Assembly (NCBI RefSeq): GCF_011694515.1
Contig: NZ_CP050192.1
Span: 3,978,172-4,042,171 of the forward strand
From: Mycobacterium sp. DL592
GTDB lineage: Bacteria; Actinomycetota; Actinomycetes; Mycobacteriales; Mycobacteriaceae
DNA: 64,000 nt
Reading direction: 5' to 3'
In this document: piece after piece, positions 1 to 64,000 of the stretch
How the letters are laid out: each line of letters opens with the position of its first letter
How positions within the stretch are numbered: position 1 is the stretch's first letter
Position numbers and translations under genes: made by a program
The notes under the pieces: model-generated
What the model was told of the DNA's origin: nothing
Database searches by the model: none
Seen by the model: only the letters and a program-made list of their open reading frames with translations

Positions 1-1037
1 TTGGAGCCCTTGCCGTAGCGGCAGGGTTCTACGTGGGTGTCGGGGCTGGGATGGATCGAGGACGTGATGGCCACGCCGTGAGTCAGATCCAGATCAGGGC
101 GCGCCTCGAGGCGGCCGGCGCCGACGATGGATTCGGAGTTGGTGCGGGTGAGCACACCGAGCTTGTCCGACAGCTTGGGCAGCTTGCCGGTGTCGCGCAT
201 TTTGAACAGCAGGTTCTGGGTGCCCCACGTGCCGGCGGCCAGGATGAGCTGGCGGGCGGTGAACGTCCGGGCGCTCCGGCGGGCCCACCGGCCGGTGCGC
301 ACGGTGCGGATCTCCCAGATGCCGTCGGGGCGCTGCTCGAAGCCCGTGACCGTGGTCATCGGAAAGACCTGTGCCCCAGCCTTTTCGGCGAGTCCGAGGT
401 AATTCTTGACCAGGGTGTTCTTGGCGCCGTGTCGGCATCCCGTCATGCATTCGCCGCACTCGATGCACCCGGTACGGGCCGGTCCGACGCCGCCGAAGTA
501 CGGGTCAGGCACGATCTTGCCGGGTGTCTTCTCGCCGTTCGGCCCGAAGAACACGCCGACCGGGGTGGGGGTGAACGTGTCGCCGACACCCATCTCGTCG
601 GCCACTTCCTTCATGATGCGGTCGGCGTCGGTGAACGTCGGGTTCTTGACCACGCCGAGCATGCGCTGGGCCTGGTCGTAGTGCGGCATCAGCTCGCCGC
701 GCCAGTCGGTGATGTTCTTCCACTGCGGGTCGTTGAAGAACGGGTCCGGCGGCACGTAGAGGGTGTTGGCGTAGTTCAGCGATCCGCCGCCCACGCCTGC
801 ACCTGCCAGGATCATCACATTGCGCAGCAGGTGGATGCGCTGGATGCCGTAGCAGCCCAGGCGCGGCGCCCACAGAAACTCACGCAACCTCCACGAGGTC
901 TTGGCGAACTCATGGTCTGCGAATCGGCGGCCGGCCTCGAGCACGCCGACTGAGTAGCCCTTCTCCGTGAGCCGCAGGGCGCTGACGCTGCCGCCGAAGC
1001 CCGAACCGATGATGAGGACGTCGAAATCCGGTTCCAT
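1..1037 (-). CDS. choD: GMC-family cholesterol oxidase-like protein ChoD (3' part beyond window)
   Basis: Only the N-terminal ~345 residues lie in the window; the gene continues past base 1. A Rossmann FAD-binding motif (GSGFGGS, about residues 11-17) opens the protein, followed by the GMC-type AGAGVGGGSLNYANT segment. It closely resembles mycobacterial ChoD (Rv3409c, ~578 residues) as I remember it, and the neighbouring guaB3 and guaB2 fit that locus. The ATG at 1037 starts MEPDFDVLI. A cysteine pattern C-x2-C-x2-C-x3-C lies at about residues 191, 194, 197 and 201, which resembles an iron-sulfur ligand set and is unusual for a plain flavin oxidase. Whether the natural substrate is cholesterol is uncertain for this branch of GMC enzymes. 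Confidence 0.9.
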   Translation of the reverse strand, partial: MEPDFDVLIIGSGFGGSVSALRLTEKGYSVGVLEAGRRFADHEFAKTSWRLREFLWAPRLGCYGIQRIHLLRNVMILAGAGVGGGSLNYANTLYVPPDPFFNDPQWKNITDWRGELMPHYDQAQRMLGVVKNPTFTDADRIMKEVADEMGVGDTFTPTPVGVFFGPNGEKTPGKIVPDPYFGGVGPARTGCIECGECMTGCRHGAKNTLVKNYLGLAEKAGAQVFPMTTVTGFEQRPDGIWEIRTVRTGRWARRSARTFTARQLILAAGTWGTQNLLFKMRDTGKLPKLSDKLGVLTRTNSESIVGAGRLEARPDLDLTHGVAITSSIHPSPDTHVEPCRYGKGS

Positions 1038-1101
1038 GCCGCAATCCTACTCACCAGTAGCATCATCAACCGCGGGTTGGCGCATCACGGCCGAGGGAAC
1101 C

Positions 1102-2238
1102 TCAGCTGCCGACGGTCAGACCGACCTTCTGGAATTCCTTGAGATCGCAGTAGCCCGCCTTGGCCATCGACCGGCGCAGCCCGCCGACGAGATTCAGGGC
1201 GCCGAACGGATCGTCGGAGGGCCCGTTGAGCACCCGGTCCAGGGACGGCCGCTCACCCACCGCGACCTGCAACAGTGCACCACGCGGCAGCGACGGGTGG
1301 GCGGCAGCCGAGGGCCAGAACCAGCCGTCGCCCAGTGCCTCGGCCGACGCCGACAGCGGCGTTCCGAGCACCACCGCGTCAGCACCGCAGGCGATCGCCT
1401 TGGCCAGGTCACCTGAGGTGTGGATGTCGCCGTCGGCCAGGACGTGCACGTAGCGCCCGCCGGTCTCGTCGAGGTATTCGCGGCGGGCCGCGGCGGCGTC
1501 GGCGATCGCGGTAGCCATCGGCACGCTGATACCCAACACCTCGTCGCTGGTGGTCACCCCGGAGGTGGACCCGTAACCGACGATGACGCCGGCCGCGCCG
1601 GTGCGCATCAGGTGCAGCGCGGTGCGGTGGTCGAGCACACCGCCGGCGACCACGGGGATGTCGAGTTCGGAGATGAACGTCTTGAGGTTGAGGGGCTCAC
1701 CGACTCCGTGATCCTGGGCGACCCTTTCAGCGGAGATGATCGTGCCCTGGATGACCAGCAGGTCGATGCCCGCGGCCACCAGCGTCGGAGTGAGGAGCTG
1801 GGCGTTCTGCGGGCTCACCCGCACCGCGGTGGTCACGCCGGCCTCGCGGATGCGGGCGACTGCTGCACCGAGCAGCTCAGGATCCAGCGGTGCGGCGTGC
1901 AGCTGCTGCAGCAGGCGGATCGACGTCGACGGCTCAGGCTCCTTCTGAGCCGCCTCGATCACCTGGGCGACCTTGGACTCGACGTCGGCGTGCCTGCCGA
2001 TCAGCCCCTCGCCGTTGAGCACCCCCAGGCCGCCGAGACGCCCCAGTTCGATAGCGAACTCCGGGGAGACCAGCGCGTCGGTCGGGTGCGAGACGACCGG
2101 GATCTCGAAGCGGTAGGCGTCGAGCTGCCACGCCGTCGACACGTCCTGGGAGGAGCGGGTGCGACGCGACGGCACGATGTTGATGTCGTCGAGTTCGTAT
2201 GTGCGGCGGGCGTTTCTGCCCATGCCGATTTCCACCAT
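1102..2238 (-). CDS. guaB3: IMP dehydrogenase / GMP reductase-type protein GuaB3
   Basis: A 378-residue protein that aligns along its length with remembered Rv3410c (GuaB3), which lacks the CBS pair found in GuaB2. It keeps the TIM-barrel purine-binding core (VIVGYGSTSGVTT, HVLADGDIHTSGDLAKA) and ends KAGYCDLKEFQKVGLTVGS. The start is placed at the ATG at 2238 (MVEIGMG) because similarity begins there, nine bases inside the longest frame. It lies 17 bp downstream of guaB2 on the same strand, so the two are probably co-transcribed. The catalytic cysteine loop of true IMPDH (GxGSxCxT) is not visible here, so a true IMPDH reaction is doubtful. Confidence 0.92.
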   Translation of the reverse strand: MVEIGMGRNARRTYELDDINIVPSRRTRSSQDVSTAWQLDAYRFEIPVVSHPTDALVSPEFAIELGRLGGLGVLNGEGLIGRHADVESKVAQVIEAAQKEPEPSTSIRLLQQLHAAPLDPELLGAAVARIREAGVTTAVRVSPQNAQLLTPTLVAAGIDLLVIQGTIISAERVAQDHGVGEPLNLKTFISELDIPVVAGGVLDHRTALHLMRTGAAGVIVGYGSTSGVTTSDEVLGISVPMATAIADAAAARREYLDETGGRYVHVLADGDIHTSGDLAKAIACGADAVVLGTPLSASAEALGDGWFWPSAAAHPSLPRGALLQVAVGERPSLDRVLNGPSDDPFGALNLVGGLRRSMAKAGYCDLKEFQKVGLTVGS

Positions 2239-2255
2239 GTCACGCACTGCGACCC

Positions 2256-3920
<1,665 letters not shown>

Positions 3921-3921
3921 C

Positions 3922-3927
3922 TAGTGT
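3922..3927 (+). promoter_or_regulatory. -10 element for a leaderless transcript of the 3934 gene
   Basis: TAGTGT (TANNNT) lies 6 nt before the GTG at 3934. The expected transcription start coincides with the start codon. The GGAGG next to it is only one base from the GTG, too close to act as a ribosome binding site. Confidence 0.5.
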
Positions 3928-3933
3928 GGAGGC

Positions 3934-4338
3934 GTGCGCGACCACCTTCCACCAGGCCTGCCGCCAGATCCGTTCGCCGATGACCCGTGCGATCCGTCTG
4001 CGGCACTCGACGCGCTGGAACCCGGTCAGCCGCTCGATCCCCAGGAGCGCGCCGCGGTCGAGGCCGACCTGGCCGATCTCGCGGTCTATGAGGCGCTGCT
4101 CGCCCACAAGGGCGTCCGCGGCCTGGTGGTGTGCTGTGACGAATGCCAGCAGGACCACTATCACGACTGGGATATGTTGCGCGCCAACCTTCTTCAGCTT
4201 CTGGTCGACGGCACCGTCCGCCCGCACGAGCCGGCCTACGATCCCGAACCGGACGCTTACGTCACGTGGGACTACTGCCGTGGATATGCCGACGCGTCGC
4301 TGAACGAGGCGACCTCGGACTACGACGGCTTCCGCTGA
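3934..4338 (+). CDS. conserved DUF5319-type protein (Rv3412 homologue)
   Basis: A small acidic 134-residue protein matching what I recall of Rv3412, a conserved actinobacterial protein of unknown function found next to guaB2 and sigD. The middle carries CCDECQQDHYHDW, a cluster of three cysteines and two histidines that could bind a metal; this is inference. The GTG start at 3934 lies directly after a -10 hexamer, suggesting a leaderless mRNA. It converges on rsdA: the two stop codons sit within a 14-bp perfect palindrome (4335-4348), leaving a gap of only six bases. Confidence 0.85.
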   Translation: MRDHLPPGLPPDPFADDPCDPSAALDALEPGQPLDPQERAAVEADLADLAVYEALLAHKGVRGLVVCCDECQQDHYHDWDMLRANLLQLLVDGTVRPHEPAYDPEPDAYVTWDYCRGYADASLNEATSDYDGFR

Positions 4339-4348
4339 TCTAGATCAG
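4335..4348. repeat. 14-bp perfect palindrome over two convergent stop codons
   Basis: CTGATCTAGATCAG contains the TGA of the 3934 gene and the TGA of rsdA. It has no loop to speak of and no U-tract, so it is unlikely to be a good intrinsic terminator; its role is unknown. Confidence 0.5.
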
Positions 4349-5685
4349 CCCGCACCGCTTTGTGCGGCCCCGCCGCCGCCGAGTGCCGGGAGCAGCGGCA
4401 TGGGCACCACAGTGGTGGTAATCACGATTTGCGGCTGCGTCCTGGGCGCCTGAGCAGCCGTTGACGGCGCGGTCGCGATCACGCTCGGAGCCGAGGCGAT
4501 AGTGGGTGCCGGCGCCTCCGGCCCCGTGGTGGCCGCCGACTGCTGAACCAGCGCGGTCGTGGTGGTCGCAGCCGCCGGTGACTGCGCGGCCGCGGCCGCA
4601 CCGGTCGTCGTCGTGGTCGGCGCGGCCGTCGTGGTCGGAGCGGCCGTCGTGGTCGCGGCAGTCGTGCTCGTCGCCGTAGTAGCCGGGGTCGTCGTGGGTG
4701 CCGACGACGTGGTCGAGGGCGCCGACGACGTGCTGGGCGCGCTAGACGTAGCGGTTGACGTGGTGGGTGCCGACGACGTGGTCGTGGTCGGCGGGACGGT
4801 TGTGGTGGGGATGCTGGTGGTCGTCGTAGGTGCGGTCTGCTGCACCTGCGAGGTCGGCTGGGTGCTCGACGGTGTCTCCGACGGGCTCGGGGCCGCACTT
4901 CCGACCGCGCCGGGATCCCCCGGCGTCGTCGAGATCGTGATCGACGGCAGCGTCGGCACGCTGGTCGGCGGCACTTCAGGCCCCTGCGACGGGGTCACGA
5001 CCGCGGGCACCAGCTCCGTCGCCGACGGCGGCACCGTGAAGGTGATGCCCGGCGGCACCGTCGCCTGCGGGTCCTGCTTGACGACCTTGGCCGCCAGCTC
5101 GTTCCACTGCTCGAGCACCTGCTGCTTCTCCGGCGCGTCTGCGACCCCGGCCACCTGGTTGTTGACCTCGACCAACTTGGCCTGAGCCGCGGGCCAGTCG
5201 CCCTGGTCGACCAGCTGCTGAACCTGCTTGAGCTGCTCGGCGGCAGAGGCGAGGGCGACCTGGTCCTCGCGGACATTCGTGGGCTCGCCGAACAGCATCG
5301 TGTGCAGGCCGTAGAGCGCATCGCCAGGGCCGGCGCCGTAGACGACGGCGCCGAAGCCACCGATGGCCAGCACACCGGCTGCTGCCGCACCGACGATGCT
5401 CAGGCCACGCCTGCTTCGTCCGGTGCCGGGGCTGCGTTGCTTGCGCTTCTCCACAAGTCCGGCGTTCAGCGCCGTGACGGCGTCGCGTTCGGTGATGAGA
5501 CCGGTGGCCGGCGGCCAGCGCATCTCGTCGCGCCATTCACCGAGCAGGGAGGCCAGCATGGCGTCGGCACGGTCCTGCGGGGCCACCGAGTTGCCGGTGG
5601 CCAGGGCGTCGATGAACTGGTCGCTGCGCACGATGGCGTCCAGCGACGGATCGTCGTTGCGAGAGCTACGGCCGAAGTCAGGCAT
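4345..5685 (-). CDS. rsdA: anti-sigma-D factor RsdA
   Basis: Inhibitor of SigD, encoded directly downstream of it. About 100 cytoplasmic residues contain the conserved LGEWRDEMRWPPATGLITERDAV-type segment that binds SigD, then a single membrane segment (GLSIVGAAAAGVLAIGG, about residues 94-117), an extracytoplasmic GDALYGLHTMLFGEP region, and a long tail rich in Thr, Pro, Ser and Ala. At 446 residues it is much longer than the M. tuberculosis protein (~299), the difference being the low-complexity tail. The ATG at 5685 is preferred to the GTG at 5694 because GGGGGTGG precedes it at good spacing. It overlaps the sigD stop by 8 bp, implying translational coupling. Confidence 0.9.
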   Translation of the reverse strand: MPDFGRSSRNDDPSLDAIVRSDQFIDALATGNSVAPQDRADAMLASLLGEWRDEMRWPPATGLITERDAVTALNAGLVEKRKQRSPGTGRSRRGLSIVGAAAAGVLAIGGFGAVVYGAGPGDALYGLHTMLFGEPTNVREDQVALASAAEQLKQVQQLVDQGDWPAAQAKLVEVNNQVAGVADAPEKQQVLEQWNELAAKVVKQDPQATVPPGITFTVPPSATELVPAVVTPSQGPEVPPTSVPTLPSITISTTPGDPGAVGSAAPSPSETPSSTQPTSQVQQTAPTTTTSIPTTTVPPTTTTSSAPTTSTATSSAPSTSSAPSTTSSAPTTTPATTATSTTAATTTAAPTTTAAPTTTTTGAAAAAQSPAAATTTTALVQQSAATTGPEAPAPTIASAPSVIATAPSTAAQAPRTQPQIVITTTVVPMPLLPALGGGGAAQSGAG

Positions 5686-6277
5686 AGTCGCCACCCCCGG
5701 CCGCGGTGATCTCGGACTTGAGCTTGGCCAGGGCCCGATGCTGGGCCACCCGCACTGCCCCAGGAGTGCTGCCGACGGCGTCGGCGGTCTCCTCCGCCGA
5801 CAGCCCGACCACGATGCGCAGGATCAGGATCTCGCGCTGTTTCTCGGGCAGCACCTGCAGCAGCTTGTTCATCCGCTCCGAGGTGTCGGCCTGAAGAGCC
5901 ATCTGCTCGGGACCCGCCTCCAGCGAGTACCGCTCCGGAACCACTTCAGTGGGTTCGGACCGGTTACGGGCCGCGGCGCGGTGAGCGTCGGCGACCTTGT
6001 GGGCAGCGATGCCGTACACGAAGGCCAGGAAGGGGCGACCCTGATCCTGGTAGCGCGGCAACGCCTGAATGGCGGCCAAGCAAACCTCCTGTGCGACGTC
6101 ATCGGCTGAGAGGCCAACCCGCTCCGTGGTCCCCAGGCGAGCCCGGATGTAACGGACCACGATGGGGCGGATGGTCTCTACTACTTCCCGGAGCGCATCC
6201 CGACTACCGGCCACTGCCTCAGCAACGGCGGCGTCGAGACGTTCTCCTGGAATTGTCATCGACGGCGATATCTCCAA
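5678..6277 (-). CDS. sigD: ECF RNA polymerase sigma factor SigD
   Basis: A 199-residue ECF sigma factor. Region 2 includes SADDVAQEVCLAAIQALPRY and the -10-recognition stretch PFLAFVYGIAAHKVADAHR; region 4 is LPEKQREILILRIVVGLSAE with the helix-turn-helix GAVRVAQHRALAKL. It closely matches Rv3414c including the C-terminal GGGDYA. Start choice is uncertain: TTG at 6277 (MEISPSM...) or ATG at 6259; similarity to the M. tuberculosis protein runs a few codons further upstream (RFVTLEISPSM), favouring the longer form. It is followed by rsdA with an 8-bp overlap, the usual sigma/anti-sigma arrangement. Confidence 0.93.
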   Translation of the reverse strand: MEISPSMTIPGERLDAAVAEAVAGSRDALREVVETIRPIVVRYIRARLGTTERVGLSADDVAQEVCLAAIQALPRYQDQGRPFLAFVYGIAAHKVADAHRAAARNRSEPTEVVPERYSLEAGPEQMALQADTSERMNKLLQVLPEKQREILILRIVVGLSAEETADAVGSTPGAVRVAQHRALAKLKSEITAAGGGDYA

Positions 6278-6346
6278 CGTTACGAAGCGGGCGCTACCTG
6301 GCAGCCATTGAGCTAGACAATATCGGCCAAGGCTGGCGATCGGGCG

Positions 6347-7162
6347 TTAGCCGGCGCACCACTGCCCACCGCGCCGCGTGATAGCTGCAGCGCTGTCGTC
6401 GCGGATCGCCGAGACTTCCTGTGACGTAAGCGTTGTGCTTTCGAGATCAAGAAGCAGGCATGCCAGCGCCCACCGCAGGGGCACCAGCCCATGGGTCAGT
6501 GTGTCGTCCAGCGCCCCGTCGGCGACTACACGGGAGCGGTCCGGCAAGCCCGCACTGCACAGCGCCGCGGCGAGCACCACGTCGCTTTTGACGCGGTGCC
6601 TGCGCAGTGCCGGCGCCGCCGCGCCGGCAAGTTCGACACTGCGCTCGGCGTACGCCACGGCATCGCTCCCGCGGCCGGCGGCCATCGCCAGTTCGGCGCG
6701 TACCCACGCCAGCCGGATCGCCAGCCGCGGCGGTGGCGCGTCGGCGCGGTCGACGACGGCGGTGGCGCGCTCGAGGAGGGTCGCCGAGGCGGCGAGCCGG
6801 CCACCACCGAGCGCGTCGGCCGCCAGACCGACCAGGGCGTCGACTTCGGCTTCGGTTGTCTTCGGGGAGTCGCCCGCGGCGAGCGCCACCGCGAGCGCGC
6901 GTCCGTCCCACCCGCGGGCGAGGCGGTGTCCTCCGAGTTGCCGCAGAAACGAGGCGTGGGTGCTCAGCGCCAGCGAGGCGAGCGGACCCGCAGGTCGCAG
7001 GCGACGCAGCGCGTCCAGGTCGGCCCGGGCGCTGCTGTAGTGCCCTTGACCGCCCGCCGCGACGGCGCGCAGCCACAACTCTTCGGGCGACTGCGCGGCG
7101 GGAAGCGGCCAGCATTCCGGATCGCCGCCGAACGCTGCAGCGGTTAACGTGGTGGAAGTCAT
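6347..7162 (-). CDS. conserved hypothetical protein (Rv3415c homologue)
   Basis: A 271-residue alanine- and arginine-rich protein with repeated amphipathic helices (for example SPEELWLRAVAAGGQGHYSS and ASLALSTHASFLRQLGG), resembling a TPR-like helical repeat. It corresponds in position, strand and length to Rv3415c (~275 residues), whose function I do not know. No signal peptide or membrane segment is visible. It starts at the ATG at 7162 and is divergent from whiB3; sigD follows after 69 bp, so co-transcription with sigD-rsdA is possible. Confidence 0.8.
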   Translation of the reverse strand: MTSTTLTAAAFGGDPECWPLPAAQSPEELWLRAVAAGGQGHYSSARADLDALRRLRPAGPLASLALSTHASFLRQLGGHRLARGWDGRALAVALAAGDSPKTTEAEVDALVGLAADALGGGRLAASATLLERATAVVDRADAPPPRLAIRLAWVRAELAMAAGRGSDAVAYAERSVELAGAAAPALRRHRVKSDVVLAAALCSAGLPDRSRVVADGALDDTLTHGLVPLRWALACLLLDLESTTLTSQEVSAIRDDSAAAITRRGGQWCAG

Positions 7163-7527
7163 CTGGGGGCCGACGTTATCAACACGACCAACAAACCCGT
7201 CAGTTAACAGTTTGTGGTCGCAGTGTTACGCGCATGTCAACTACCTATTGAGCGCTAGGAAATCGCAAGCGGGCCATCCTGGGTAAATCACGAAAGTGTC
7301 ACACCGGACCTCGGCGAGTTAGCACTTCGGCCGGTGACGGTGGGTCGCAATGATGAACGTGATGTAAATTCTCAAGCTGCAGTTATGTGATTGAGCACAT
7401 GGCGGGACTATTGACTCCGTTTGCAAGCCACCCCTAATTTTGTGGGCACGAGTAGTCATCGGCGACAGGCTCGGATCGGTTCCACAACTCACGCGTTCGA
7501 AAGATGCGCGGGGAGAGGGGTTTTCCA
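7163..7527. promoter_or_regulatory. intergenic region between the Rv3415c homologue and whiB3
   Basis: 365 bases without a credible gene. It should hold the divergent promoters of the Rv3415c homologue (a TAACGT hexamer lies about 10 nt before its ATG) and of whiB3. The A+T-richer stretch 7321-7445 contains the inverted repeat ATGTG-N6-CACAT at 7385-7400. No convincing -35/-10 pair for whiB3 could be picked by eye, and the distance suggests a long 5' leader. Confidence 0.4.
7385..7400. promoter_or_regulatory. inverted repeat upstream of whiB3 (putative operator)
   Basis: ATGTG and CACAT arms separated by six bases, about 128 nt before the whiB3 ATG. The spacing between the TGTG/CACA cores is two bases shorter than a canonical CRP site, so the binding factor is unknown. 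Confidence 0.3.
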
Positions 7528-7818
7528 ATGCCACAGCCGCAGCAGCTACCCGGCCCGAACGCCGACATCTGGGATTGGCAGATGCAAGGCCTTTGCCGGG
7601 GCGTCGACTCTTCGATGTTCTTCCACCCCGACGGCGAGCGTGGCCGCGCACGCGCACAGCGCGAGATGCGCGCCAAAGAAATGTGCCGGCGTTGCCCGGT
7701 GATCGCCCACTGCCGTTCACACGCACTGGCAGTCGGTGAGCCCTACGGCATTTGGGGCGGCCTGAGCGAGTCCGAGCGCGAACTCTTGCTCAAGCGCGGT
7801 ATCCGCCGCACCGCCTGA
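7528..7818 (+). CDS. whiB3: redox-sensing transcriptional regulator WhiB3
   Basis: A 96-residue Wbl protein. The four iron-sulfur ligands are visible at Cys23, Cys53, Cys56 and Cys62 (MCRRCPVIAHC), followed by the turn GIWGG (residues 74-78) and a basic C-terminus (KRGIRRTA). WhiB3 of M. tuberculosis senses NO/O2 through a [4Fe-4S] cluster and binds the primary sigma factor. The ATG at 7528 follows a strong purine-rich site GGGGAGAGGGG; the longer frame from 7504 would run through that site. The protein is a few residues shorter than Rv3416 because the segment before the C-terminal RGIRRTA is missing. Confidence 0.95.
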   Translation: MPQPQQLPGPNADIWDWQMQGLCRGVDSSMFFHPDGERGRARAQREMRAKEMCRRCPVIAHCRSHALAVGEPYGIWGGLSESERELLLKRGIRRTA

Positions 7819-7835
7819 GCGCAGCAAACATCGCG

Positions 7836-7866
7836 AGAGGCCCATCCCGGTTCGGGGTGGGCCTCT
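7836..7866. terminator. GC-rich hairpin between convergent whiB3 and SDR genes
   Basis: A 9-bp perfect stem (AGAGGCCCA / TGGGCCTCT) that can be extended by an inner CCC/GGG pairing. It lies between the stop codons of whiB3 and the minus-strand SDR and can serve both; the T-tract is short on either strand. Confidence 0.5.
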
Positions 7867-7871
7867 TGGCG

Positions 7872-8762
7872 TCACACGGGAAGCGTTGTCCCCGTTTCCG
7901 TTTCGGCGAACTCCCACAGCCGCCGGGCGATGTCGTAATCACTGGCGACCGCGGAGCGTCCACTGAGGGTAGGACCGCCCTTGAGTCCGAGCCTGCTGTC
8001 GATGCCCACGTAACTGCCCGGCGGAATCGGCTCGGCGATGCAGTACAGCGTCGTCGCGGCGCCGGCGTCGATGTCGTTGCCCAGCCGGTTGGCGGCCGAC
8101 TGCGCGATGGAGTGGAACACCGCCATCACTCGCTTGTCCGACAGATTCGTCAGATTGGATGCGACCCAGCCCGGATGGGTGAGATGACTGATGACGGGTG
8201 ACCCGGCAGCGCGCAGTCGGCGGTCGAGTTCGAGTCCCCACAGCATGACCGCGAGCTTCGAGCGGGCATAGGCCGGGAACGACGACCACTTGCTCGACCG
8301 CAGGTGTGGGTCGGCGAAGTCGATGGTCCCCTGCTTGTGGCCGTCGGATCCGACGTTGATGATCTGTGAGCGCACCCGCCCGAAGAGCAGATTGGTCAGC
8401 GCGAACGGACCGAGGAAGTTCGTACCGAGCATGCTCTCGAAGCCGTCGACCGTCTCGCTTCGAGCCTGGGTGACGATGCCGGCGTTGTTCACCAGGATGT
8501 CGACGTCACCGTCCAGCAGGTCGGGGAAGGCCCGCACCGACGCCTGGTCGGCGAGGTCGAGTTTGACGACTTGGGTGTGACCGCCGATCTCGGCAGCGCG
8601 TTGCGCGCCCAGTTCGACATTGCGGACCGCCATCACCACTTGGGCGCCCGCCCGCACCAGGGCACGAGCCGTGCCCAGGCCGACGCCGTTGGTCGCCCCC
8701 GTCACGATGATCCGTTTTCCGCTGAGGTTGCCGAGTCGGCTGGCCGACCAGTGTGAAGTCAC
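7872..8762 (-). CDS. short-chain dehydrogenase/reductase
   Basis: A 296-residue SDR with the classical features: the nucleotide-binding TGATNGVGLG (about residues 21-30), the NNAG motif (VNNAGIVTQ), and the catalytic YARSK (Tyr-x3-Lys). The layout resembles retinol-dehydrogenase/protochlorophyllide-reductase-like SDRs (RSQIINVGSDGHKQG before the Tyr). The substrate cannot be deduced. The GTG at 8762 is preceded by TATTCT and a 6-nt gap, indicating a leaderless transcript. It is divergent from the operon starting at 8879 and converges on whiB3. Confidence 0.85.
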   Translation of the reverse strand: MTSHWSASRLGNLSGKRIIVTGATNGVGLGTARALVRAGAQVVMAVRNVELGAQRAAEIGGHTQVVKLDLADQASVRAFPDLLDGDVDILVNNAGIVTQARSETVDGFESMLGTNFLGPFALTNLLFGRVRSQIINVGSDGHKQGTIDFADPHLRSSKWSSFPAYARSKLAVMLWGLELDRRLRAAGSPVISHLTHPGWVASNLTNLSDKRVMAVFHSIAQSAANRLGNDIDAGAATTLYCIAEPIPPGSYVGIDSRLGLKGGPTLSGRSAVASDYDIARRLWEFAETETGTTLPV

Positions 8763-8768
8763 GCCGCG

Positions 8769-8774
8769 AGAATA
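8769..8774 (-). promoter_or_regulatory. -10 element for leaderless SDR transcript
   Basis: TATTCT on the minus strand lies six bases before the GTG at 8762. Confidence 0.45.
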
Positions 8775-8842
8775 GCTAGCGAGTGGTTGACACGGCAGCT
8801 TCCAGCTGATTACCTACGAGAAATATCGAGTAATCCTGGTCA

Positions 8843-8862
8843 CATTGACAAACTTTACAATG
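8843..8862. promoter_or_regulatory. putative promoter/operator of the 8879-13445 operon
   Basis: An inverted repeat CATTG-N10-CAATG overlaps a good -10 hexamer TACAAT (8856-8861), 17 nt before the ATG at 8879. A TTGACA at 8845 lies inside the repeat but is too close to TACAAT to be its -35. A repressor binding here would cover the -10; the factor is unknown. Confidence 0.35.
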
Positions 8863-8878
8863 AAGTGGGGCTAATAGC

Positions 8879-9322
8879 ATGAGCGATAGCGCCCGGGAGA
8901 TCGAGAACCTGATCTACACCTACGCCGAGCGACTCGACGCCGGCGATCTCGACGGAGTCGCCCAGCTGTTCACCCACGGGCGGATCACCGCCATGGAGGA
9001 CGCGCCCCCCGAGGCGACCTTCGAAGGGGTGGCCGGTGTGCGCGGGATGTACGAGATGGCCACCCGCCTCTACGACGACGGCACCCCCAAGACCCGCCAC
9101 TTCACGAGCAACGTTCAGATCTACGTCGACGAAGCGGCCGGCCGGGCAGACGGCAAGGCGTACTACTGCGTCACCCAGGCGACCCCGGAGTTGCCGCTGC
9201 AGATCATCGTCACCGGCCACTACCGGGACACCTTCCAGCGCCTCGACGGCACCTGGTGGTTCGACACGCGCGTCATGTTCGTCGACCAGGTCGGCGATAC
9301 CAGCCACCACCTCAAGTTCTGA
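8879..9322 (+). CDS. NTF2/SnoaL-like protein
   Basis: A 147-residue protein with the compact alpha+beta barrel signature of the nuclear transport factor 2 / SnoaL superfamily: IENLIYTYAERLDAGDLDGV at the N-terminus and a C-terminal sheet GHYRDTFQRLDGTWWFDTR. Members include ketosteroid isomerases, polyketide cyclases and dehydratases; catalytic residues cannot be assigned here. It is a paralogue of the protein at 18878-19342 (shared DAGD-DGV and GTPKTRH segments). First gene of a five-gene operon; the sulfotransferase starts 7 bp downstream. Confidence 0.82.
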   Translation: MSDSAREIENLIYTYAERLDAGDLDGVAQLFTHGRITAMEDAPPEATFEGVAGVRGMYEMATRLYDDGTPKTRHFTSNVQIYVDEAAGRADGKAYYCVTQATPELPLQIIVTGHYRDTFQRLDGTWWFDTRVMFVDQVGDTSHHLKF

Positions 9323-9329
9323 AACCCCC

Positions 9330-10526
9330 GTGACGACACCCTTCGAAGTCAGCGGGCTGACGGCCCAGGCCCAGGAGAAGGAGCGCCTGCAGGACTGGGG
9401 CTCGCTGAGCTTCCGCGAACCGCTGACGGTGCTCGCCGAAAGCTATGCCGCAGCCGAACTCAACGACATCGGGGTCCACATCCTGCGCTCGAGCCTCGTG
9501 CACAGCCTGCGGATGCGGTTGCGCGCCCAGGAATGGATTCGGCGCCACCCGGAGATCCTGGACGAGCGCATCGTCGCGCCGATCGTCGTGGTCGGCATGA
9601 TGCGCAGCGGAACAACTCTGCTGCAACGGCTGCTGGCATGCGACGACCAGTTCCACTGCGCCTACGGCTGGGAAGTGGTGGAGGTCGCGCCCAAACTGGA
9701 CCACCAGTGGTCAGCTCAGGAGGACCCGCGCGTCGCGATCAGCGAAAAGCGGGAGGCGATCTCGCGTGAGATGACACCCGAACTGTTCGCCATCCATCCG
9801 ATGCATGCCCGCGAGCCCGAAGAGGAGATCGTCTTCCTCTCCGACGCGTTCCGGTCGCACGTTCCCGAATCCGGGGCGCACGTGCCGCGGTACCGGGCGT
9901 GGATCGATACCCAGGACTTCACCCCCGCCTACGCCTACCTCCATCGGATGCTGCAATTCCTGCAGTGGCAGAAGCGGCAATGTGGTCGGACCGCGCAACG
10001 CTGGGTGCTCAAGTCCCCCGCCCACCTGGGCTACCTCGACGTGCTGCGGGCACAGTTTCCCGACCTGCACATCGTGCACATGCACCGCGATCCCCGGGCC
10101 ACCATCGCCTCGGGTGCGAGCCTGAACGCCACCCTGCACGCAATGCACTCCGACCACGTCGACCGCAGCCGTGTCGGCGCGCAGTGGCTGGACAGGATGG
10201 GCTGGACGAACGACCGTGCGATGGCGGTGCGGTCGTCCTGGTCCGACGAGCCGGCAGTCTGCACCGACATCGAATTCGCCGACGCCGTGGCCGATCCCAT
10301 CGGCCAGGTAGCGCGCGTATACGACGCGATCGACGTGCCATTGACTCCGTCGGCCGAGGCGGCGATGCGTCGCTGGCTCGTCGAACGGCCGCGCGATCCG
10401 GCGCGACCACCTTATGCCGCAGCCGATTTCGGCCTCAGCGAGGCCCAGATCGACGAGCGATTCACGACCTACAACTCCCGCTTTCGTTCCGCTGCAGACA
10501 GTTCGAGGAGAAATGATGTTCGCTGA
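9330..10526 (+). CDS. sulfotransferase family protein
   Basis: A 398-residue PAPS-dependent sulfotransferase-like protein. The 5'-phosphosulfate-binding loop VVVGMMRSGTTLLQRLL begins near residue 90, and the 3'-phosphate-binding motif appears as HMHRDPRATIASG. This matches the Sulfotransf_3 group common in mycobacteria. The GTG at 9330 is chosen because the longer frame would run through the NTF2-like gene. It overlaps the next gene by 11 bp, implying translational coupling. The acceptor is unknown; the context (SDRs, NTF2-like) suggests a small hydroxylated lipid or sterol-like molecule. Confidence 0.85.
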   Translation: MTTPFEVSGLTAQAQEKERLQDWGSLSFREPLTVLAESYAAAELNDIGVHILRSSLVHSLRMRLRAQEWIRRHPEILDERIVAPIVVVGMMRSGTTLLQRLLACDDQFHCAYGWEVVEVAPKLDHQWSAQEDPRVAISEKREAISREMTPELFAIHPMHAREPEEEIVFLSDAFRSHVPESGAHVPRYRAWIDTQDFTPAYAYLHRMLQFLQWQKRQCGRTAQRWVLKSPAHLGYLDVLRAQFPDLHIVHMHRDPRATIASGASLNATLHAMHSDHVDRSRVGAQWLDRMGWTNDRAMAVRSSWSDEPAVCTDIEFADAVADPIGQVARVYDAIDVPLTPSAEAAMRRWLVERPRDPARPPYAAADFGLSEAQIDERFTTYNSRFRSAADSSRRNDVR

Positions 10527-11769
10527 CACAGATCACCCGGTCGCCACGGCCTCACAACACGAACAGGAACTGGCGGCGCTCGAACTCATGGAGCACCCCA
10601 CGGTCCGCGCGGCCTACAGCAAGGTCGCCGAAACCTGGCTGGGCCGCGCCAAGGCGTCCGACGCCATGCGCGCGGTGTTCGACGCCGCCTTCGCCGAAGT
10701 CATGTTCTCCGCGGCGGTGTGGTCGTCCAACCAAGACAAACTGCGGCCCAAGGTCACCTGTATCACCCGTCTGGGCCACCCGGTAGGCGGGCGCGCCATT
10801 CCCGGATCACGTTGGGGCATTGACAATCCCGACAGCGTGTACCGCGTCATCCCGATCTCCGGCGACGAACGCTACGAAATCCGGGGGCGGGTCGGCGAGC
10901 ATCGGATGACCGAGAACTACTTCACACTCTGGGATGCCAACATGGGTACCGTCGCCGTCCTCAACGGCCGCACCATGGCGGTCGACTCCGACGGGTCGTT
11001 CGTCATCACCGTCGACTCCGACCCCGCCGGTGATCGCCCCAATCATGTTCAAACCACCGGCGACGCCCACGAGTTCTACATTCGCGACGTGCTGCTGAAC
11101 TGGGACCGCGATGACCCGAACCACCTGACGGTGCAGCGGCTGGGCGACCCGCCGACCACCCCGCCGCGCACGCTCGACGAGCAGGCCGAGGCAACGGCCG
11201 ACATGATGGCCTATTTCGCCAACTTCACCGGCAAGCTCAGCCACGGTGTCTACAAGATGCCGCCCAACAACTTCAACCTCGCCTGGTCGGCCGACAAGGT
11301 CGGCGCGATGCGAAACCAGGTCTACGTGATGGGCCGCTTCGATCTGGCTCCCGGTGAGGCGTTCGTCGTCGACGTCGGCGACGGCGGGGCCGAATACTTC
11401 ACCGTTCCGCTGAGCAACATCTGGGGCACGACGCTCGACATCGTCGACCGCACCGGCAGCCTCAACAAGTCCCAGTCCGTCGCCAACGACGACGGCACGT
11501 ACACCTACGTCATCTCCCCCACCGATCCCGGGGTCGCCAACTGGATCGACTCCGACGGTCTGCGCGAAGGGATTCTGACGCTGCGCATGGCCGAGTTCGG
11601 GCCCGACGGGCCCACCGAGGATCTGGGTGCCCGCGGCCGGGTCGTCAAGCTCGACGACCTCGAAGCCCAGGTGCCGGGGCTGCGCCGGGTGTCCGAGCAG
11701 GAACGCGCGACCGAGCTCGCCGAACGCCGGGCAGCGTATCTGCGCCGGCTGCCAGAAGGGACGAACTGA
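10516..11769 (+). CDS. DUF1214-like domain protein
   Basis: A 417-residue cytosolic protein without signal peptide or membrane segment. The middle part (YRVIPISGDERYEIRGRVG ... VQTTGDAHEFYIRDVLLNWD) is beta-rich, and the C-terminal part (VYVMGRFDLAPGEAFVVDVG ... EYFTVPLSNIWGTTLD) resembles the DUF1214 sandwich. It has no assigned function that I know. The second of two adjacent ATGs (10516) is preferred, five bases after GGAG. It sits between a sulfotransferase and an SDR with 11-bp overlap and 1-bp gap, so it must act in the same pathway, perhaps as a binding protein. Confidence 0.7.
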   Translation: MFADTDHPVATASQHEQELAALELMEHPTVRAAYSKVAETWLGRAKASDAMRAVFDAAFAEVMFSAAVWSSNQDKLRPKVTCITRLGHPVGGRAIPGSRWGIDNPDSVYRVIPISGDERYEIRGRVGEHRMTENYFTLWDANMGTVAVLNGRTMAVDSDGSFVITVDSDPAGDRPNHVQTTGDAHEFYIRDVLLNWDRDDPNHLTVQRLGDPPTTPPRTLDEQAEATADMMAYFANFTGKLSHGVYKMPPNNFNLAWSADKVGAMRNQVYVMGRFDLAPGEAFVVDVGDGGAEYFTVPLSNIWGTTLDIVDRTGSLNKSQSVANDDGTYTYVISPTDPGVANWIDSDGLREGILTLRMAEFGPDGPTEDLGARGRVVKLDDLEAQVPGLRRVSEQERATELAERRAAYLRRLPEGTN

Positions 11770-11770
11770 T

Positions 11771-12607
11771 ATGGGCCGCTGGTTGATCACGGGCTGCTCC
11801 ACCGGAATCGGGCGTGAGATCGCCCGCGCGGCACTGGAATCGGGGCACTGCGTCGTAGTGACCGCGCGCCGCACCGAGACCGTCAGCGACCTGGTCGACG
11901 AGTTCGGCGAGCGGGCGGTAGCGGTGGCACTCGACGTGACCGACAAGGAGCAGATCGCCGCCGCGGTTCAGGCCGCTCACGATGCCTTCGGTGGCATCGA
12001 CGTCCTGGTCAACAACGCCGGCAACGGATACCTGTCCGCTGTCGAGGAGGGCGAGGACGAGCAGGTTCGTAAGTTGTTCGACACCAACTACTTCGGCGTC
12101 GTCGACACCATCAAGGCCGTACTGCCGGGGATGCGCGCCAACAAGTCCGGATATATCGTCAACATCTCGTCGATGACCGGCCTGGTGGCCAACCCGCCCA
12201 ACGCCTACTATTCGTCGACCAAGTTCGCCCTCGAAGCGCTGACTGAAGCCCTGGCCCAGGAGGTCAAACCGTTCGGCATCAAGGTGAGCGCCATCGAACC
12301 AGGAGCGTTCCGCACCGACTGGGCCGCACGCTCGATGTGGGAGTCGGACTCACCGATCGGTGACTACGAGGAAAACGTCGGCAGCCGAAAGACTTTGATC
12401 AAGGAGTTCGCCAACCATCTTCCCGGCGACCCCCGCAAGGTCGCCGAAGCGGTACTGCTGCTGTCGACCCTGGACGAGCCGCCGCTGCGGCTGCTGCTCG
12501 GCCGCGACGTCCTCAAAGCAGTGCGCGACAAGATCGCGGCGCTGTCGGCATCGATCGACGAATGGGAAGCGGTCACCAAGAACGTGAACTTCCCCGCCGG
12601 ACAGTAG
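11771..12607 (+). CDS. short-chain dehydrogenase/reductase
   Basis: A 278-residue classical SDR: TGCSTGIGREIA cofactor motif near residues 8-19, NNAG (VNNAGNGYL), catalytic Ser in NISSMTG and the YYSSTK active site (Tyr-x3-Lys). The ATG is one base after the previous stop. The substrate is unknown, but the five-gene context suggests oxidation or reduction of a ring or side-chain alcohol. Confidence 0.88.
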   Translation: MGRWLITGCSTGIGREIARAALESGHCVVVTARRTETVSDLVDEFGERAVAVALDVTDKEQIAAAVQAAHDAFGGIDVLVNNAGNGYLSAVEEGEDEQVRKLFDTNYFGVVDTIKAVLPGMRANKSGYIVNISSMTGLVANPPNAYYSSTKFALEALTEALAQEVKPFGIKVSAIEPGAFRTDWAARSMWESDSPIGDYEENVGSRKTLIKEFANHLPGDPRKVAEAVLLLSTLDEPPLRLLLGRDVLKAVRDKIAALSASIDEWEAVTKNVNFPAGQ

Positions 12608-12614
12608 GACAGGA

Positions 12615-13445
12615 ATGTCCGACGCCGCTGGGGAGCTCACCGGCAAGGTCGCGTTCATCTCCGGGGCCGCCCGCGGGATGGGCCGCGCGCATGCCATCAG
12701 GCTGGCCACCGCCGGCGCCGACATCGTCGCGATCGATGCCTGCACCGAGTTCGAGGCCACCGACTACCCCGGTTCGACTGTCGAAGACCTCATGGCCACA
12801 ACGGCTCTGGTCGAGGCACAGGGCCGCCGGGTTTTGGCCCGCCAGGTCGACATCCGAGATCCCGCGGCGCTCGAGTCGGTGGTGGCCGACGCTGTCACCG
12901 ACCTCGGCTCGATCGACATCGTTATCGCCAACGCGGGAATCATCCGGGTCACCGGCAGCGACAGGCGAGCTCAGACGTTCCGCGAGATCGTCGAGACAAA
13001 TCTCATCGGCACCTGGAACACCGTGGACGCGGCCATGCCGGCCATGATCGCCGGCGGGCGCGGGGGTTCCATCGTGTTGGTCAGCTCCACGCAGGGCATC
13101 AAGGCGTCGGGATCGGACCGGCCAGGGATCCAGGCGTACGGTGCGTCCAAACGCGCCCTGGTGGCATTGATGCAGGGCTGGGCCGTTCAGCTTGCGCCGC
13201 ATTCGATCCGGGTCAACACGATCCACCCCACCGGTGTGGCGACCGACATGATCATCAACGACGCGTCCATCGCCCTTGCCGCGGCCGGAGACGCCTGGCT
13301 GGCCAGTCAGCAGAACGCGCTGCCGATCGCGCTGCTGCAGCCGGAGCAGATCGCCGAGGCGGTGGCGTGGCTGGTGTCCGACGCAGCTGGGTTCATCACC
13401 GGCACTTCATGGCCGCTTGATGCCGGATTTACTGTGGCGCAATAG
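12615..13445 (+). CDS. mycofactocin-coupled type SDR
   Basis: A 276-residue SDR with GAARGMGRAHA at the N-terminus, then the insertion EATDYPGSTVEDLMATTALV between the second strand and its helix that is typical of mycofactocin-dependent SDRs (TIGR03971 as I recall it). These hold NAD(H) tightly and pass electrons to the peptide-derived cofactor mycofactocin. Catalytic residues: SSTQG and YGASK. It ends with the usual GTSWPLDAGF. AGGA precedes the ATG by five bases. Last gene of the operon; its 3' end overlaps the opposite-strand enoyl-CoA hydratase gene by 17 bp. Confidence 0.85.
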   Translation: MSDAAGELTGKVAFISGAARGMGRAHAIRLATAGADIVAIDACTEFEATDYPGSTVEDLMATTALVEAQGRRVLARQVDIRDPAALESVVADAVTDLGSIDIVIANAGIIRVTGSDRRAQTFREIVETNLIGTWNTVDAAMPAMIAGGRGGSIVLVSSTQGIKASGSDRPGIQAYGASKRALVALMQGWAVQLAPHSIRVNTIHPTGVATDMIINDASIALAAAGDAWLASQQNALPIALLQPEQIAEAVAWLVSDAAGFITGTSWPLDAGFTVAQ

Positions 13446-14226
13446 TTTCCGGCCATACCGGTGGACGCTTGTCGATGAAGGCCTGGACACCCTCGAGTGC
13501 GCACGGGTCCATCATGTTGGCGGCCATCGTCGCACCCGCGTCGTCGTAGGCGGCCTCGATACCTGATTCGATCTGGCGGTAGAACAGGGCCTTGCCGACT
13601 GCCAGGGCGGCGCGCGGCTTGGCCACGATACGTGCCAGCAGGGTCTCGATCTCCGCGTCGAGCGCGTCGGGATCGGCGACCCGGTTGACCAGGCCGAGTT
13701 CCCGGGCCTCCTCGGCGCCGACGAAGTCGCCGGTGACCAGCATCTCGAAGGCCGCCTTGCGGGGCACGTTGCGGGACAAGGCGACTCCGGGCGTCGAGCA
13801 GAACAGTCCGACGTTGATACCACTGACGGCGAAGCGGGCGTCCCGGCTGGCCACCGCGAGGTCACACATCGCGACCAGCTGGCAGCCTGCCGCCGTCGCC
13901 AGACCGTGCACCCGGGCGATCACCGGGACGGGCAGCCGCTGGATCGACAGCATGACCGCGGTGCACTGGGCGAAGAGCTGCTCGTAGTAGTCCAGCGACG
14001 GCTCGGCACGCATCTCCTTCAGATCGTGCCCGGCGCAGAAGGCCTTACCGGCGGCGCCGAGGACGACGGCACGGACAGCATCGTCACCGGCGAGAGTGTC
14101 CAGCGCGGCGCCGAGGGCGGTGAGCATCGCTTCGGACAGGGCGTTGAAGGACTGTGGCCGGTTCAGTGTCAGGGTGACGACGCCGCGTTCGTCTTGGTCG
14201 TGTCGCACCAGTGGTTCGCCGGTCAC
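13429..14226 (-). CDS. enoyl-CoA hydratase/isomerase family protein
   Basis: A 265-residue crotonase-fold protein. The first oxyanion-hole segment is AFCAGHDLKEM and the second is HGLATAAGCQLVAMCDLAVA; a C-terminal helix follows (GVQAFIDKRPPVW). The crotonase catalytic Glu after the GG position appears replaced (AAGCQL), so hydratase activity is not assured. The GTG start at 14226 overlaps the TGA of the 32-codon ORF upstream in a GTGA arrangement, which I take as translational coupling and as support for this start over the longer frame from 14286. Confidence 0.85.
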   Translation of the reverse strand: MTGEPLVRHDQDERGVVTLTLNRPQSFNALSEAMLTALGAALDTLAGDDAVRAVVLGAAGKAFCAGHDLKEMRAEPSLDYYEQLFAQCTAVMLSIQRLPVPVIARVHGLATAAGCQLVAMCDLAVASRDARFAVSGINVGLFCSTPGVALSRNVPRKAAFEMLVTGDFVGAEEARELGLVNRVADPDALDAEIETLLARIVAKPRAALAVGKALFYRQIESGIEAAYDDAGATMAANMMDPCALEGVQAFIDKRPPVWPETIAPQ

Positions 14227-14321
14227 GGCTTCCGCCGTTTCTCCAGCCGGACCACCCCATAGGTGATGCCGCCGGCGACGAGCCATCGTGTGGTGCGCAG
14301 CTTTCGAGGCATCCGGCTCAT
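14223..14321 (-). CDS. small basic 32-residue protein, possibly membrane-associated
   Basis: An ATG at 14321 opens MSRMPRKLRTTRWLVAGGIT and ends LEKRRKP. It has one hydrophobic stretch (WLVAGGITYGVV) flanked by lysine/arginine clusters, compatible with a small membrane-anchored protein. Its stop codon overlaps the GTG of the enoyl-CoA hydratase by GTGA, as do many genuine gene pairs in this window. I recognise no family. It might instead be only a leader peptide. Confidence 0.45.
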   Translation of the reverse strand: MSRMPRKLRTTRWLVAGGITYGVVRLEKRRKP

Positions 14322-14349
14322 CCAGCGAGGCTAGCGCGGTGCGGCGCCA

Positions 14350-15006
14350 TCAGGCCGGAGCGGTCTGCATGGATCCGAGGTAGTAGGTCTCCCGGCCGGT
14401 CGGATACCCGCCACCGTCGGTGGCGATGTGGACGTGGTCGTAGTGGTTGGCGGTCTCGTTGCCGTAGTCTGCTGTCCAGCTGGGCGCACCGATGCCCGGG
14501 TAGAAGCCCTGTCGCCAGATGACGTGCAGCACTCCCCACCGCTTGGCGTTGGCCAGGGCGTAGCCGGCGATCTGGTTGCCCAGATCGATGCCCTCTTTGG
14601 TGTGGTAGTTCGGGATCATCACGTCGACGGCCAGCCCGTTGGGATGCCACTTCAGCGGATCCTGGCGGTAGCCGTACATGGTCTTGATTTCCAGGAACAT
14701 CACGCTGATCGCGCGGGCTACCCAGATGGTGTGGATCTGCATCCCCTTCTCGTCCACGTCGCCGGGCGGCAGCGCGAACTGGAAACTCGCCGCGTCGGCC
14801 ACCGGGGCGCTGGCGGCGAGCAGTTCGGCCTCGGTCGGGCTGGCCACGTTCGGTGCGGGCGGCGCTGTCGACGTCGGCGATGCGGCGGGCGCGGCAGTCC
14901 GGTGCGAGGTCTCGTGGCTCTGGGCGTAGAACATCGCGCCGGAGATGACGACGGACAGCCCGGCCGCCAACCAGCGACCCGCGTTACCGCCCAGCACCTT
15001 CGCCAC
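14350..15006 (-). CDS. membrane-anchored protein with a peptidase M15-like C-terminal domain
   Basis: A 218-residue protein. An N-terminal hydrophobic segment (WLAAGLSVVISGAMFYAQ, about residues 12-29) is followed by a Pro/Ala/Ser/Thr linker and a C-terminal domain containing KWHPNGLAVDVMIPN and, near the end, NHYDHVHIAT. The spaced H...GxAxDV and HxDHVH elements are like the zinc ligands of M15/LAS-type D,D-peptidases; I infer a periplasmic cell-wall-related role, enzymatic activity unproven. The GTG at 15006 is chosen because the upstream frame is low-complexity and overlaps another gene. Confidence 0.65.
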   Translation of the reverse strand: MAKVLGGNAGRWLAAGLSVVISGAMFYAQSHETSHRTAAPAASPTSTAPPAPNVASPTEAELLAASAPVADAASFQFALPPGDVDEKGMQIHTIWVARAISVMFLEIKTMYGYRQDPLKWHPNGLAVDVMIPNYHTKEGIDLGNQIAGYALANAKRWGVLHVIWRQGFYPGIGAPSWTADYGNETANHYDHVHIATDGGGYPTGRETYYLGSMQTAPA

Positions 15007-15094
15007 GACGAGCAGCTTACTTTCGCCACGAGTGAGCCGTGACGACCTTGGCCAGCGAGGAATGCTGACTGTGGGGGCTAGTGCACGCCGGGGG

Positions 15095-15301
15095 TCAGCA
15101 CTCGCAGGCGTAGCCGTCGCTGTCGCGGTCCTGGCTCGGGGTGTACAGGGGGCTGTCGGTGGTGATGTCGCAGTACCCTGCCGCCTTGGCTGCCGTGCAG
15201 TTCTTGAATGGCCTGCTCGGTTCTGCACTCGCAGGTGCTGCGACACCGATGGCGATTGCAGCGAATGCGGATGCGACTACCACGCCAACTACTCGACTCA
15301 C
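15095..15301 (-). CDS. secreted excalibur calcium-binding domain protein
   Basis: A 68-residue pre-protein. A signal peptide (VVGVVVASAFAAIAIGVAA, cleavage likely after APASA) precedes one excalibur domain: FKNCTAAKAAGYCDI and DRDSDGYACEC, with the DxDxDG calcium loop and paired cysteines. Excalibur domains occur on actinobacterial extracellular proteins. The GTG at 15301 has GGAG five bases upstream and gives a standard signal peptide; the GTG at 15322 would add seven residues. Confidence 0.82.
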   Translation of the reverse strand: MSRVVGVVVASAFAAIAIGVAAPASAEPSRPFKNCTAAKAAGYCDITTDSPLYTPSQDRDSDGYACEC

Positions 15302-15564
15302 GACGGCTCCAACTTCATACACAGGGCTGACTGGACAATATGAAGATATTGGACTCCTGCCGATATCAGACCAAAAGTCCGAAAATTAGCTGAGCAGCCA
15401 TGCGGGCGCCGACCCTTGTCGGGTGTGCAGCGCGATACGCGGTCAGCGGCGAGTCGCGAACGAAACCGCACCATCGACGATCGCGACGCAACCCGGCAGC
15501 GGCCTCCCCGAACAACGAAAACACCCCCGGCCCAACAGGACCGGGGGTGTTTCGTAGCGACTAT
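15302..15564. other. intergenic region upstream of the excalibur gene and downstream of groEL1
   Basis: 263 bases with no convincing gene. The part near 15330-15380 is A+T-rich and probably carries the excalibur gene promoter; the groEL1 terminator hairpin is at 15519-15552. Confidence 0.4.
15519..15552 (-). terminator. rho-independent-like terminator of groES-groEL1
   Basis: A 12-bp perfect stem (AAACACCCCCGG / CCGGGGGTGTTT) with a 10-nt loop begins 12 bases after the groEL1 stop. On the minus strand it is followed by TCGTTGTT, a broken U-tract. Confidence 0.75.
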
Positions 15565-17254
<1,690 letters not shown>

Positions 17255-17264
17255 TACACGGGTG

Positions 17265-17567
17265 CTACTTGTTGACGACCGCCAGCACGTCGCGTGCCGA
17301 CAGGATCAGGTACTCCTCGCCGTTGTACTTGATCTCGGTGCCGCCGTACTTGCTGTAGATGACGGTGTCGCCCTCGGCGACGTCGAGCGGGATCCGCTTC
17401 TCGCCATCCTCGTCCCACCGGCCGGGGCCGACGGCGACGACGGTGCCTTCCTGCGGCTTCTCCTTGGCGGTATCCGGAATGACCAGACCCGACGCTGTGG
17501 TCGTCTCGGCCTCGTTGGCCTGTACGAGGATCTTGTCCTCGAGTGGCTTGATGTTCACGCTCGCCAC
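17265..17567 (-). CDS. groES: 10-kDa chaperonin GroES
   Basis: A 100-residue co-chaperonin. N-terminal [12 protein letters not shown], the mobile loop [16 protein letters not shown], and C-terminal [20 protein letters not shown] are all typical. The GTG at 17567 follows GGAGG at about 8 nt. First gene of the groES-groEL1 operon, with a leader of roughly 140 nt after the CIRCE-controlled promoter. Confidence 0.96.
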
Positions 17568-17704
17568 GATGGAGCCCTCCACTGTTAGGGGTGCGGGCCC
17601 GGGGCTTTTCCCCGGACCTGTCGGTTTAACCAGGTGTTCGGCATACGTCCAAGCCTTCGCGCCGTCGTCGCGGGAGCCGGCGCAGGGGGTTGGCCGCGTG
17701 CCAC

Positions 17705-17736
17705 CTAGCACTCTATACATGAGAGTGCTAGCACTC
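17705..17736. promoter_or_regulatory. CIRCE operator (HrcA site) with a third half-site
   Basis: CTAGCACTC (17705-17713), nine-base spacer, GAGTGCTAG (17723-17731) is a standard CIRCE element. A further CTAGCACTC at 17728-17736 overlaps it, making GAGTGCTAGCACTC (17723-17736) a perfect 14-bp palindrome. The element covers the groES promoter. Confidence 0.9.
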
Positions 17737-17738
17737 AA
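17710..17738 (-). promoter_or_regulatory. groES-groEL1 promoter
   Basis: Minus strand -35 TTGAGT (17733-17738), 17-bp spacer, -10 TAGAGT (17710-17715). Both hexamers are embedded in the CIRCE half-sites, so HrcA binding would occlude RNA polymerase. Confidence 0.65.
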
Positions 17739-17767
17739 GGGTGGCCCGGCGCAGATTCGCCCACGGC

Positions 17768-18772
17768 TTAGCCCGCAGGCCGCCCGGACCGCTCGTAGGC
17801 CACCCGGACGTCCCCGAAAAACGCGATTACCAGGGCATTGAACAGGTCGGCCCGCTCCCACTGCAGGAAGTGCCCGGCCCCGGGCAGCACGACGGGTCCG
17901 GTCCGGTCGGTGAAGGCCACCTCGCAGGTGTGCACGAACTCGGGGCCGACGACCTGATCGTCCATCCCGTAGAGCAACAGGGTCGGCACGTCGACCTTGC
18001 GGTCCATGATGGGCGCCTCGCTGACCGCCCGGCCATAGGCCATCTGGTAGACCGCCCAGCCCGCCCGCAGCCGCTCCTCGGTGGCGAACGGCTCGGTCAT
18101 GAAGTCGACGTCGGTGTCGTCGAACGTGCCCGGCGAAGCCCACAATCGATGGCCGTACATGCCGGAGACATAGCGGCGGCGCTTGTCGGCGGTGTCGAGT
18201 TCGGCGGCCAGCACGTCGGGTGTCTGCCCCTGAAGCCGGCGGTAGTCGCCGGTCGGCCCGTCACGCAGGACGGCCGCCGGGTCGATGCCCGCGGCGATGT
18301 AGTCCTCGAAGACCAGCGGTGGCACCGAATCGAAGAACACCAACTTGTCGACGAACCCGTCGAAGCGGTGGATCAGGTCGATTGCGACGACACCGCCGAC
18401 ATCGCCGCCGACCACACCGCAGCGCCCGTGACCGAGCACGTCGTGCACCAGGTGGTAGACGTCGCGGCTGTAGGCGGCGAAGTCGTAGACGTCGTCGGCC
18501 GACAGATCGGAATCGCCATAGCCGCGCAGATCCGGCGCGATGACCTCGTAACCGGCGTCGGCCAGGGCGGCGATGTTGCGCCACCAGATGCGCTTGGTCT
18601 CGGGATAGCCGTGCAGCAGCAGAAGCGGGTAGCCGCCCACGCCTTCGTGCACGTAGGCCAGCGACAGCCCGTCGCGGCCGGGGCTGGGCGGGACCTCACT
18701 GCGGTGGATCGTGAACGCGTCGGGCGCGGGGGTGGCCGGTTGCGCCGGCCGCAGCCGCAGGTCGTAGTGCAT
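17768..18772 (-). CDS. alpha/beta hydrolase, epoxide hydrolase/haloacetate dehalogenase-like
   Basis: A 334-residue alpha/beta hydrolase. The oxyanion motif [11 protein letters not shown] is of the HGxP type; the nucleophile elbow is GGDVGG with Asp instead of Ser, as in epoxide hydrolases and haloalkane/fluoroacetate dehalogenases; the catalytic His is in GAGHFLQWE near the end. The substrate is not deducible. The ATG at 18772 follows an in-frame GTG. A 59-bp tandem repeat separates it from the NTF2-like gene upstream, and the groES promoter starts about 30 bp after its stop. Confidence 0.85.
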
Positions 18773-18777
18773 CACTA

Positions 18778-18910
18778 GTCGAACGCGCGGGGCCGGATTG
18801 CGCTTCTCCTCACCGGGCTCATCCTTCGCCCGGCTTGTCGAACGCGCGCGGCCGGATTGCGCTTCTCCTCACCGGGCTCATCCTTCGCCCGGCTTGTCGA
18901 ACGCGCGGGG
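18778..18910. repeat. 59-bp tandem direct repeat (2.25 copies)
   Basis: Copy 1 is 18778-18836 and copy 2 is 18837-18895, differing at one base; the first 15 bases of a third copy (18896-18910) lie inside the 3' end of the NTF2-like gene. The unit therefore includes a copy of that gene's last codons and stop. Confidence 0.85.
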
Positions 18911-19342
18911 ATCGATGAGCAGGTGATCGGAGACGTCGCCCACCATCTCGACATCGGCCTTGCGCTCGGTGAAGTACCAGCCGTCGCCGTCGCGGGCGAA
19001 GCGGTCGTAGTAGCGGCCGGCGACGATCGGCTGGAACGCCACGGCGTCGGTGGCCTGGACGACCAGGAAGGTCGACCGGGCAGCAGCACTGTGGCCGTCG
19101 AGGTCGATGAGAGCGTTGAGGACGAGGTGCCGAGTCTTGGGCGTGCCCCCATCGGGGAAGCGGCGGGTGGTCATCGCGAACAAGCCGGCGATGTTCTCCG
19201 CACCGGACACCGTCGGTGTCTTGGCACCGCCGAAGGTGGCGCGGCTCAACAACTGCCCGACGCCGTCGAAGTCACCGGCGTCGATGAGTTCGGCGTAGCG
19301 GTACAGCAGTTCGGCGATCTCCAGCTTGTCGGCCGCGCTCAT
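18878..19342 (-). CDS. NTF2/SnoaL-like protein
   Basis: A 154-residue protein of the NTF2/SnoaL superfamily ([51 protein letters not shown]) and a paralogue of the protein at 8879-9322. Its ATG overlaps the tsaD stop by ATGA, so it is probably the next gene of the tsaE-tsaB-rimI-tsaD transcript. Its last codons (DKPGEG) and stop are part of the 59-bp tandem repeat unit. Catalytic role unknown. Confidence 0.8.
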
Positions 19343-20442
19343 GCCACCTGCCCCGCGATCACCGGCAGGCCGGGGTCGCTGGGCACGTCAAGCGGGGACG
19401 GCGAGGCGCCCGCGGCGATCAGGTGGGCGGCGAAGGAGGCGATCATCGCCCCATTGTCGGTACACAACCGCGGACGCGGGATGCGTAACGTCAATCCGGC
19501 TGCAGCACAACGCTCTTCAGCGAGCTCACGCAGCCGGGAGTTGGCCGCGACACCGCCGGCGATCAGCAGGGTGGACACCCCCAGCTCGGTGGCGGCACGC
19601 ACCGACTTGGCCGTGAGCACGTCGGCGACGGCCTCCTGGAAGCCCGCGGCCACATCGGCGGCGTTGTAGTCGGGGTGGCTCTCCACATAGCGCGCCACCG
19701 CGGTCTTGAGGCCAGAGAAGCTGAACGCGAACCGCTCGTCCCGCGGGCCGGTCATGCCGCGCGGAAACACAATCGCCTGCGGATCGCCGGTGCGGGCCAG
19801 GTCGTCGAGGATCTTGCCGCCGGGGTATCCCAGCCCGAGCAGCCGGGCCACCTTGTCGTAGGCCTCCCCCGCCGCGTCGTCGACAGTGCTGCCGAGTTCG
19901 ACGATCGGCTCGCCCAGCGAGCGCACGTGCAGCAGGTGGGTGTGTCCGCCGGACACCAGCAGTCCCACGCTTTCGGGCAGCGGGCCGTGGTCGTAGACGT
20001 CGGCGGCCAGGTGGCCGCCGAGGTGGTTGACGGCATAGAACGGCACCCCCCATGCCGCGGCGTAGGCCTTCGCGGCAGCCACCCCGACCAAGAGTGCCCC
20101 GGCCAGGCCGGGTCCGATGGTGGCCGCGACGATGTCGGGTTTGTCGATCTCGGCGGTCGCCAACGCGCGGCGCATGGTCGGTCCGAGCGCTTCCAGGTGA
20201 GCCCGGGAGGCGATCTCGGGCACCACGCCGCCATAGCGGGCATGCTCGTCGACGCTGGAGGCCACCTCGTCGGCCAGCAGTGCCACGGTGCCGTCGGCGT
20301 GCAAGCGTGCGATGCCGACTCCCGTTTCGTCACAAGAGCTTTCGATGGCGAGGATGGTGGTCGCCGGCGGGCAGGAGCGCAGCGACTCGGGGGGATTTGT
20401 CGCCGGCGGGCAGGAGCGCAGCGACTCAGGGTTAGTTGTCAT
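19339..20442 (-). CDS. tsaD: tRNA N6-adenosine threonylcarbamoyltransferase TsaD
   Basis: Transfers the threonylcarbamoyl group to A37 of ANN-decoding tRNAs, working with TsaB and TsaE encoded just upstream. The 367-residue protein has the ASKHA-fold motifs: [23 protein letters not shown], the metal-binding NHLGGH pair and SGGHTHLL. The N-terminus before ILAIESS carries a 13-residue tandem repeat (twice [11 protein letters not shown]) encoded by a 39-bp-period DNA repeat not expected in the family. The ATG at 20442 overlaps the rimI 3' end by 11 bp. Confidence 0.95.
20360..20427. repeat. 39-bp-period tandem repeat in the tsaD 5' end
   Basis: Two identical 29-bp copies (20360-20388 and 20399-20427) spaced by 10 bp keep the reading frame of tsaD. 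The minus-strand core CGCTCCTGCCCGCCG is shared with the repeat inside nnr at 32067-32138. Confidence 0.85.
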
Positions 20443-20899
20443 CGTGCGTCCCGTCCCGTCGCATCGTGTAGGCGTCGGCCCCGCTGGCCTGGTAGTACCG
20501 CTTGCGCACGCCCATCTTCTTGAAGCCCAGGCTGGTGTACAGCGCGATCGCCGGCTCGTTGTCGGTGCGGACTTCAAGGAAGACCACCGAGCCGGGGCCG
20601 ACAGTGTCGAGCAGTTCGGTCATCATCCGCCGTCCGATTCCCTTGCCCTGATAGGCCGGGTCGACACCGATGGTGTGGATCTCGAATTCGAAGGGCGGGG
20701 TGCGGCCGAGCCGGGAGATCCCCGCATAGCCGACGAGCTTGTCGTCCACCCGCGCGGCGACGTAGCGGTTATGCGCGGCGGCCAGTTCACGGACGAACGA
20801 GAACTCCGGCCACGGGTCGTCGCCGTCGAACAGTTGCATCTCCAGTTCGGCGCAGCGGGCGGCGTCGGTCTTCTGCAAGGGACCGTAGACGACGTTCAC
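20432..20899 (-). CDS. rimI: ribosomal-protein-alanine N-acetyltransferase RimI
   Basis: A 155-residue GNAT acetyltransferase with the acetyl-CoA pyrophosphate loop [10 protein letters not shown] and the beta-strand [18 protein letters not shown]. RimI acetylates the N-terminal alanine of ribosomal protein S18 in E. coli; the mycobacterial enzyme is reported to be broader. The GTG at 20899 overlaps the tsaB stop (GTGA) and its end overlaps tsaD. Position between tsaB and tsaD matches Rv3420c. Confidence 0.92.
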
Positions 20900-21540
20900 C
20901 GCAACACCCCGCGTTCGGCGAGTGTCTTGGCGTCCGGCCGGCGCAGGTACAGCGGGACCAGCGGTTCCGGTTCGTCACTCCAATCCGTCACTGCGGCAAC
21001 GAGTCCCACCGCCGTCGGGTAGGTGAACTCGAGTGCGGGCAGATCGAACAGGCCGACATGGTCGGGTGAGCCGGCGACCGCCTGCGCCCCGGCGAGGGGT
21101 ACGTCGGCGGCCGCCTCCACACCCGGTCCGTCGACGCGCACCCCGTCGCGGTAGCGGGCCCAGTACAGCTCACGGCGCCGGGCGTCGGTGACCACCAAGA
21201 CCTCGCCGGCCGTCAGGACACCGATGGCATCGAGGCTGCACACCCCGTAGACGGGCACGCCGAGAGCGTGGCCGTAGGCGGCGGCGGTGGCCATCCCGAC
21301 CCGTAGCCCGGTGAACGGCCCAGGGCCACAGCCGACCACGACGGCATCGATGTCGCCCATCGTCAGCCCGGCCTGCGCCAGCGCGGAGACGACGTTGGGG
21401 GTCAGCAGCTCAGCGTGGGCCCTGGCGTCGATGCTGACCCGCTGCCCGAGGACCTCGGATCGCCCGCTGTCGCCGCGGGAGACGATAGCGGCGGTGACGG
21501 CCGGGGTGGCGGTGTCGAGGGCCAGGATAGTGCGAGTCAT
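20896..21540 (-). CDS. tsaB: t6A synthesis protein TsaB
   Basis: A 214-residue TsaD paralogue lacking the catalytic metal histidines: ILALDTATPAVTAA at the N-terminus and GCGPGPFTGLRVGMATAAAYGHAL in the middle. TsaB scaffolds TsaD for t6A37 formation. The ATG at 21540 overlaps the tsaE stop codon by ATGA, choosing it over the in-frame start at 21558. Confidence 0.93.
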   Translation of the reverse strand: MTRTILALDTATPAVTAAIVSRGDSGRSEVLGQRVSIDARAHAELLTPNVVSALAQAGLTMGDIDAVVVGCGPGPFTGLRVGMATAAAYGHALGVPVYGVCSLDAIGVLTAGEVLVVTDARRRELYWARYRDGVRVDGPGVEAAADVPLAGAQAVAGSPDHVGLFDLPALEFTYPTAVGLVAAVTDWSDEPEPLVPLYLRRPDAKTLAERGVLR

Positions 21541-22010
21541 CGGTGGTTCCAGTGCCATGTCGCGGTACGGGTCTCACTGTCGGCGCGGCGTTCCAGGGTG
21601 ATGTCGAGGTAATTGTCGGAGAGCCGTTCGGCCACGCCCTCGCCCCACTCGACGACCACCACAGCGTCCTCGAGATCGGTGTCCAGATCCAGCGAGTCCA
21701 GTTCGGCGAGCAGGTCGGCGCCCTCGTTGTCGAGCAGGCGGTAGATGTCGACGTGAATCATCGCCGGTTGGCCGTGCTGCTTGGCCCGGTGGACGCGGGC
21801 GAGGACGAATGTCGGCGAGGTTACCGGCCCGTCGACGTCCAGGCCCAGCGCGATTCCCTTGGTCAGGGCGGTCTTTCCCGCGCCGAGCGGACCGGACAGC
21901 ACGACCACGTCACCCGCACGCAGCTTCTCCCCCAGCCCGATACCCAACGCGATGGTGTCCTCGAGGGTCGGCAGTTCAGCGGTGCCGCTGCCGATTCTGG
22001 TCTCAGCCAT
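21537..22010 (-). CDS. tsaE: t6A synthesis ATPase TsaE
   Basis: A 157-residue P-loop ATPase with Walker A GPLGAGKTAL and the characteristic SPTFVLARVH and VEWGEG motifs. TsaE drives turnover of the TsaB-TsaD complex. The ATG at 22010 lies inside the 3' end of the hydrolase gene (8-bp overlap); a GTG at 22016 is the alternative. Confidence 0.93.
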   Translation of the reverse strand: MAETRIGSGTAELPTLEDTIALGIGLGEKLRAGDVVVLSGPLGAGKTALTKGIALGLDVDGPVTSPTFVLARVHRAKQHGQPAMIHVDIYRLLDNEGADLLAELDSLDLDTDLEDAVVVVEWGEGVAERLSDNYLDITLERRADSETRTATWHWNHR

Positions 22011-23211
22011 GGGCACGATTCTTCAACCGGCGGGCGAACGCGACCAGTTTCGACGGTGTCGCGCGTTCCACGAGGCGCACCAGCGCGTCGTTGATGATGT
22101 CCGGGTCTTCGAGTTGGACCAGATGGCCGGCGCCGGGGACGATCACCAACTCGCTGTCGGGCAACACCGCCGCCATCTCCTCGGAGTGTTTGACCGGGGT
22201 CATCACGTCGTGGTCGCCGCAGGCGATCATGGTGGGGATGCGGGCCAGCACCGGCAGCGCCGCGCTCTCGTCGTGCACCTCGAGTGCGTGCAGGAACTCC
22301 ACCAGGGTGGCGATCGGGGTGTCGTGAATCATGCTCTCGGAGAAGGCCACGACACTGGGGCTCATCGACTCGCCGCCGAACGACGCGGTCCGCAGGATCG
22401 GGCGCAGGACCGACCGGGCCGCACCGCGGGTGCGGTGCACGAGCTGAGGTACGTAGCGGGCGGCGAACCGCACCGCCTCCAAGGCCGGGTTCTGCAGGAT
22501 CTCACCGAGCGGCGAGCGCGACAGTCCCTCGGCGGCCGAGGAGATCAGCGCCGCCCCGACAATGCGCTGACCGTATCGCTCGGGGAACTGCCGGGCGTGC
22601 GACAGCACTGTCATACCCCCCATCGAGTGCCCGACGAGGACCACGGGACCCCGCGGAACCATCACCTGCAGAATGGTTTCCAGATCCTGCCCAAGCTGCG
22701 TCACGGTGTAGGTGTCGACCGGTGCCGCAGCGGACTGTCCGTGGCCGCGCTGGTCGTAGAACACCATCCGCACCTGGTCGCCCCACCGTTGCGCCAGCGC
22801 CGCGCGCTGGAAGTGAAATGACCCCATCCGCAGGCAGAAGCCGTGGGCGAACACCACGGTCAGCGGTGCAGTGATCGGACCGACTTCGCGCACCACGAGG
22901 GGAATGCCGTCCTGGGTGGTCACCACACAGCCGCGGTCGGCATCGAGAAGGGCGAAATCCTCACCCTCGTAGGCGTCTTCGATGAACTTCTTCTGACGCA
23001 GCGCCCGCGCTGCCGATACCCCCGCGGCGGTGCCGACCGCGCTCAGTCCGGCAACCCCGGCCAGCAGGCCTGCCTTGCGGCCCGCACCCAGCCCGGGGTT
23101 GTCGGCTTTGCGGGCCAACCGCGCGGCGGTCTTCTCGGCACGGCGCGCCAGACGTTCGTCGATACCCTTGGCACGCTTGGGCTTCGCCGTACCTTCAGAA
23201 TCAGCGGCCAC
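22003..23211 (-). CDS. alpha/beta hydrolase with N-terminal hydrophobic region
   Basis: A 402-residue protein. The first ~50 residues are Lys/Arg/Ala-rich ([13 protein letters not shown]), followed by a hydrophobic stretch ([19 protein letters not shown], about residues 52-70) and an alpha/beta hydrolase domain: [17 protein letters not shown], nucleophile elbow GHSMGG with Ser, acid in CGDHDVMTP, and histidine in [10 protein letters not shown] lipase/esterase-type role is inferred. The GTG at 23211 follows GGGAGG and overlaps the alr stop by 11 bp. Confidence 0.85.
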
Positions 23212-24388
23212 CGGCGTCGGCCTCCCGGTAGGTACGCACCACCCGGCCGCGTGGACTGGTGACCACCTCGTAGTGGATGGTGCCCAGCAGGTCGGCCCAG
23301 TCCTGGGCCCGCGGTTCACCTGCCGCGCCGGAACCGAACAGGATGGCCTCGTCACCCTCGGCCACATCGGGGCGGCCGGGGCCGAGGTTGACCACGAGTT
23401 GGTCCATGCAGATCCGGCCGACGTTGCGCCGCAACCGGCCGTTGATCAGTGCGTCGATGCGACCGCTCAAGGTGCGGTAGACCCCGTCGGCGTATCCGAT
23501 CGGCAGCAGCGCGAGGTTGGTGTCCTCGTCGGCGATCCAGGTGTGGCCATAGGACACCCCTTCGCCGGCCTTCACCGACTTCACCATCGCCACAGTGCAT
23601 TTCAGCGTCATCGCCGGACGAAGTCCCATGTCGCCGAGTTCCGGGATGGGGCTCAGACCGTAGACGGCGATACCCGGCCGAACCATGTCGAAGCCGAGGT
23701 CGGGGCGGGTCAGCGCCGACGGGGAGTTCGACAGGTGCGCCACCTCGAAGTCGACTCCCTGTGCCCGGGCCTGGGCCAGCATGTCGGAAAATCGTTGTGC
23801 CTGAAGGTCGTTGAGGGGATCTTCGGGTGCGTCGCCGCTCACCAGATGGGACATGATGCCGCGCACCCGCACCGCGTCGGCCGCGATGGCGCGCTGCAGT
23901 TCGGTGAGCACGCCGGGATAGTCCGCGGGGCTGACACCGTTGCGGTTGAGCCCGGTGTCGACCTTGATGGTGACCTGTGCGGTGCGCCCGGTGCGTTCGA
24001 CGGCAGCGAGCAGTTCGCCGACCTGCCGTGCGGAGGAGACCGCGACCTGCACGTCGGCATTGAGCGCAGGGGCGAAGTCGGTGCCCGGCGGGTGCAACCA
24101 CGACAACACCGGTGCGGTGATGCCGGCGCTGCGCAGCGCAATGGCCTCGTCGATGGTGGCGACACCGAGTTCGGCCGCCCCGGCGGCCACCGCGGCGCGG
24201 GCCACCTGCGGAGCGCCATGCCCGTAGGCGTCGGCCTTGACGACAGCCATGACCTCGGCGGATCCCGCGCGCTCGCGCAGAACCCGCACGTTGTCGGCGA
24301 TCGCCCCCAGATCGACGAGCGCCTCAGCAGCCGGGCCGGACACCTGAGCCGGCGTCGACGGGGTCAACGAAGTCGTGTGCATATCCAT
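23201..24388 (-). CDS. alr: alanine racemase
   Basis: PLP enzyme converting L- to D-alanine for peptidoglycan; target of D-cycloserine. The 395-residue protein has the PLP lysine in [11 protein letters not shown] (Lys51), the RPGIAVYG segment and the second-subunit tyrosine in GVSYGHTW. First gene of a minus-strand run that continues through the hydrolase, tsaE, tsaB, rimI and tsaD with overlapping ends. Start: ATG at 24388, with a second in-frame ATG two codons later. Confidence 0.95.
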
Positions 24389-24471
24389 GTCACCGCCGAC
24401 AATTGTCCCAGAACCGGCCCGATAACCGCCCATCCGGTCGTTGACCACACAATTCAGGCCGCCAACGGCGG

Positions 24472-24477
24472 TAGAGT
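24472..24477 (+). promoter_or_regulatory. -10 element for leaderless gntR transcript
   Basis: TAGAGT lies 7 nt before the GTG at 24485. Confidence 0.45.
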
Positions 24478-24484
24478 CGGCCCT

Positions 24485-25300
24485 GTGCGGGTGCTGTCGA
24501 TGGACGACGCGGTGCTGGGCAAACGCCCCGATCTGAGCATCGTTTCCGATCAGCCCGCCCATGCCCGCATCGCCGCGTGGCTGGAGAAACTCATCGTCTC
24601 GGGCCGGCTGGCACCGGGTGACAAGCTGCCTGCCGAGGTCGACATCGCCGCGGCGCTGGGCGTGAGTCGCATGACGCTGCGCCAGGCGCTGGGGGCCATC
24701 GAGGCCAAGGGCCTGATCCGGCGCAGCCGGGGCCGGTTCGGCGGAAACTTCGTCGAGACCTCGCGGCTGGAGTTCGACCACACCGGCATGCCGGGTTTCA
24801 CCGAGCAGTTGCGCCGGCTGGACATGGCTGCCGGGGCGCAGGTGGTCAGCGCCACCACCCGCGTCCCGAGACCGGAGGTACGCGAGGCGCTGGGCCTCTC
24901 ACGCGGCGCCCGGGTGCACGAGATCATCCGGATCCGCTCGGCCGACGGGGCACCGGTGCTCCTCGAGGAGACCTACCTGCCGGCGGGGCTGTTCCCCGGC
25001 CTGTTGTCCGCGGACCTCACCGGGTCGGTGTACGCGTTGATGGCCGACGAGTTCGGCATACCGCTGTTCTCGGCCGACGAACACATCGAGGCGGCAACCG
25101 CCACGGCGGCGCGTGCGGAGTTGCTCGGCGTCGCCGAGGGTGACCCGCTGCTGCTCGTCACCCGCACCGCACATGACCGCGACGGGGTCCCCGTGGAGTT
25201 CTCGCACGACTACTTCCGGTCCGACCGGACCCGCATCAGGGTGAAGTCCTGGGTCGACCGCGACACCCAGGCCCGGGTCGAGACCTCGCCGGCGTCCTGA
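24485..25300 (+). CDS. GntR-family transcriptional regulator (HutC/UTRA type)
   Basis: A 271-residue regulator. The winged helix-turn-helix (about residues 25-90) contains [20 protein letters not shown] and [16 protein letters not shown]; the C-terminal part ([20 protein letters not shown] ... [14 protein letters not shown]) is a UTRA effector domain. The longest frame extends into alr antisense; GTG at 24485 right after a -10 hexamer is the better start, with ATG at 24500 the alternative. It probably controls the adjacent HAD, kinase and dehydrogenase genes; the effector is unknown. Confidence 0.87.
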
Positions 25301-25305
25301 CCAGC

Positions 25306-26034
25306 TCAGCTGTGCTTAGCGTGCAGGGCCGGCAGTACGTGGCTGACGAGGTCGGCTGACAGCGCGGGCACCACGGCGGGGGCCACGGACCGCAGGGCCT
25401 CGCTCGGTGCGGCGCTGACGGCGATACACCGCATGCCTGCGGCCAGCGCGCCACGCACGCCGGGCACCGAGTCCTCGAACACCAAGACCTCCGCCGGTGG
25501 GTGGCCGAGAAGTGCGGCGCCGGAAAGGAATCCTTCGGGATCGGGCTTGCCGCGCCGGACGTCCTCTTCGGCGACGACGATCTCGATGACCTCACCGACC
25601 GGGCTGCTCGCCAGTACGGCGTGGACGTCGTCGCGCTGAGCGCCGGTGACGACAGCCATCGGCACGCTGTGCCGGGCCAGAATCTGCACCAGGCCCACCG
25701 TGTCGGCGGTGATGGGATTGCGCTGGGCGACGAGGTCGCGGTAGCGCCGCTTGCGCAGCTCCAGCAGCGGGTCCACATCGACTCGCGCGCCGGTGATCTC
25801 GATCGCCTTCTCGACGATCTCGCGGTCGCTGTGGCCCAGCAGATGCCGGTCGTAGTCGTCCTGACTCAATGCCCACCCGAGGTGTTCCCCGAAGAGTTCG
25901 ACGAAGATCTGGAACAGGATCGGCTCGTCGTCGGACAGCGTGCCGTTGAAATCGAATATGACGGCAGGGTTGGCGGATTCGGCCCACTGTGCAAGCAGTT
26001 CGTGCGCTTGCCGGGGTTCCGAGTGCGAAGACAT
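25306..26034 (-). CDS. HAD-superfamily hydrolase (phosphatase/phosphomutase-like)
   Basis: A 242-residue HAD protein with cap domain. Motif I is DFNGTL (nucleophile Asp, but Asn at the +2 position usually held by the general acid/base Asp), motif II VVTGAQ, motif III Lys in KPDPEGF, and motif IV VFEDSVPG. The beta-phosphoglucomutase-like subfamily is the closest in layout. It converges on gntR and is divergent from the kinase gene by 26 bp, suggesting that it handles the phosphorylated product of that kinase; this is inference. Confidence 0.82.
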   Translation of the reverse strand: MSSHSEPRQAHELLAQWAESANPAVIFDFNGTLSDDEPILFQIFVELFGEHLGWALSQDDYDRHLLGHSDREIVEKAIEITGARVDVDPLLELRKRRYRDLVAQRNPITADTVGLVQILARHSVPMAVVTGAQRDDVHAVLASSPVGEVIEIVVAEEDVRRGKPDPEGFLSGAALLGHPPAEVLVFEDSVPGVRGALAAGMRCIAVSAAPSEALRSVAPAVVPALSADLVSHVLPALHAKHS

Positions 26035-26060
26035 GCTGCAATAGTCTAGTCTTTTAAAGC
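26035..26060. promoter_or_regulatory. 26-bp divergent promoter between HAD and kinase genes
   Basis: TAGTCT (26047-26052, plus strand) lies 8 nt before the kinase ATG, and TAGACT (26043-26048, minus strand) lies 8 nt before the HAD ATG. The two -10 hexamers overlap, so the two transcripts should compete and both would be nearly leaderless. Confidence 0.4.
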
Positions 26061-26981
26061 ATGCCGTTCCTCTCCGACTCGGAACTGGATGCGCTGCTCG
26101 AGCAACTGCCGGCGCTGACCGGTCAACCGCGTCAGCTCGAGGAACTCTCCGGCGGCCTGACCAACCGCAACGTGAAGATCACCACGCCCACCGGGGCTTA
26201 CGTCGCGCGCTGCAGCGTCAACAGCAAGAACCTGCTCGGCATCGACCGCGACAACGAGTACTACAACAGCAGGGCTGCGGCCGAGGCGGGCGTCGGAGCA
26301 CCGGTCATCGACTACCGCCCCGACCTCGGGATCCTGCTGGTCGGGTTCCTGGACGGTGTCACCCTGACCAACGCCGACATGCAGCGACCCGGTGTGCTCA
26401 ACCGTGTCGCCACCGGAGTCCGGGGCCTGCACTCCGGGCCCCGCTTCCGGAGCCGCTTCGACATGTTCGAACGCCAGCCGTCCTACCTGAAGGTGGTGCA
26501 GGACAACGGCTTCCGACTTCCGTCGGACTACCTGGACTACGCCCCGGCGTTCGCCGAGATCCAGCGGGTGCTCGACGCGACCGATCAGACCACCGTGCCG
26601 TGTAACAACGACCTGCTGGCGGGCAACTTCGTCGACAACGGCGAGCGGGTGTGGCTGATCGACTACGAGTACTCCGGCAACAACGACCCCTGCTTCGAGC
26701 TGGGCAACCTTGCCGCCGAGTGTGGGCTGTCCACTGACCAGCTCGCCGAGCTCGTCAGCCTGTACTACGGGCGCCCGCTGCGTCACAAGACCGCGCGGGC
26801 CCGCCTGCAGGGCGTCGTCGGCAAGTACGGCTGGACATTGTGGGGGTGCATCCAGAATGCTTCCAGCGCAATTGAATTCGACTTCTGGCAGTGGGCGATG
26901 GAGCGCTACGAATCGGCTGTCGCCGAATTCCGCGGACCCGACTTCACCCGCCTGCTCGACGACGCACAAGCCACCGACTAA
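26061..26981 (+). CDS. choline/ethanolamine kinase-like phosphotransferase
   Basis: A 306-residue APH-fold kinase. LSGGLTNRNVKI is the glycine-rich N-lobe segment of choline kinases; CNNDLLAGNF is the Brenner catalytic loop (His replaced by Asn) with catalytic Asp; IDYEYSGNNDPCFELGN is the metal-binding choline-kinase motif. Substrate is probably choline or a similar amino alcohol, inferred from motif similarity and the dimethylglycine-dehydrogenase-like gene 11 bp downstream. Confidence 0.85.
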   Translation: MPFLSDSELDALLEQLPALTGQPRQLEELSGGLTNRNVKITTPTGAYVARCSVNSKNLLGIDRDNEYYNSRAAAEAGVGAPVIDYRPDLGILLVGFLDGVTLTNADMQRPGVLNRVATGVRGLHSGPRFRSRFDMFERQPSYLKVVQDNGFRLPSDYLDYAPAFAEIQRVLDATDQTTVPCNNDLLAGNFVDNGERVWLIDYEYSGNNDPCFELGNLAAECGLSTDQLAELVSLYYGRPLRHKTARARLQGVVGKYGWTLWGCIQNASSAIEFDFWQWAMERYESAVAEFRGPDFTRLLDDAQATD

Positions 26982-26992
26982 GTGAGGAAGAC

Positions 26993-29449
26993 ATGTCGCC
27001 GCAAGAGCTGCCCGCCCGCGCCCAGATCGTCATCATCGGCGGCGGGGTCATCGGGACCAGCGTCGCCTACCACCTGACCAAACTCGGTCGCGCCGACGTG
27101 GTGCTGATCGAGCAGGGGCAGTTGTCCTGTGGCACAACCTGGCACGCCGCCGGACTCGTCGGTCAGCTGCGCGCTTCGGAAAGCGGGACCCGGCTGGTGC
27201 AGTACTCCACCGAGCTGTACGCGGAACTGGAGGCCGAGACCGGGCTGAGTGCGGGCTACAAGCAGTGCGGCGGGGTGACGGTGGCCCGCACCGAGGACCG
27301 GATGACGCAGCTTCGCCGCACCGCGGCCAACGCGGCCGCCTACAACCTGGACTGCGAACTGCTCAGTCCGGAGGAGGCTTTCGAGCACTACCCCGTGATG
27401 CGGGTCGACGACCTGGTGGGTGCGATCTGGCTGCCGGCCGACGGCAAGGCCAACCCCACCGATCTGACGATGGCGCTGGCCAAAGGCGCCCGCCAGCGCG
27501 GCGCCAAGGTCTTCGAGCACGTCCGGGTGCTCGACGTACTCACCGACGGCACCGCGGTGACGGGGGTGCGGACCGACGCCGGCGATATCGAAGCCGAGAT
27601 CGTCGTCAACTGCGCCGGCCAGTGGGCCAAGGCCATCGGCGCGATGGCGGGGGTGAACGTGCCGCTGCACTCGGCCGAACACTTCTACGTCGTCACCGAG
27701 ACTATCGCCGGTGTGCACCCCGACCTGCCGATCCTGCGCGACCCCGATGGCTACACGTATTTCAAGGAAGAGGTCGGCGGCCTGGTGATCGGCGGCTTCG
27801 AACCCGAAGCCAAGCCCTGGGTGGCCCCGGACAAAATCCCGTACCCCTTCGAGTTCCAACTCCTCGAGGAGGACTGGGAGCACTTCGAAATCCTGATGGA
27901 GAACGCGCTGCTGCGCATCCCGGCGCTCGACCACACCGGGCTGAAGAAGTTGTACAACGGGCCGGAGAGCTTCACCCCGGACAACCAGTTCATCCTCGGC
28001 GAGGCGCCGGAGTGCGCGAACTTCTTCGTCGGGGCCGGGTTCAACTCGGTCGGCATCGCCTCGGCCGGCGGTGCGGGCCGCGCGCTGGCCGAATGGATCG
28101 TCAACGGGTCGGCGACCACCGACCTCACCGGCGTCGACATCCGTCGTTTCGCCCCGTTCAACGGGAACGTGGCCTGGCTGCACGACAGGGTGGCCGAGGT
28201 GCTCGGTGTGCACTACGAGATCCCCTGGCCCAACCGGGAACTCACCACGGCGCGGCCCTTCCGGCGCTCCCCCGTCCACCACCTCCTCGTCGGCGCAAAC
28301 GCGAACTTCGGCAGCCGGATGGGCTGGGAACGGGCCAACTTTTTCGCCCCCGCAGGCGAGGAACCGGTGATCGAATACTCCTGGGGCAAGCAGAACTGGC
28401 TGCCGTGGTCGGCCGCCGAGCAGGTCAACACCCGCACGGCAGTAACGGTGTTCGACCAGACCTCGTTCTCCAAGTACCTGCTGACCGGACCCGGCGCCGA
28501 GCAGGCGCTGCAGTGGCTGTGCACCGCCGATGTCGCTGTGCCGGTTGGCAAGTCGGTGTACACCGGAATGCTGAACGAACGGGGCACCTACGAGTCGGAT
28601 GTGACGGTCACCCGCACCGGGGCCAGTGAGTTCCTGATCGTCAGCAGCGCCGCCACCACCGAGCGCGACAAGGACCACATCACCAGGAACATGCCGGCCG
28701 GGGCTCAGGCCGAGCTGGTGGACGTCACGTCGTCGATGGCGGTGTTCGGGGTGATGGGCCCCCGCTCACGCGACCTGCTGGCCAGCCTCAACGACGCCGA
28801 CCTCTCCGATGCCGCGTTCCCGTTCGCCACCAGCCAGATCATCTCGCTGGGCTACGCCACCGTCCGGGCGACCCGCATCACCTACGTCGGCGAATTGGGT
28901 TGGGAGCTGTATGTTCCCACTGAATTCGCGGTCGGGGTCTACGAAGATCTGCTGCGTGCCGGCGCACAGTTCGGTATCGGCCGCGGCGGGTACTACGCCA
29001 TCGAGTCGCTGCGCCTGGAGAAGGGCTACCGCGCCTTCGGCCGCGAGCTGACCCCCAACGACAACCCGGTCGAGGCCGGCCTGTTGTTCGCCTGCAAGCT
29101 CAAGACCGGCGTCGACTTCCTCGGCCGCGCTGCGGTGGAGAAGGCCAAAGCCGACGGGCCGCGGCGGCGGCTGGTGAGCTTCGCCGTCGACTCCCCCGAG
29201 CCCATGCTGTGGGGCGGCGAGCTGATCCTGCGCGACGGCGCGGTCGCCGGCCAGGTGAGCTCGGCGGCATGGGGAGCGACCACCGGCGCCTGCGTCGGGC
29301 TGGCCTACGTGCGCGCCGGTGACGACTCCGTGGTCACCGCGGACTGGATCCGGGCCGGCAACTACTCGGTCAATGTCGGCGGCGAGATCTACCCGGTCAC
29401 TGTGTCGCTGAAGGCGATCTATGATCCCGCCAACGAGCGGATCCGCTAG
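26993..29449 (+). CDS. dimethylglycine dehydrogenase-like FAD/folate protein
   Basis: An 818-residue two-part enzyme. The N-terminal DAO domain starts with IVIIGGGVIGTSVAYHL and contains CGTTWHAAG, equivalent to the GSTWHAAG segment whose histidine carries covalent FAD in mammalian dimethylglycine dehydrogenase. From about residue 440 it has GcvT/aminomethyltransferase-like folate domains (FDQTSFSKYLLTGPGAEQAL, RLEKGYRAFGRELTPNDNP, YDPANERIR). It oxidatively demethylates an N-methyl amine in the family. GAGGAAG precedes the ATG. Confidence 0.87.
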   Translation: MSPQELPARAQIVIIGGGVIGTSVAYHLTKLGRADVVLIEQGQLSCGTTWHAAGLVGQLRASESGTRLVQYSTELYAELEAETGLSAGYKQCGGVTVARTEDRMTQLRRTAANAAAYNLDCELLSPEEAFEHYPVMRVDDLVGAIWLPADGKANPTDLTMALAKGARQRGAKVFEHVRVLDVLTDGTAVTGVRTDAGDIEAEIVVNCAGQWAKAIGAMAGVNVPLHSAEHFYVVTETIAGVHPDLPILRDPDGYTYFKEEVGGLVIGGFEPEAKPWVAPDKIPYPFEFQLLEEDWEHFEILMENALLRIPALDHTGLKKLYNGPESFTPDNQFILGEAPECANFFVGAGFNSVGIASAGGAGRALAEWIVNGSATTDLTGVDIRRFAPFNGNVAWLHDRVAEVLGVHYEIPWPNRELTTARPFRRSPVHHLLVGANANFGSRMGWERANFFAPAGEEPVIEYSWGKQNWLPWSAAEQVNTRTAVTVFDQTSFSKYLLTGPGAEQALQWLCTADVAVPVGKSVYTGMLNERGTYESDVTVTRTGASEFLIVSSAATTERDKDHITRNMPAGAQAELVDVTSSMAVFGVMGPRSRDLLASLNDADLSDAAFPFATSQIISLGYATVRATRITYVGELGWELYVPTEFAVGVYEDLLRAGAQFGIGRGGYYAIESLRLEKGYRAFGRELTPNDNPVEAGLLFACKLKTGVDFLGRAAVEKAKADGPRRRLVSFAVDSPEPMLWGGELILRDGAVAGQVSSAAWGATTGACVGLAYVRAGDDSVVTADWIRAGNYSVNVGGEIYPVTVSLKAIYDPANERIR

Positions 29450-29516
29450 GCGCGCCACACGATGACGCTCCCAGGAAAGTATGAGATCGTGCCGGGGTGT
29501 TCCAGGACGTAGTCCG

Positions 29517-30428
29517 ATGACCGAGGACGGCCGCCAGAGCGAGGTCCGCGCCCGGCTCGAGGAGCGCTACCGGCGCCTGGCTGCGTCCCGGCGGTTGCGG
29601 CCGGCGGCGGCGACCCTGGCCAGGTTCCGGGAGATCGACGGTTCCACCCTGGGCATCCTCGTCTCGGTTCAGCTGTTCACGACCGTGATCCCGCTGATGA
29701 TCCTCGGCTTCAGCTATATCGAGAACTTCGCCCAGAGCGCCAGCGCCGGCACGATCTGGATCCGCGAGCTCGGCCTGGTGCATCCGACGAGCGACCGGGT
29801 GCGCGGCGCGTTCGGTACCACCGCAGGACTGCGCTCGAGTTGGACGTTCATCGGCGTCGGCGGCTTCCTGATCTGGGGAATTCCGATGGCGGTCACTGTG
29901 GCCGCCATCTTCGCCAAGGCCTGGCGACGCGAACAGTTCGGCCTGACCCAGCGGGTGCTGCGCGGTGCCCTGTGGTTCGCGTTGTACCTGACGATGATCG
30001 TCTGCCGCGAACGAATCACCTTCGGCCACCACCACAGCAGCGGGACACGGATATTGATGTTCGCGTTGGCGCAGGGGCCGGTGTGGTTGTTCTGGTCGCT
30101 GACCCCGGCACTGCTGGTCCGCAACGGCGGCCGCAGCCTCGTCCACCTGGCGCTGGCCGGACTGGCCGGCGTGGTGATCGACGGCGTGATCATCCCGCTG
30201 AGCGGGCGGGTCTTCTTCCCGATGGTGCTCGACGGCTGGGCCGAACTCGGGCCGATCGGGATCGCGATGGCGCTTCTGACGTGGTGCGGCGTGATCGGCA
30301 CCGGTTGGGTCGTCACGGCCTGCGTCGGCGCCGTGCTGTGGGAGCGCACCGCCCCGTCGGAGACCGTGGTCGAATGCCAGGCCGACGACCTCGGCGACTC
30401 CTATACCCCGACGCAGTCCCCCGCCTAG
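29517..30428 (+). CDS. YihY/BrkB-type integral membrane protein
   Basis: A 303-residue protein with about six hydrophobic segments (for example LGILVSVQLFTTVIPLMILG, WTFIGVGGFLIWGIPMAVTV, LVHLALAGLAGVVIDGVIIP), fitting the YihY/BrkB family. Function is unknown. ATG at 29517 gives an N-terminus MTEDGRQSEV; an AGGA lies 11 nt upstream. It converges on gadB and the two TAG stop codons overlap in CTAG (30425-30428). Confidence 0.75.
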   Translation: MTEDGRQSEVRARLEERYRRLAASRRLRPAAATLARFREIDGSTLGILVSVQLFTTVIPLMILGFSYIENFAQSASAGTIWIRELGLVHPTSDRVRGAFGTTAGLRSSWTFIGVGGFLIWGIPMAVTVAAIFAKAWRREQFGLTQRVLRGALWFALYLTMIVCRERITFGHHHSSGTRILMFALAQGPVWLFWSLTPALLVRNGGRSLVHLALAGLAGVVIDGVIIPLSGRVFFPMVLDGWAELGPIGIAMALLTWCGVIGTGWVVTACVGAVLWERTAPSETVVECQADDLGDSYTPTQSPA

Positions 30429-31804
30429 TGCGCGAAGTGCTCCTGGTCGAAATGGCCGGCCGGCTTGATCGCGTCCAGATGTCCCAGCACGGCGTTGAGG
30501 TCCTCCCACAGCGAGCGGGCCAAGTCGGCGGAGAACCCTTCTCGCACCACCACCCTGAGCACTGAAATGTCTTCTGCCCCTTGCGGCATGGTGTAGGCGG
30601 GCACCTGCCAGCCGTAGGACCGCAGCGCGGCCGACACGTCGAACTCGGTGTAGCCGAAGTCGCCGGACAGCTTGAACGCCACCACCGGGATGGCCGACCC
30701 ATCGGAGATCACCGTGAAGTGCTGGCATTCTTCCAGTCGGTCCGACAACCAGCGCGCGGTGCTCGACAGGCACTGCATCACGTGGGTGTACCCGGCGCGG
30801 CCCAGGCGCAGGAAGTTGTAGTACTGACCGACCACCTGATTGCCCGGCCGGGAGAAGTTCAGCGTGAAGGTCGGCATGTCACCGCCGAGATAGTTGACCC
30901 GGAACACCAGATCCTCGGGCAGGTGATCGGCGTTGCGCCACACCACGAATCCCACCCCGGGATAGGTCAGCCCGTACTTGTGGCCGCTGACGTTGATGGA
31001 GACCACCCGCGGAAGCCGGAAGTCCCACTTGAGGTCCGGGTGCAGGAACGGCACGACGAACCCGCCACTGGCCGCGTCGACGTGCACCGGGATGTCGAGC
31101 TTGGTGTCCTTGGCCAACTTATCCAGGGCGGCGCAGATCTCGGCGATCGGCTCCAGTTCGCCGGTGTAGGTGGTACCCAGGATCGCCACCACGCCGATGG
31201 TGTCCTCGTCGACGTACTCGAGCACCTGCTCGGGAGTGATGACGTAGCAGTCCTCGGTCATCGGGATGTAGCGCGGCTCGACTTCGAAATAGCGGCAGAA
31301 CTTCTCCCACACCACCTGGACGTTGGCGCCCATCACCAGGTTGGGGGTGCGCGTCTTCCAGGCGTCGCCGACACGCTCCTTCCACTTCCACTTCAACGCC
31401 AGCCCACCGAGCATCACCGCTTCCGACGACCCGATGGTCGAGGCACCGACTGAACTGGCGGCATCGTCATCACGCAGATTCTCGGCATGGAAAAGATCGG
31501 CAACCATTGATATGCAACGAGATTCGATGGCCGCGGTGGCGGGGTACTCGTCCTTGTCGATCATGTTCTTGTCGAACGTCTCGGCCATCAGCTTCTCGGC
31601 CTCAGGGTCCATCCACGTCGTCACGAACGTCGCGAGGTTCAGCCGGGAGCTGCCGTCGAGCATCAGTTCGTCGTGGATGAACCGGTATGCCGCAGCCGGT
31701 TCCATCGCCTCGGCCGGCAACCGCAGCGACGGGACCGGGTCGGTCGACAACCGTCCCGTGTAGGCCGGTGCGATCGACGGGGAGCGATACTTGACGTGCG
31801 GCAT
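30425..31804 (-). CDS. gadB: glutamate decarboxylase GadB
   Basis: PLP-dependent enzyme converting glutamate to GABA, used in acid resistance and the GABA shunt. The 459-residue protein has SVGASTIGSSEAVMLGG, the Asp-Ala-Ala segment HVDAASGGFV, and the PLP lysine in NVSGHKYGLTYPG. It matches Rv3432c. The start has AGAAGGAACC just upstream. It follows nnr after 12 bp and is likely co-transcribed. Confidence 0.95.
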   Translation of the reverse strand: MPHVKYRSPSIAPAYTGRLSTDPVPSLRLPAEAMEPAAAYRFIHDELMLDGSSRLNLATFVTTWMDPEAEKLMAETFDKNMIDKDEYPATAAIESRCISMVADLFHAENLRDDDAASSVGASTIGSSEAVMLGGLALKWKWKERVGDAWKTRTPNLVMGANVQVVWEKFCRYFEVEPRYIPMTEDCYVITPEQVLEYVDEDTIGVVAILGTTYTGELEPIAEICAALDKLAKDTKLDIPVHVDAASGGFVVPFLHPDLKWDFRLPRVVSINVSGHKYGLTYPGVGFVVWRNADHLPEDLVFRVNYLGGDMPTFTLNFSRPGNQVVGQYYNFLRLGRAGYTHVMQCLSSTARWLSDRLEECQHFTVISDGSAIPVVAFKLSGDFGYTEFDVSAALRSYGWQVPAYTMPQGAEDISVLRVVVREGFSADLARSLWEDLNAVLGHLDAIKPAGHFDQEHFAH

Positions 31805-31816
31805 GGTTCCTTCTCT

Positions 31817-33340
31817 CTACAGTTCTGCAACAGCTGAACGAATGTGGGCCAGGATGCGTGACGCCGACGTGGGTGCGGGCGCGGGGCCGGGGTCGGCCGC
31901 CGAGGCGTTGGCGGCGCGGGCATGGACGAACGCCGCCGCGGCGGCCGCTTCCACCGGTGGCAGGCCCGCCGCCAGCAGCGCACCGATCATGCCGGACAAC
32001 ACATCACCGGATCCGGCCGTCGCCGCCCACGCCCCGCCCGCGGGATTGAGGTACACCCTGCCGGACGCCGCTGACCCCCCGGTTGCTTCGCTCCTGCCCG
32101 CCGCCGCTGACCCCCGGGTCGGTTCGCTCCTGCCCGCCGGGCCGGCGATGACCGTCACGTTGCCCTTCAACAGCACGGTGGCGCCCAGCTGGTCGGCCAG
32201 GCGACGGGCGGCGCCGATCCGGTCCTCACCGGGTTCAGCTGCGTCCGATGTCGCCGGCCATCCGGCTCCGGAAGCCAGCCGCGCGAATTCGCCGGCATGC
32301 GGTGTCAGCACCGTCGGCGCCTCGCGCTCGGACACCAGGTGCGGGTGGGCAGCCAGCATCGTCAGAGCGTCGGCGTCGACGATCACCGGGAGGTCGCTGC
32401 TGAGCGCGAAAGTCAGCGCCTCGAAAGCGGTTTCGTCGGTGCCCAGGCCGGGTCCCACAATCCAGGACTGCACTCGGCCCGCCGCGGCGGCGCTCGGCGC
32501 GGCGACGACCTCCGGCCAGTGCGACACCACTTCGGCGGCCGCCGAGCCCGCATAACGTTTCATGCCAGCGGTCGCGGCCACCGCGGCGCCGGTGCACAGG
32601 ATCGCCGCGCCCGGATACGTCGACGAGCCCGCCAGGATTCCGGTAACGCCCTGGCTGTACTTGTCGTCGTGCGGTTGCGGCACCGGCCAGCGGGCCTTGA
32701 CGTCGGCGGCGTCGAAGCCGAGGACATCGGTGGGCGGCAGGTCCAGCCCGATGTCGACGAGCTCGACGCGGCCGCAGTCGGCAAGGGCATGCACGGGTTT
32801 GAGACCACCGAAGGTGACCGTGAGGGCGGCGCGCACGGCTGGGCCGGTGACGGCGCCGGTGTGCACGTCGACGCCGCTGGGGATGTCCACGGCCACCACC
32901 GGGATGCCTGCGGCGTCGACCGCGGCGAAGACGGCGGCCGCAGCCGGGCGCAGCGGTCCCTTGCCGGAGATCCCGACCACCCCGTCGATCACCAGAGCGG
33001 TGTCGGGTGCGACGTCGGCCACCACCCGGCCACCTGCGGCGCGGAATGCCGCCAGCGCCTTGGCATGGGTGTGCTCCGGGCTGAGGAGGACCGCCGATGC
33101 CGCTGCGCCGCGCCGGCGCAGGAAGGTCGCCGCCCACAGCGCGTCGCCGCCGTTGTCACCGGAGCCGACCACGGCGCAGATCCGCCGGCCCGCGATGCCA
33201 CCGGTCCGGCTCCTCAGCTCGCGCGCGATCGCGGTCGCCAGTCCATAGGCGGCACGGCGCATCAGGACACCGTCGGGCAGGGTTGCCAGCAGAGGCGCCT
33301 CAGCGGCGCGAATCGCCTCGGCGGTGTAGTAGTACCGCAT
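31817..33340 (-). CDS. nnr: bifunctional NAD(P)HX epimerase / ADP-dependent dehydratase Nnr
   Basis: Repairs hydrated NAD(P)H. The N-terminal YjeF_N epimerase domain (about 1-210) contains VVGSGDNGGDALWAA and DGVVGISGKGP; the C-terminal ribokinase-like dehydratase domain (about 225-500) has VDADALTML, LTPHAGEFARL and the ATP/NADHX site NPAGGAWAATAGSGDVLSGM. An in-frame 12-residue tandem repeat (GRSEPTRGSAAA / GRSEATGGSAAS), encoded by 32067-32138, is inserted before the VYLNPAGG strand, making the protein longer (507) than Rv3433c (~473). Confidence 0.92.
   Translation of the reverse strand: MRYYYTAEAIRAAEAPLLATLPDGVLMRRAAYGLATAIARELRSRTGGIAGRRICAVVGSGDNGGDALWAATFLRRRGAAASAVLLSPEHTHAKALAAFRAAGGRVVADVAPDTALVIDGVVGISGKGPLRPAAAAVFAAVDAAGIPVVAVDIPSGVDVHTGAVTGPAVRAALTVTFGGLKPVHALADCGRVELVDIGLDLPPTDVLGFDAADVKARWPVPQPHDDKYSQGVTGILAGSSTYPGAAILCTGAAVAATAGMKRYAGSAAAEVVSHWPEVVAAPSAAAAGRVQSWIVGPGLGTDETAFEALTFALSSDLPVIVDADALTMLAAHPHLVSEREAPTVLTPHAGEFARLASGAGWPATSDAAEPGEDRIGAARRLADQLGATVLLKGNVTVIAGPAGRSEPTRGSAAAGRSEATGGSAASGRVYLNPAGGAWAATAGSGDVLSGMIGALLAAGLPPVEAAAAAAFVHARAANASAADPGPAPAPTSASRILAHIRSAVAEL
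32067..32138. repeat. 36-bp-period in-frame tandem repeat inside nnr
   Basis: Two imperfect 34-bp copies at 32067-32100 and 32103-32136. They share the core CGCTCCTGCCCGCCG with the tsaD repeat at 20360-20427, suggesting a dispersed repeat family. Confidence 0.75.
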
Positions 33341-33408
33341 CGCAACCCAGGTTACGTGGCGGACGGCCGCTGGTACACAGTCGACGGCGTGCGACCTGCA
33401 GACCGCGA

Positions 33409-35277
33409 CTATTCGACGGTGACCGACTTGGCCAGGTTGCGCGGCTTGTCCACGTCGTAGCCGCGGGCCCTCGCCACCGCGGCGGCGAACACCTGCAGCG
33501 GGACCGTGGACAGCAGCGGTTGGAAAAGCGTTGACACAGCCGGGATTTCGAAGATGTGATCCGCGTACGGGCGTACCGTGTCGTCGCCTTCCTCGGCGAT
33601 GACGATGGTGACGGCACCACGGGCCTGCACTTCGCGGATATTGCTGAGCAGCTTGGCGTGCAAGGTCGCGGCGTTCTTCGGGGAGGGCATGACCACGATC
33701 ACCGGGAGGTCTTCGTCGATCAGGGCGATCGGGCCGTGCTTGAGCTCGCCGGCGGCAAAGCCCTCGGCATGCATGTACGCCAGCTCCTTGAGCTTGAGCG
33801 CACCTTCGAGCGCCACCGGGTAGCCGACATGGCGACCCAGGAACAGCACCGCCGGTGACGCCGCGAAGGCGTGGCCGAGCTTGGTGATCGAGTCGACGTG
33901 TTCGAGCACCCGGGCCACCTGGGCGGGCATCGACTCCAGTTCGCGGTACTCGCGTTCGACCTCGTCGGGGTACTTGGTGCCGCGCGCCTGCGCCAGAGCC
34001 AGACCGACCAGGTAGTTGGCGGCGATCTGGGCCAGGAAGGTCTTGGTGGCCGCCACCCCGATCTCCGGTCCGGCCCGGGTGTAGAGGACGGCGTCGGCTT
34101 CACGGGGAATCTGGCTGCCGTTGGTGTTGCAGATGGCCAGCACCTTGGCCTTCTGCGCCTTGGCGTGCCGGACCGCTTCGAGGGTGTCGGCCGTCTCGCC
34201 GGACTGCGAGATCGCGATGACCAGCGTGCCCCGGTCGAGCACCGGGTCGCGGTAGCGGAACTCGCTGGCGAGTTCGACCTCGACGGGCAGCCGGGTCCAG
34301 TGCTCGATCGCGTACTTGGCCAGCAGCCCGGAATGGAATGCGGTGCCGCAGGCGACGATGAAGACCTTGTCGACCTCGCGGAGTTCCTGATCGCTCAGGC
34401 GCTGCTCGTCGAGCACGATCCGGCCGTCGACGAAATGCCCGAGCAGGGTGTCGGCGACCGCAGTCGGCTGCTCGGCGATCTCCTTGAGCATGAAGTACTC
34501 GTAGCCGCCCTTCTCGGCGGCCGACAGGTCCCAGTCGATGTGAAACTCGCGAGCGTTCGCGGCGTCGTCACAGCCGTCGAAGTCGGTGATGCGGTAGCCG
34601 TCGGCGGTGATCACCACAGCCTGGTCCTGGCCGAGCTCGACGGCCTCGCGGGTGTACTCGATGAAGGCGGCGACGTCGGAGCCCAGGAACATCTCGTCCT
34701 GGCCGATACCGACCACCAACGGCGTCGACCGGCGGGCCGCCACGATGGTGCCGGGGCTGTCGGCGTTGGCGAACATCAGGGTGAAGTGGCCTTCGAGCTG
34801 CCGCAGCACCGAGAGCACCGAGGCCACGAAGTCGCCGGCGGTGGGGCCCTGGTGGTAGGCCCGGGACACCAGGTGCACAGCCACCTCGGTGTCGGTGTCG
34901 CTGGCGAACTCCACGCCCTCGGCTTCCAGGTCGTGGCGCAGCGTCGCGAAGTTCTCGATGATCCCGTTGTGCACGACGGCGAACTTGCCGGCGGCGTCGC
35001 GGTGCGGGTGGGCGTTGCGGTCGGTGGGCCTGCCGTGGGTGGCCCACCGGGTGTGGCCGACGCCCGCGGTGCCGGTCAGGGCGACGGGGTCGGTTTCGGC
35101 CAGCGCCTCCTCGAGGTTGGCGAGCCGTCCGGCGCGGCGGCGGACCGTCAGCCCGCCGTGTCCGTCGAGCAGAGCCAGGCCGGAGGAGTCGTAACCGCGG
35201 TACTCCATGCGGCGCAGCGCGTCCACGACGACGTCGCGGGCCGGGCGATGCCCGACGTAAGCCACGATTCCGCACAT
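33409..35277 (-). CDS. glmS: glutamine-fructose-6-phosphate aminotransferase GlmS
   Basis: Makes glucosamine-6-phosphate from fructose-6-phosphate and glutamine; first step to UDP-GlcNAc. The 622-residue protein starts MCGIVAYVGH with the N-terminal nucleophile Cys of class II glutamine amidotransferases, followed by two SIS isomerase domains (IVACGTAFHSGLLAKYA, FLGRHVGYPVALEGALKLKE) and the C-terminal KPRNLAKSVTVE. TACCCT seven bases upstream of the ATG suggests a leaderless mRNA. No glmS ribozyme is seen. Confidence 0.96.
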   Translation of the reverse strand: MCGIVAYVGHRPARDVVVDALRRMEYRGYDSSGLALLDGHGGLTVRRRAGRLANLEEALAETDPVALTGTAGVGHTRWATHGRPTDRNAHPHRDAAGKFAVVHNGIIENFATLRHDLEAEGVEFASDTDTEVAVHLVSRAYHQGPTAGDFVASVLSVLRQLEGHFTLMFANADSPGTIVAARRSTPLVVGIGQDEMFLGSDVAAFIEYTREAVELGQDQAVVITADGYRITDFDGCDDAANAREFHIDWDLSAAEKGGYEYFMLKEIAEQPTAVADTLLGHFVDGRIVLDEQRLSDQELREVDKVFIVACGTAFHSGLLAKYAIEHWTRLPVEVELASEFRYRDPVLDRGTLVIAISQSGETADTLEAVRHAKAQKAKVLAICNTNGSQIPREADAVLYTRAGPEIGVAATKTFLAQIAANYLVGLALAQARGTKYPDEVEREYRELESMPAQVARVLEHVDSITKLGHAFAASPAVLFLGRHVGYPVALEGALKLKELAYMHAEGFAAGELKHGPIALIDEDLPVIVVMPSPKNAATLHAKLLSNIREVQARGAVTIVIAEEGDDTVRPYADHIFEIPAVSTLFQPLLSTVPLQVFAAAVARARGYDVDKPRNLAKSVTVE

Positions 35278-35284
35278 GGGTCCA

Positions 35285-35290
35285 AGGGTA
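35285..35290 (-). promoter_or_regulatory. -10 element for leaderless glmS
   Basis: TACCCT on the minus strand, 7 nt before the glmS ATG. Confidence 0.45.
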
Positions 35291-35319
35291 GTGCAGCACC
35301 GGAGGCCAAGACGGTGGGC

Positions 35320-35325
35320 TACGGT
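35320..35325 (+). promoter_or_regulatory. -10 element for leaderless Rv3438-like gene
   Basis: TACGGT lies 6 nt before the GTG at 35332, divergent from the glmS -10 hexamer 30 bp away. Confidence 0.45.
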
Positions 35326-35331
35326 CATGGG

Positions 35332-36183
35332 GTGGCCCGGACACGCAAGCTCTTCGCGGCGCTGACCCGCCGCGGTCCACATCAGGTTTTGCGCGGTGAC
35401 CTGGCGTTTGCCGGTCTTCCGGGCATCGTCTACACCCCGGCTTCGGGCTTCAATCTGCCCGCTGTGGCGTTCGGCCACGATTGGCTCACACCCGTCGATC
35501 ACTACGTCAAAACGCTGGAGCATCTGGCGTCGTGGGGCATCGTCGCGGCGGCGCCGAACACCGAACGCGGGCCTGCGCCGTCCGTGCTGAACCTGGCGTT
35601 CGACCTGGGCACGACACTGGACATCGTCACCGGGGTCCGGCTGGGCCCCGGGCAGATCAGCGTGCAACCGACCAAGCTGGGCCTGGCCGGCCACGGTTTC
35701 GGCGGCTCGGCGGCGGTGTTCGCCGCGGCAGGCCTGGCCGGGGCGGGCAAGTCGGCACCCAAGGCGGTGGCCGCCCTGTTCCCGTCGGTCACCAAACCGC
35801 CTGCCCAACAGCCTGCCGTCAGCTTGAAGGTGCCGGGCCTGGTCCTCAGCTCGCCGGACGACCCGCAGTCGCTGCGGACCGATGCCCTTGATCTGGCCGA
35901 GGCGTGGCCCGGTGCGGTGCTCCACATCGTCAACAAGGCGACGTCCGCCGGGCTGGCCGAGAAGCGCAGGTTCGCCCGACTGCTGGGCGTGCCGGGTTCC
36001 GATCGCGGTACCCAGAAGGCGGTCCGGGCGCTGTTGACCGGCTTTCTGCTCTTCCAGCTCACCGGCGACAAGACCTATCGCGAGTTCGCCGACCCCGAGG
36101 CGGTGCTGCCCAAGACGGCCAAGCCCGATCCGGAGGCCGAGCCGCTGAAGCCCGAGGACCGGATCGTCGCGCTACTCAAGTAG
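35332..36183 (+). CDS. alpha/beta-hydrolase-fold protein lacking the nucleophile (Rv3438 homologue)
   Basis: A 283-residue protein resembling dienelactone-hydrolase/PET-hydrolase-like folds: FGHDWLTPVDHYVKTLEHLA, ASWGIVAAAPNTERG, and the elbow LAGHGFGGSAAVFAA. The elbow reads G-H-G-F-G-G: Gly replaces the Ser/Cys/Asp nucleophile. It corresponds by position to Rv3438, divergent from glmS. I infer a binding or scaffolding role rather than catalysis. Confidence 0.8.
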   Translation: MARTRKLFAALTRRGPHQVLRGDLAFAGLPGIVYTPASGFNLPAVAFGHDWLTPVDHYVKTLEHLASWGIVAAAPNTERGPAPSVLNLAFDLGTTLDIVTGVRLGPGQISVQPTKLGLAGHGFGGSAAVFAAAGLAGAGKSAPKAVAALFPSVTKPPAQQPAVSLKVPGLVLSSPDDPQSLRTDALDLAEAWPGAVLHIVNKATSAGLAEKRRFARLLGVPGSDRGTQKAVRALLTGFLLFQLTGDKTYREFADPEAVLPKTAKPDPEAEPLKPEDRIVALLK

Positions 36184-36276
36184 CCGGGTTCGGAGCGACG
36201 AGTGGCCAGTTGCGGCACGCATTCTGCGCATTCTCGCGACGTAGGTGGCCGGTCGGCGAAAACCCGACGACCCCCA

Positions 36277-36290
36277 ACCAACTGGTTGGT
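36277..36290. promoter_or_regulatory. inverted repeat, putative operator of the LLM oxidoreductase gene
   Basis: ACCAAC-TG-GTTGGT, 6-bp perfect arms, ends 14 nt before the start codon at 36305. The size and symmetry suit a TetR- or MarR-type repressor. Confidence 0.4.
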
Positions 36291-36304
36291 GATATAGCTC
36301 CGTG

Positions 36305-37345
36305 ATGCGCACCGGTGTTTTTCTGGAGTATTCAGGCGGCTTCCGTGAGGCTGTCGAGCACATCGTCGTGTTGGAACAGGCGGGCGTGGATATCGCCCTG
36401 GTGGCCGAGGCGTACTCGTATGACGCCATCAGCCAGCTCGGCTATCTGGCGGCCAAGACATCGCGGATCGAGCTGGGCTCCGGCGTGGTCCCGATCTATA
36501 CCCGGACCCCGTCCCTGCTGGCGATGACGGCCGCCGGCCTGGACTACGTGTCCGACGGCCGCTTCCGGCTGGGCATCGGCACCTCCGGGCCCCAGGTCGT
36601 CGAGGGCTTTCACGGCGTTCCCTTCGACGCCCCCATGGGCCGGACCCGGGAGGTCGTCGAGATCTGCCGTCAGGTGTGGCGGCGCGAGCGGGTGCAGCAT
36701 CAGGGCAAGAGCTACCAGATCCCGCTGCCCGCCGACCGCGGCACCGGGCTGGGCAAGCCGTTGCAGCTCATCAATCATCCTGTGCGGGAGAACATCCCGA
36801 TCACCATCGCCGCGCTCGGACCCAAGAATGTGGAACTCACTGCCGAGATCGCCGAGGGCTGGCAGCCGGTCTTCTTCCTTCCGGAGAAGGCCGACGACGT
36901 CTGGGGTGAGTCGCTTCGTGCCGGAAAGGCCAAGCGCGACAAGGCTCTCGGCGAACTCGATGTGATGGTCGGGGTGTCCCTGGCCGTCGGCGACGATGTC
37001 GAGGAACGACTCGGCTGGGCCAAACCACACCTGGCGCTCTACATCGGTGGCATGGGTGCGCGCGGTCAGAACTTCTACCACAAGCTGGCCACCCGGTACG
37101 GCTACGGCGAGGTGGCAGACCACATTCAGGATCTGTTCCTGGCCGGGCGCAAGGCCGAAGCGATTGCCGCAGTGCCGGACGAGCTGGTGCGTCAGGTGTC
37201 GCTGATCGGGCCGCGCGGCTTTGTCAAGGAGCGCATCGCCGCGTTCGCCGAGGCCGGGGTGACGACGTTGTTGGCGACGCCGGTGACCGCCGACGGCGCC
37301 GAGTACGTCAAGTACGTCGAGGAGCTGCAGCAGCTGCTGCCCTGA
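36305..37345 (+). CDS. LLM-class F420-dependent oxidoreductase
   Basis: A 346-residue luciferase-like TIM-barrel protein: MRTGVFLEYSGGFREAVEHI, the ALVAEAYSYDAISQLGYLAA segment, SRIELGSGVVPIYTRTPSLL and DGRFRLGIGTSGPQVVEGF, typical of mycobacterial F420-dependent enzymes. Substrate unknown. GTG (36302) and ATG (36305) are adjacent; the ATG is reported. The upstream region carries a compact inverted repeat. Confidence 0.87.
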   Translation: MRTGVFLEYSGGFREAVEHIVVLEQAGVDIALVAEAYSYDAISQLGYLAAKTSRIELGSGVVPIYTRTPSLLAMTAAGLDYVSDGRFRLGIGTSGPQVVEGFHGVPFDAPMGRTREVVEICRQVWRRERVQHQGKSYQIPLPADRGTGLGKPLQLINHPVRENIPITIAALGPKNVELTAEIAEGWQPVFFLPEKADDVWGESLRAGKAKRDKALGELDVMVGVSLAVGDDVEERLGWAKPHLALYIGGMGARGQNFYHKLATRYGYGEVADHIQDLFLAGRKAEAIAAVPDELVRQVSLIGPRGFVKERIAAFAEAGVTTLLATPVTADGAEYVKYVEELQQLLP

Positions 37346-37435
37346 CCACAGGTGTTGTGAGGGAACGCTGTTCGTCAGCAGGCCGCAACAGCCGCCGCTG
37401 CGCGGCGGGCACTGCGGGCCGCGGCGTTGCCTCGG

Positions 37436-38776
37436 TCACTGGCCGACCTGCGCCAGTTCGTCGGCGGCGATCTCACACGGCGACTTCTCGTCCAGGGATT
37501 CGATCTCTGGCTCGGGTTCGATGACGGGTGGTTGCGGGTCGGCCGGTGGTAACGGTGCAGGCGCGGTCTGCTCGGCGACGGATTCCTCGACGGGCTCGGT
37601 GGTGGTCGCCTCCCCTGTTGCGCCGGTGTCGTCGGGTGGGTCGCCTTCCTGATCCTCGGTGCCCGTGCCCGCCGGATCTGTCTGTGGCTCAGCGCTTTCC
37701 GGTTCGGCGTCGGCGAGATCGTCGGCCGCGGCGGTATCGGGTACCGCGGTATCGGCCGGGACGTGCGATGCACTGGCCAGCAGAGTGCCGATGGCGTCGG
37801 CGAGCTGGCCGCCGAGCCCCGTCAAGCCGCCGCCCACGTCGGGAACGGAAGGGATCGCGGGAGCCGGCATCGCTGCGGCACCGGAGCCGAGCGGATCCCC
37901 GGCCTGCGGCGGTGGAAGTTGCTGCGACAGAGCTGTTTCCGGGGCGGATGGCGCAGGGCCCAAGGGTGCGGGCGTCGCAGGCCGGGCGTTCACGGCTTCT
38001 GGTGGCACGGGGCTCACGGCGGCGGCGGGCATGCTGAGCGGGGCGGCAGCTGGGGCCGCCGTGAGCGGCGCGGGCTGCGGTGGCGCCACGAACAGCTGAC
38101 CGGGAACCGCGAAAACCACTGGGCCGCAGAATGTCACCTGGCGGATCGCATCGGCGTAGGCCGACTCCACCGCCGATGTCGCGGACCGCATCGCGGTGAC
38201 CCACTCGGTGCGGATGTCGGCGTCGACGTAGGGGGTGATCTGGTGGACGACGACGTCGGCGGCCTCAGCCCGATCGGGTGCCGCGCTCATCACGGTGCGG
38301 GCCGCGGCCAGCCATGCCGGGCGCTGCGCCGCCACCCGATCGTCGATCGCGGTCGCGGTGTGCACCTTCTCGTCGACCACCCTCAGGAGGGTGTCACGCA
38401 GCTGAGCGCAGCTATCCGCCGCGGCGCGCAGGGCACCTGCGACGGCGGCACCCGCCTGGCAGTGCCGTTCGACGAAAAGCCCTGCGACGGAGCCGGAGTC
38501 ACCATTCCACGCCTCGGCGATACCACGCAGAGCGTCGTGCTGCATACGGAGCGCGTCCTCGGCGGTGTCAGCCATGGCGCGCACGGCCGCGCAGTCGGAG
38601 TCGAGCACGTCGAGGTCCAGGCCGTCCTCGGTGCCGTACCACTCGAGCACCTGTGCGGCATAGGCGGTCAAATCGGGGTGGCTATATCCCAGCAGATGGC
38701 ACGCCGTCACATAGGTCTGGGTGTCGGCCACCGCCTGGCGGCCCTGATCGAGCCGACCCACGACGTCGAACGTCAT
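37436..38776 (-). CDS. Ala/Pro-rich T7SS-associated protein (Rv3439c homologue)
   Basis: A 446-residue protein in two parts: a helical N-terminal half (about 1-235; TYVTACHLLGYSHPDLTAYA, RVAAQRPAWLAAARTVMS) and a disordered acidic Ala/Pro/Glu tail. The ATG overlaps the stop of the upstream small gene by ATGA. The pair corresponds to Rv3439c-Rv3440c. The helical small partner and low-complexity tail are reminiscent of Esp-type type VII secretion substrates. Low-complexity tail makes homology searches difficult. Confidence 0.75.
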   Translation of the reverse strand: MTFDVVGRLDQGRQAVADTQTYVTACHLLGYSHPDLTAYAAQVLEWYGTEDGLDLDVLDSDCAAVRAMADTAEDALRMQHDALRGIAEAWNGDSGSVAGLFVERHCQAGAAVAGALRAAADSCAQLRDTLLRVVDEKVHTATAIDDRVAAQRPAWLAAARTVMSAAPDRAEAADVVVHQITPYVDADIRTEWVTAMRSATSAVESAYADAIRQVTFCGPVVFAVPGQLFVAPPQPAPLTAAPAAAPLSMPAAAVSPVPPEAVNARPATPAPLGPAPSAPETALSQQLPPPQAGDPLGSGAAAMPAPAIPSVPDVGGGLTGLGGQLADAIGTLLASASHVPADTAVPDTAAADDLADAEPESAEPQTDPAGTGTEDQEGDPPDDTGATGEATTTEPVEESVAEQTAPAPLPPADPQPPVIEPEPEIESLDEKSPCEIAADELAQVGQ

Positions 38777-39063
38777 CGCAGCACCGCCGCGGCGCGCAGC
38801 TCGGCATCGGCGTACTGCTGTGCACCGGCGCGCAGCGCGGCAGCGACTTCTTCGGCAGCCCGCGACCACTGGGCCAGCTGGACCCTCACCTCATCGAGCG
38901 CGGCATGCAGCCGCTCGCCGCTGGCGGCATGCGCCCGGCCGGCCGTGGAACCGCTGAAACTCAGGCCACCGGTGCGCGCGGCGGTCTCGAGGAGCTGCGC
39001 CGCGGCGGTGAACCGTTGCGCGGCAGCATGCGCCGCCGCAGTGTCCACGCGTGTTGTGCCCAT
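38773..39063 (-). CDS. small helical T7SS-target-like protein (Rv3440c homologue)
   Basis: A 96-residue all-alpha protein, starting MGTTRVDTAAAHAAAQRFTA and ending QYADAELRAAAVLR. The two-helix pattern and length resemble EspC-type/DUF2580-like type VII secretion targets, though no WxG turn is present. Coupled to the following gene by a 4-bp overlap, and 48 bp downstream of glmM. Confidence 0.75.
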   Translation of the reverse strand: MGTTRVDTAAAHAAAQRFTAAAQLLETAARTGGLSFSGSTAGRAHAASGERLHAALDEVRVQLAQWSRAAEEVAAALRAGAQQYADAELRAAAVLR

Positions 39064-39111
39064 GTCGGATTGGACGCAGGACTGCCCGCGACGGTTCCGC
39101 TTCGGCGGAAA

Positions 39112-40449
39112 TCAGCCCTCGGCGCTGACCGACTCGGCCACCCGGATGGCCAACTGCCGGGCGGTGTCCTCGTCGGCGGCCTCGACCATCACCCGAACCA
39201 TCTGCTCGGTTCCGGAGGGGCGCAACAGAATTCGTCCGGTGTCGCCGAGCTCGGCCTCGGCCGCCCGCACCGCGCTGCGCACCGCGGGCGCCTCGGCCAC
39301 GGTGGCCTTGTCGGCCACCTCGACGTTGATCAGGACCTGGGGCAGCGTCTGCATCGGGGCTGCGAGCCCGGCCAGCGAGGTGCGGGTGTGGGCCATCCGC
39401 GACATCAGCCGCAGACCTGTGACGATGCCGTCGCCGGTGGTGGCCAGCGCCGGCATCACGATGTGGCCGGACTGCTCGCCGCCCAGCGAGTACTCGCCGG
39501 CCCGCAGCTCTTCGAGCACGTAGCGGTCGCCGACGCCGGTGGTCCGCACGGTGATACCGGCCTCACGCATGGCGAGGTGCAGGCCTAGGTTGCTCATCAC
39601 GGTGGCCACCAGCGTGTTGGAGGCCAGCTCACCGGATTCCTGCATGGCCAGCGCGAGGACCACCATGATGGCGTCACCGTCGACGATCTGGCCGGCGGCG
39701 TCTACCGCGAGGCAGCGGTCGGCGTCGCCGTCGTGGGCCAGCCCCAGATCGGCGCCGTGGGCGACGACGGCGGCCTGAAGTTGGTCGAGGTGCGTCGAGC
39801 CGCAGCCGTCGTTGATGTTGAGCCCGTTGGGCTCGGCGTGAATCGCGATCACGCGGGCACCGGCGGCCTGATAGGCGCGCGGTGCGGCCGCCGAGGCGGC
39901 GCCATTGGCACAGTCGACGACCACGGTCAGACCGTCCAGCCGCACCGGAGCCGCGGCACGGACATGGCTCAGGTAGCGCTCGAGTGCGTCGGCGGCGTCA
40001 AGCGCGCGGCCGATGCCGGCGCCAACCGGCCGCAGACCGGGACCTTGGGCGACGAGTTCCTCGATGCGGTCCTCGGTGGCGTCGTCGAGCTTATGGCCGC
40101 CGGGGCCGAAGATCTTGATGCCGTTATCGGGCATCGCGTTGTGTGACGCCGAGATCATCACGCCGAAGTCGGCGTCGTAGGCACCCGTCAAGTAGGCGAC
40201 GGCAGGCGTGGGCAGCACACCCACCCGCAGCGCGTCGACACCCTCACTGGTCACCCCGGCGATCACCGCGGCCTCGAGCATCTCGCCGCTGGCCCGCGGA
40301 TCGCGGCCGATCACCGCGACCGGCCGTCCCGACCGCGCGGTGGCAGCCAGCCGCCGTGCCGCGGCCGCCCCCAGGGCCAGTGCCAGCTCAGCCGTCAGTT
40401 CCCGGTTGGCCACACCCCGGACACCGTCGGTCCCGAACAGTCGACCCAT
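39112..40449 (-). CDS. glmM: phosphoglucosamine mutase GlmM
   Basis: Converts glucosamine-6-P to glucosamine-1-P for UDP-GlcNAc synthesis, following GlmS. The 445-residue protein starts [15 protein letters not shown], has the phosphoserine loop [18 protein letters not shown], the Mg-binding DGDADR loop, and the sugar-binding [15 protein letters not shown] eight nt before the ATG. Matches Rv3441c (mrsA). Confidence 0.95.
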
Positions 40450-40602
40450 GCGGACAACCTCTCACAATTACCGCCTCAATCCACAACCGACGAGGTTATC
40501 CGCCATGTCGCCGCCAAACCGACATTCGAGCGAGACGCAGCCCCGTCAACGACGACCGCCCGCACCCCCGGGGAGGTGCAGGCGGTGGGTCGTAGCGAAG
40601 GC

Positions 40603-41043
40603 CTAGCGGGTCGGGGCTGCCGACGGTGTGGTCGGCGTCGCGCTGGCGCTCGGGGCCGGAGTCATCGGCGCGGGGCTCTCGGCCGGCGCGAGCGGCGCGG
40701 TCTCCGCTGCCCCGCCGTTCTGGCTGAAGGTGTAGCTGAGTCCGCCGGTGACGCTGTTGCAGACCGGAACGGTCTGGACGAGGTTGGTGTCGAGGTCGGC
40801 CAGGCGCGGCGACAGGTCGTCAGCCGGGCATACGGCCGCGGCCAGGGACTGCGCACCCGTCAGCGGCACTTCCTGCAGGACGCCGAGTCGCTGACCGTCG
40901 ACGCTGAGGGTGACGTTGAGCTTGCCGTCACCGACGACCGACTGGGCCTCCGGCGGTGCTGCGTGCGCGAGGCTGAGGCCACCCGCGACGAGCAGCGATC
41001 CGCCCAGGAGGGTGCCTGCGGCCGTCTTCGTGATCGAGTTCAT
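40603..41043 (-). CDS. secreted protein of unknown function
   Basis: A 146-residue pre-protein: signal peptide GTLLGGSLLVAGGLSLAHA (cleavage near residue 28), a beta-rich middle (KLNVTLSVDGQRLGV, GLSYTFSQNG) with two cysteines (AAAVCPADD, VPVCNSVTG) that could form a disulfide as in subtilisin-inhibitor-like proteins, and a Pro/Ala/Thr tail. I do not recognise the family with certainty. AAGGAG precedes the ATG at good spacing. Confidence 0.7.
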   Translation of the reverse strand: MNSITKTAAGTLLGGSLLVAGGLSLAHAAPPEAQSVVGDGKLNVTLSVDGQRLGVLQEVPLTGAQSLAAAVCPADDLSPRLADLDTNLVQTVPVCNSVTGGLSYTFSQNGGAAETAPLAPAESPAPMTPAPSASATPTTPSAAPTR

Positions 41044-41281
41044 GTTCGCTCCTTGTTCTTCTGCGTTGTGGGCAGGGATCCAAGAGCTGCGCGAGGTTCA
41101 ACACACAGCCCCGAAGGTGGACATCGACCCCCCGTAAAGGTCCTCTTTCTCCCACCTCGGGCAGCCGACAACGCTGTCGGCCTCCAAGAGGCTTGCCGCG
41201 GGCCGGCGAACTCAAACCAAAACTTAATGATCGGCTGCCGATACGCCGCTGAGCTGCAGGTATCGCAAGTGACACAGGGCA
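41044..41281. other. leader and promoter region of the secreted protein gene
   Basis: No gene seen. Two short inverted repeats lie side by side: CCGACA-ACGC-TGTCGG (41165-41180) and CCTC-CAA-GAGG just after it. They may form hairpins in the minus-strand leader; no clear -10/-35 pair was identified. Confidence 0.3.
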
Positions 41282-41324
41282 CAAAAAACTCGCCGGGTGC
41301 ATCCGAACGGACACACCCGGCGAG
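41282..41324 (-). terminator. rho-independent terminator of rplM-rpsI
   Basis: 11-bp perfect stem (CTCGCCGGGTG / CACCCGGCGAG) with a 14-nt loop, 25 bases past the rpsI stop, followed on the minus strand by TTTTTT: a textbook intrinsic terminator. Confidence 0.9.
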
Positions 41325-41348
41325 CTTTGCGTCGAAACGCGCGGCAGA

Positions 41349-41864
41349 TCAGCGCTTGCTGTACTGCGGCGCCTTACGGGCCTTCTTCAGGCCGTACTTC
41401 TTGCGCTCGATGGCACGCGGGTCACGCGTGAGGAAGCCGGCCTTCTTCAGGGCCGGGCGGTCCTCCGGCTGCACCAGGATCAGCGCGCGGGCGATCGCGA
41501 GGCGAAGCGCACCGGCCTGACCCGAGGGGCCGCCGCCGTCGAGGTGGGCGTAGATGTCGAAAGCGTCGACCCGGTCGACGGTCACCAGCGGAGCCTTGAT
41601 CAGCTGCTGGTGCACCTTGTTGGGGAAGTACGCCTCCAGGGTGCGGCCGTCCAGGTGGAACTGGCCGGTGCCGGGAACCAGCCGGACCCGCACGACAGCC
41701 TCCTTGCGGCGGCCGACGGTCTGGATCGGGCGGTCGATGATGACGGGTTCGCGCGGCGCGGCCTGCTCGGTGACCTCAGGAGCCTCGGGCGCCTCGGTGA
41801 CCTCGGCAGCCTCAGTCACCTCGGTGTCCTCGACGTCGGTTGTCACGTCTGTCGTTTCGCTCAC
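41349..41864 (-). CDS. rpsI: 30S ribosomal protein S9
   Basis: A 171-residue protein. The C-terminal ~130 residues are S9 ([37 protein letters not shown], and the basic tail [16 protein letters not shown] that reaches the P site). The first ~40 residues are an acidic Thr/Glu/Val extension typical of mycobacterial S9. The GTG at 41864 overlaps the rplM stop by GTGA and has GGAG before it. Confidence 0.96.
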
Positions 41865-42304
41865 TGCTCCACCTGCTTGATATCGAACGGAATCGGCTGC
41901 TGGGCAGCGTGCGGATGATCCGGGCCGGCGTAGACCTTGAGCTTCTTCTGGATCTGGCGGCTCAGCTTGTTGTGCGGCAGCATGCCGACGATGGCCTTCT
42001 CGACCACGCGGTCGGCGTGCTTCTCGAGCTCGTCGCCGAGCGTGCGGGCCCGCAGACCACCGGGGTAACCCGAGTGGCGGTAGGCCATCTTGCTCTGGAG
42101 CTTGTCGCCACTGACGGCGATCTTGTCGGCGTTGATGACGATGACGAAATCGCCACCGTCGACATTGGGCGTGAATGTCGGCTTGTGCTTGCCGCGCAGC
42201 AGAGTTGCTGCTGCAACGGCGAGCCGGCCGAGCACCACGTCGGTGGCATCGATGACGTACCACGAACGCGTGGTGTCACCTGCCTTCGGCGTGTACGTAG
42301 GCAC
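41861..42304 (-). CDS. rplM: 50S ribosomal protein L13
   Basis: A 147-residue L13: [20 protein letters not shown], the [19 protein letters not shown] core and the C-terminal [13 protein letters not shown]. First gene of the rplM-rpsI operon. GTG start with GAGAGG about 12 nt upstream. The ~160-nt leader contains a strong inverted repeat. Confidence 0.96.
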
Positions 42305-42433
42305 AGCGCTACTACCTCTCGTTAGGGGTTCGCACCCCGGTGTTAGGTCCCGGTATGACCCGGGTGCCGGTCGGACGTGACGGTCGGGCTTCGCATCTCG
42401 GCGACCAACACTGACCCGAGACCCCGGCTGACT

Positions 42434-42449
42434 CCGCGGAGATCCGCGG
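42434..42449 (-). promoter_or_regulatory. inverted repeat in the rplM leader
   Basis: CCGCGGA-GA-TCCGCGG, perfect 7-bp arms, located about 15-30 nt after the predicted rplM transcription start. Could be an RNA structure for autoregulation or an operator. Confidence 0.35.
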
Positions 42450-42470
42450 CGTACCGCACGCCAACGTGGC

Positions 42471-42500
42471 AGCTTACCTGCGGCGATCCGGGCAGGTCAA
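42471..42500 (-). promoter_or_regulatory. rplM-rpsI promoter
   Basis: Minus strand -35 TTGACC (42495-42500), 18-bp spacer, -10 TAAGCT (42471-42476), close to the primary sigma factor consensus and just outside the stop codon of the thioesterase gene. Confidence 0.65.
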
Positions 42501-42506
42501 AACGCG

Positions 42507-43406
42507 TCAGCCCCGGTCGTAGGCGATGTTGGCGGTGGCCCGGACGTACTCGGTGCCGCCGTGGTCGGACATCGTGGCGCTGACGGTGGCCATCCGCCGT
42601 CCCACCCGCTCGGTGGTGGTCGCCATGGCGAGTTCACGGCCGTCGACCGGGGGTGAACGGAAGTAGTAAACGCTGAGGTCAGCCAGGGTGTAGGTATCGC
42701 CGGGGCCGGTGTGAGCCTGCCCGGCCAGCGAACAGGCCTCGCCGATGATCGAGGCGATCACGCCGCCCTGGATGGCACCGAGCACGTTGGCCATCCACGG
42801 CTGCGGCTCGACGGTGACGACGGGCTCCTCGTCGGCAATGACAGTCAAGGCCAGCAGTTCACCTACCGGGCCGCGGGCGATTTCGCCGCTGCGCAACGCG
42901 GCAAGGATCCGCCGGCCGTCCCAGCCGGGGTCGATGGCCGACACCGTGGTGTCCACCGGTGGTGGCTCGGGCAGTGTCTCGTTTCCGGTGACATTCCCGG
43001 CGGGGTCCAGTGCCCGCAGTTCGGGGGTGCTGCGGCTGACCCGGACCGTCCGGCCCACCCCCGAGCACACGACCTGGTCGCCGTTGGTCACGGTCACCGT
43101 GGGAATGCCGTAGCTGTCGTCGTAGTGGGCCATCGTGGCGGTAGCGCAAAGCCGGTCACCGACGTGCACCGCGGCGCCGGCCGTCAGCGACAGCCAGGAC
43201 TGGACGGTGGCCACCGGTTCGGTGAATGAATACCAATAGGCACCGCTGGTGGCCGACTCCGCGGTGACGGCATAGGCGGGCATGCCTAGCGCACCGCGGT
43301 GGTCCATCAGCGTCGGCGTGAGCTGCTGATCGAGCGCGATACCACCCTCGGTCCGACGCACCGAGCCGATGGAGAAGTAGTTCTGCGGTCTGTTAGCTGT
43401 GCTCAT
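42507..43406 (-). CDS. double-hotdog acyl-CoA thioesterase-like protein
   Basis: A 299-residue protein with two hotdog-like halves: MDHRGALGMPAYAVTAESAT in the first and LGAIQGGVIASIIGEACSLA plus LADLSVYYFRSPP in the second, the latter typical of PaaI/YbgC thioesterases. Substrate unknown. It shares a 37-bp divergent region with the GH3 gene. It marks the start of an accessory insertion between rplM and the ESX-4 genes. Confidence 0.8.
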   Translation of the reverse strand: MSTANRPQNYFSIGSVRRTEGGIALDQQLTPTLMDHRGALGMPAYAVTAESATSGAYWYSFTEPVATVQSWLSLTAGAAVHVGDRLCATATMAHYDDSYGIPTVTVTNGDQVVCSGVGRTVRVSRSTPELRALDPAGNVTGNETLPEPPPVDTTVSAIDPGWDGRRILAALRSGEIARGPVGELLALTVIADEEPVVTVEPQPWMANVLGAIQGGVIASIIGEACSLAGQAHTGPGDTYTLADLSVYYFRSPPVDGRELAMATTTERVGRRMATVSATMSDHGGTEYVRATANIAYDRG

Positions 43407-43443
43407 CAGCTGGCATCCTTGCAGATGACCGAGAGGAAGGCCG

Positions 43444-45189
43444 ATGTCCGATCCCGCTCACCCGTACCTGGACAGCACGCTGTCGGTGTCCCGGCGGACC
43501 GAGGATCTGCTCGCCAGGCTGACCCTTGCGGACAAGGTGGGGCTGATGTTCCACACCATGGCGGTGCCGGCCGGCGTCGACGACAGTGTGCAGCTGTTCG
43601 GCCCGCGGTCGCTGCGTTCACTTCTCGACCGGGGACTGCGGCATTTCAACATCCTGGGCACACTGGCCGACGGACGCGCGTTCGCGCAATGGCACAACAG
43701 CGTTCAACGCGCCGCGCTGCAGCACCCACTCGGCATTCCGGTCACATTGTCCACCGATCCACGCCATCACTTCGGGGACAACCCGTTGACACAAATGATG
43801 GCGGGCCCGTTCTCGCAGTGGCCGGAGACGCTGGGACTGGCCGCCATCGGCTCGGCTGAGCGGGTACGGGCGTTCGCAGACATCGTCCGGCAGGAGTACC
43901 TCGCCGCGGGTATCCGCGTTGCACTGCACCCTCAACTGGACTTGGCCACCGAACCCCGGTGGGCACGGATCAACACCACGTTCGGCGAGGACGCCGACCT
44001 GGCGTCACAACTTGGTGTGGCGTATGTCCTTGGGCTGCAGGGTGATTCACTCGATAACAACTCCGTGGCCGCGATGATCAAACACTTCCCGGGCGGCGGC
44101 CCCCAGAAGGACGGCAACGACCCACACTTCGCGTGGGGACGTGAACAGGTCTACCCCGGCGACAACGCCGACTACCACCTGCGCCCGTTCCTGGCCGCGC
44201 TCGACGCCGGCGCCGCGGAGGTGATGCCCTACTACGGCATGCCGGTCGGCACGGACTGGGATGAGGTGGGCTTCGGTTTCAACAAGTCGGTCATCACCGG
44301 CGTGCTGCGCAACGAGCCCGGATTCGACGGAATCGTCTGCACCGATTGGGGTTTGATCACCGATCACCCGGATCTGGGCGATCTCGGCGTCGCCCGCGCC
44401 TGGGGTGTGGAACACCTGAGCGCGGCGGACCGCGTGGTGCGGGTGCTGGAGGCCGGCGTCGACCAGTTCGGCGGCGAGGACTGCACCGACGTGCTGCTGT
44501 CGGTGATCGCGGCCGGCAGGGTCAGCGAAGCCCGGATCGACGAGTCGGTGCGACGGGTGCTGCGGACGAAGTTCGAACTCGGCCTGTTCGACCATCCGTT
44601 CATCGACGAGGAACACGCAGCGATCACCGTGGGACGAAGCGAGTTTCGCGATGCGGGACTACGCGCCCAGCGTGACTCGATGACCCTGTTGACGAATACC
44701 GGCCTGTTGCCGCTGCGCCGCGGCGTCAAGGTGTTCGCACCTGAGCTGTCCTCGCTGTCGGGGTACGCCGAGTCGGTGCACTCCCCCGCCGACGCCGACG
44801 TGGCGATCCTGCGGATCAAGGCCCCGTTCGAGCCGCGTTCGGAAGGTATGGCCGCCTTGTTCCACCACGGCTCGCTGGAATTCGGGGCGCAGGAGGTCCA
44901 GCGGGTGCTCGACGTATGCACCGAGGTTCCGACGGTACTGGACGTCTACCTGGATCGGCCGGCGGTGCTGACTCCGTTCGTCGATGCCGCCGGAGCGGTC
45001 ATGGCGAACTTCGGGGTGAGCGAGCAGGCACTGCTCGACGTGGTGTTCGAAGAGTCGGGGCCGGCGGGCTCGCTGCCCTTCGACCTGCCCCGCTCGGATT
45101 CGGCGGTGGAAGCCAGCCGCACCGACGTCGCCTTCGACACCGCCGATCCGTTGTTCCGCTTCGGGCACGGGCTGCGCTACCCGCGGTAA
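43444..45189 (+). CDS. glycoside hydrolase family 3 protein
   Basis: A 581-residue GH3-type beta-glycosidase: an N-terminal TIM barrel with KHFPGGGPQKDGNDPHF, and the nucleophile region GFDGIVCTDWGLI (Asp), followed by a C-terminal alpha/beta domain (LLTNTGLLPLRRG ... LPFDLPRS). No signal peptide, so cytoplasmic. Substrate (beta-glucoside or xyloside) not deducible. AGGAAGG precedes the ATG by 3-4 bases. Confidence 0.87.
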   Translation: MSDPAHPYLDSTLSVSRRTEDLLARLTLADKVGLMFHTMAVPAGVDDSVQLFGPRSLRSLLDRGLRHFNILGTLADGRAFAQWHNSVQRAALQHPLGIPVTLSTDPRHHFGDNPLTQMMAGPFSQWPETLGLAAIGSAERVRAFADIVRQEYLAAGIRVALHPQLDLATEPRWARINTTFGEDADLASQLGVAYVLGLQGDSLDNNSVAAMIKHFPGGGPQKDGNDPHFAWGREQVYPGDNADYHLRPFLAALDAGAAEVMPYYGMPVGTDWDEVGFGFNKSVITGVLRNEPGFDGIVCTDWGLITDHPDLGDLGVARAWGVEHLSAADRVVRVLEAGVDQFGGEDCTDVLLSVIAAGRVSEARIDESVRRVLRTKFELGLFDHPFIDEEHAAITVGRSEFRDAGLRAQRDSMTLLTNTGLLPLRRGVKVFAPELSSLSGYAESVHSPADADVAILRIKAPFEPRSEGMAALFHHGSLEFGAQEVQRVLDVCTEVPTVLDVYLDRPAVLTPFVDAAGAVMANFGVSEQALLDVVFEESGPAGSLPFDLPRSDSAVEASRTDVAFDTADPLFRFGHGLRYPR

Positions 45190-45222
45190 ATCGGTTTCGG
45201 AGCCGGCGCCCCGTGTGGTCCG

Positions 45223-45879
45223 ATGGACGCCATGGCGAACGTTGTCTGGCCGCTGGCCGATCTCGACGTGGTGACCCCGAGACTGACGCTGCGCTACATC
45301 AGTGACGAGGTGGGACTCGAGCTGGCTGCCTTGGCCGCCAACGGGATTCACGATCCGGCGACGATGCCGTTCAGCGAGCCGTGGACCGACGTGCCGTCTC
45401 CCGAGCTCGAGCGCAATTGTCTGCGTCACTACTGGCGCAACCGCACCGAGACGACGGTGCAGCGGTGGAACCTCGACCTGGCGGTCCTGGTCGGCACGTC
45501 GGTGGTGGGGATGTGTTCGGTGCATGCCGAGGACTTCCCGCAACAGCGGACTCTGCTCACCGGGTCCTGGCTGGGGCGGTCGCATCAGGGTCGGGGCATC
45601 GGGAAGGAGATGCGCCAGGCGGCACTGCATCTGATCTTCGCGGGATTCGACGCGGACGCCGCCCGCACCCGGGCCTGGCACGACAACGCGGCCTCGCTGG
45701 GGGTGACGCGCTCACTGCCCTACACCGAGACTGCCACCGCACGGGAGAACCGGCGCGAAAGCCCCGACACCATAGTCGAATTCACCATGACGTCGGGGCA
45801 GTGGGCCACGATCCGACGCGACGACATCCGTCTCGTCGGGATCGGGCCCGTTCGCGAGATGCTGGGGACTCAGCGATAG
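45223..45879 (+). CDS. GNAT-family N-acetyltransferase (RimJ/RimL type)
   Basis: A 218-residue GNAT: TPRLTLRYISDEVGLELAAL, the conserved TGSWLGRSHQGRGIGKEMRQ acetyl-CoA loop, and the strand DAARTRAWHDNAASLGVTRS. Start at 45223 or the ATG three codons later. The substrate is unknown. It overlaps adh at the 3' end by 10 bp (convergent). Confidence 0.82.
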   Translation: MDAMANVVWPLADLDVVTPRLTLRYISDEVGLELAALAANGIHDPATMPFSEPWTDVPSPELERNCLRHYWRNRTETTVQRWNLDLAVLVGTSVVGMCSVHAEDFPQQRTLLTGSWLGRSHQGRGIGKEMRQAALHLIFAGFDADAARTRAWHDNAASLGVTRSLPYTETATARENRRESPDTIVEFTMTSGQWATIRRDDIRLVGIGPVREMLGTQR

Positions 45880-46928
45880 TCGATGACCACGCGGCCGTCG
45901 ATCTGCCCGCGTTGCATCCGGCCGAACACCTCGTTGATGTCCTCGAGCCGAGCGGCTTCCACCGTCGGGTGGATCAGGCCGCGAGCGTAGAAGTCCAATG
46001 CCTCGGCCATGTCCTGGCGGGTTCCGACGATGGAGCCGCGAATCGTCAAGCCCTTCAGCACGATGTCGAAGATCGGCGCCGGGAAGTCACCGGGTGGTAG
46101 GCCGTTGAACACGATCGTTCCGCCGCGGCGGGTCAGCCCGATGGCCTGGCCGAACGCTTGCGGGTGCACCGCGGTGACGAGCACTCCGTGGACGCCACCG
46201 GTGGCCTTCTGCACCTCGGCGACGACGTCGGAGGTGCGGGCGTTGACGGCCACTTCGGCGCCGAGTCGTTGCGCCAGAGCCAGTTTGGCGTCGTCGATGT
46301 CGACCGCCACCACCCGCAGCCCCATCGCGCGGGCGTACTGCACCGCGATGTGGCCGAGCCCGCCGATGCCCGAGATCGCCACCCACTGGCCCGGTCGGGT
46401 GTCGGTGACCTTGAGGCCCTTATAGACCGTGACCCCGGCGCACAAGATCGGCGCCACCTCCAAGGGGTCGACGTTGTCGGGGATGCGGGCTGCGTAGGCC
46501 GAGTTGACCAGCATGTAGCTGCCGAAGCTGCCGTTGACGCTGTAGCCGCCGTTGCGCTGGCTCTCACACAGCGTTTCCCAGCCGGTGCGGCAGTACTCGC
46601 AGGTGCCGCACGCCGACCAGAGCCACGCGTTGCCGACCTTGTCGCCCAGGGCGAGGTCGCTGACGCCGGGGCCGAGCGCGACGACGGTGCCGTACCCCTC
46701 GTGCCCGGGGATGAACGGCGGCTGCGGCTTGACCGGCCAATCGCCATGTGCGGCATGCAGATCGGTGTGGCAGACGCCGGAGGTCTCCAGCTTCACCAGC
46801 ACCTCGCCGGGCCCGGGGGTGGGCAGGTCGACCTCGCCGACGCTCAGCGGGGCGCCGAATTCGGTGACGACGGCGGCGTGCATCGTGTCGGTCGAGGAAG
46901 TGATGTCGTTGTCGAGTGTTTGAGTCAT
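45870..46928 (-). CDS. zinc-dependent alcohol dehydrogenase
   Basis: A 352-residue MDR alcohol dehydrogenase. Catalytic zinc ligands: Cys in GVCHTDLHAAHGDWP, the His of GHEGYG, and a later Cys; the structural zinc lobe is CGTCEYCRTGWETLC; NAD site GIGGLGHIAVQYA. Resembles propanol-preferring AdhA enzymes. It starts 29 bp after the aldehyde dehydrogenase stop and forms an aldh-adh operon for alcohol to acid oxidation. Confidence 0.9.
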   Translation of the reverse strand: MTQTLDNDITSSTDTMHAAVVTEFGAPLSVGEVDLPTPGPGEVLVKLETSGVCHTDLHAAHGDWPVKPQPPFIPGHEGYGTVVALGPGVSDLALGDKVGNAWLWSACGTCEYCRTGWETLCESQRNGGYSVNGSFGSYMLVNSAYAARIPDNVDPLEVAPILCAGVTVYKGLKVTDTRPGQWVAISGIGGLGHIAVQYARAMGLRVVAVDIDDAKLALAQRLGAEVAVNARTSDVVAEVQKATGGVHGVLVTAVHPQAFGQAIGLTRRGGTIVFNGLPPGDFPAPIFDIVLKGLTIRGSIVGTRQDMAEALDFYARGLIHPTVEAARLEDINEVFGRMQRGQIDGRVVIDYR

Positions 46929-46957
46929 GATGGTGTCCGTTCGTTTTCGGTGGGACT

Positions 46958-48481
<1,524 letters not shown>

Positions 48482-48528
48482 GGAACTCTCCTGCCTGTTC
48501 GGACGACGAAATGTGTCGGTCGTCACTC

Positions 48529-48534
48529 AACGTA
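48529..48534 (-). promoter_or_regulatory. predicted -10 element of the aldh-adh operon
   Basis: TACGTT on the minus strand, about 48 nt before the ATG. No good -35 is visible, consistent with an activated promoter. Confidence 0.35.
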
Positions 48535-48556
48535 GGCAGTACGGGGTTGCAGCACG

Positions 48557-48575
48557 GTTGCACGCAACGTGCAAC
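48557..48575. promoter_or_regulatory. inverted repeat upstream of aldh, putative activator site
   Basis: GTTGCAC-N5-GTGCAAC with perfect 7-bp arms, plus a further GTTGCA at 48545-48550. It lies 23-41 bp upstream of the predicted -10, the place for an activator contacting RNA polymerase. Confidence 0.5.
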
Positions 48576-48588
48576 GTGAACCTGCGCG

Positions 48589-49878
48589 TCAGCTCAGGTC
48601 GAGATCGAGGCCTGCCAGGCGGCCGCGGGCTTGCGACTGTTGCACCGAACCGGGCAGGGCACCGTCGTGCAGGACGCGCCACCCGTCCCGGTCGTCGCGG
48701 CCGTCGGGGCTGTCCAGCCAGCGGCGCAGGACGGCAGGGTCGGCGCAGGCCAGCACCGCTGCCCGCAGCGTCATCGTCAGCTCGTGGCGCAACCGCGCGA
48801 CGGCGGGCGACATCGATTGCGGCAGAAGCGGTCCGGGGTAACGGTCCAGCGCCACACTCACCTCGCCGACCTCGATGGCGTCGTGCACTTCGTCGATGTC
48901 GGTGGCGATCGGCACCAGCAGCCGGTAGGGCCGCGACTCGATGACGTCGGCCCCGACGACCTTGCGCAGGCGCGACACCTCGGCGCGTACCGTCACCACA
49001 TCGAGGTCCTTGTCGTCGAGCAGCATCGCGAGGTGATCGGCGGACAGACCTTCGGGGTGCCGGCTGAGCAGCACCAGGATGTCGGCATGCCGGCCGGTGA
49101 GAGTGGTCGAGCGCAGGTGGCCGACCTCGTCGGTGACCGTCCATCGCGGACGGTCCCATCCGAGCACGGCCAGGCGTGGCGGTCTGGGAGTGCTCGGCTG
49201 CGGGGCGCCGGTCAGCCGGAGCAGTGCGAGGTGGTTCTCGACGGCGACGACGGTGGCGCGCACCAGGGCCAGCGCCTGCGGTGTGGCCACCCGCGGCCCA
49301 CCGGTGAGGTCGATCGCCCCGATCTGGGCGCCGGTGTCGGGGTCGTGCACCGGGACCGCGGTGCAGTTCCACGGCTGGACCATCCGGGCAAAGTGTTCGG
49401 AGCCGCGGATCTGAAGTTCGGCGTCGAGGGCAAGCGCGGTCCCGGGCGCGTTGGTGCCTGCCCCGCGTTCACTCCAGTCCGCGCCCGGCACGAAGTTCAT
49501 CGCCTCTGCCCGGCGGCAGGCGGTGCGGTCACCTTCGACCCACAACAAGGTCCCGTCGGCCGCGGTCACGGCGACCACCACTCCTGATCCAGCGGCGTCC
49601 TCGACGAGCAGTCGGCGGATCACCGGCAGGGTCGGCGCCAGCGGGTGGGAGTCGCGCAAGCGGGCCAGTTCCTCCCCCACCGGGGAGGGCCGGGCAGCGA
49701 GGTCGGGGTCGACTCCTTTGGCGAGGCTTCGCTGCCAACTCTTGGCGACGATCGGGCGCAGGCTGGATTCGAGATAGGAGCCGTCGACCTCCCCGGTGAC
49801 GAACAGTTCGTGGACCGCACGCAGCACCGCAGAGGGCCGAGCGGCCGACCCCCCGCTGGATATTCTGGATGTGCCCAT
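48589..49878 (-). CDS. GAF-domain transcriptional regulator (AcoR-like, without AAA+ domain)
   Basis: A 429-residue regulator. The N-terminal part (SSLRPIVAKSWQRSLAKGVD) and GAF domain (about 90-230; NFVPGADWSERGAGTNAPGT, MVQPWNCTAVPVHDPDTG) match the sensor half of AcoR; there is no AAA+ sigma-54 module. The C-terminal part (DEVGHLRSTTLTGRHADILV, VVTVRAEVSRLRKVVGADVI) is a winged-helix-like DNA-binding domain. Location 107 bp upstream of aldh on the same strand suggests control of alcohol/aldehyde oxidation. Confidence 0.85.
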   Translation of the reverse strand: MGTSRISSGGSAARPSAVLRAVHELFVTGEVDGSYLESSLRPIVAKSWQRSLAKGVDPDLAARPSPVGEELARLRDSHPLAPTLPVIRRLLVEDAAGSGVVVAVTAADGTLLWVEGDRTACRRAEAMNFVPGADWSERGAGTNAPGTALALDAELQIRGSEHFARMVQPWNCTAVPVHDPDTGAQIGAIDLTGGPRVATPQALALVRATVVAVENHLALLRLTGAPQPSTPRPPRLAVLGWDRPRWTVTDEVGHLRSTTLTGRHADILVLLSRHPEGLSADHLAMLLDDKDLDVVTVRAEVSRLRKVVGADVIESRPYRLLVPIATDIDEVHDAIEVGEVSVALDRYPGPLLPQSMSPAVARLRHELTMTLRAAVLACADPAVLRRWLDSPDGRDDRDGWRVLHDGALPGSVQQSQARGRLAGLDLDLS

Positions 49879-49963
49879 CGGCGATCACACTCCTCGCGCA
49901 GCCGTCCCGGCCGGGCGCGTGCGGTCACCATACGCCATATCGGGAGCTGCAAGTCCTGAACCT

Positions 49964-49969
49964 TAGACT
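49964..49969 (+). promoter_or_regulatory. -10 element for leaderless tetR
   Basis: TAGACT lies 6 nt before the ATG at 49976. Confidence 0.5.
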
Positions 49970-49975
49970 GGGTCG

Positions 49976-50551
49976 ATGGCACGACCGCCGGAGTTCGATC
50001 GATCTCAAGCGTTGGTCAGGGCCTTGCACCTCTTCTGGGAGAAGGGCTACGAGCGCACGACGGTTCGACACCTCACCGACGTGATGGGCATCTCGGCACC
50101 GAGTCTGTACAACACCTTCGGAGACAAAAAGAAGCTGTACGACGAGGCGGTCGCGGAATACACCAGCGCCCCATCGCGCGTCATCCCGCCGGCACTCAGC
50201 GAGCGCCGCGCCCGTGACGTCTTCGCCCGCATCCTCGACATCGCCGCTCGTGAGTACGGGAGCGCCGAGCATCCCCCCGGCTGCTTCGTCATCTCCGACC
50301 CCGTGCTGCGGGACGAACGTCTCCTGGGCCGGCAGGCAATCCGCGACCGATTGGTGCAGGCGGTCGGCAACGGTGACCTGTCTGACGATGCCGATGTCGA
50401 GGCACTGGCCGACTTCATCGACATCGTCTTACGCGGGATGTCCTCACTGGCCCGCGACGGGGCGGACGCCGGGACCCTCCGCGCCGCGGCCGACGTCGCG
50501 CTACGGGCATGGCCGGCGCAGGCGCGGCGCCGAACGGTACGCAAGACCTGA
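49976..50551 (+). CDS. TetR/AcrR-family transcriptional regulator
   Basis: A 191-residue regulator with an N-terminal TetR helix-turn-helix: RALHLFWEKGYERTTVRHLT and DVMGISAPSLYNTFGDKKKL. The C-terminal ligand domain is of the TetR_C_16-like type (GCFVISDPVLRDERLLG). The ATG directly follows a -10 hexamer with a 6-nt gap. It converges on the F420-reductase-like gene, which it may regulate. Confidence 0.88.
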   Translation: MARPPEFDRSQALVRALHLFWEKGYERTTVRHLTDVMGISAPSLYNTFGDKKKLYDEAVAEYTSAPSRVIPPALSERRARDVFARILDIAAREYGSAEHPPGCFVISDPVLRDERLLGRQAIRDRLVQAVGNGDLSDDADVEALADFIDIVLRGMSSLARDGADAGTLRAAADVALRAWPAQARRRTVRKT

Positions 50552-50568
50552 GCGCGCGCCGGGCGTGC

Positions 50569-51213
50569 TCAGCTGCCCTCGGCCAGATCCATGTCGGCCG
50601 GGCTGTCACCGGCGATCGGCTGCGAGATGAAACTATGTGTCGTCAACGGTCCGCCGAACTGTTGCAGCAGGCCGCCCTCGTCGTTGCGCCCCAGGTCAAT
50701 CGGCGCGAAGCCCAGTCGTCCGATCAGCACCGCAATCTCGCCGCGGGCGTCGGGGTCGTTGCCGGAGAGGAAGACCACCCGGCGCCCGCCGCGGCCATCA
50801 CCCGGTTCTCGTGCCAGCACTTTGGCCCAGGTGCTGCCGAACGCCTTGACGACGCGGGCATTGGTCGCCCACCCCTCGACCACATCCGCGGATGCCCGAC
50901 CGCCCAGATCGGCCGGGCCGAAGGTGGTGTAGTCGATCGCGTTGGTGGCATCGACGATGATGCGCCCGCGCCAGTCGGCAACCTGCTGCACGAGTCCGCG
51001 AACCGCATCGAAGGGCACCGCCAGCACGACGATCTCAGCGCTCAGCGCTTCGCCGACATCGACTGGTGTGATCACCGATCCGATCTGCTCCACCAGGGGC
51101 GCGACCGCCGAGACTCCCTTGGCCGTCGCCATGTCGACATCTAGGCCGCTCCGGGCGAATTGCCGGGCCAAGGCTTGGCCGATATTGCCGGTGCCGATGA
51201 TCGAGTACGTCAT
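50569..51213 (-). CDS. NADPH-dependent F420 reductase-like protein
   Basis: A 214-residue Rossmann protein: YSIIGTGNIGQALARQFARS, EIVVLAVPFDAVRGLVQQVA, GRIIVDATNAIDYTTF and VVFLSGNDPDARGEIAVLIG, as in F420:NADP oxidoreductase-related proteins (COG2085-like). True Fno activity is not assured. AGGAG seven nt before the ATG; TAGACT (minus strand, 51231-51236) is a likely -10. Confidence 0.8.
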   Translation of the reverse strand: MTYSIIGTGNIGQALARQFARSGLDVDMATAKGVSAVAPLVEQIGSVITPVDVGEALSAEIVVLAVPFDAVRGLVQQVADWRGRIIVDATNAIDYTTFGPADLGGRASADVVEGWATNARVVKAFGSTWAKVLAREPGDGRGGRRVVFLSGNDPDARGEIAVLIGRLGFAPIDLGRNDEGGLLQQFGGPLTTHSFISQPIAGDSPADMDLAEGS

Positions 51214-51379
51214 GGTTCACTCCTGTCGATAGTCTAAACGGCCTGCCGGACGGGAACTTCCGCGGCGTCGCCGGGATTATGGACGGAGCTTCCACCTGAT
51301 ACCGTCATCGTCGAACCATTTTATCTGACATGTTACAAAACTGCGCCGCGCAGTGTGCTCACCCAACAGTTGCGGCGAG

Positions 51380-51414
51380 ACCAACGACCAACGACCAACG
51401 ACCAATGACCGATG
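51380..51414. repeat. heptanucleotide tandem repeat
   Basis: Three perfect ACCAACG units followed by ACCAATG and ACCGATG (51380-51414), ending 17 nt before the start of the next gene. Copy-number change here could alter the leader or extend the N-terminus. Confidence 0.75.
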
Positions 51415-51431
51415 ACGGAAGCGAAGGCCAG

Positions 51432-51800
51432 ATGGCTGCTGCAGTAGAAAAACTGATGCACGACAACTTGCTCGCGGTGTTCAACGAGCGCGAAGACGGC
51501 AAACGGCACGCGGCAGCGGCGCAGACCTATGCGGCCGACGTTCGGTGGACCGATGCGGAGGGCACCACGACGGGCCTCGCTGCTCTGGAAGCCAAATGTG
51601 TGGGGCTGCAGAACGGTCTGGGCGGTCTGCAGTTCGAGGCGGTCGGTCCGGTTCACGCGCTGGAGGGCTTCGGTTATCTGGCTTGGCGGCTGGTGGATCC
51701 CGGGAGCGGCCAGACACCGATGAGCGGGTTCGATGCTGCCCTGATCTCAGACGGGCGCATCAGCCACTTGTGGACTGTCCTCACCCCTGCACAAGGGTGA
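51432..51800 (+). CDS. NTF2/SnoaL-like protein
   Basis: A 122-residue protein: MAAAVEKLMHDNLLAVFNER, AAAQTYAADVRWTDAEGTTT, and a C-terminal sheet GFDAALISDGRISHLWTVL, characteristic of SnoaL-like proteins. Ligand unknown. The ATG at 51432 follows GAAGG; a start at 51405 would make the heptamer repeat partly coding. Confidence 0.72.
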   Translation: MAAAVEKLMHDNLLAVFNEREDGKRHAAAAQTYAADVRWTDAEGTTTGLAALEAKCVGLQNGLGGLQFEAVGPVHALEGFGYLAWRLVDPGSGQTPMSGFDAALISDGRISHLWTVLTPAQG

Positions 51801-51857
51801 CTGTGTGGCCCCGACGGCTCTCCTCCGTCGAGGCCACACAGAGTTCGCACCCCGGCA

Positions 51858-52151
51858 TCAACCCCACAGCCGGGCGGCGCGCCGGTCAGCTTCGGCAACG
51901 TCGGTGGCACCGTCGCGTACCGCGTTGCCCAGCCGAATCAGAATGTCGTGCAGGGCGGCTACGGCGTGCTGCCAGCGGGCCTGCTCCGACTGGTAGGCCG
52001 TCGCCGCGTCGCGGGTCCACACCTGCTGCAGCGGCGCGATCTGACGGCTCAGATCGTCGAGGGCAGCACCCAGGCGCGTAGAGGTCTGCTGGATGTCGGC
52101 GAGCACGGTGGCTTCGATCTGGGCGAAGTCATACGACAGGATGGGGTCCAC
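51858..52151 (-). CDS. esxT: ESX-4 WXG100-family protein EsxT
   Basis: A 97-residue helical-hairpin protein similar throughout to Rv3444c: YDFAQIEATVLADIQQTSTR, SRQIAPLQQVWTRDAATAYQ, AVRDGATDVAEADRRAARLWG. The turn has Trp-Thr-Arg instead of W-x-G, as in M. tuberculosis EsxT. Forms a pair with EsxU. GTG at 52151 with AAGGAG 7-8 nt upstream. Confidence 0.92.
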   Translation of the reverse strand: MDPILSYDFAQIEATVLADIQQTSTRLGAALDDLSRQIAPLQQVWTRDAATAYQSEQARWQHAVAALHDILIRLGNAVRDGATDVAEADRRAARLWG

Positions 52152-52165
52152 GGCAGCTGCTCCTT

Positions 52166-52474
52166 CTACTGTTGCCCGGCGACGTCGGCGATCCGCGCGG
52201 CATGCAGATGTGCCGCCTCTCGCAGCGTCTGCTCGTTGTGGCGAATGGTCTCGGCGATGGCGGCCAGCGCACCGGTCAGCCGGTTGGACTCTGTGTTCCA
52301 TTGCGCGACAACCTCTCTGAACCTGGCAGCGGCGAGACCTCCCCATACCGACTGCGGCACCGACTCCATCCGGGCGATGAATCCATGCAACAGGGCGCGG
52401 ATCTCCTCATGGCGGGCGTCGGTGGCAGATGCGGCCGCACGCATCACCTCGAAGTCAGTGTTGAGTGTCGTCAT
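52166..52474 (-). CDS. esxU: ESX-4 WXG100-family protein EsxU
   Basis: A 102-residue WXG100 protein with the turn [18 protein letters not shown] and a C-terminal helix [14 protein letters not shown]. Co-transcribed with esxT (14-bp gap). Partner substrate of the ESX-4 secretion machine. Confidence 0.93.
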
Positions 52475-52528
52475 GGGAGTGACCTGTCGAGTTGTTTGTG
52501 CTCACAATGGATTCGACGCACACTGGCG

Positions 52529-53686
52529 TCATTCGGTTCCACCGATCTCACGCGCCGAGCCCACCGCTGCCTCGCAGACTGAGTCGACCGTCTCGGGTCG
52601 GCCGACAGCGCTCTGGCATCCGATGCTGATCCGGGTGGAGCCGTCGAGAACGACGAACCAGCGGACCTCACGCCCGATGCGGGCTTCGCGGTAGCTCACC
52701 ACCCGACGGTCGGCTGTGCGGCCGTCGGGGTCGAAGTCGACGAAAACTCCGGGTGACTCACGGCTCATCGCGTGCTCCACCGATCGCGCGACGGCGTCAT
52801 AGGTCTGTTCCGGATCGTAGGACTGGGTGATGTGCAGCGCGTCGGCGGGATTCACCGGGGAGGTGAGCTGCACCCGGCGCGACCCCGGCCCTGCGGTGAT
52901 CCGGGTCAGCTGCCAGTCCGGCGGGACGCGCACGACGACACGACCTTCCACCAGGGTGGCCATCCGATCGGCCGTGGCCGGCTCGGTAGGACGCGCGGCA
53001 ATGACGCCTACGGCGCCGATCACGATGGCCACCGTCGCCGCGGCCGCCCATGCCGGTAGCCGCGAGGCGGGCACGATGACAGGACCGCGGGGCTGTTGTG
53101 CGGCCGACGCGAGAGTGTCTTCGATGCGAACCACGCGTGCGCTGATGCTGTTGCGCCGCAATTCTTTCAGGATCAACGACGCCAGCTCCAGCGAATGCGG
53201 CTGGCCAACTGGTGCGTCGACGATCACCGGGGTGCCGATGGCTCCCACCGTGGCGACGACGGCGGCCACGTCAGCGGGTCCGTCAAGCACCTCGGGCGCG
53301 GAGGTGTCGCGGCATACCGCCACCATGTCGGCACCGATCTCGATCACCACTTCGACGGCGTCCACCTGGTGTCGCCCCAGCAGTGCCGACCGCGTCACCG
53401 TCTGCACATCGCCTGTCACCAGAGCCGCCCACTCCCGGATCCGGGCAACCCGCCCCGATGGCCACCAGGTGGGGTGCACGAGAGTCAGGCTCGCCGGACG
53501 GGTGCCGGCGGTGGACGACAGGACGTGCCGCCACAACGCCGCGACGGCCACCGGACGCTCGTGGAGCAGGACCGTCGTGTCGTCGATCCCGGCCAGCGCG
53601 CACGCGACCATCTCCGGATCGAGCGCAGCGCCGTCGCGGGGCGGCAGCTGACGGACAGTCGCGGGGCCGACCTCCAGCACGGTCAC
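52529..53686 (-). CDS. type VII secretion-associated protein (Rv3446c family)
   Basis: A 385-residue protein: an N-terminal region with actin-like ATPase-like features (LLHERPVAVAALWRHVL, LVHPTWWPSGRVARIREWA), one membrane segment (WAAAATVAIVIGAVGVIAA, about residue 213), and a C-terminal domain (VVRVPPDWQLTRITAGPGSR, REVRWFVVLDGSTRISIGCQ). This is the TIGR03931-type protein unique to ESX-4. GTG at 53686 overlaps the eccC4 stop by GTGA. Confidence 0.88.
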   Translation of the reverse strand: MTVLEVGPATVRQLPPRDGAALDPEMVACALAGIDDTTVLLHERPVAVAALWRHVLSSTAGTRPASLTLVHPTWWPSGRVARIREWAALVTGDVQTVTRSALLGRHQVDAVEVVIEIGADMVAVCRDTSAPEVLDGPADVAAVVATVGAIGTPVIVDAPVGQPHSLELASLILKELRRNSISARVVRIEDTLASAAQQPRGPVIVPASRLPAWAAAATVAIVIGAVGVIAARPTEPATADRMATLVEGRVVVRVPPDWQLTRITAGPGSRRVQLTSPVNPADALHITQSYDPEQTYDAVARSVEHAMSRESPGVFVDFDPDGRTADRRVVSYREARIGREVRWFVVLDGSTRISIGCQSAVGRPETVDSVCEAAVGSAREIGGTE

Positions 53687-55029
53687 GGCGGAGACCAACC
53701 GACCTGAATACGCTGTGCGCCATCGCTTGTCACGAGCAAGCCGCGACCTGGCGGTTGTGGTCCCGGGCGGTGCGCACCGGCGACAGGTCCTTCGTCCGGT
53801 GAGCCGCTCATCAGCAGGATGGGGCAGCGCCCGTCCCGGAGATGGGCCAGCAGCGGGTCATAGAGTGCCCGGGCGATGCCCGCGCAGCGCCGGGCGACGA
53901 CGAGGTGCAGGCCGATGTCGGTTGCGTGTGGCAGCAGGTCGACCAGTCCTGCGAGGGTGTCACCCGCGAGCGCACCGACCAGCTCGTGGTCGTCGATCAT
54001 GATGACGATCTCCGGGCCGCTCCACCACGATCGAGACCGCAGTTGATCGGCGGTCACGTCGGCTGCGGGCAGCCGGCCGCGCAACAGTGCCAGCAGGTCC
54101 GGAAGTGTCTCGGCCAGTACAGCGGCGGAGAAGGCATACCCGTACAGGTGCCCTGGGTCGACAACTCCGAGCAGGCTGCGTCGAAAGTCCACGACGAACA
54201 GCTGGGTCTGCTGTTCGTCTGTGCCGCGGACGATGTCGAGGCACAGGGTGCGCAGGGCCGAGGTCTTGCCGCAGTCCCGGTCACCGACGATCAGCAGATG
54301 GGGGTCGCGGCAGAAGTCGAGTACCGTCGGGGTCAGCTCCGGCTCGCCGATGCCCAACAAGACACCGGCGCCGCAGTTGGTCTCGTCGAGTAGGGCGGAG
54401 TATTCGACGAGGGCGGGTAGAAGCCGAACCGGCGGCGCCGTCCACGCGCCCCGGACCGTCACATCCGACGGCGTCGACGTGGCGATGACGAGATGATGGC
54501 CCTCGGCGGTGATTCCGCGGCCCGGCCTGCCCAGCTGAACCAGCGCCGCCTGCTTGCGGTTCATCTCGGAGTCGAGGGGGTCACCGAGTCGTAGCTCGAT
54601 CCGGGTGCCAATCTGGTCCTTGAGGCCTGGACGGATGTCGGCCCAGCGGCCCGCGGTCAGGATGACGTGGACCCCGAAGGACAGACTGTGCCCGGCCAAT
54701 GCGGTGATGCGCGTTTCCAGCTCGCCGAAATCGTCGCGGACGGTGAGCCATCCGTCGACGACGAGGTAGACGTCGCCGAACTCGTCGCGGTGTCCACCCT
54801 CGCGCGATCGAACGATCGCCTCGACGTGGTTGAGCGTTGCACGCACCAGTTCCGGGTCGTGGCGTCCGGCCACCGACCCGACATGCGGCAGGACGCTCAG
54901 CGCGGTCACAGCGCCGCCGCCGAAGTCGAAGCAGTAGAACTGGATTCGACGCGGATCGTGGTGCGCCGCGAGCGCAGTGACGAGGGTGCAGACGGTCTGC
55001 GACTTGCCGCTCTGCGGCGCGCCGACCAC
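53683..55029 (-). CDS. eccC4: EccC4 C-terminal part (ATPase domains 2 and 3), separated by frameshift
   Basis: A 448-codon frame holding the last two FtsK/SpoIIIE-type ATPase domains: Walker A GAPQSGKSQTV (domain 2) and GDRDCGKTSALRTL (domain 3). The first in-frame start is a GTG inside the domain-2 strand before Walker A and lacks a ribosome site. In the same frame, sequence upstream of it (IGLVDRPFEQRRVPLRVD) continues EccC-like coding back to about 55145, so this is the displaced rest of eccC4, not a designed gene like eccCb1. Confidence 0.8.
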   Translation of the reverse strand: MVGAPQSGKSQTVCTLVTALAAHHDPRRIQFYCFDFGGGAVTALSVLPHVGSVAGRHDPELVRATLNHVEAIVRSREGGHRDEFGDVYLVVDGWLTVRDDFGELETRITALAGHSLSFGVHVILTAGRWADIRPGLKDQIGTRIELRLGDPLDSEMNRKQAALVQLGRPGRGITAEGHHLVIATSTPSDVTVRGAWTAPPVRLLPALVEYSALLDETNCGAGVLLGIGEPELTPTVLDFCRDPHLLIVGDRDCGKTSALRTLCLDIVRGTDEQQTQLFVVDFRRSLLGVVDPGHLYGYAFSAAVLAETLPDLLALLRGRLPAADVTADQLRSRSWWSGPEIVIMIDDHELVGALAGDTLAGLVDLLPHATDIGLHLVVARRCAGIARALYDPLLAHLRDGRCPILLMSGSPDEGPVAGAHRPGPQPPGRGLLVTSDGAQRIQVGWSPP

Positions 55030-55118
55030 CGCGACGTGGCCGCCGGCACCGGCGGTGTCGACCCTGAGTGGGACGCGACGCTGCTCGAACGGGCGGTCAA
55101 CGAGGCCGATCTGTGCAC

Positions 55119-56882
55119 TCAGGTCGGGACAGTCGCTGTTTGGCAGATCCGATAGGACAGGTGCGACTCCAAACCGCGCAGCCGGCCCTCGTCCAGACGC
55201 TGGCTGGCCAGCAGCAGGTGCACCCCGAGCGAGCGACCCACCCGGCCGATCATCGCGAACAGGTCCGCGAATTCCGGTTGCCGGTGCAGGAGTTCGGCGA
55301 ACTCGTCGACCACGACGAGCAGCGAGGGCAGCAGAGGCAACTGCGGGTCGTGGTGTCGGGCCAGCCGGTAGGCGGCGAGGTTGACGGCGTTACCGGCGCG
55401 ATGCAGCAGCTGTTGGCGGCGGTGGATTTCGCCGGCGAGCGCTTCCTTGGCGCGCATCACCAGTTGGTCGTCCTCGGACAGGTTCGTGATGATCGCCGCG
55501 ACATGGGCGAGGCCGCCGAGCCCGAGGAAGGTCGCGCCGCCCTTGAAGTCGACGAGCACCAGGTTGAGCTCGTCGGGTGAATGCCGGCAGGCCATCCCGA
55601 CCACGACCGTCCGCAACAGTTCGGACTTGCCCGATCCGGTGGCCCCGATGCACAGCCCATGTGGCCCGTGTCCACCCTCAGCGGCCTCCTTGATGTCGAG
55701 GTCGACGGCGGCGCCGTCGGGAGTGCGGCCCAGCGGCACCCGCAAGGCACCGCCATCACTAGCGGCGTCGACAGCCCGGCTGACCCGGTAGCGCGCCAGA
55801 CGGCGGGCGCAGTCACGTGCCGCAGCGACGCTGAGCGCATCGGCTCGGGCGAACTCCTCGCCGGACACCGAGAGTCGCCCGGCGTCGAGGCGCATCGTGA
55901 GCGCATCGGTGTCGGCGGCCGTGCCGACGACCATGGACGTCACCGCCTCCCCGCCGGCGGCGTAGCGGCCGTCCGACCGGTCGACGAGGACGATCAGGTG
56001 GGGTCGCACCGCGTCGGCGGCAAGGGCTTCGAGATCGGCATGACAGTCGTAGACCATCGGGGTGCCCGAGGCCGGATGGCGGTTGTGCGGCAACCACTTC
56101 AGCCAGTCCCACTCGTCGCGGCGGCCTGGATCGACCATCGCGGCGATCAGCACGGCGTTCGGCGGCTGCAACACCGCGAGCTGACAGATCATCGCTCTCG
56201 CCAGCGCACGCGCGTCGTCCCGGTCACCGTCGAGCGCCAGCGCGGAAACACCGGTCAGCGCAAGGGCGATCGGTGCGTCGTCGACCACGGCATGGGTGCG
56301 GACACACTGCCGGAAGGCCTCCGCAGTGACGGGGTCGAGGTCCTCAGGTGCCGCGACTGGGGGCAACGCGATGCGACGGCACAACCGTTGTGCGCCCAGG
56401 CCCAGCCGCACGTGGCCGAAGTCGCGCTCCCCGGCGCGGCGCTCCCACATCCGCCTGCCCCCGATCAGCGTCCATAGCGCCGCCGGCGCCGGGTGCATCC
56501 AGGTGAGCCGCACATGTTGTCGCTGAGCGGCATCTCGCAGCTGGGCAGCGAGACCGTCGAGGTGGTCGAGATAGCGGCGCCGCTGCTCGTCGAGGCGAAG
56601 GCCACCATGGGCGCGCCCGCTCTGCCACAGCATCGCCAGCATCGACATCAGCGCCATACCGGGCAGCATCAGCATCATCGGACTGACCGGCCTGCCCGAC
56701 CTCGCAGCCCAGACGAGCATGCCGGCGCCGGCGACGACGCCCACCACGAGGGCCGGCGCGAACCGTGCCGGCCCTCCCGTCGGGGCGGGGACCGGCGGTG
56801 CTGGGATCACGATGTCGTCGCCGGGGATCTCCGGTGGCCGCAGTCGTGCATGCCCGCCGAACTCGATGGTCGTCGTGCGCAT
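55119..56882 (-). CDS. eccC4: EccC4 N-terminal part (membrane segments and ATPase domain 1), truncated
   Basis: A 587-residue product of the ESX-4 motor ATPase gene: two N-terminal membrane segments (FAPALVVGVVAGAGMLVW, MLMLPGMALMSMLAML), then ATPase domain 1 with Walker A IGATGSGKSELLRT and Walker B-like LVLVDFKGGA. After LESHLSYRI the frame ends CQTATVPT-stop, where EccC proteins continue with a conserved linker. The total eccC4 span (3200 bp) is not a multiple of three and is ~170 codons shorter than the ~1236-residue M. tuberculosis gene. Start ATG at 56882 with a leaderless-type -10. Confidence 0.85.
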   Translation of the reverse strand: MRTTTIEFGGHARLRPPEIPGDDIVIPAPPVPAPTGGPARFAPALVVGVVAGAGMLVWAARSGRPVSPMMLMLPGMALMSMLAMLWQSGRAHGGLRLDEQRRRYLDHLDGLAAQLRDAAQRQHVRLTWMHPAPAALWTLIGGRRMWERRAGERDFGHVRLGLGAQRLCRRIALPPVAAPEDLDPVTAEAFRQCVRTHAVVDDAPIALALTGVSALALDGDRDDARALARAMICQLAVLQPPNAVLIAAMVDPGRRDEWDWLKWLPHNRHPASGTPMVYDCHADLEALAADAVRPHLIVLVDRSDGRYAAGGEAVTSMVVGTAADTDALTMRLDAGRLSVSGEEFARADALSVAAARDCARRLARYRVSRAVDAASDGGALRVPLGRTPDGAAVDLDIKEAAEGGHGPHGLCIGATGSGKSELLRTVVVGMACRHSPDELNLVLVDFKGGATFLGLGGLAHVAAIITNLSEDDQLVMRAKEALAGEIHRRQQLLHRAGNAVNLAAYRLARHHDPQLPLLPSLLVVVDEFAELLHRQPEFADLFAMIGRVGRSLGVHLLLASQRLDEGRLRGLESHLSYRICQTATVPT

Positions 56883-56888
56883 GCACGG

Positions 56889-56894
56889 ACGGTA
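56889..56894 (-). promoter_or_regulatory. -10 element for leaderless eccC4
   Basis: TACCGT on the minus strand, 6 nt before the ATG at 56882. Confidence 0.5.
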
Positions 56895-56959
56895 GGCAGC
56901 CGGCGCCACCGCGGCAATTCACCTGTGGACAGCGGAGTTCACCGCCGCCGCAGCATGGC

Positions 56960-56965
56960 TAGCGT
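56960..56965 (+). promoter_or_regulatory. -10 element for leaderless eccD4
   Basis: TAGCGT lies 7 nt before the ATG at 56973, divergent from the eccC4 promoter. Confidence 0.5.
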
Positions 56966-56972
56966 CCGCGGA

Positions 56973-58256
56973 ATGACTGTGAACACCGGTGTGTGCCTCG
57001 TGTCGATCAGGACCGCGCGTACCGAGGCGGAGCTGGCGCTACCTGCCGACAGAGCGCTCAGCGAGTTACTGCCGGCACTGGCCGAGGCCATGGGCGAGCA
57101 TCCGAGCGCTGCTGAGCTGCACCTGATCCGGCCGGACGGCGCCGTCGTGGACTCGACCAGACCCCTGGCACAGTGCGGAGTCCGGGACGGCGACGTGTTG
57201 TTCCTGGCCCCGGCTGACGGTCCCGCGCCCTACCCGGGGATCGACGTGAGCAGCGTACTAGCCCGCGTGGCCGAACGTACCGACCATCGGCCACCTGCCC
57301 CCGGCTCGACATGGGCAGTCCTCACCGTGGTGTGGTCGGCGACCACCGTGGCGATACTGATCTGCCTGGCGGCCCGCGCGGGTGGTCATGACCACATCGT
57401 CTGTGGTTGTGCTGCAGCCACTTTCACACTCGGCGCGGCCGTAAAGGCGCGCCCACAGCGGTGGCTTTCGTTGACCTCGGGTGCCGCGGCGGTGGCCTTG
57501 GCCGCACTCACGGCGCTGCTCACGGCACCCGGGCTGGCAGGTTTCCTGCTGGCGATGTCGGCGGTGGGCGCCACCGCCCTGGTGGCCTGGCGGGTGCTCG
57601 ATCGTGGAGCAGAAGCGTTCGTACCGTTGGCGGCGGTGGGCATGTCGTCGGCCGTGATTTCGGCGACGGCGGTGGTCGGCTGGGTATCCGTGCCTGCGGT
57701 CGGCCCGCTGCTGGCCACCACCGGTGCGGGCGTGCTGGCCTGGTCACCGAGACTTGCGACCGTGATCGGCGGCCTGTCGCCCTCGTCGGGCGGCGACGAT
57801 ATCGAGGTGCGCGCAACGCAGGTGCACCAGACCCTCACCGGGTTGGTGACAGTCGGCGCGGCGACGATGACACTCGGAGCGATCCTCAGCGCGGTGTTCG
57901 CGGCACGACCGGCAGAGGCTGCCGCCTTCATCGGAGTGACAGCGGTGAATATGCTGTTGCGCAGCCGGATTCATGGCGATCGGCGCCAGCGCTCAGTGCT
58001 GCTTATTGCCGGCGGTGTTACCGCGACCGTATTCGCCGCGCGACTGGCCGTCAGCGCACCGTGGGCGGTCGGCCTGCCGTGCGGGCTGACTGTTGTGGCG
58101 GCGATCGTCGCAGTTGCGCTTCGGTCGGCAACAATCCGCCTCTCCCCCTCGGAAATCCGCCTGCTCACGGTCGTCGACGCCGTGGTGAGCGCTGCCGTGG
58201 CGCCCTCCGCATGCGCGGCGGCCGGGGCCTTCAGCGCGATCGGTGGACTCTTGTGA
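56973..58256 (+). CDS. eccD4: ESX-4 membrane channel component EccD4
   Basis: A 427-residue protein: ubiquitin-like N-terminal domain (about 1-90; PADRALSELLPALAEAMGEH, LAQCGVRDGDVLFLAPADGP) and about ten or eleven membrane helices (VLTVVWSATTVAILICLAAR, AAVALAALTALLTAPGLAGF). EccD forms the bulk of the ESX inner-membrane pore. Start at 56973 follows a leaderless-type -10; the longer frame is eccC4 antisense. Stop overlaps the mycP4 GTG by GTGA. Confidence 0.92.
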   Translation: MTVNTGVCLVSIRTARTEAELALPADRALSELLPALAEAMGEHPSAAELHLIRPDGAVVDSTRPLAQCGVRDGDVLFLAPADGPAPYPGIDVSSVLARVAERTDHRPPAPGSTWAVLTVVWSATTVAILICLAARAGGHDHIVCGCAAATFTLGAAVKARPQRWLSLTSGAAAVALAALTALLTAPGLAGFLLAMSAVGATALVAWRVLDRGAEAFVPLAAVGMSSAVISATAVVGWVSVPAVGPLLATTGAGVLAWSPRLATVIGGLSPSSGGDDIEVRATQVHQTLTGLVTVGAATMTLGAILSAVFAARPAEAAAFIGVTAVNMLLRSRIHGDRRQRSVLLIAGGVTATVFAARLAVSAPWAVGLPCGLTVVAAIVAVALRSATIRLSPSEIRLLTVVDAVVSAAVAPSACAAAGAFSAIGGLL

Positions 58257-59572
58257 ACAGGATCGCAGCCGCACCTCTCGGCGTGCTGGCGTCGGTGCTG
58301 ATGGTGGCAGTGCACTGCGCCCCGGCGGCATTCGCCGTGACGCCACCGGCCATCGATGACTCGCTGCTTCCGCCGCCGGCCCCGCCGGCACCACCTGAAC
58401 CCACAGTGCAACGAAAGCCGTGCGCGGTACCACTGGAGGCGACCGCACACCGGCCGCACGCCACCCAGTTCGACGATCTCGACCTGGAATCGATGTGGCG
58501 TCTGACCCGGGGTTCGGGTCAGCGGGTGGCCGTGATCGACACCGGAGTACAGCCGCACCCCAGGCTGCCCAGGGTGATCGCCGGTGGCGACTATGTGTCC
58601 AGCGGCGACGGCAGACAGGACTGCGACGGGCACGGAACCATCGTCGCCGGAATCATCGCCGCCGGCCCGGATGACGCCGACCCCAGCGGGTTCAGCGGTG
58701 TGGCGCCGGAAGCGGCCGTGATCGCAATCCGGCAGTCCAGCAACATGTTCGGGCCGGTGTCAGATCCGGCGAGCGACGGCTTCGGCGATGTCACGACGCT
58801 GGCGATGGCCGTGCGTACGGCCGCGGACATGGGAGCGTCCGTGATCAACATCTCCTCGGTCGCCTGCGCCGAAGGGATGTTCGACGACAGGGTGCTCGGT
58901 GCGGCGCTGGCCTATGCGGTCGACGTCAAGGACGCGGTGGTGGTTGCCGCCGCCGGCAACGTCGGGGGCCCGGGCCAGTGCGCGGCACAGAACACCGGCG
59001 AACAGCCGACGGTGATCGCCAGCCCCGCGTGGTACGACGACTACGTCCTGACGGTCGCCTCGGTCAACGGCGAACGCGACCCCTCGGCGTTCAGCCTCAA
59101 CGGCCCGTGGGTCGACGTCGCCGCCCGCGGGGAAGCCGTCGTATCCCTCGACCGGGACGGTGCGGGGATCGTCGACACCCTGGCAGGGCCGTCCGGCCCG
59201 ACGCCGATCTCGGGAACCAGCTACGCCACCCCGGTCGTCAGCGGTCTGGTGGCGCTCGTGCGGGCCCGCTTCCCGAGACTGTCGGCGCGGCAGGTGATGA
59301 CGAGGATCGAATCCACCGCACACAAGCCATCCCGCGACTGGAATCCCATGGTGGGCAACGGCATCGTCGACGGTATGGCTGCGCTGAGCGACCAGCCCGT
59401 CGCATCGTCGACCCCCCGGCCCGCCCCGATACCCGCTCCGGCGCAGACCAGTCCCGAGGCGGCGCCCTCGCGCGGGGTCATCGTGGCGGGCGCTGCGCTG
59501 TGTCTGATCGGCCTTGCGGTCGCCTCGACACGGCTACGGCGCCGCCCCGTCGAGGACGTCCCGGCCGGCTAG
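58253..59572 (+). CDS. mycP4: ESX-4 mycosin protease MycP4
   Basis: A 439-residue subtilisin-like serine protease with signal peptide (LGVLASVLMVAVHCAPAAFA), catalytic Asp in VAVIDTGVQPH, His in DCDGHGTIVAG, Ser in ISGTSYATPVVSG, and a C-terminal membrane anchor (VIVAGAALCLIGLAVAS). Mycosins cap the periplasmic side of ESX systems. Translationally coupled to eccD4; its last 39 bp overlap the opposite-strand eccB4 gene. Confidence 0.94.
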   Translation: MNRIAAAPLGVLASVLMVAVHCAPAAFAVTPPAIDDSLLPPPAPPAPPEPTVQRKPCAVPLEATAHRPHATQFDDLDLESMWRLTRGSGQRVAVIDTGVQPHPRLPRVIAGGDYVSSGDGRQDCDGHGTIVAGIIAAGPDDADPSGFSGVAPEAAVIAIRQSSNMFGPVSDPASDGFGDVTTLAMAVRTAADMGASVINISSVACAEGMFDDRVLGAALAYAVDVKDAVVVAAAGNVGGPGQCAAQNTGEQPTVIASPAWYDDYVLTVASVNGERDPSAFSLNGPWVDVAARGEAVVSLDRDGAGIVDTLAGPSGPTPISGTSYATPVVSGLVALVRARFPRLSARQVMTRIESTAHKPSRDWNPMVGNGIVDGMAALSDQPVASSTPRPAPIPAPAQTSPEAAPSRGVIVAGAALCLIGLAVASTRLRRRPVEDVPAG

Positions 59573-60883
59573 TGCGGATTCTCGGCTGAGTTCGGCCCCG
59601 GCGGGGAGCGCGGCGAGGAACGCCCACGGCACCGCGGCGGGATCCCGGCCGAGCCCCAGGGCATCTGCCGCCGCCGAATCACGCACGGGGAAAAGAACTC
59701 CCGTATCGGAGAGAAGATACCGTCCGGATGTCCCGGCGGTGACGTCGATGCTGTGTCCCGGCGGGATGGCGACCGCGTCGACGTTCGGTCCGTCGCCGTC
59801 TGCGGCGGCCAGCGCGACGGTGCTGCTGCCGTCCGTGCCGACGGGTCCGACGGCGATCCCGGCAGTGCCGGAGCGCCACGTCGCACACACCCCGACGGAG
59901 TCGTCGCCGAGCAGTGTCGGCACTACGTCGGGGTAAGTGGCCACCGGCAAGGTGTCGACGAGAGCAGCGCCGGCGACGACATCGGGCGATACGGAGGTGA
60001 TGTCGGTGGTGGCGGCCGGGTCAGCGAAGCGGATCAGGTCGGCAGTCAGGCGGCCGACCCGTTGGAATCCCTCACGCAGGGCGACGTAGAACTCCTCTGA
60101 TCCCGCCCTGACCGTGCGCACCACGCTGCCGACGGCGAACCCGGCAACACCGGACGGCTGCCCGACCCCGGTGATTCGCGGCGGCCCGATCGCAGGAACC
60201 TCGGGGATGACGCTGAGCAATGTCGAGGACACCGGCCGTGGCCTGTGCCCGTCCAGATGCAGCGTACGGGCCGTCACCGGATCGGCGGGATCGACGCGGG
60301 CCCGGCGACCGTCGTAGAGCAGATACGTCATCGCATCGCCGTGTGCCGCGGACACCAGGACACCGGCGCCGGGCCCGAGGTCGGCCAGGGATTCCCAGCC
60401 GGTGACACCGACCGACGTCGACCGCTCAGCACCGTCGCACACAGCCCAACGCTGATCGACCGGCGGGATCAGTTCACCCACCGCCCGCGGTGCTCCGGGG
60501 ATGCCGAGGACGGGACCGCGCACGATCCCGCGCAGGGCGGTGTCGTCGACAACCCTCGGCGCTGCCGGACCGCCCAGGATCAGCTCGGCGGAGACGAGGT
60601 CGGTCACTGGCCGCAGGCGTTCACCCACCCGGACGAACAGTGCACCGGACTGGCGTGACATCACCAGGGGGCTGTCGCCGGGCACCGGACGCACCATCGT
60701 CGTCGCCGCCATGACCGCCCCGACACCCAGCGCCAGGCCACATCCGGCCACCATGGCGCGGCGATGCGCGCGGACCGGATCCTCCCCGGGCGCCACTGGC
60801 CGGCCCAGGACCGCGTATTCGAGTCGGCGCCACTGAAACCGGCTGGCGCTGGCCTGTAACCGAAGGGACCCGGGGCGCCGCAC
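59534..60883 (-). CDS. eccB4: ESX-4 core component EccB4
   Basis: A 449-residue single-pass membrane protein: short cytoplasmic N-terminus (ASRFQWRRLEYAVLGR), membrane helix MVAGCGLALGVGAVMAAT (about residues 44-61), and a periplasmic repeat domain (LVMSRQSGALFVRVGERLRP ... VDTLPVATYPDVVPTLLGDD). EccB proteins form the periplasmic part of the ESX complex. GTG at 60883 has TAGGGT six nt upstream (leaderless type). Its 3' end overlaps mycP4. Confidence 0.93.
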   Translation of the reverse strand: MRRPGSLRLQASASRFQWRRLEYAVLGRPVAPGEDPVRAHRRAMVAGCGLALGVGAVMAATTMVRPVPGDSPLVMSRQSGALFVRVGERLRPVTDLVSAELILGGPAAPRVVDDTALRGIVRGPVLGIPGAPRAVGELIPPVDQRWAVCDGAERSTSVGVTGWESLADLGPGAGVLVSAAHGDAMTYLLYDGRRARVDPADPVTARTLHLDGHRPRPVSSTLLSVIPEVPAIGPPRITGVGQPSGVAGFAVGSVVRTVRAGSEEFYVALREGFQRVGRLTADLIRFADPAATTDITSVSPDVVAGAALVDTLPVATYPDVVPTLLGDDSVGVCATWRSGTAGIAVGPVGTDGSSTVALAAADGDGPNVDAVAIPPGHSIDVTAGTSGRYLLSDTGVLFPVRDSAAADALGLGRDPAAVPWAFLAALPAGAELSRESALAGRDVLDGAAP

Positions 60884-60889
60884 GGAATC

Positions 60890-60895
60890 ACCCTA
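60890..60895 (-). promoter_or_regulatory. -10 element for leaderless eccB4
   Basis: TAGGGT on the minus strand, 6 nt before the GTG at 60883. Confidence 0.5.
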
Positions 60896-60941
60896 GATCA
60901 GTTGTCGCGCGGCAGATTTCGGCTGTCAACAGCCCCCGGCA

Positions 60942-61994
60942 CTAGCGCCAGCGCGCCCAGACGTAAGGCACCAGAGACTGCAAGAAATCCAGGTCGGGCC
61001 CGGGTCGGGCACCTGCGAAGGCTTGCGCGAAGTACTCCTCGGCGACCAGCAGGATGCCCTCGGCGTACTGGCGGGTGAAGGTGATACTTCCGTAATCGTC
61101 CATCAGGGCCCGGACGGTGCCCACCAACTCCGCTGAGCGTTGCCCCCGGCTGAGGCGCAGGTAGTCGCGGACCACTCGCCGGTCATCCCCTTCGGCGGTG
61201 GCCAGCAGATGCACCAGCGTCAAAGTCCGCTTCCCCTCGTACAAATCTCCGAGGATCTCCTTGCCGTAGGTGCGCTCGTCACCGATCAGATTCAGCAGGT
61301 CGTCGCGGATCTGAAACGCCGCACCGAAGTGAAATCCGAAACGCACCAGCGGCGCCAGATCAACCGCGCCGGCCGATCCGAGGATCGCGCCAACCCGCAG
61401 TGGGTGGATCGTGGTGTACCAACACGTCTTGTGCATAATCAGCTCGAGATAGTCCTCGGGGCCGAGATCTTCGACATCGTCTGCCTGCCAGCCGATCTCG
61501 GTCGCCTGCCCCTCCAGCGTCCGCATCGCCATCGTGTCGAATTCGGCCCACACCAGGTCGGCGATCTGCGGGTCGATTCTGCGGGTTGCCTTGCGCAACA
61601 CCTGACCCGCCACCATGGCCAGGCCGTCCCCCGCATTGAGCGCGGTACCGAGACCGTAACTGGCCGCCAGAGTCGGCCGTCCTCTACGAATCTCACTGCC
61701 GTCGACGATGTCGTCATGGATCAGGAACGTGTTGTGCAGCAGCTCGATCGCCACCGAGGCACCGAGCAGCGCGTCAGAGTCGGCGCCGAAGGCGCGGCCT
61801 GCCGACAGGCACAGCGCTGGGCGCAGTGCCTTTCCCGGGCGTGCGGGGTATTCGCGCATCGGCCCGTACAGCCACTGGTGCGGCTCGCCGTCGGGAAGAG
61901 CGTCGAGCATTGAATTGCGCACGAGCCGTGCGATCACGCGCAGGCGGTCTTCGACGCGCCCCACAAGATCCTCCCGATCGGCGGTGCTCGTCAT
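60942..61994 (-). CDS. polyprenyl diphosphate synthase
   Basis: A 350-residue trans-prenyl diphosphate synthase. First aspartate-rich motif DDIVD in FLIHDDIVDGSEIRRGRPT; second is DDLLNLIGD in FQIRDDLLNLIGDE, with Asn at the fifth position. KALRPALCL carries the IPP-binding Lys-x2-Arg. Product chain length cannot be read with confidence; GGPP-type is plausible. The ATG overlaps the stop of the 229-residue gene by ATGA. This layout (PHQWLYGPMREYPARPGKAL) resembles polyprenyl synthases reported as cargo of family 2 encapsulins, but no shell gene is in view. Confidence 0.85.
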   Translation of the reverse strand: MTSTADREDLVGRVEDRLRVIARLVRNSMLDALPDGEPHQWLYGPMREYPARPGKALRPALCLSAGRAFGADSDALLGASVAIELLHNTFLIHDDIVDGSEIRRGRPTLAASYGLGTALNAGDGLAMVAGQVLRKATRRIDPQIADLVWAEFDTMAMRTLEGQATEIGWQADDVEDLGPEDYLELIMHKTCWYTTIHPLRVGAILGSAGAVDLAPLVRFGFHFGAAFQIRDDLLNLIGDERTYGKEILGDLYEGKRTLTLVHLLATAEGDDRRVVRDYLRLSRGQRSAELVGTVRALMDDYGSITFTRQYAEGILLVAEEYFAQAFAGARPGPDLDFLQSLVPYVWARWR

Positions 61995-62680
61995 TGCGCC
62001 GCCGCCGGCTCCACCTCGAGCATGATCGGCAGCCAGATATCGGGGTGGCCGTCCACGAGGAGCATCGCGTGATAGCGGCCGGCGGGGACGTCGGCGCCGA
62101 CCTCGACGTGCACCAGTACGCCCCGACTGCACCGGGCGGGCATCGCAATTTGAGCGGGTTCGAAGACCACCCGGTCCGAACCGATGACGTGTCCGGCGTG
62201 CGAGAGCAGATCGCCGCACCGCAACACGATCTCGCCGCGATCCACCGGCCCGCTGTTATGCAGCCACACCTCCCCGGACACCACGGCCGCAGGGCGCACC
62301 GTCAGCACGAGGTGCCCGGTGGCCGCAGAGTTGACGAAGTCGAACGCCGCACCCCGGGCCGGTTGGGCAGCCGACGCATTCCCGACCGAGCCGGCAAGTT
62401 GGCCAAGAATCGCCCGCCAGGACTGAAGCAACGCCTGGACGTCTGGGTTCTTTTCCGCGGCGGCACTGTCGGGCGGCTTCGACGTTTGCTGTTGCGTGTG
62501 GGGGCCGGGCGCTTCCCCGCGGTCAGGCCGGGTCACGAAACGATCCACCAACCCTGCGGCCGCACGGAACCCGCGTGCTTGGATCTCGCCGAGCGCGCGT
62601 GCGTTGACTGCCGGATCGAACACCAACGCCCATGGCACGTCCGACATTGCTGCGTCGTCGGGATCGCGGGTTCCGCTCAC
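61991..62680 (-). CDS. unrecognised protein with C-terminal beta-sandwich-like domain
   Basis: A 229-residue protein. The N-terminal half has a helix (NARALGEIQARGFRAAAGLV), a polar Gln/Pro/Ser linker, and a second helix (QALLQSWRAILGQLAG); the C-terminal ~95 residues alternate strand-like segments (GEVWLHNSGPVDRGEIVLRC, GVLVHVEVGADVPAGRYHAM, DIWLPIMLEVEP) as in Ig/Fn3-type sandwiches. No signal peptide. I do not recognise the family. GTG at 62680 follows GGAGGG. Co-transcribed with the polyprenyl synthase, so a role in that pathway is inferred. Confidence 0.7.
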   Translation of the reverse strand: MSGTRDPDDAAMSDVPWALVFDPAVNARALGEIQARGFRAAAGLVDRFVTRPDRGEAPGPHTQQQTSKPPDSAAAEKNPDVQALLQSWRAILGQLAGSVGNASAAQPARGAAFDFVNSAATGHLVLTVRPAAVVSGEVWLHNSGPVDRGEIVLRCGDLLSHAGHVIGSDRVVFEPAQIAMPARCSRGVLVHVEVGADVPAGRYHAMLLVDGHPDIWLPIMLEVEPAAAQ

Positions 62681-62726
62681 GTCACCCTCCCCATTCGTTT
62701 CCCCGGCCAGTTCGCCACCTCCCCGG

Positions 62727-62732
62727 TATGCT
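62727..62732 (+). promoter_or_regulatory. predicted -10 element of the 62759 gene
   Basis: TATGCT lies in the 78-bp divergent region, about 26 nt before the ATG; GGCGGGGGCC adjoins the start codon. No -35 is evident. Confidence 0.3.
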
Positions 62733-62758
62733 AAGGCCGCACGGCGAAGGCGGGGGCC

Positions 62759-64000
62759 ATGTCGATACTGCACAGCCAACTCTCGATCTATCGAGCAATC
62801 GACGAGTTAGTCGTCAGCGCGCGCTTAGGCACCCACGGTGCGGCCGACAGGCAACTCTTGGCCACCGCCGCCCACCTACTCCCCAATAGCACGGGGTTTG
62901 GCCAAGCCGGGTGGTCGGGCGAGCTCGAGAAGTTCCTCGAATCCCATCGGCCGCCAGACCGGACCGACCAGGGAAACATCTTCCCTGAGCTGGCTGAGGC
63001 CGCCGCGGAGATCAATGCCGCACCGCCGCCTCGACTGATCCGCACCACCGACTCTTCGGCCGTGGCTGTCCAGACGTTCTCCCGTGCGGAGCCACCAGAC
63101 GACTCGCCGTCAGACGACACGTACGACTCGTCCTACGATCCGGTGCTGGCCCGCGCAAGTTACGGCGCATTCGTGTTGGCGAAGCTGTACGAGATCGCCG
63201 GCCGCGACATCGGGCCCCCGGAGGTCCTCGGGGAACTACGCGAAGTGCTGGCCGTGGGTATCGACGTGTTCACTCCCGGCGCGGGATTGGACAGGCGAAC
63301 CGGAGCGGCTGACTACCTGCTCGCCAATATGGCAGGCATCAACTCCCGCCAGGATTGGACAGGGACGGTGACCGGCGAACTCACTGCCAGGTTCGGCGTC
63401 AACCCGCGCTTCGCCAACGATTCCAAGCCATGTTTCGGGTCACTGGAATTGGTCGACGACATCTACTGCAGCACCGTCGTCACCGACTCCTATGACGCCG
63501 ACGTGAGCGTGTCGGATGTCGAGAAAATCCTCGACCCGCTCAATTGGGATTTGTGCTGCAAGTTCTTTCACGCCATGACGATCAATGCTCCGAACCCCAA
63601 CGCTCAGGGCTGGAGCAGGGTCCGGGAGAAGATCGGCGCCGAGTACCCGGAGTACTTCCTGCAGACCGACCTCATTTTCTTCAAAGGCCGCCGACCCGAT
63701 GGCACCCTCTTTCTCAACTACGACCTCGACCCGGATCCGCCGGCCGACACCGACAGCTGGGTGAAGGTCGACAACGGCTACATCCATGTTGCGCCGGCGA
63801 ATGACACCAACAATCGCAAGCTGCCTGGCGTCCGCATCCGCACCAGCAAGAAAGAGCATGTCGACGGCCTCAGCCCATGTGCCACGGCAGCACTCGCCTG
63901 CCTGATGGGCTGGGGGGACACCGGCCGCGAGATGCTGGCCGGAACGGCGCGACGGGTCGCGCAAGGCGCCAAGCTGGCGCGAAAACTCACGCCCTTCAAG
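62759..64000 (+). CDS. unrecognised protein, possibly START/SRPBCC-like (3' end beyond window)
   Basis: 414 codons are open to the end of the window. Features: N-terminal helices (HSQLSIYRAIDELVVSARLG), an acidic Ser/Asp linker (SDDTYDSSYDPV, about residues 117-128), a helical segment (SYGAFVLAKLYEIAGRDIGP), and a C-terminal part with LDPLNWDLCCKFFHAM and VRIRTSKKEHVDGLSP that loosely recalls START/SRPBCC lipid-binding folds. No membrane segment. Codon usage is less GC-biased than the flanking core genes, which may indicate acquisition. Divergent from the polyprenyl-synthase pair. Confidence 0.7.
   Translation, partial: MSILHSQLSIYRAIDELVVSARLGTHGAADRQLLATAAHLLPNSTGFGQAGWSGELEKFLESHRPPDRTDQGNIFPELAEAAAEINAAPPPRLIRTTDSSAVAVQTFSRAEPPDDSPSDDTYDSSYDPVLARASYGAFVLAKLYEIAGRDIGPPEVLGELREVLAVGIDVFTPGAGLDRRTGAADYLLANMAGINSRQDWTGTVTGELTARFGVNPRFANDSKPCFGSLELVDDIYCSTVVTDSYDADVSVSDVEKILDPLNWDLCCKFFHAMTINAPNPNAQGWSRVREKIGAEYPEYFLQTDLIFFKGRRPDGTLFLNYDLDPDPPADTDSWVKVDNGYIHVAPANDTNNRKLPGVRIRTSKKEHVDGLSPCATAALACLMGWGDTGREMLAGTARRVAQGAKLARKLTPFK

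What the first reader, a model, noticed from the sequence alone, without database searches (positions are those of the whole stretch)
53683..56882. eccC4 is frameshifted with an apparent internal deletion, so ESX-4 may be non-functional
Seen directly: the first frame ends at 55119 just after the EccC-like LESHLSYRI; the rest of the protein (from about 55145, IGLVDRPFEQRRVPL onward) is in another frame. The whole span is 3200 bp, not divisible by three, and about 170 codons shorter than the ~1236-residue M. tuberculosis EccC4 I recall. The missing part is the linker between ATPase domains 1 and 2. All other ESX-4 genes look intact, so this may be a recent mutation, a strain feature or an assembly error.
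Basis: partly seen in the sequence, partly recalled or inferred. Interest (0 to 1): 0.7.

Follow-up and report, generated by a model that had tools for sequence, protein, structure and literature searches.

The report
Broken ESX-4 secretion motor gene
In this mycobacterium the gene for the motor of one protein-secretion machine has lost a few hundred bases between two short repeats and been knocked out of frame, and similar breaks in other mycobacteria hint that this machine is lost repeatedly.

Summary
Confirmed. eccC4 (53683-56882, minus strand) is one gene cut by one lesion. There two copies of CCGGATCTG lie 349 bp apart; here one copy of CGGATCTG remains (55144-55151) and what lay between is gone. 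The two collinear blocks overlap by exactly those 8 bp. 349 is not a multiple of three, so the frame breaks.

The second fragment has no start codon before GTG 55029, at the Walker A of domain 2, so a two-subunit EccC4 is unlikely. The other ESX-4 genes checked are full length; no second EccC4 and no EccE near the locus were found. The fragments do not evolve faster than in G310, so the deletion looks recent. Strain or species feature: undecided.

Outside the window: other mycobacteria have different eccC4 lesions, and four carry serine-integrase islands inserted inside eccC4, of which my paper searches gave no report. ESX-4 is probably dead here; the lesion itself is ordinary.

The parts
55119..56882 (-). 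EccC4 N-terminal fragment, 587 aa: membrane/DUF part and most of ATPase domain 1, ends ...SHLSYRICQTATVPT then stop
   Evidence: TIGR03924 EccCa 619 bits, above its cut-off, but matched only to profile position 625 of 673; stored in the protein collection as P0001, 587 aa
55623..55646 (-). Walker A (GATGSGKS) of ATPase domain 1, retained
   Evidence: sequence motif
55299..55322 (-). Walker B (LLVVVDEF) of ATPase domain 1, retained
   Evidence: sequence motif
55144..55151 (-). deletion junction: the single remaining copy of the 8-bp direct repeat CGGATCTG
   Evidence: 349-nt gap here against G310, which has two copies 349 bp apart; collinear blastn blocks overlap by exactly 55144-55151 and are 341 bp apart in G310
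53683..55146 (-). EccC4 C-terminal fragment in another frame: ATPase domains 2 and 3; first start codon in this frame is GTG 55029
   Evidence: TIGR03925 EccCb 538 bits; 83% identical to G310; list of start codons
55000..55023 (-). Walker A (GAPQSGKS) of ATPase domain 2, two codons after the only usable start, GTG 55029
54262..54285 (-). P-loop (GDRDCGKT) of ATPase domain 3
52529..53698 (-). Rv3446c-like T7SS-associated protein, full length
   Evidence: TIGR03931 106 bits, cut-off 47.6; 1-392 of the G310 orthologue covered
52166..52474 (-). EsxU-like WXG100 protein, full length
   Evidence: TIGR03930; 93% identical to G310
51858..52346 (-). EsxT-like WXG100 protein (start codon uncertain; WXG100 domain at residues 70-158 of this ORF)
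   Evidence: TIGR03930; 88% identical to G310
56973..58256 (+). EccD4, full length
   Evidence: TIGR03920 112 bits, cut-off 95; 1-427 of G310 covered
58253..59572 (+). MycP4 mycosin (start inferred)
   Evidence: TIGR03921 389 bits; 85% identical to G310 over 24-479
59534..60883 (-). EccB4, full length
   Evidence: TIGR03919 346 bits; 1-448 of G310 covered

Best explanation
eccC4 is a recent loss-of-function allele. Shown by comparison: relative to G310, one deletion of 349 bp (net length in G310 coordinates) joined two copies of an 8-9 bp direct repeat and left one; it removed the last part of ATPase domain 1, the domain 1-2 linker and the lead-in to domain 2, and shifted the frame, so translation stops eight codons past the last conserved residues. 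Inferred: replication slippage or end joining at the repeat made the deletion; the N-terminal piece may still be made, but with a damaged domain 1 and without domains 2-3 (domain 3 reads the substrate signal in ESX-1) it cannot drive ESX-4, so EsxU/EsxT export by ESX-4, and recipient function in distributive conjugal transfer if this species has it, are lost, while the other ESX systems of the genome are unaffected.
For: Two frames, 82% and 81-83% identical to one intact G310 ORF. The only out-of-frame gap is 349 nt; one repeat copy here, two in G310. Collinear blocks overlap by exactly the 8 bp. Chance of a repeat of 8 bp or more at a random deletion end 4.8e-4. The removed stretch holds 11 columns invariant in 52 EccC4 relatives and, in an AlphaFold2 model of the M. 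anyangense EccC4, two strands and two helices at the end of domain 1. No rate excess in either fragment on this branch: 26:33 and 33:24 residue changes here:G310 with outgroup G114, 23:27 and 25:29 with G299; dN/dS 0.27 and 0.23; at most about 8-18% of the branch since G310 can have been neutral. No second EccC4: the other EccC loci of this genome are 45% identical at best in domain 1 and 37% at best in domains 2-3. EccC4 removal disables ESX-4 in M. abscessus (PMC11791044, abstract and two sections read); recipient disruption of eccC4 abolishes conjugal transfer in M. smegmatis (PMC10906988, passages).
Against: No reads or second isolate were available. Both fragments and the rest of the locus keep clean frames under purifying selection, which is also what a still-working two-part protein would show. 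The pre-deletion sequence of this species is inferred from G310, not seen; 41 direct repeats of 9 bp or more at 100-1000 bp spacing exist in the G310 gene, so this pair is not special. The neighbouring Rv3446c-like gene does show a rate excess on this branch with one outgroup (31:13; 26:18 with the other) and eccD4 a weak one (33:20; 23:15), so the locus is not uniformly quiet.
Confidence: 0.84

Rival explanations
1. Sequencing or assembly artefact, or a mutation only in the sequenced subculture: the natural strain has an intact gene.
For: A single assembly; no second genome of the species found: in the protein collection the best hit to the intact G310 protein is 68% identical, whereas an intact copy from this species should be about 82% (7,996 candidates scored, best 120 listed).
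Against: An 8-9 bp repeat is far too short to collapse an assembly; the flanks are collinear with G310 on both sides over most of the window; in a rough check of 57 G310 genes of the region (42 full length in the window, 8 partial, 7 not matched) eccC4 is the only one whose two halves match at above 80% in different frames.
Confidence: 0.08
2. A working two-subunit EccC4, like EccCa1/EccCb1 of ESX-1.
For: Both pieces keep long open frames and low dN/dS; ESX-1 EccC is naturally split between ATPase domains 1 and 2 (PMC6954902, passages).
Against: The first start codon of the second piece lies at the Walker A of domain 2 and the 31 bases before it show no ribosome-binding site by eye; the first piece lacks the end of domain 1, unlike a clean split between domains; the protein collection holds the first piece (P0001), but the search with the second lists nothing closer than 66%; conservation is equally explained by recent age.
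Confidence: 0.05
3. Ribosomal frameshifting joins the two frames into one shortened EccC4.
For: The frames overlap by about 30 nt between the junction and the stop.
Against: No heptamer of the usual slippery type seen in the overlap by eye; the product would still lack 116 codons, including the invariant end of domain 1.
Confidence: 0.02

Closest known systems
EccC4 (Rv3447c family) of mycobacterial ESX-4; closest intact copy G310, then M. anyangense (G114, 68-70%)
   Same: Same locus order, same two EccC models (TIGR03924, TIGR03925), collinear neighbours
   Different: About 116 codons missing and frame broken
EccCa1/EccCb1 of ESX-1
   Same: Motor divided between ATPase domains 1 and 2 (PMC6954902, passages)
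   Different: Here the break removes the end of domain 1 and gives the second part no proper start
Other disrupted ESX-4 loci: eccB4 of M. shottsii split by an insertion sequence (PMC9241763, passages)
   Same: Loss of an ESX-4 core gene
   Different: Insertion sequence in eccB4 there; direct-repeat deletion in eccC4 here
M. sarraceniae eccC4 (G188, P0005)
   Same: Product also ends at ...LESHLS, within about three codons of the junction here
   Different: One in-frame stop codon, no deletion; downstream frame otherwise intact

Membership tests
EccC4 / ESX-4 locus | EccCa and EccCb domain models above cut-off | tested here: met
   N fragment TIGR03924 619 bits (cut-off 509); C fragment TIGR03925 538 bits (cut-off 347)
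EccC4 / ESX-4 locus | one continuous reading frame with three ATPase domains | tested here: not met
   two frames, 349-nt gap
EccC4 / ESX-4 locus | neighbours eccB4, eccD4, mycP4, Rv3446c-like, esxU/esxT | tested here: met
   all full length against G310; NCBIfam matches
EccC4 / ESX-4 locus | EccE4 (only in the M. abscessus/chelonae/immunogenum group, PMC10906988 passages) | tested here: not met
   three EccE places in the genome (1 kb, 840 kb, 4.69 Mb), none near the locus at 3.98-4.04 Mb; same as nearly all mycobacteria
ESX-1-type split EccCa/EccCb | complete ATPase domain 1 in the first subunit | tested here: not met
   last part of domain 1 missing
ESX-1-type split EccCa/EccCb | second subunit with its own start ahead of domain 2 | tested here: not met
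   first start GTG 55029, two codons before GAPQSGKS
Pseudogene by direct-repeat deletion | single junction on a short direct repeat with two copies in an intact relative | tested here: met
Pseudogene by direct-repeat deletion | loss of function | not testable with these tools
   inferred from domain loss; needs secretion or conjugation assay

The most novel reading that the evidence does not exclude
ESX-4 is being switched off repeatedly across mycobacteria at its motor gene eccC4, by deletion (here), stop codons and, above all, serine-integrase islands that use the ATPase-motif codons of eccC4 as their attachment site; because ESX-4 makes a cell a recipient for distributive conjugal transfer, losing it may be selected (by islands or hosts) as a way to shut out incoming DNA, and where an island is the cause the switch could be reversible by excision.
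Probability: 0.25. Interest if true: 0.68.

Novelty: new member of a known kind. Interest (0 to 1): 0.36.

Why it matters
It corrects an annotation that would count this genome as ESX-4 positive and gives a natural EccC4 null with the rest of the locus intact, useful because ESX-4 function in species without EccE4 is debated. The comparison it prompted shows eccC4 to be hit by several kinds of lesion in other mycobacteria, including islands that land in it, which would tie loss of ESX-4 to control of conjugal DNA uptake if confirmed.

Tried and rejected
Considered and set aside: an island or insertion at the break (the window keeps the DFKGGATFL site at 55524-55547 uninterrupted, and the junction shows a clean deletion); a backup EccC4 elsewhere; decay of the whole locus (all neighbours full length).

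G023, flagged with one stop in the N-part search, showed no stop when aligned with the G310 protein and was dropped. Four short frames (G181, G391, G252, G128) were contig ends and dropped. Lesion rate against eccC3 of ESX-3: 5 of 84 finished non-index genomes with an eccC4 match against 0 of 80 with an eccC3 match, Fisher p 0.059, not significant. Limits of that count: the single-contig genomes were picked by eye from the table; finished genomes with no eccC4 match (at least G091, G093, G126, G131) were left out of it; four finished genomes without an eccC3 match at the threshold (G002, G070, G114, G388) were not examined; two of the five (G009, G061) also have a broken Rv3446c-like gene and may be sequencing indels; where only a paralogue matched (for example G402) the state of eccC4 was not resolved.

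The species could not be named; one scan of the named genome collection gave only distant relatives.

Full report
Observation. The window lies in a single-contig 5,100,839-bp genome. eccC4 is on the minus strand. The first frame (ATG 56882) ends at 55119; the rest is in another frame down to 53683. The two pieces match EccCa (TIGR03924) and EccCb (TIGR03925) above their cut-offs.

Closest relative. Among 297 genomes searched with the N piece and 396 with the C piece (each an even draw from a larger group) the best is G310, a finished 5.6-Mb genome of the same genus, with one open EccC4 frame of 1186 residues. Most of the window is collinear with G310 at 83-95% DNA identity.

The lesion. Globally aligned, the window gene differs from the G310 gene by a 12-nt in-frame gap and a 349-nt gap. 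In G310 the ends of the missing stretch carry CCGGATCTG, 349 bp apart; the window has one CGGATCTG at 55144-55151. In a plain blastn of the region the two blocks share exactly these 8 bp and are 341 bp apart in G310. A random 100-1000 bp deletion in this gene would end on a repeat of 8 bp or more about 5 times in 10,000; the gene holds 41 direct repeats of 9 bp or more at such spacing. G114 and G299 keep the upstream copy of CGGATCTG and only degenerate forms of the downstream one.

What is lost. In G310 the EccCa model ends at residue 632 and EccCb begins at 667; the removed residues run from about 583 to 699, so the deletion takes about 49 residues of domain 1, the linker and the lead-in to domain 2. 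In the alignment of 52 EccC4 relatives 11 invariant columns fall in it. In an AlphaFold2 model of M. anyangense EccC4 (mean pLDDT 77, pTM 0.47) the removed stretch has two helices and two strands at the end of domain 1, then a low-confidence linker (647-676) and a helix.

Can it still work? The second frame has no start before GTG 55029, two codons before the Walker A of domain 2, with no ribosome-binding site visible by eye. The protein collection holds the N fragment (P0001; 5 member sequences, one contig); a search with the C fragment lists nothing closer than 66%. The genome's other EccC loci are distant paralogues. Three EccE genes exist, none near this locus; EccE4 is reported missing from nearly all mycobacteria (PMC10906988, passages).

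Age. dN/dS between window and G310 is 0.27 (N piece) and 0.23 (C piece), as in other genes of the locus (0.08-0.38). Residue changes on this branch against G310 are 26:33 and 33:24 (outgroup G114), 23:27 and 25:29 (outgroup G299). At these rates at most about 8-18% of the branch can have been neutral. The Rv3446c-like neighbour does show an excess with one outgroup (31:13, chi-square 7.4; 26:18 with the other). So the deletion is recent, or the pieces are still used; the first is simpler.

Other lesions in the genus. G061 (frames broken in eccC4 and Rv3446c-like) and G184 (island) came from other searches. At least four finished genomes (G091, G093, G126, G131) had no eccC4 match at the threshold though they have eccC3; these were not examined. 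Against eccC3 the excess of lesions is not significant (5 of 84 against 0 of 80, p 0.059; limits in Tried and rejected).

Islands in eccC4. In G010, G184 and G302 the gene is interrupted at the same codons (DFKGGATFL, about residue 457 of G310), with the C half on the same contig and strand 14.8, 13.2 and 16.3 kb away. The first island gene beside the N half is a large serine integrase: in G010 and G184 Resolvase plus Recombinase domains, phrog_95; in G302 72% identical to that of G184. In G178 a 41% identical integrase sits beside an N half that ends at the Walker A codons (residue 423), with the C half about 9.6 kb away. So 4 of the 30 integrase loci fetched (110 of 396 genomes had a match) lie beside an eccC4 half. 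The word EccC does not occur in the main text of two papers that list mycobacterial attB sites (PMC10654092, PMC8092301, term searches and passages; their supplements were not open to me), and the searches gave no report of it; of the eight papers I looked at passages of two.

Mechanism and verdict. Most likely a recent repeat-mediated deletion killed eccC4 and with it ESX-4 secretion. In M. abscessus loss of EccC4 strongly reduces EsxT export and the paper calls ESX-4 non-functional (PMC11791044, abstract and sections 4 and 7 read); in M. smegmatis recipients loss of eccC4 abolishes conjugal transfer, and in M. [quoted passage not shown] The window finding is a well-defined but ordinary pseudogene; the recurrent lesions, and the islands in particular, are the more interesting lead.

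Noticed in passing
L126 (G010), L124 and L122 (G184), L125 (G302); outside the window: Serine-integrase islands of 13-16 kb inserted at the DFKGGATFL codons of eccC4, splitting it; the two halves lie on one contig and strand in each. G010 carries a tyrosine-type integrase near its other end as well.
   Followed up: partly
L151, L157, L158 (G178): A more distant serine integrase beside an eccC4 half that ends at the Walker A codons, with the rest about 9.6 kb away: a second landing site in the same gene.
   Followed up: partly
L123 and L092 (G128): Two contigs end at exactly the same eccC4 codon, sharing 8 bp; may mark an island or simply an assembly break.
   Followed up: no
   Followed up: partly
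L088 (G092): ESX-4 locus with lesions in eccC4, eccB4 and mycP4 and a shortened eccD4 match: decay of the whole locus or a poor assembly.
   Followed up: no
G091, G093, G126, G131: Finished genomes with an eccC3 match but no eccC4 C-part match at the threshold: candidates for absence or decay of ESX-4.
   Followed up: no
L105:7288-11745 (own genome, about 3.04 Mb): A 1485-residue EssC/EccC-like ATPase (TIGR03928 547 bits, below the 778 cut-off) beside a weak WXG100 match, with no match to the ESX-4 eccB, eccD or mycP proteins within the 18 kb fetched.
   Followed up: no
52529-53698: The Rv3446c-like neighbour shows more residue changes on this branch than on the G310 branch with one outgroup (31:13), less clearly with the other (26:18).
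   Followed up: no
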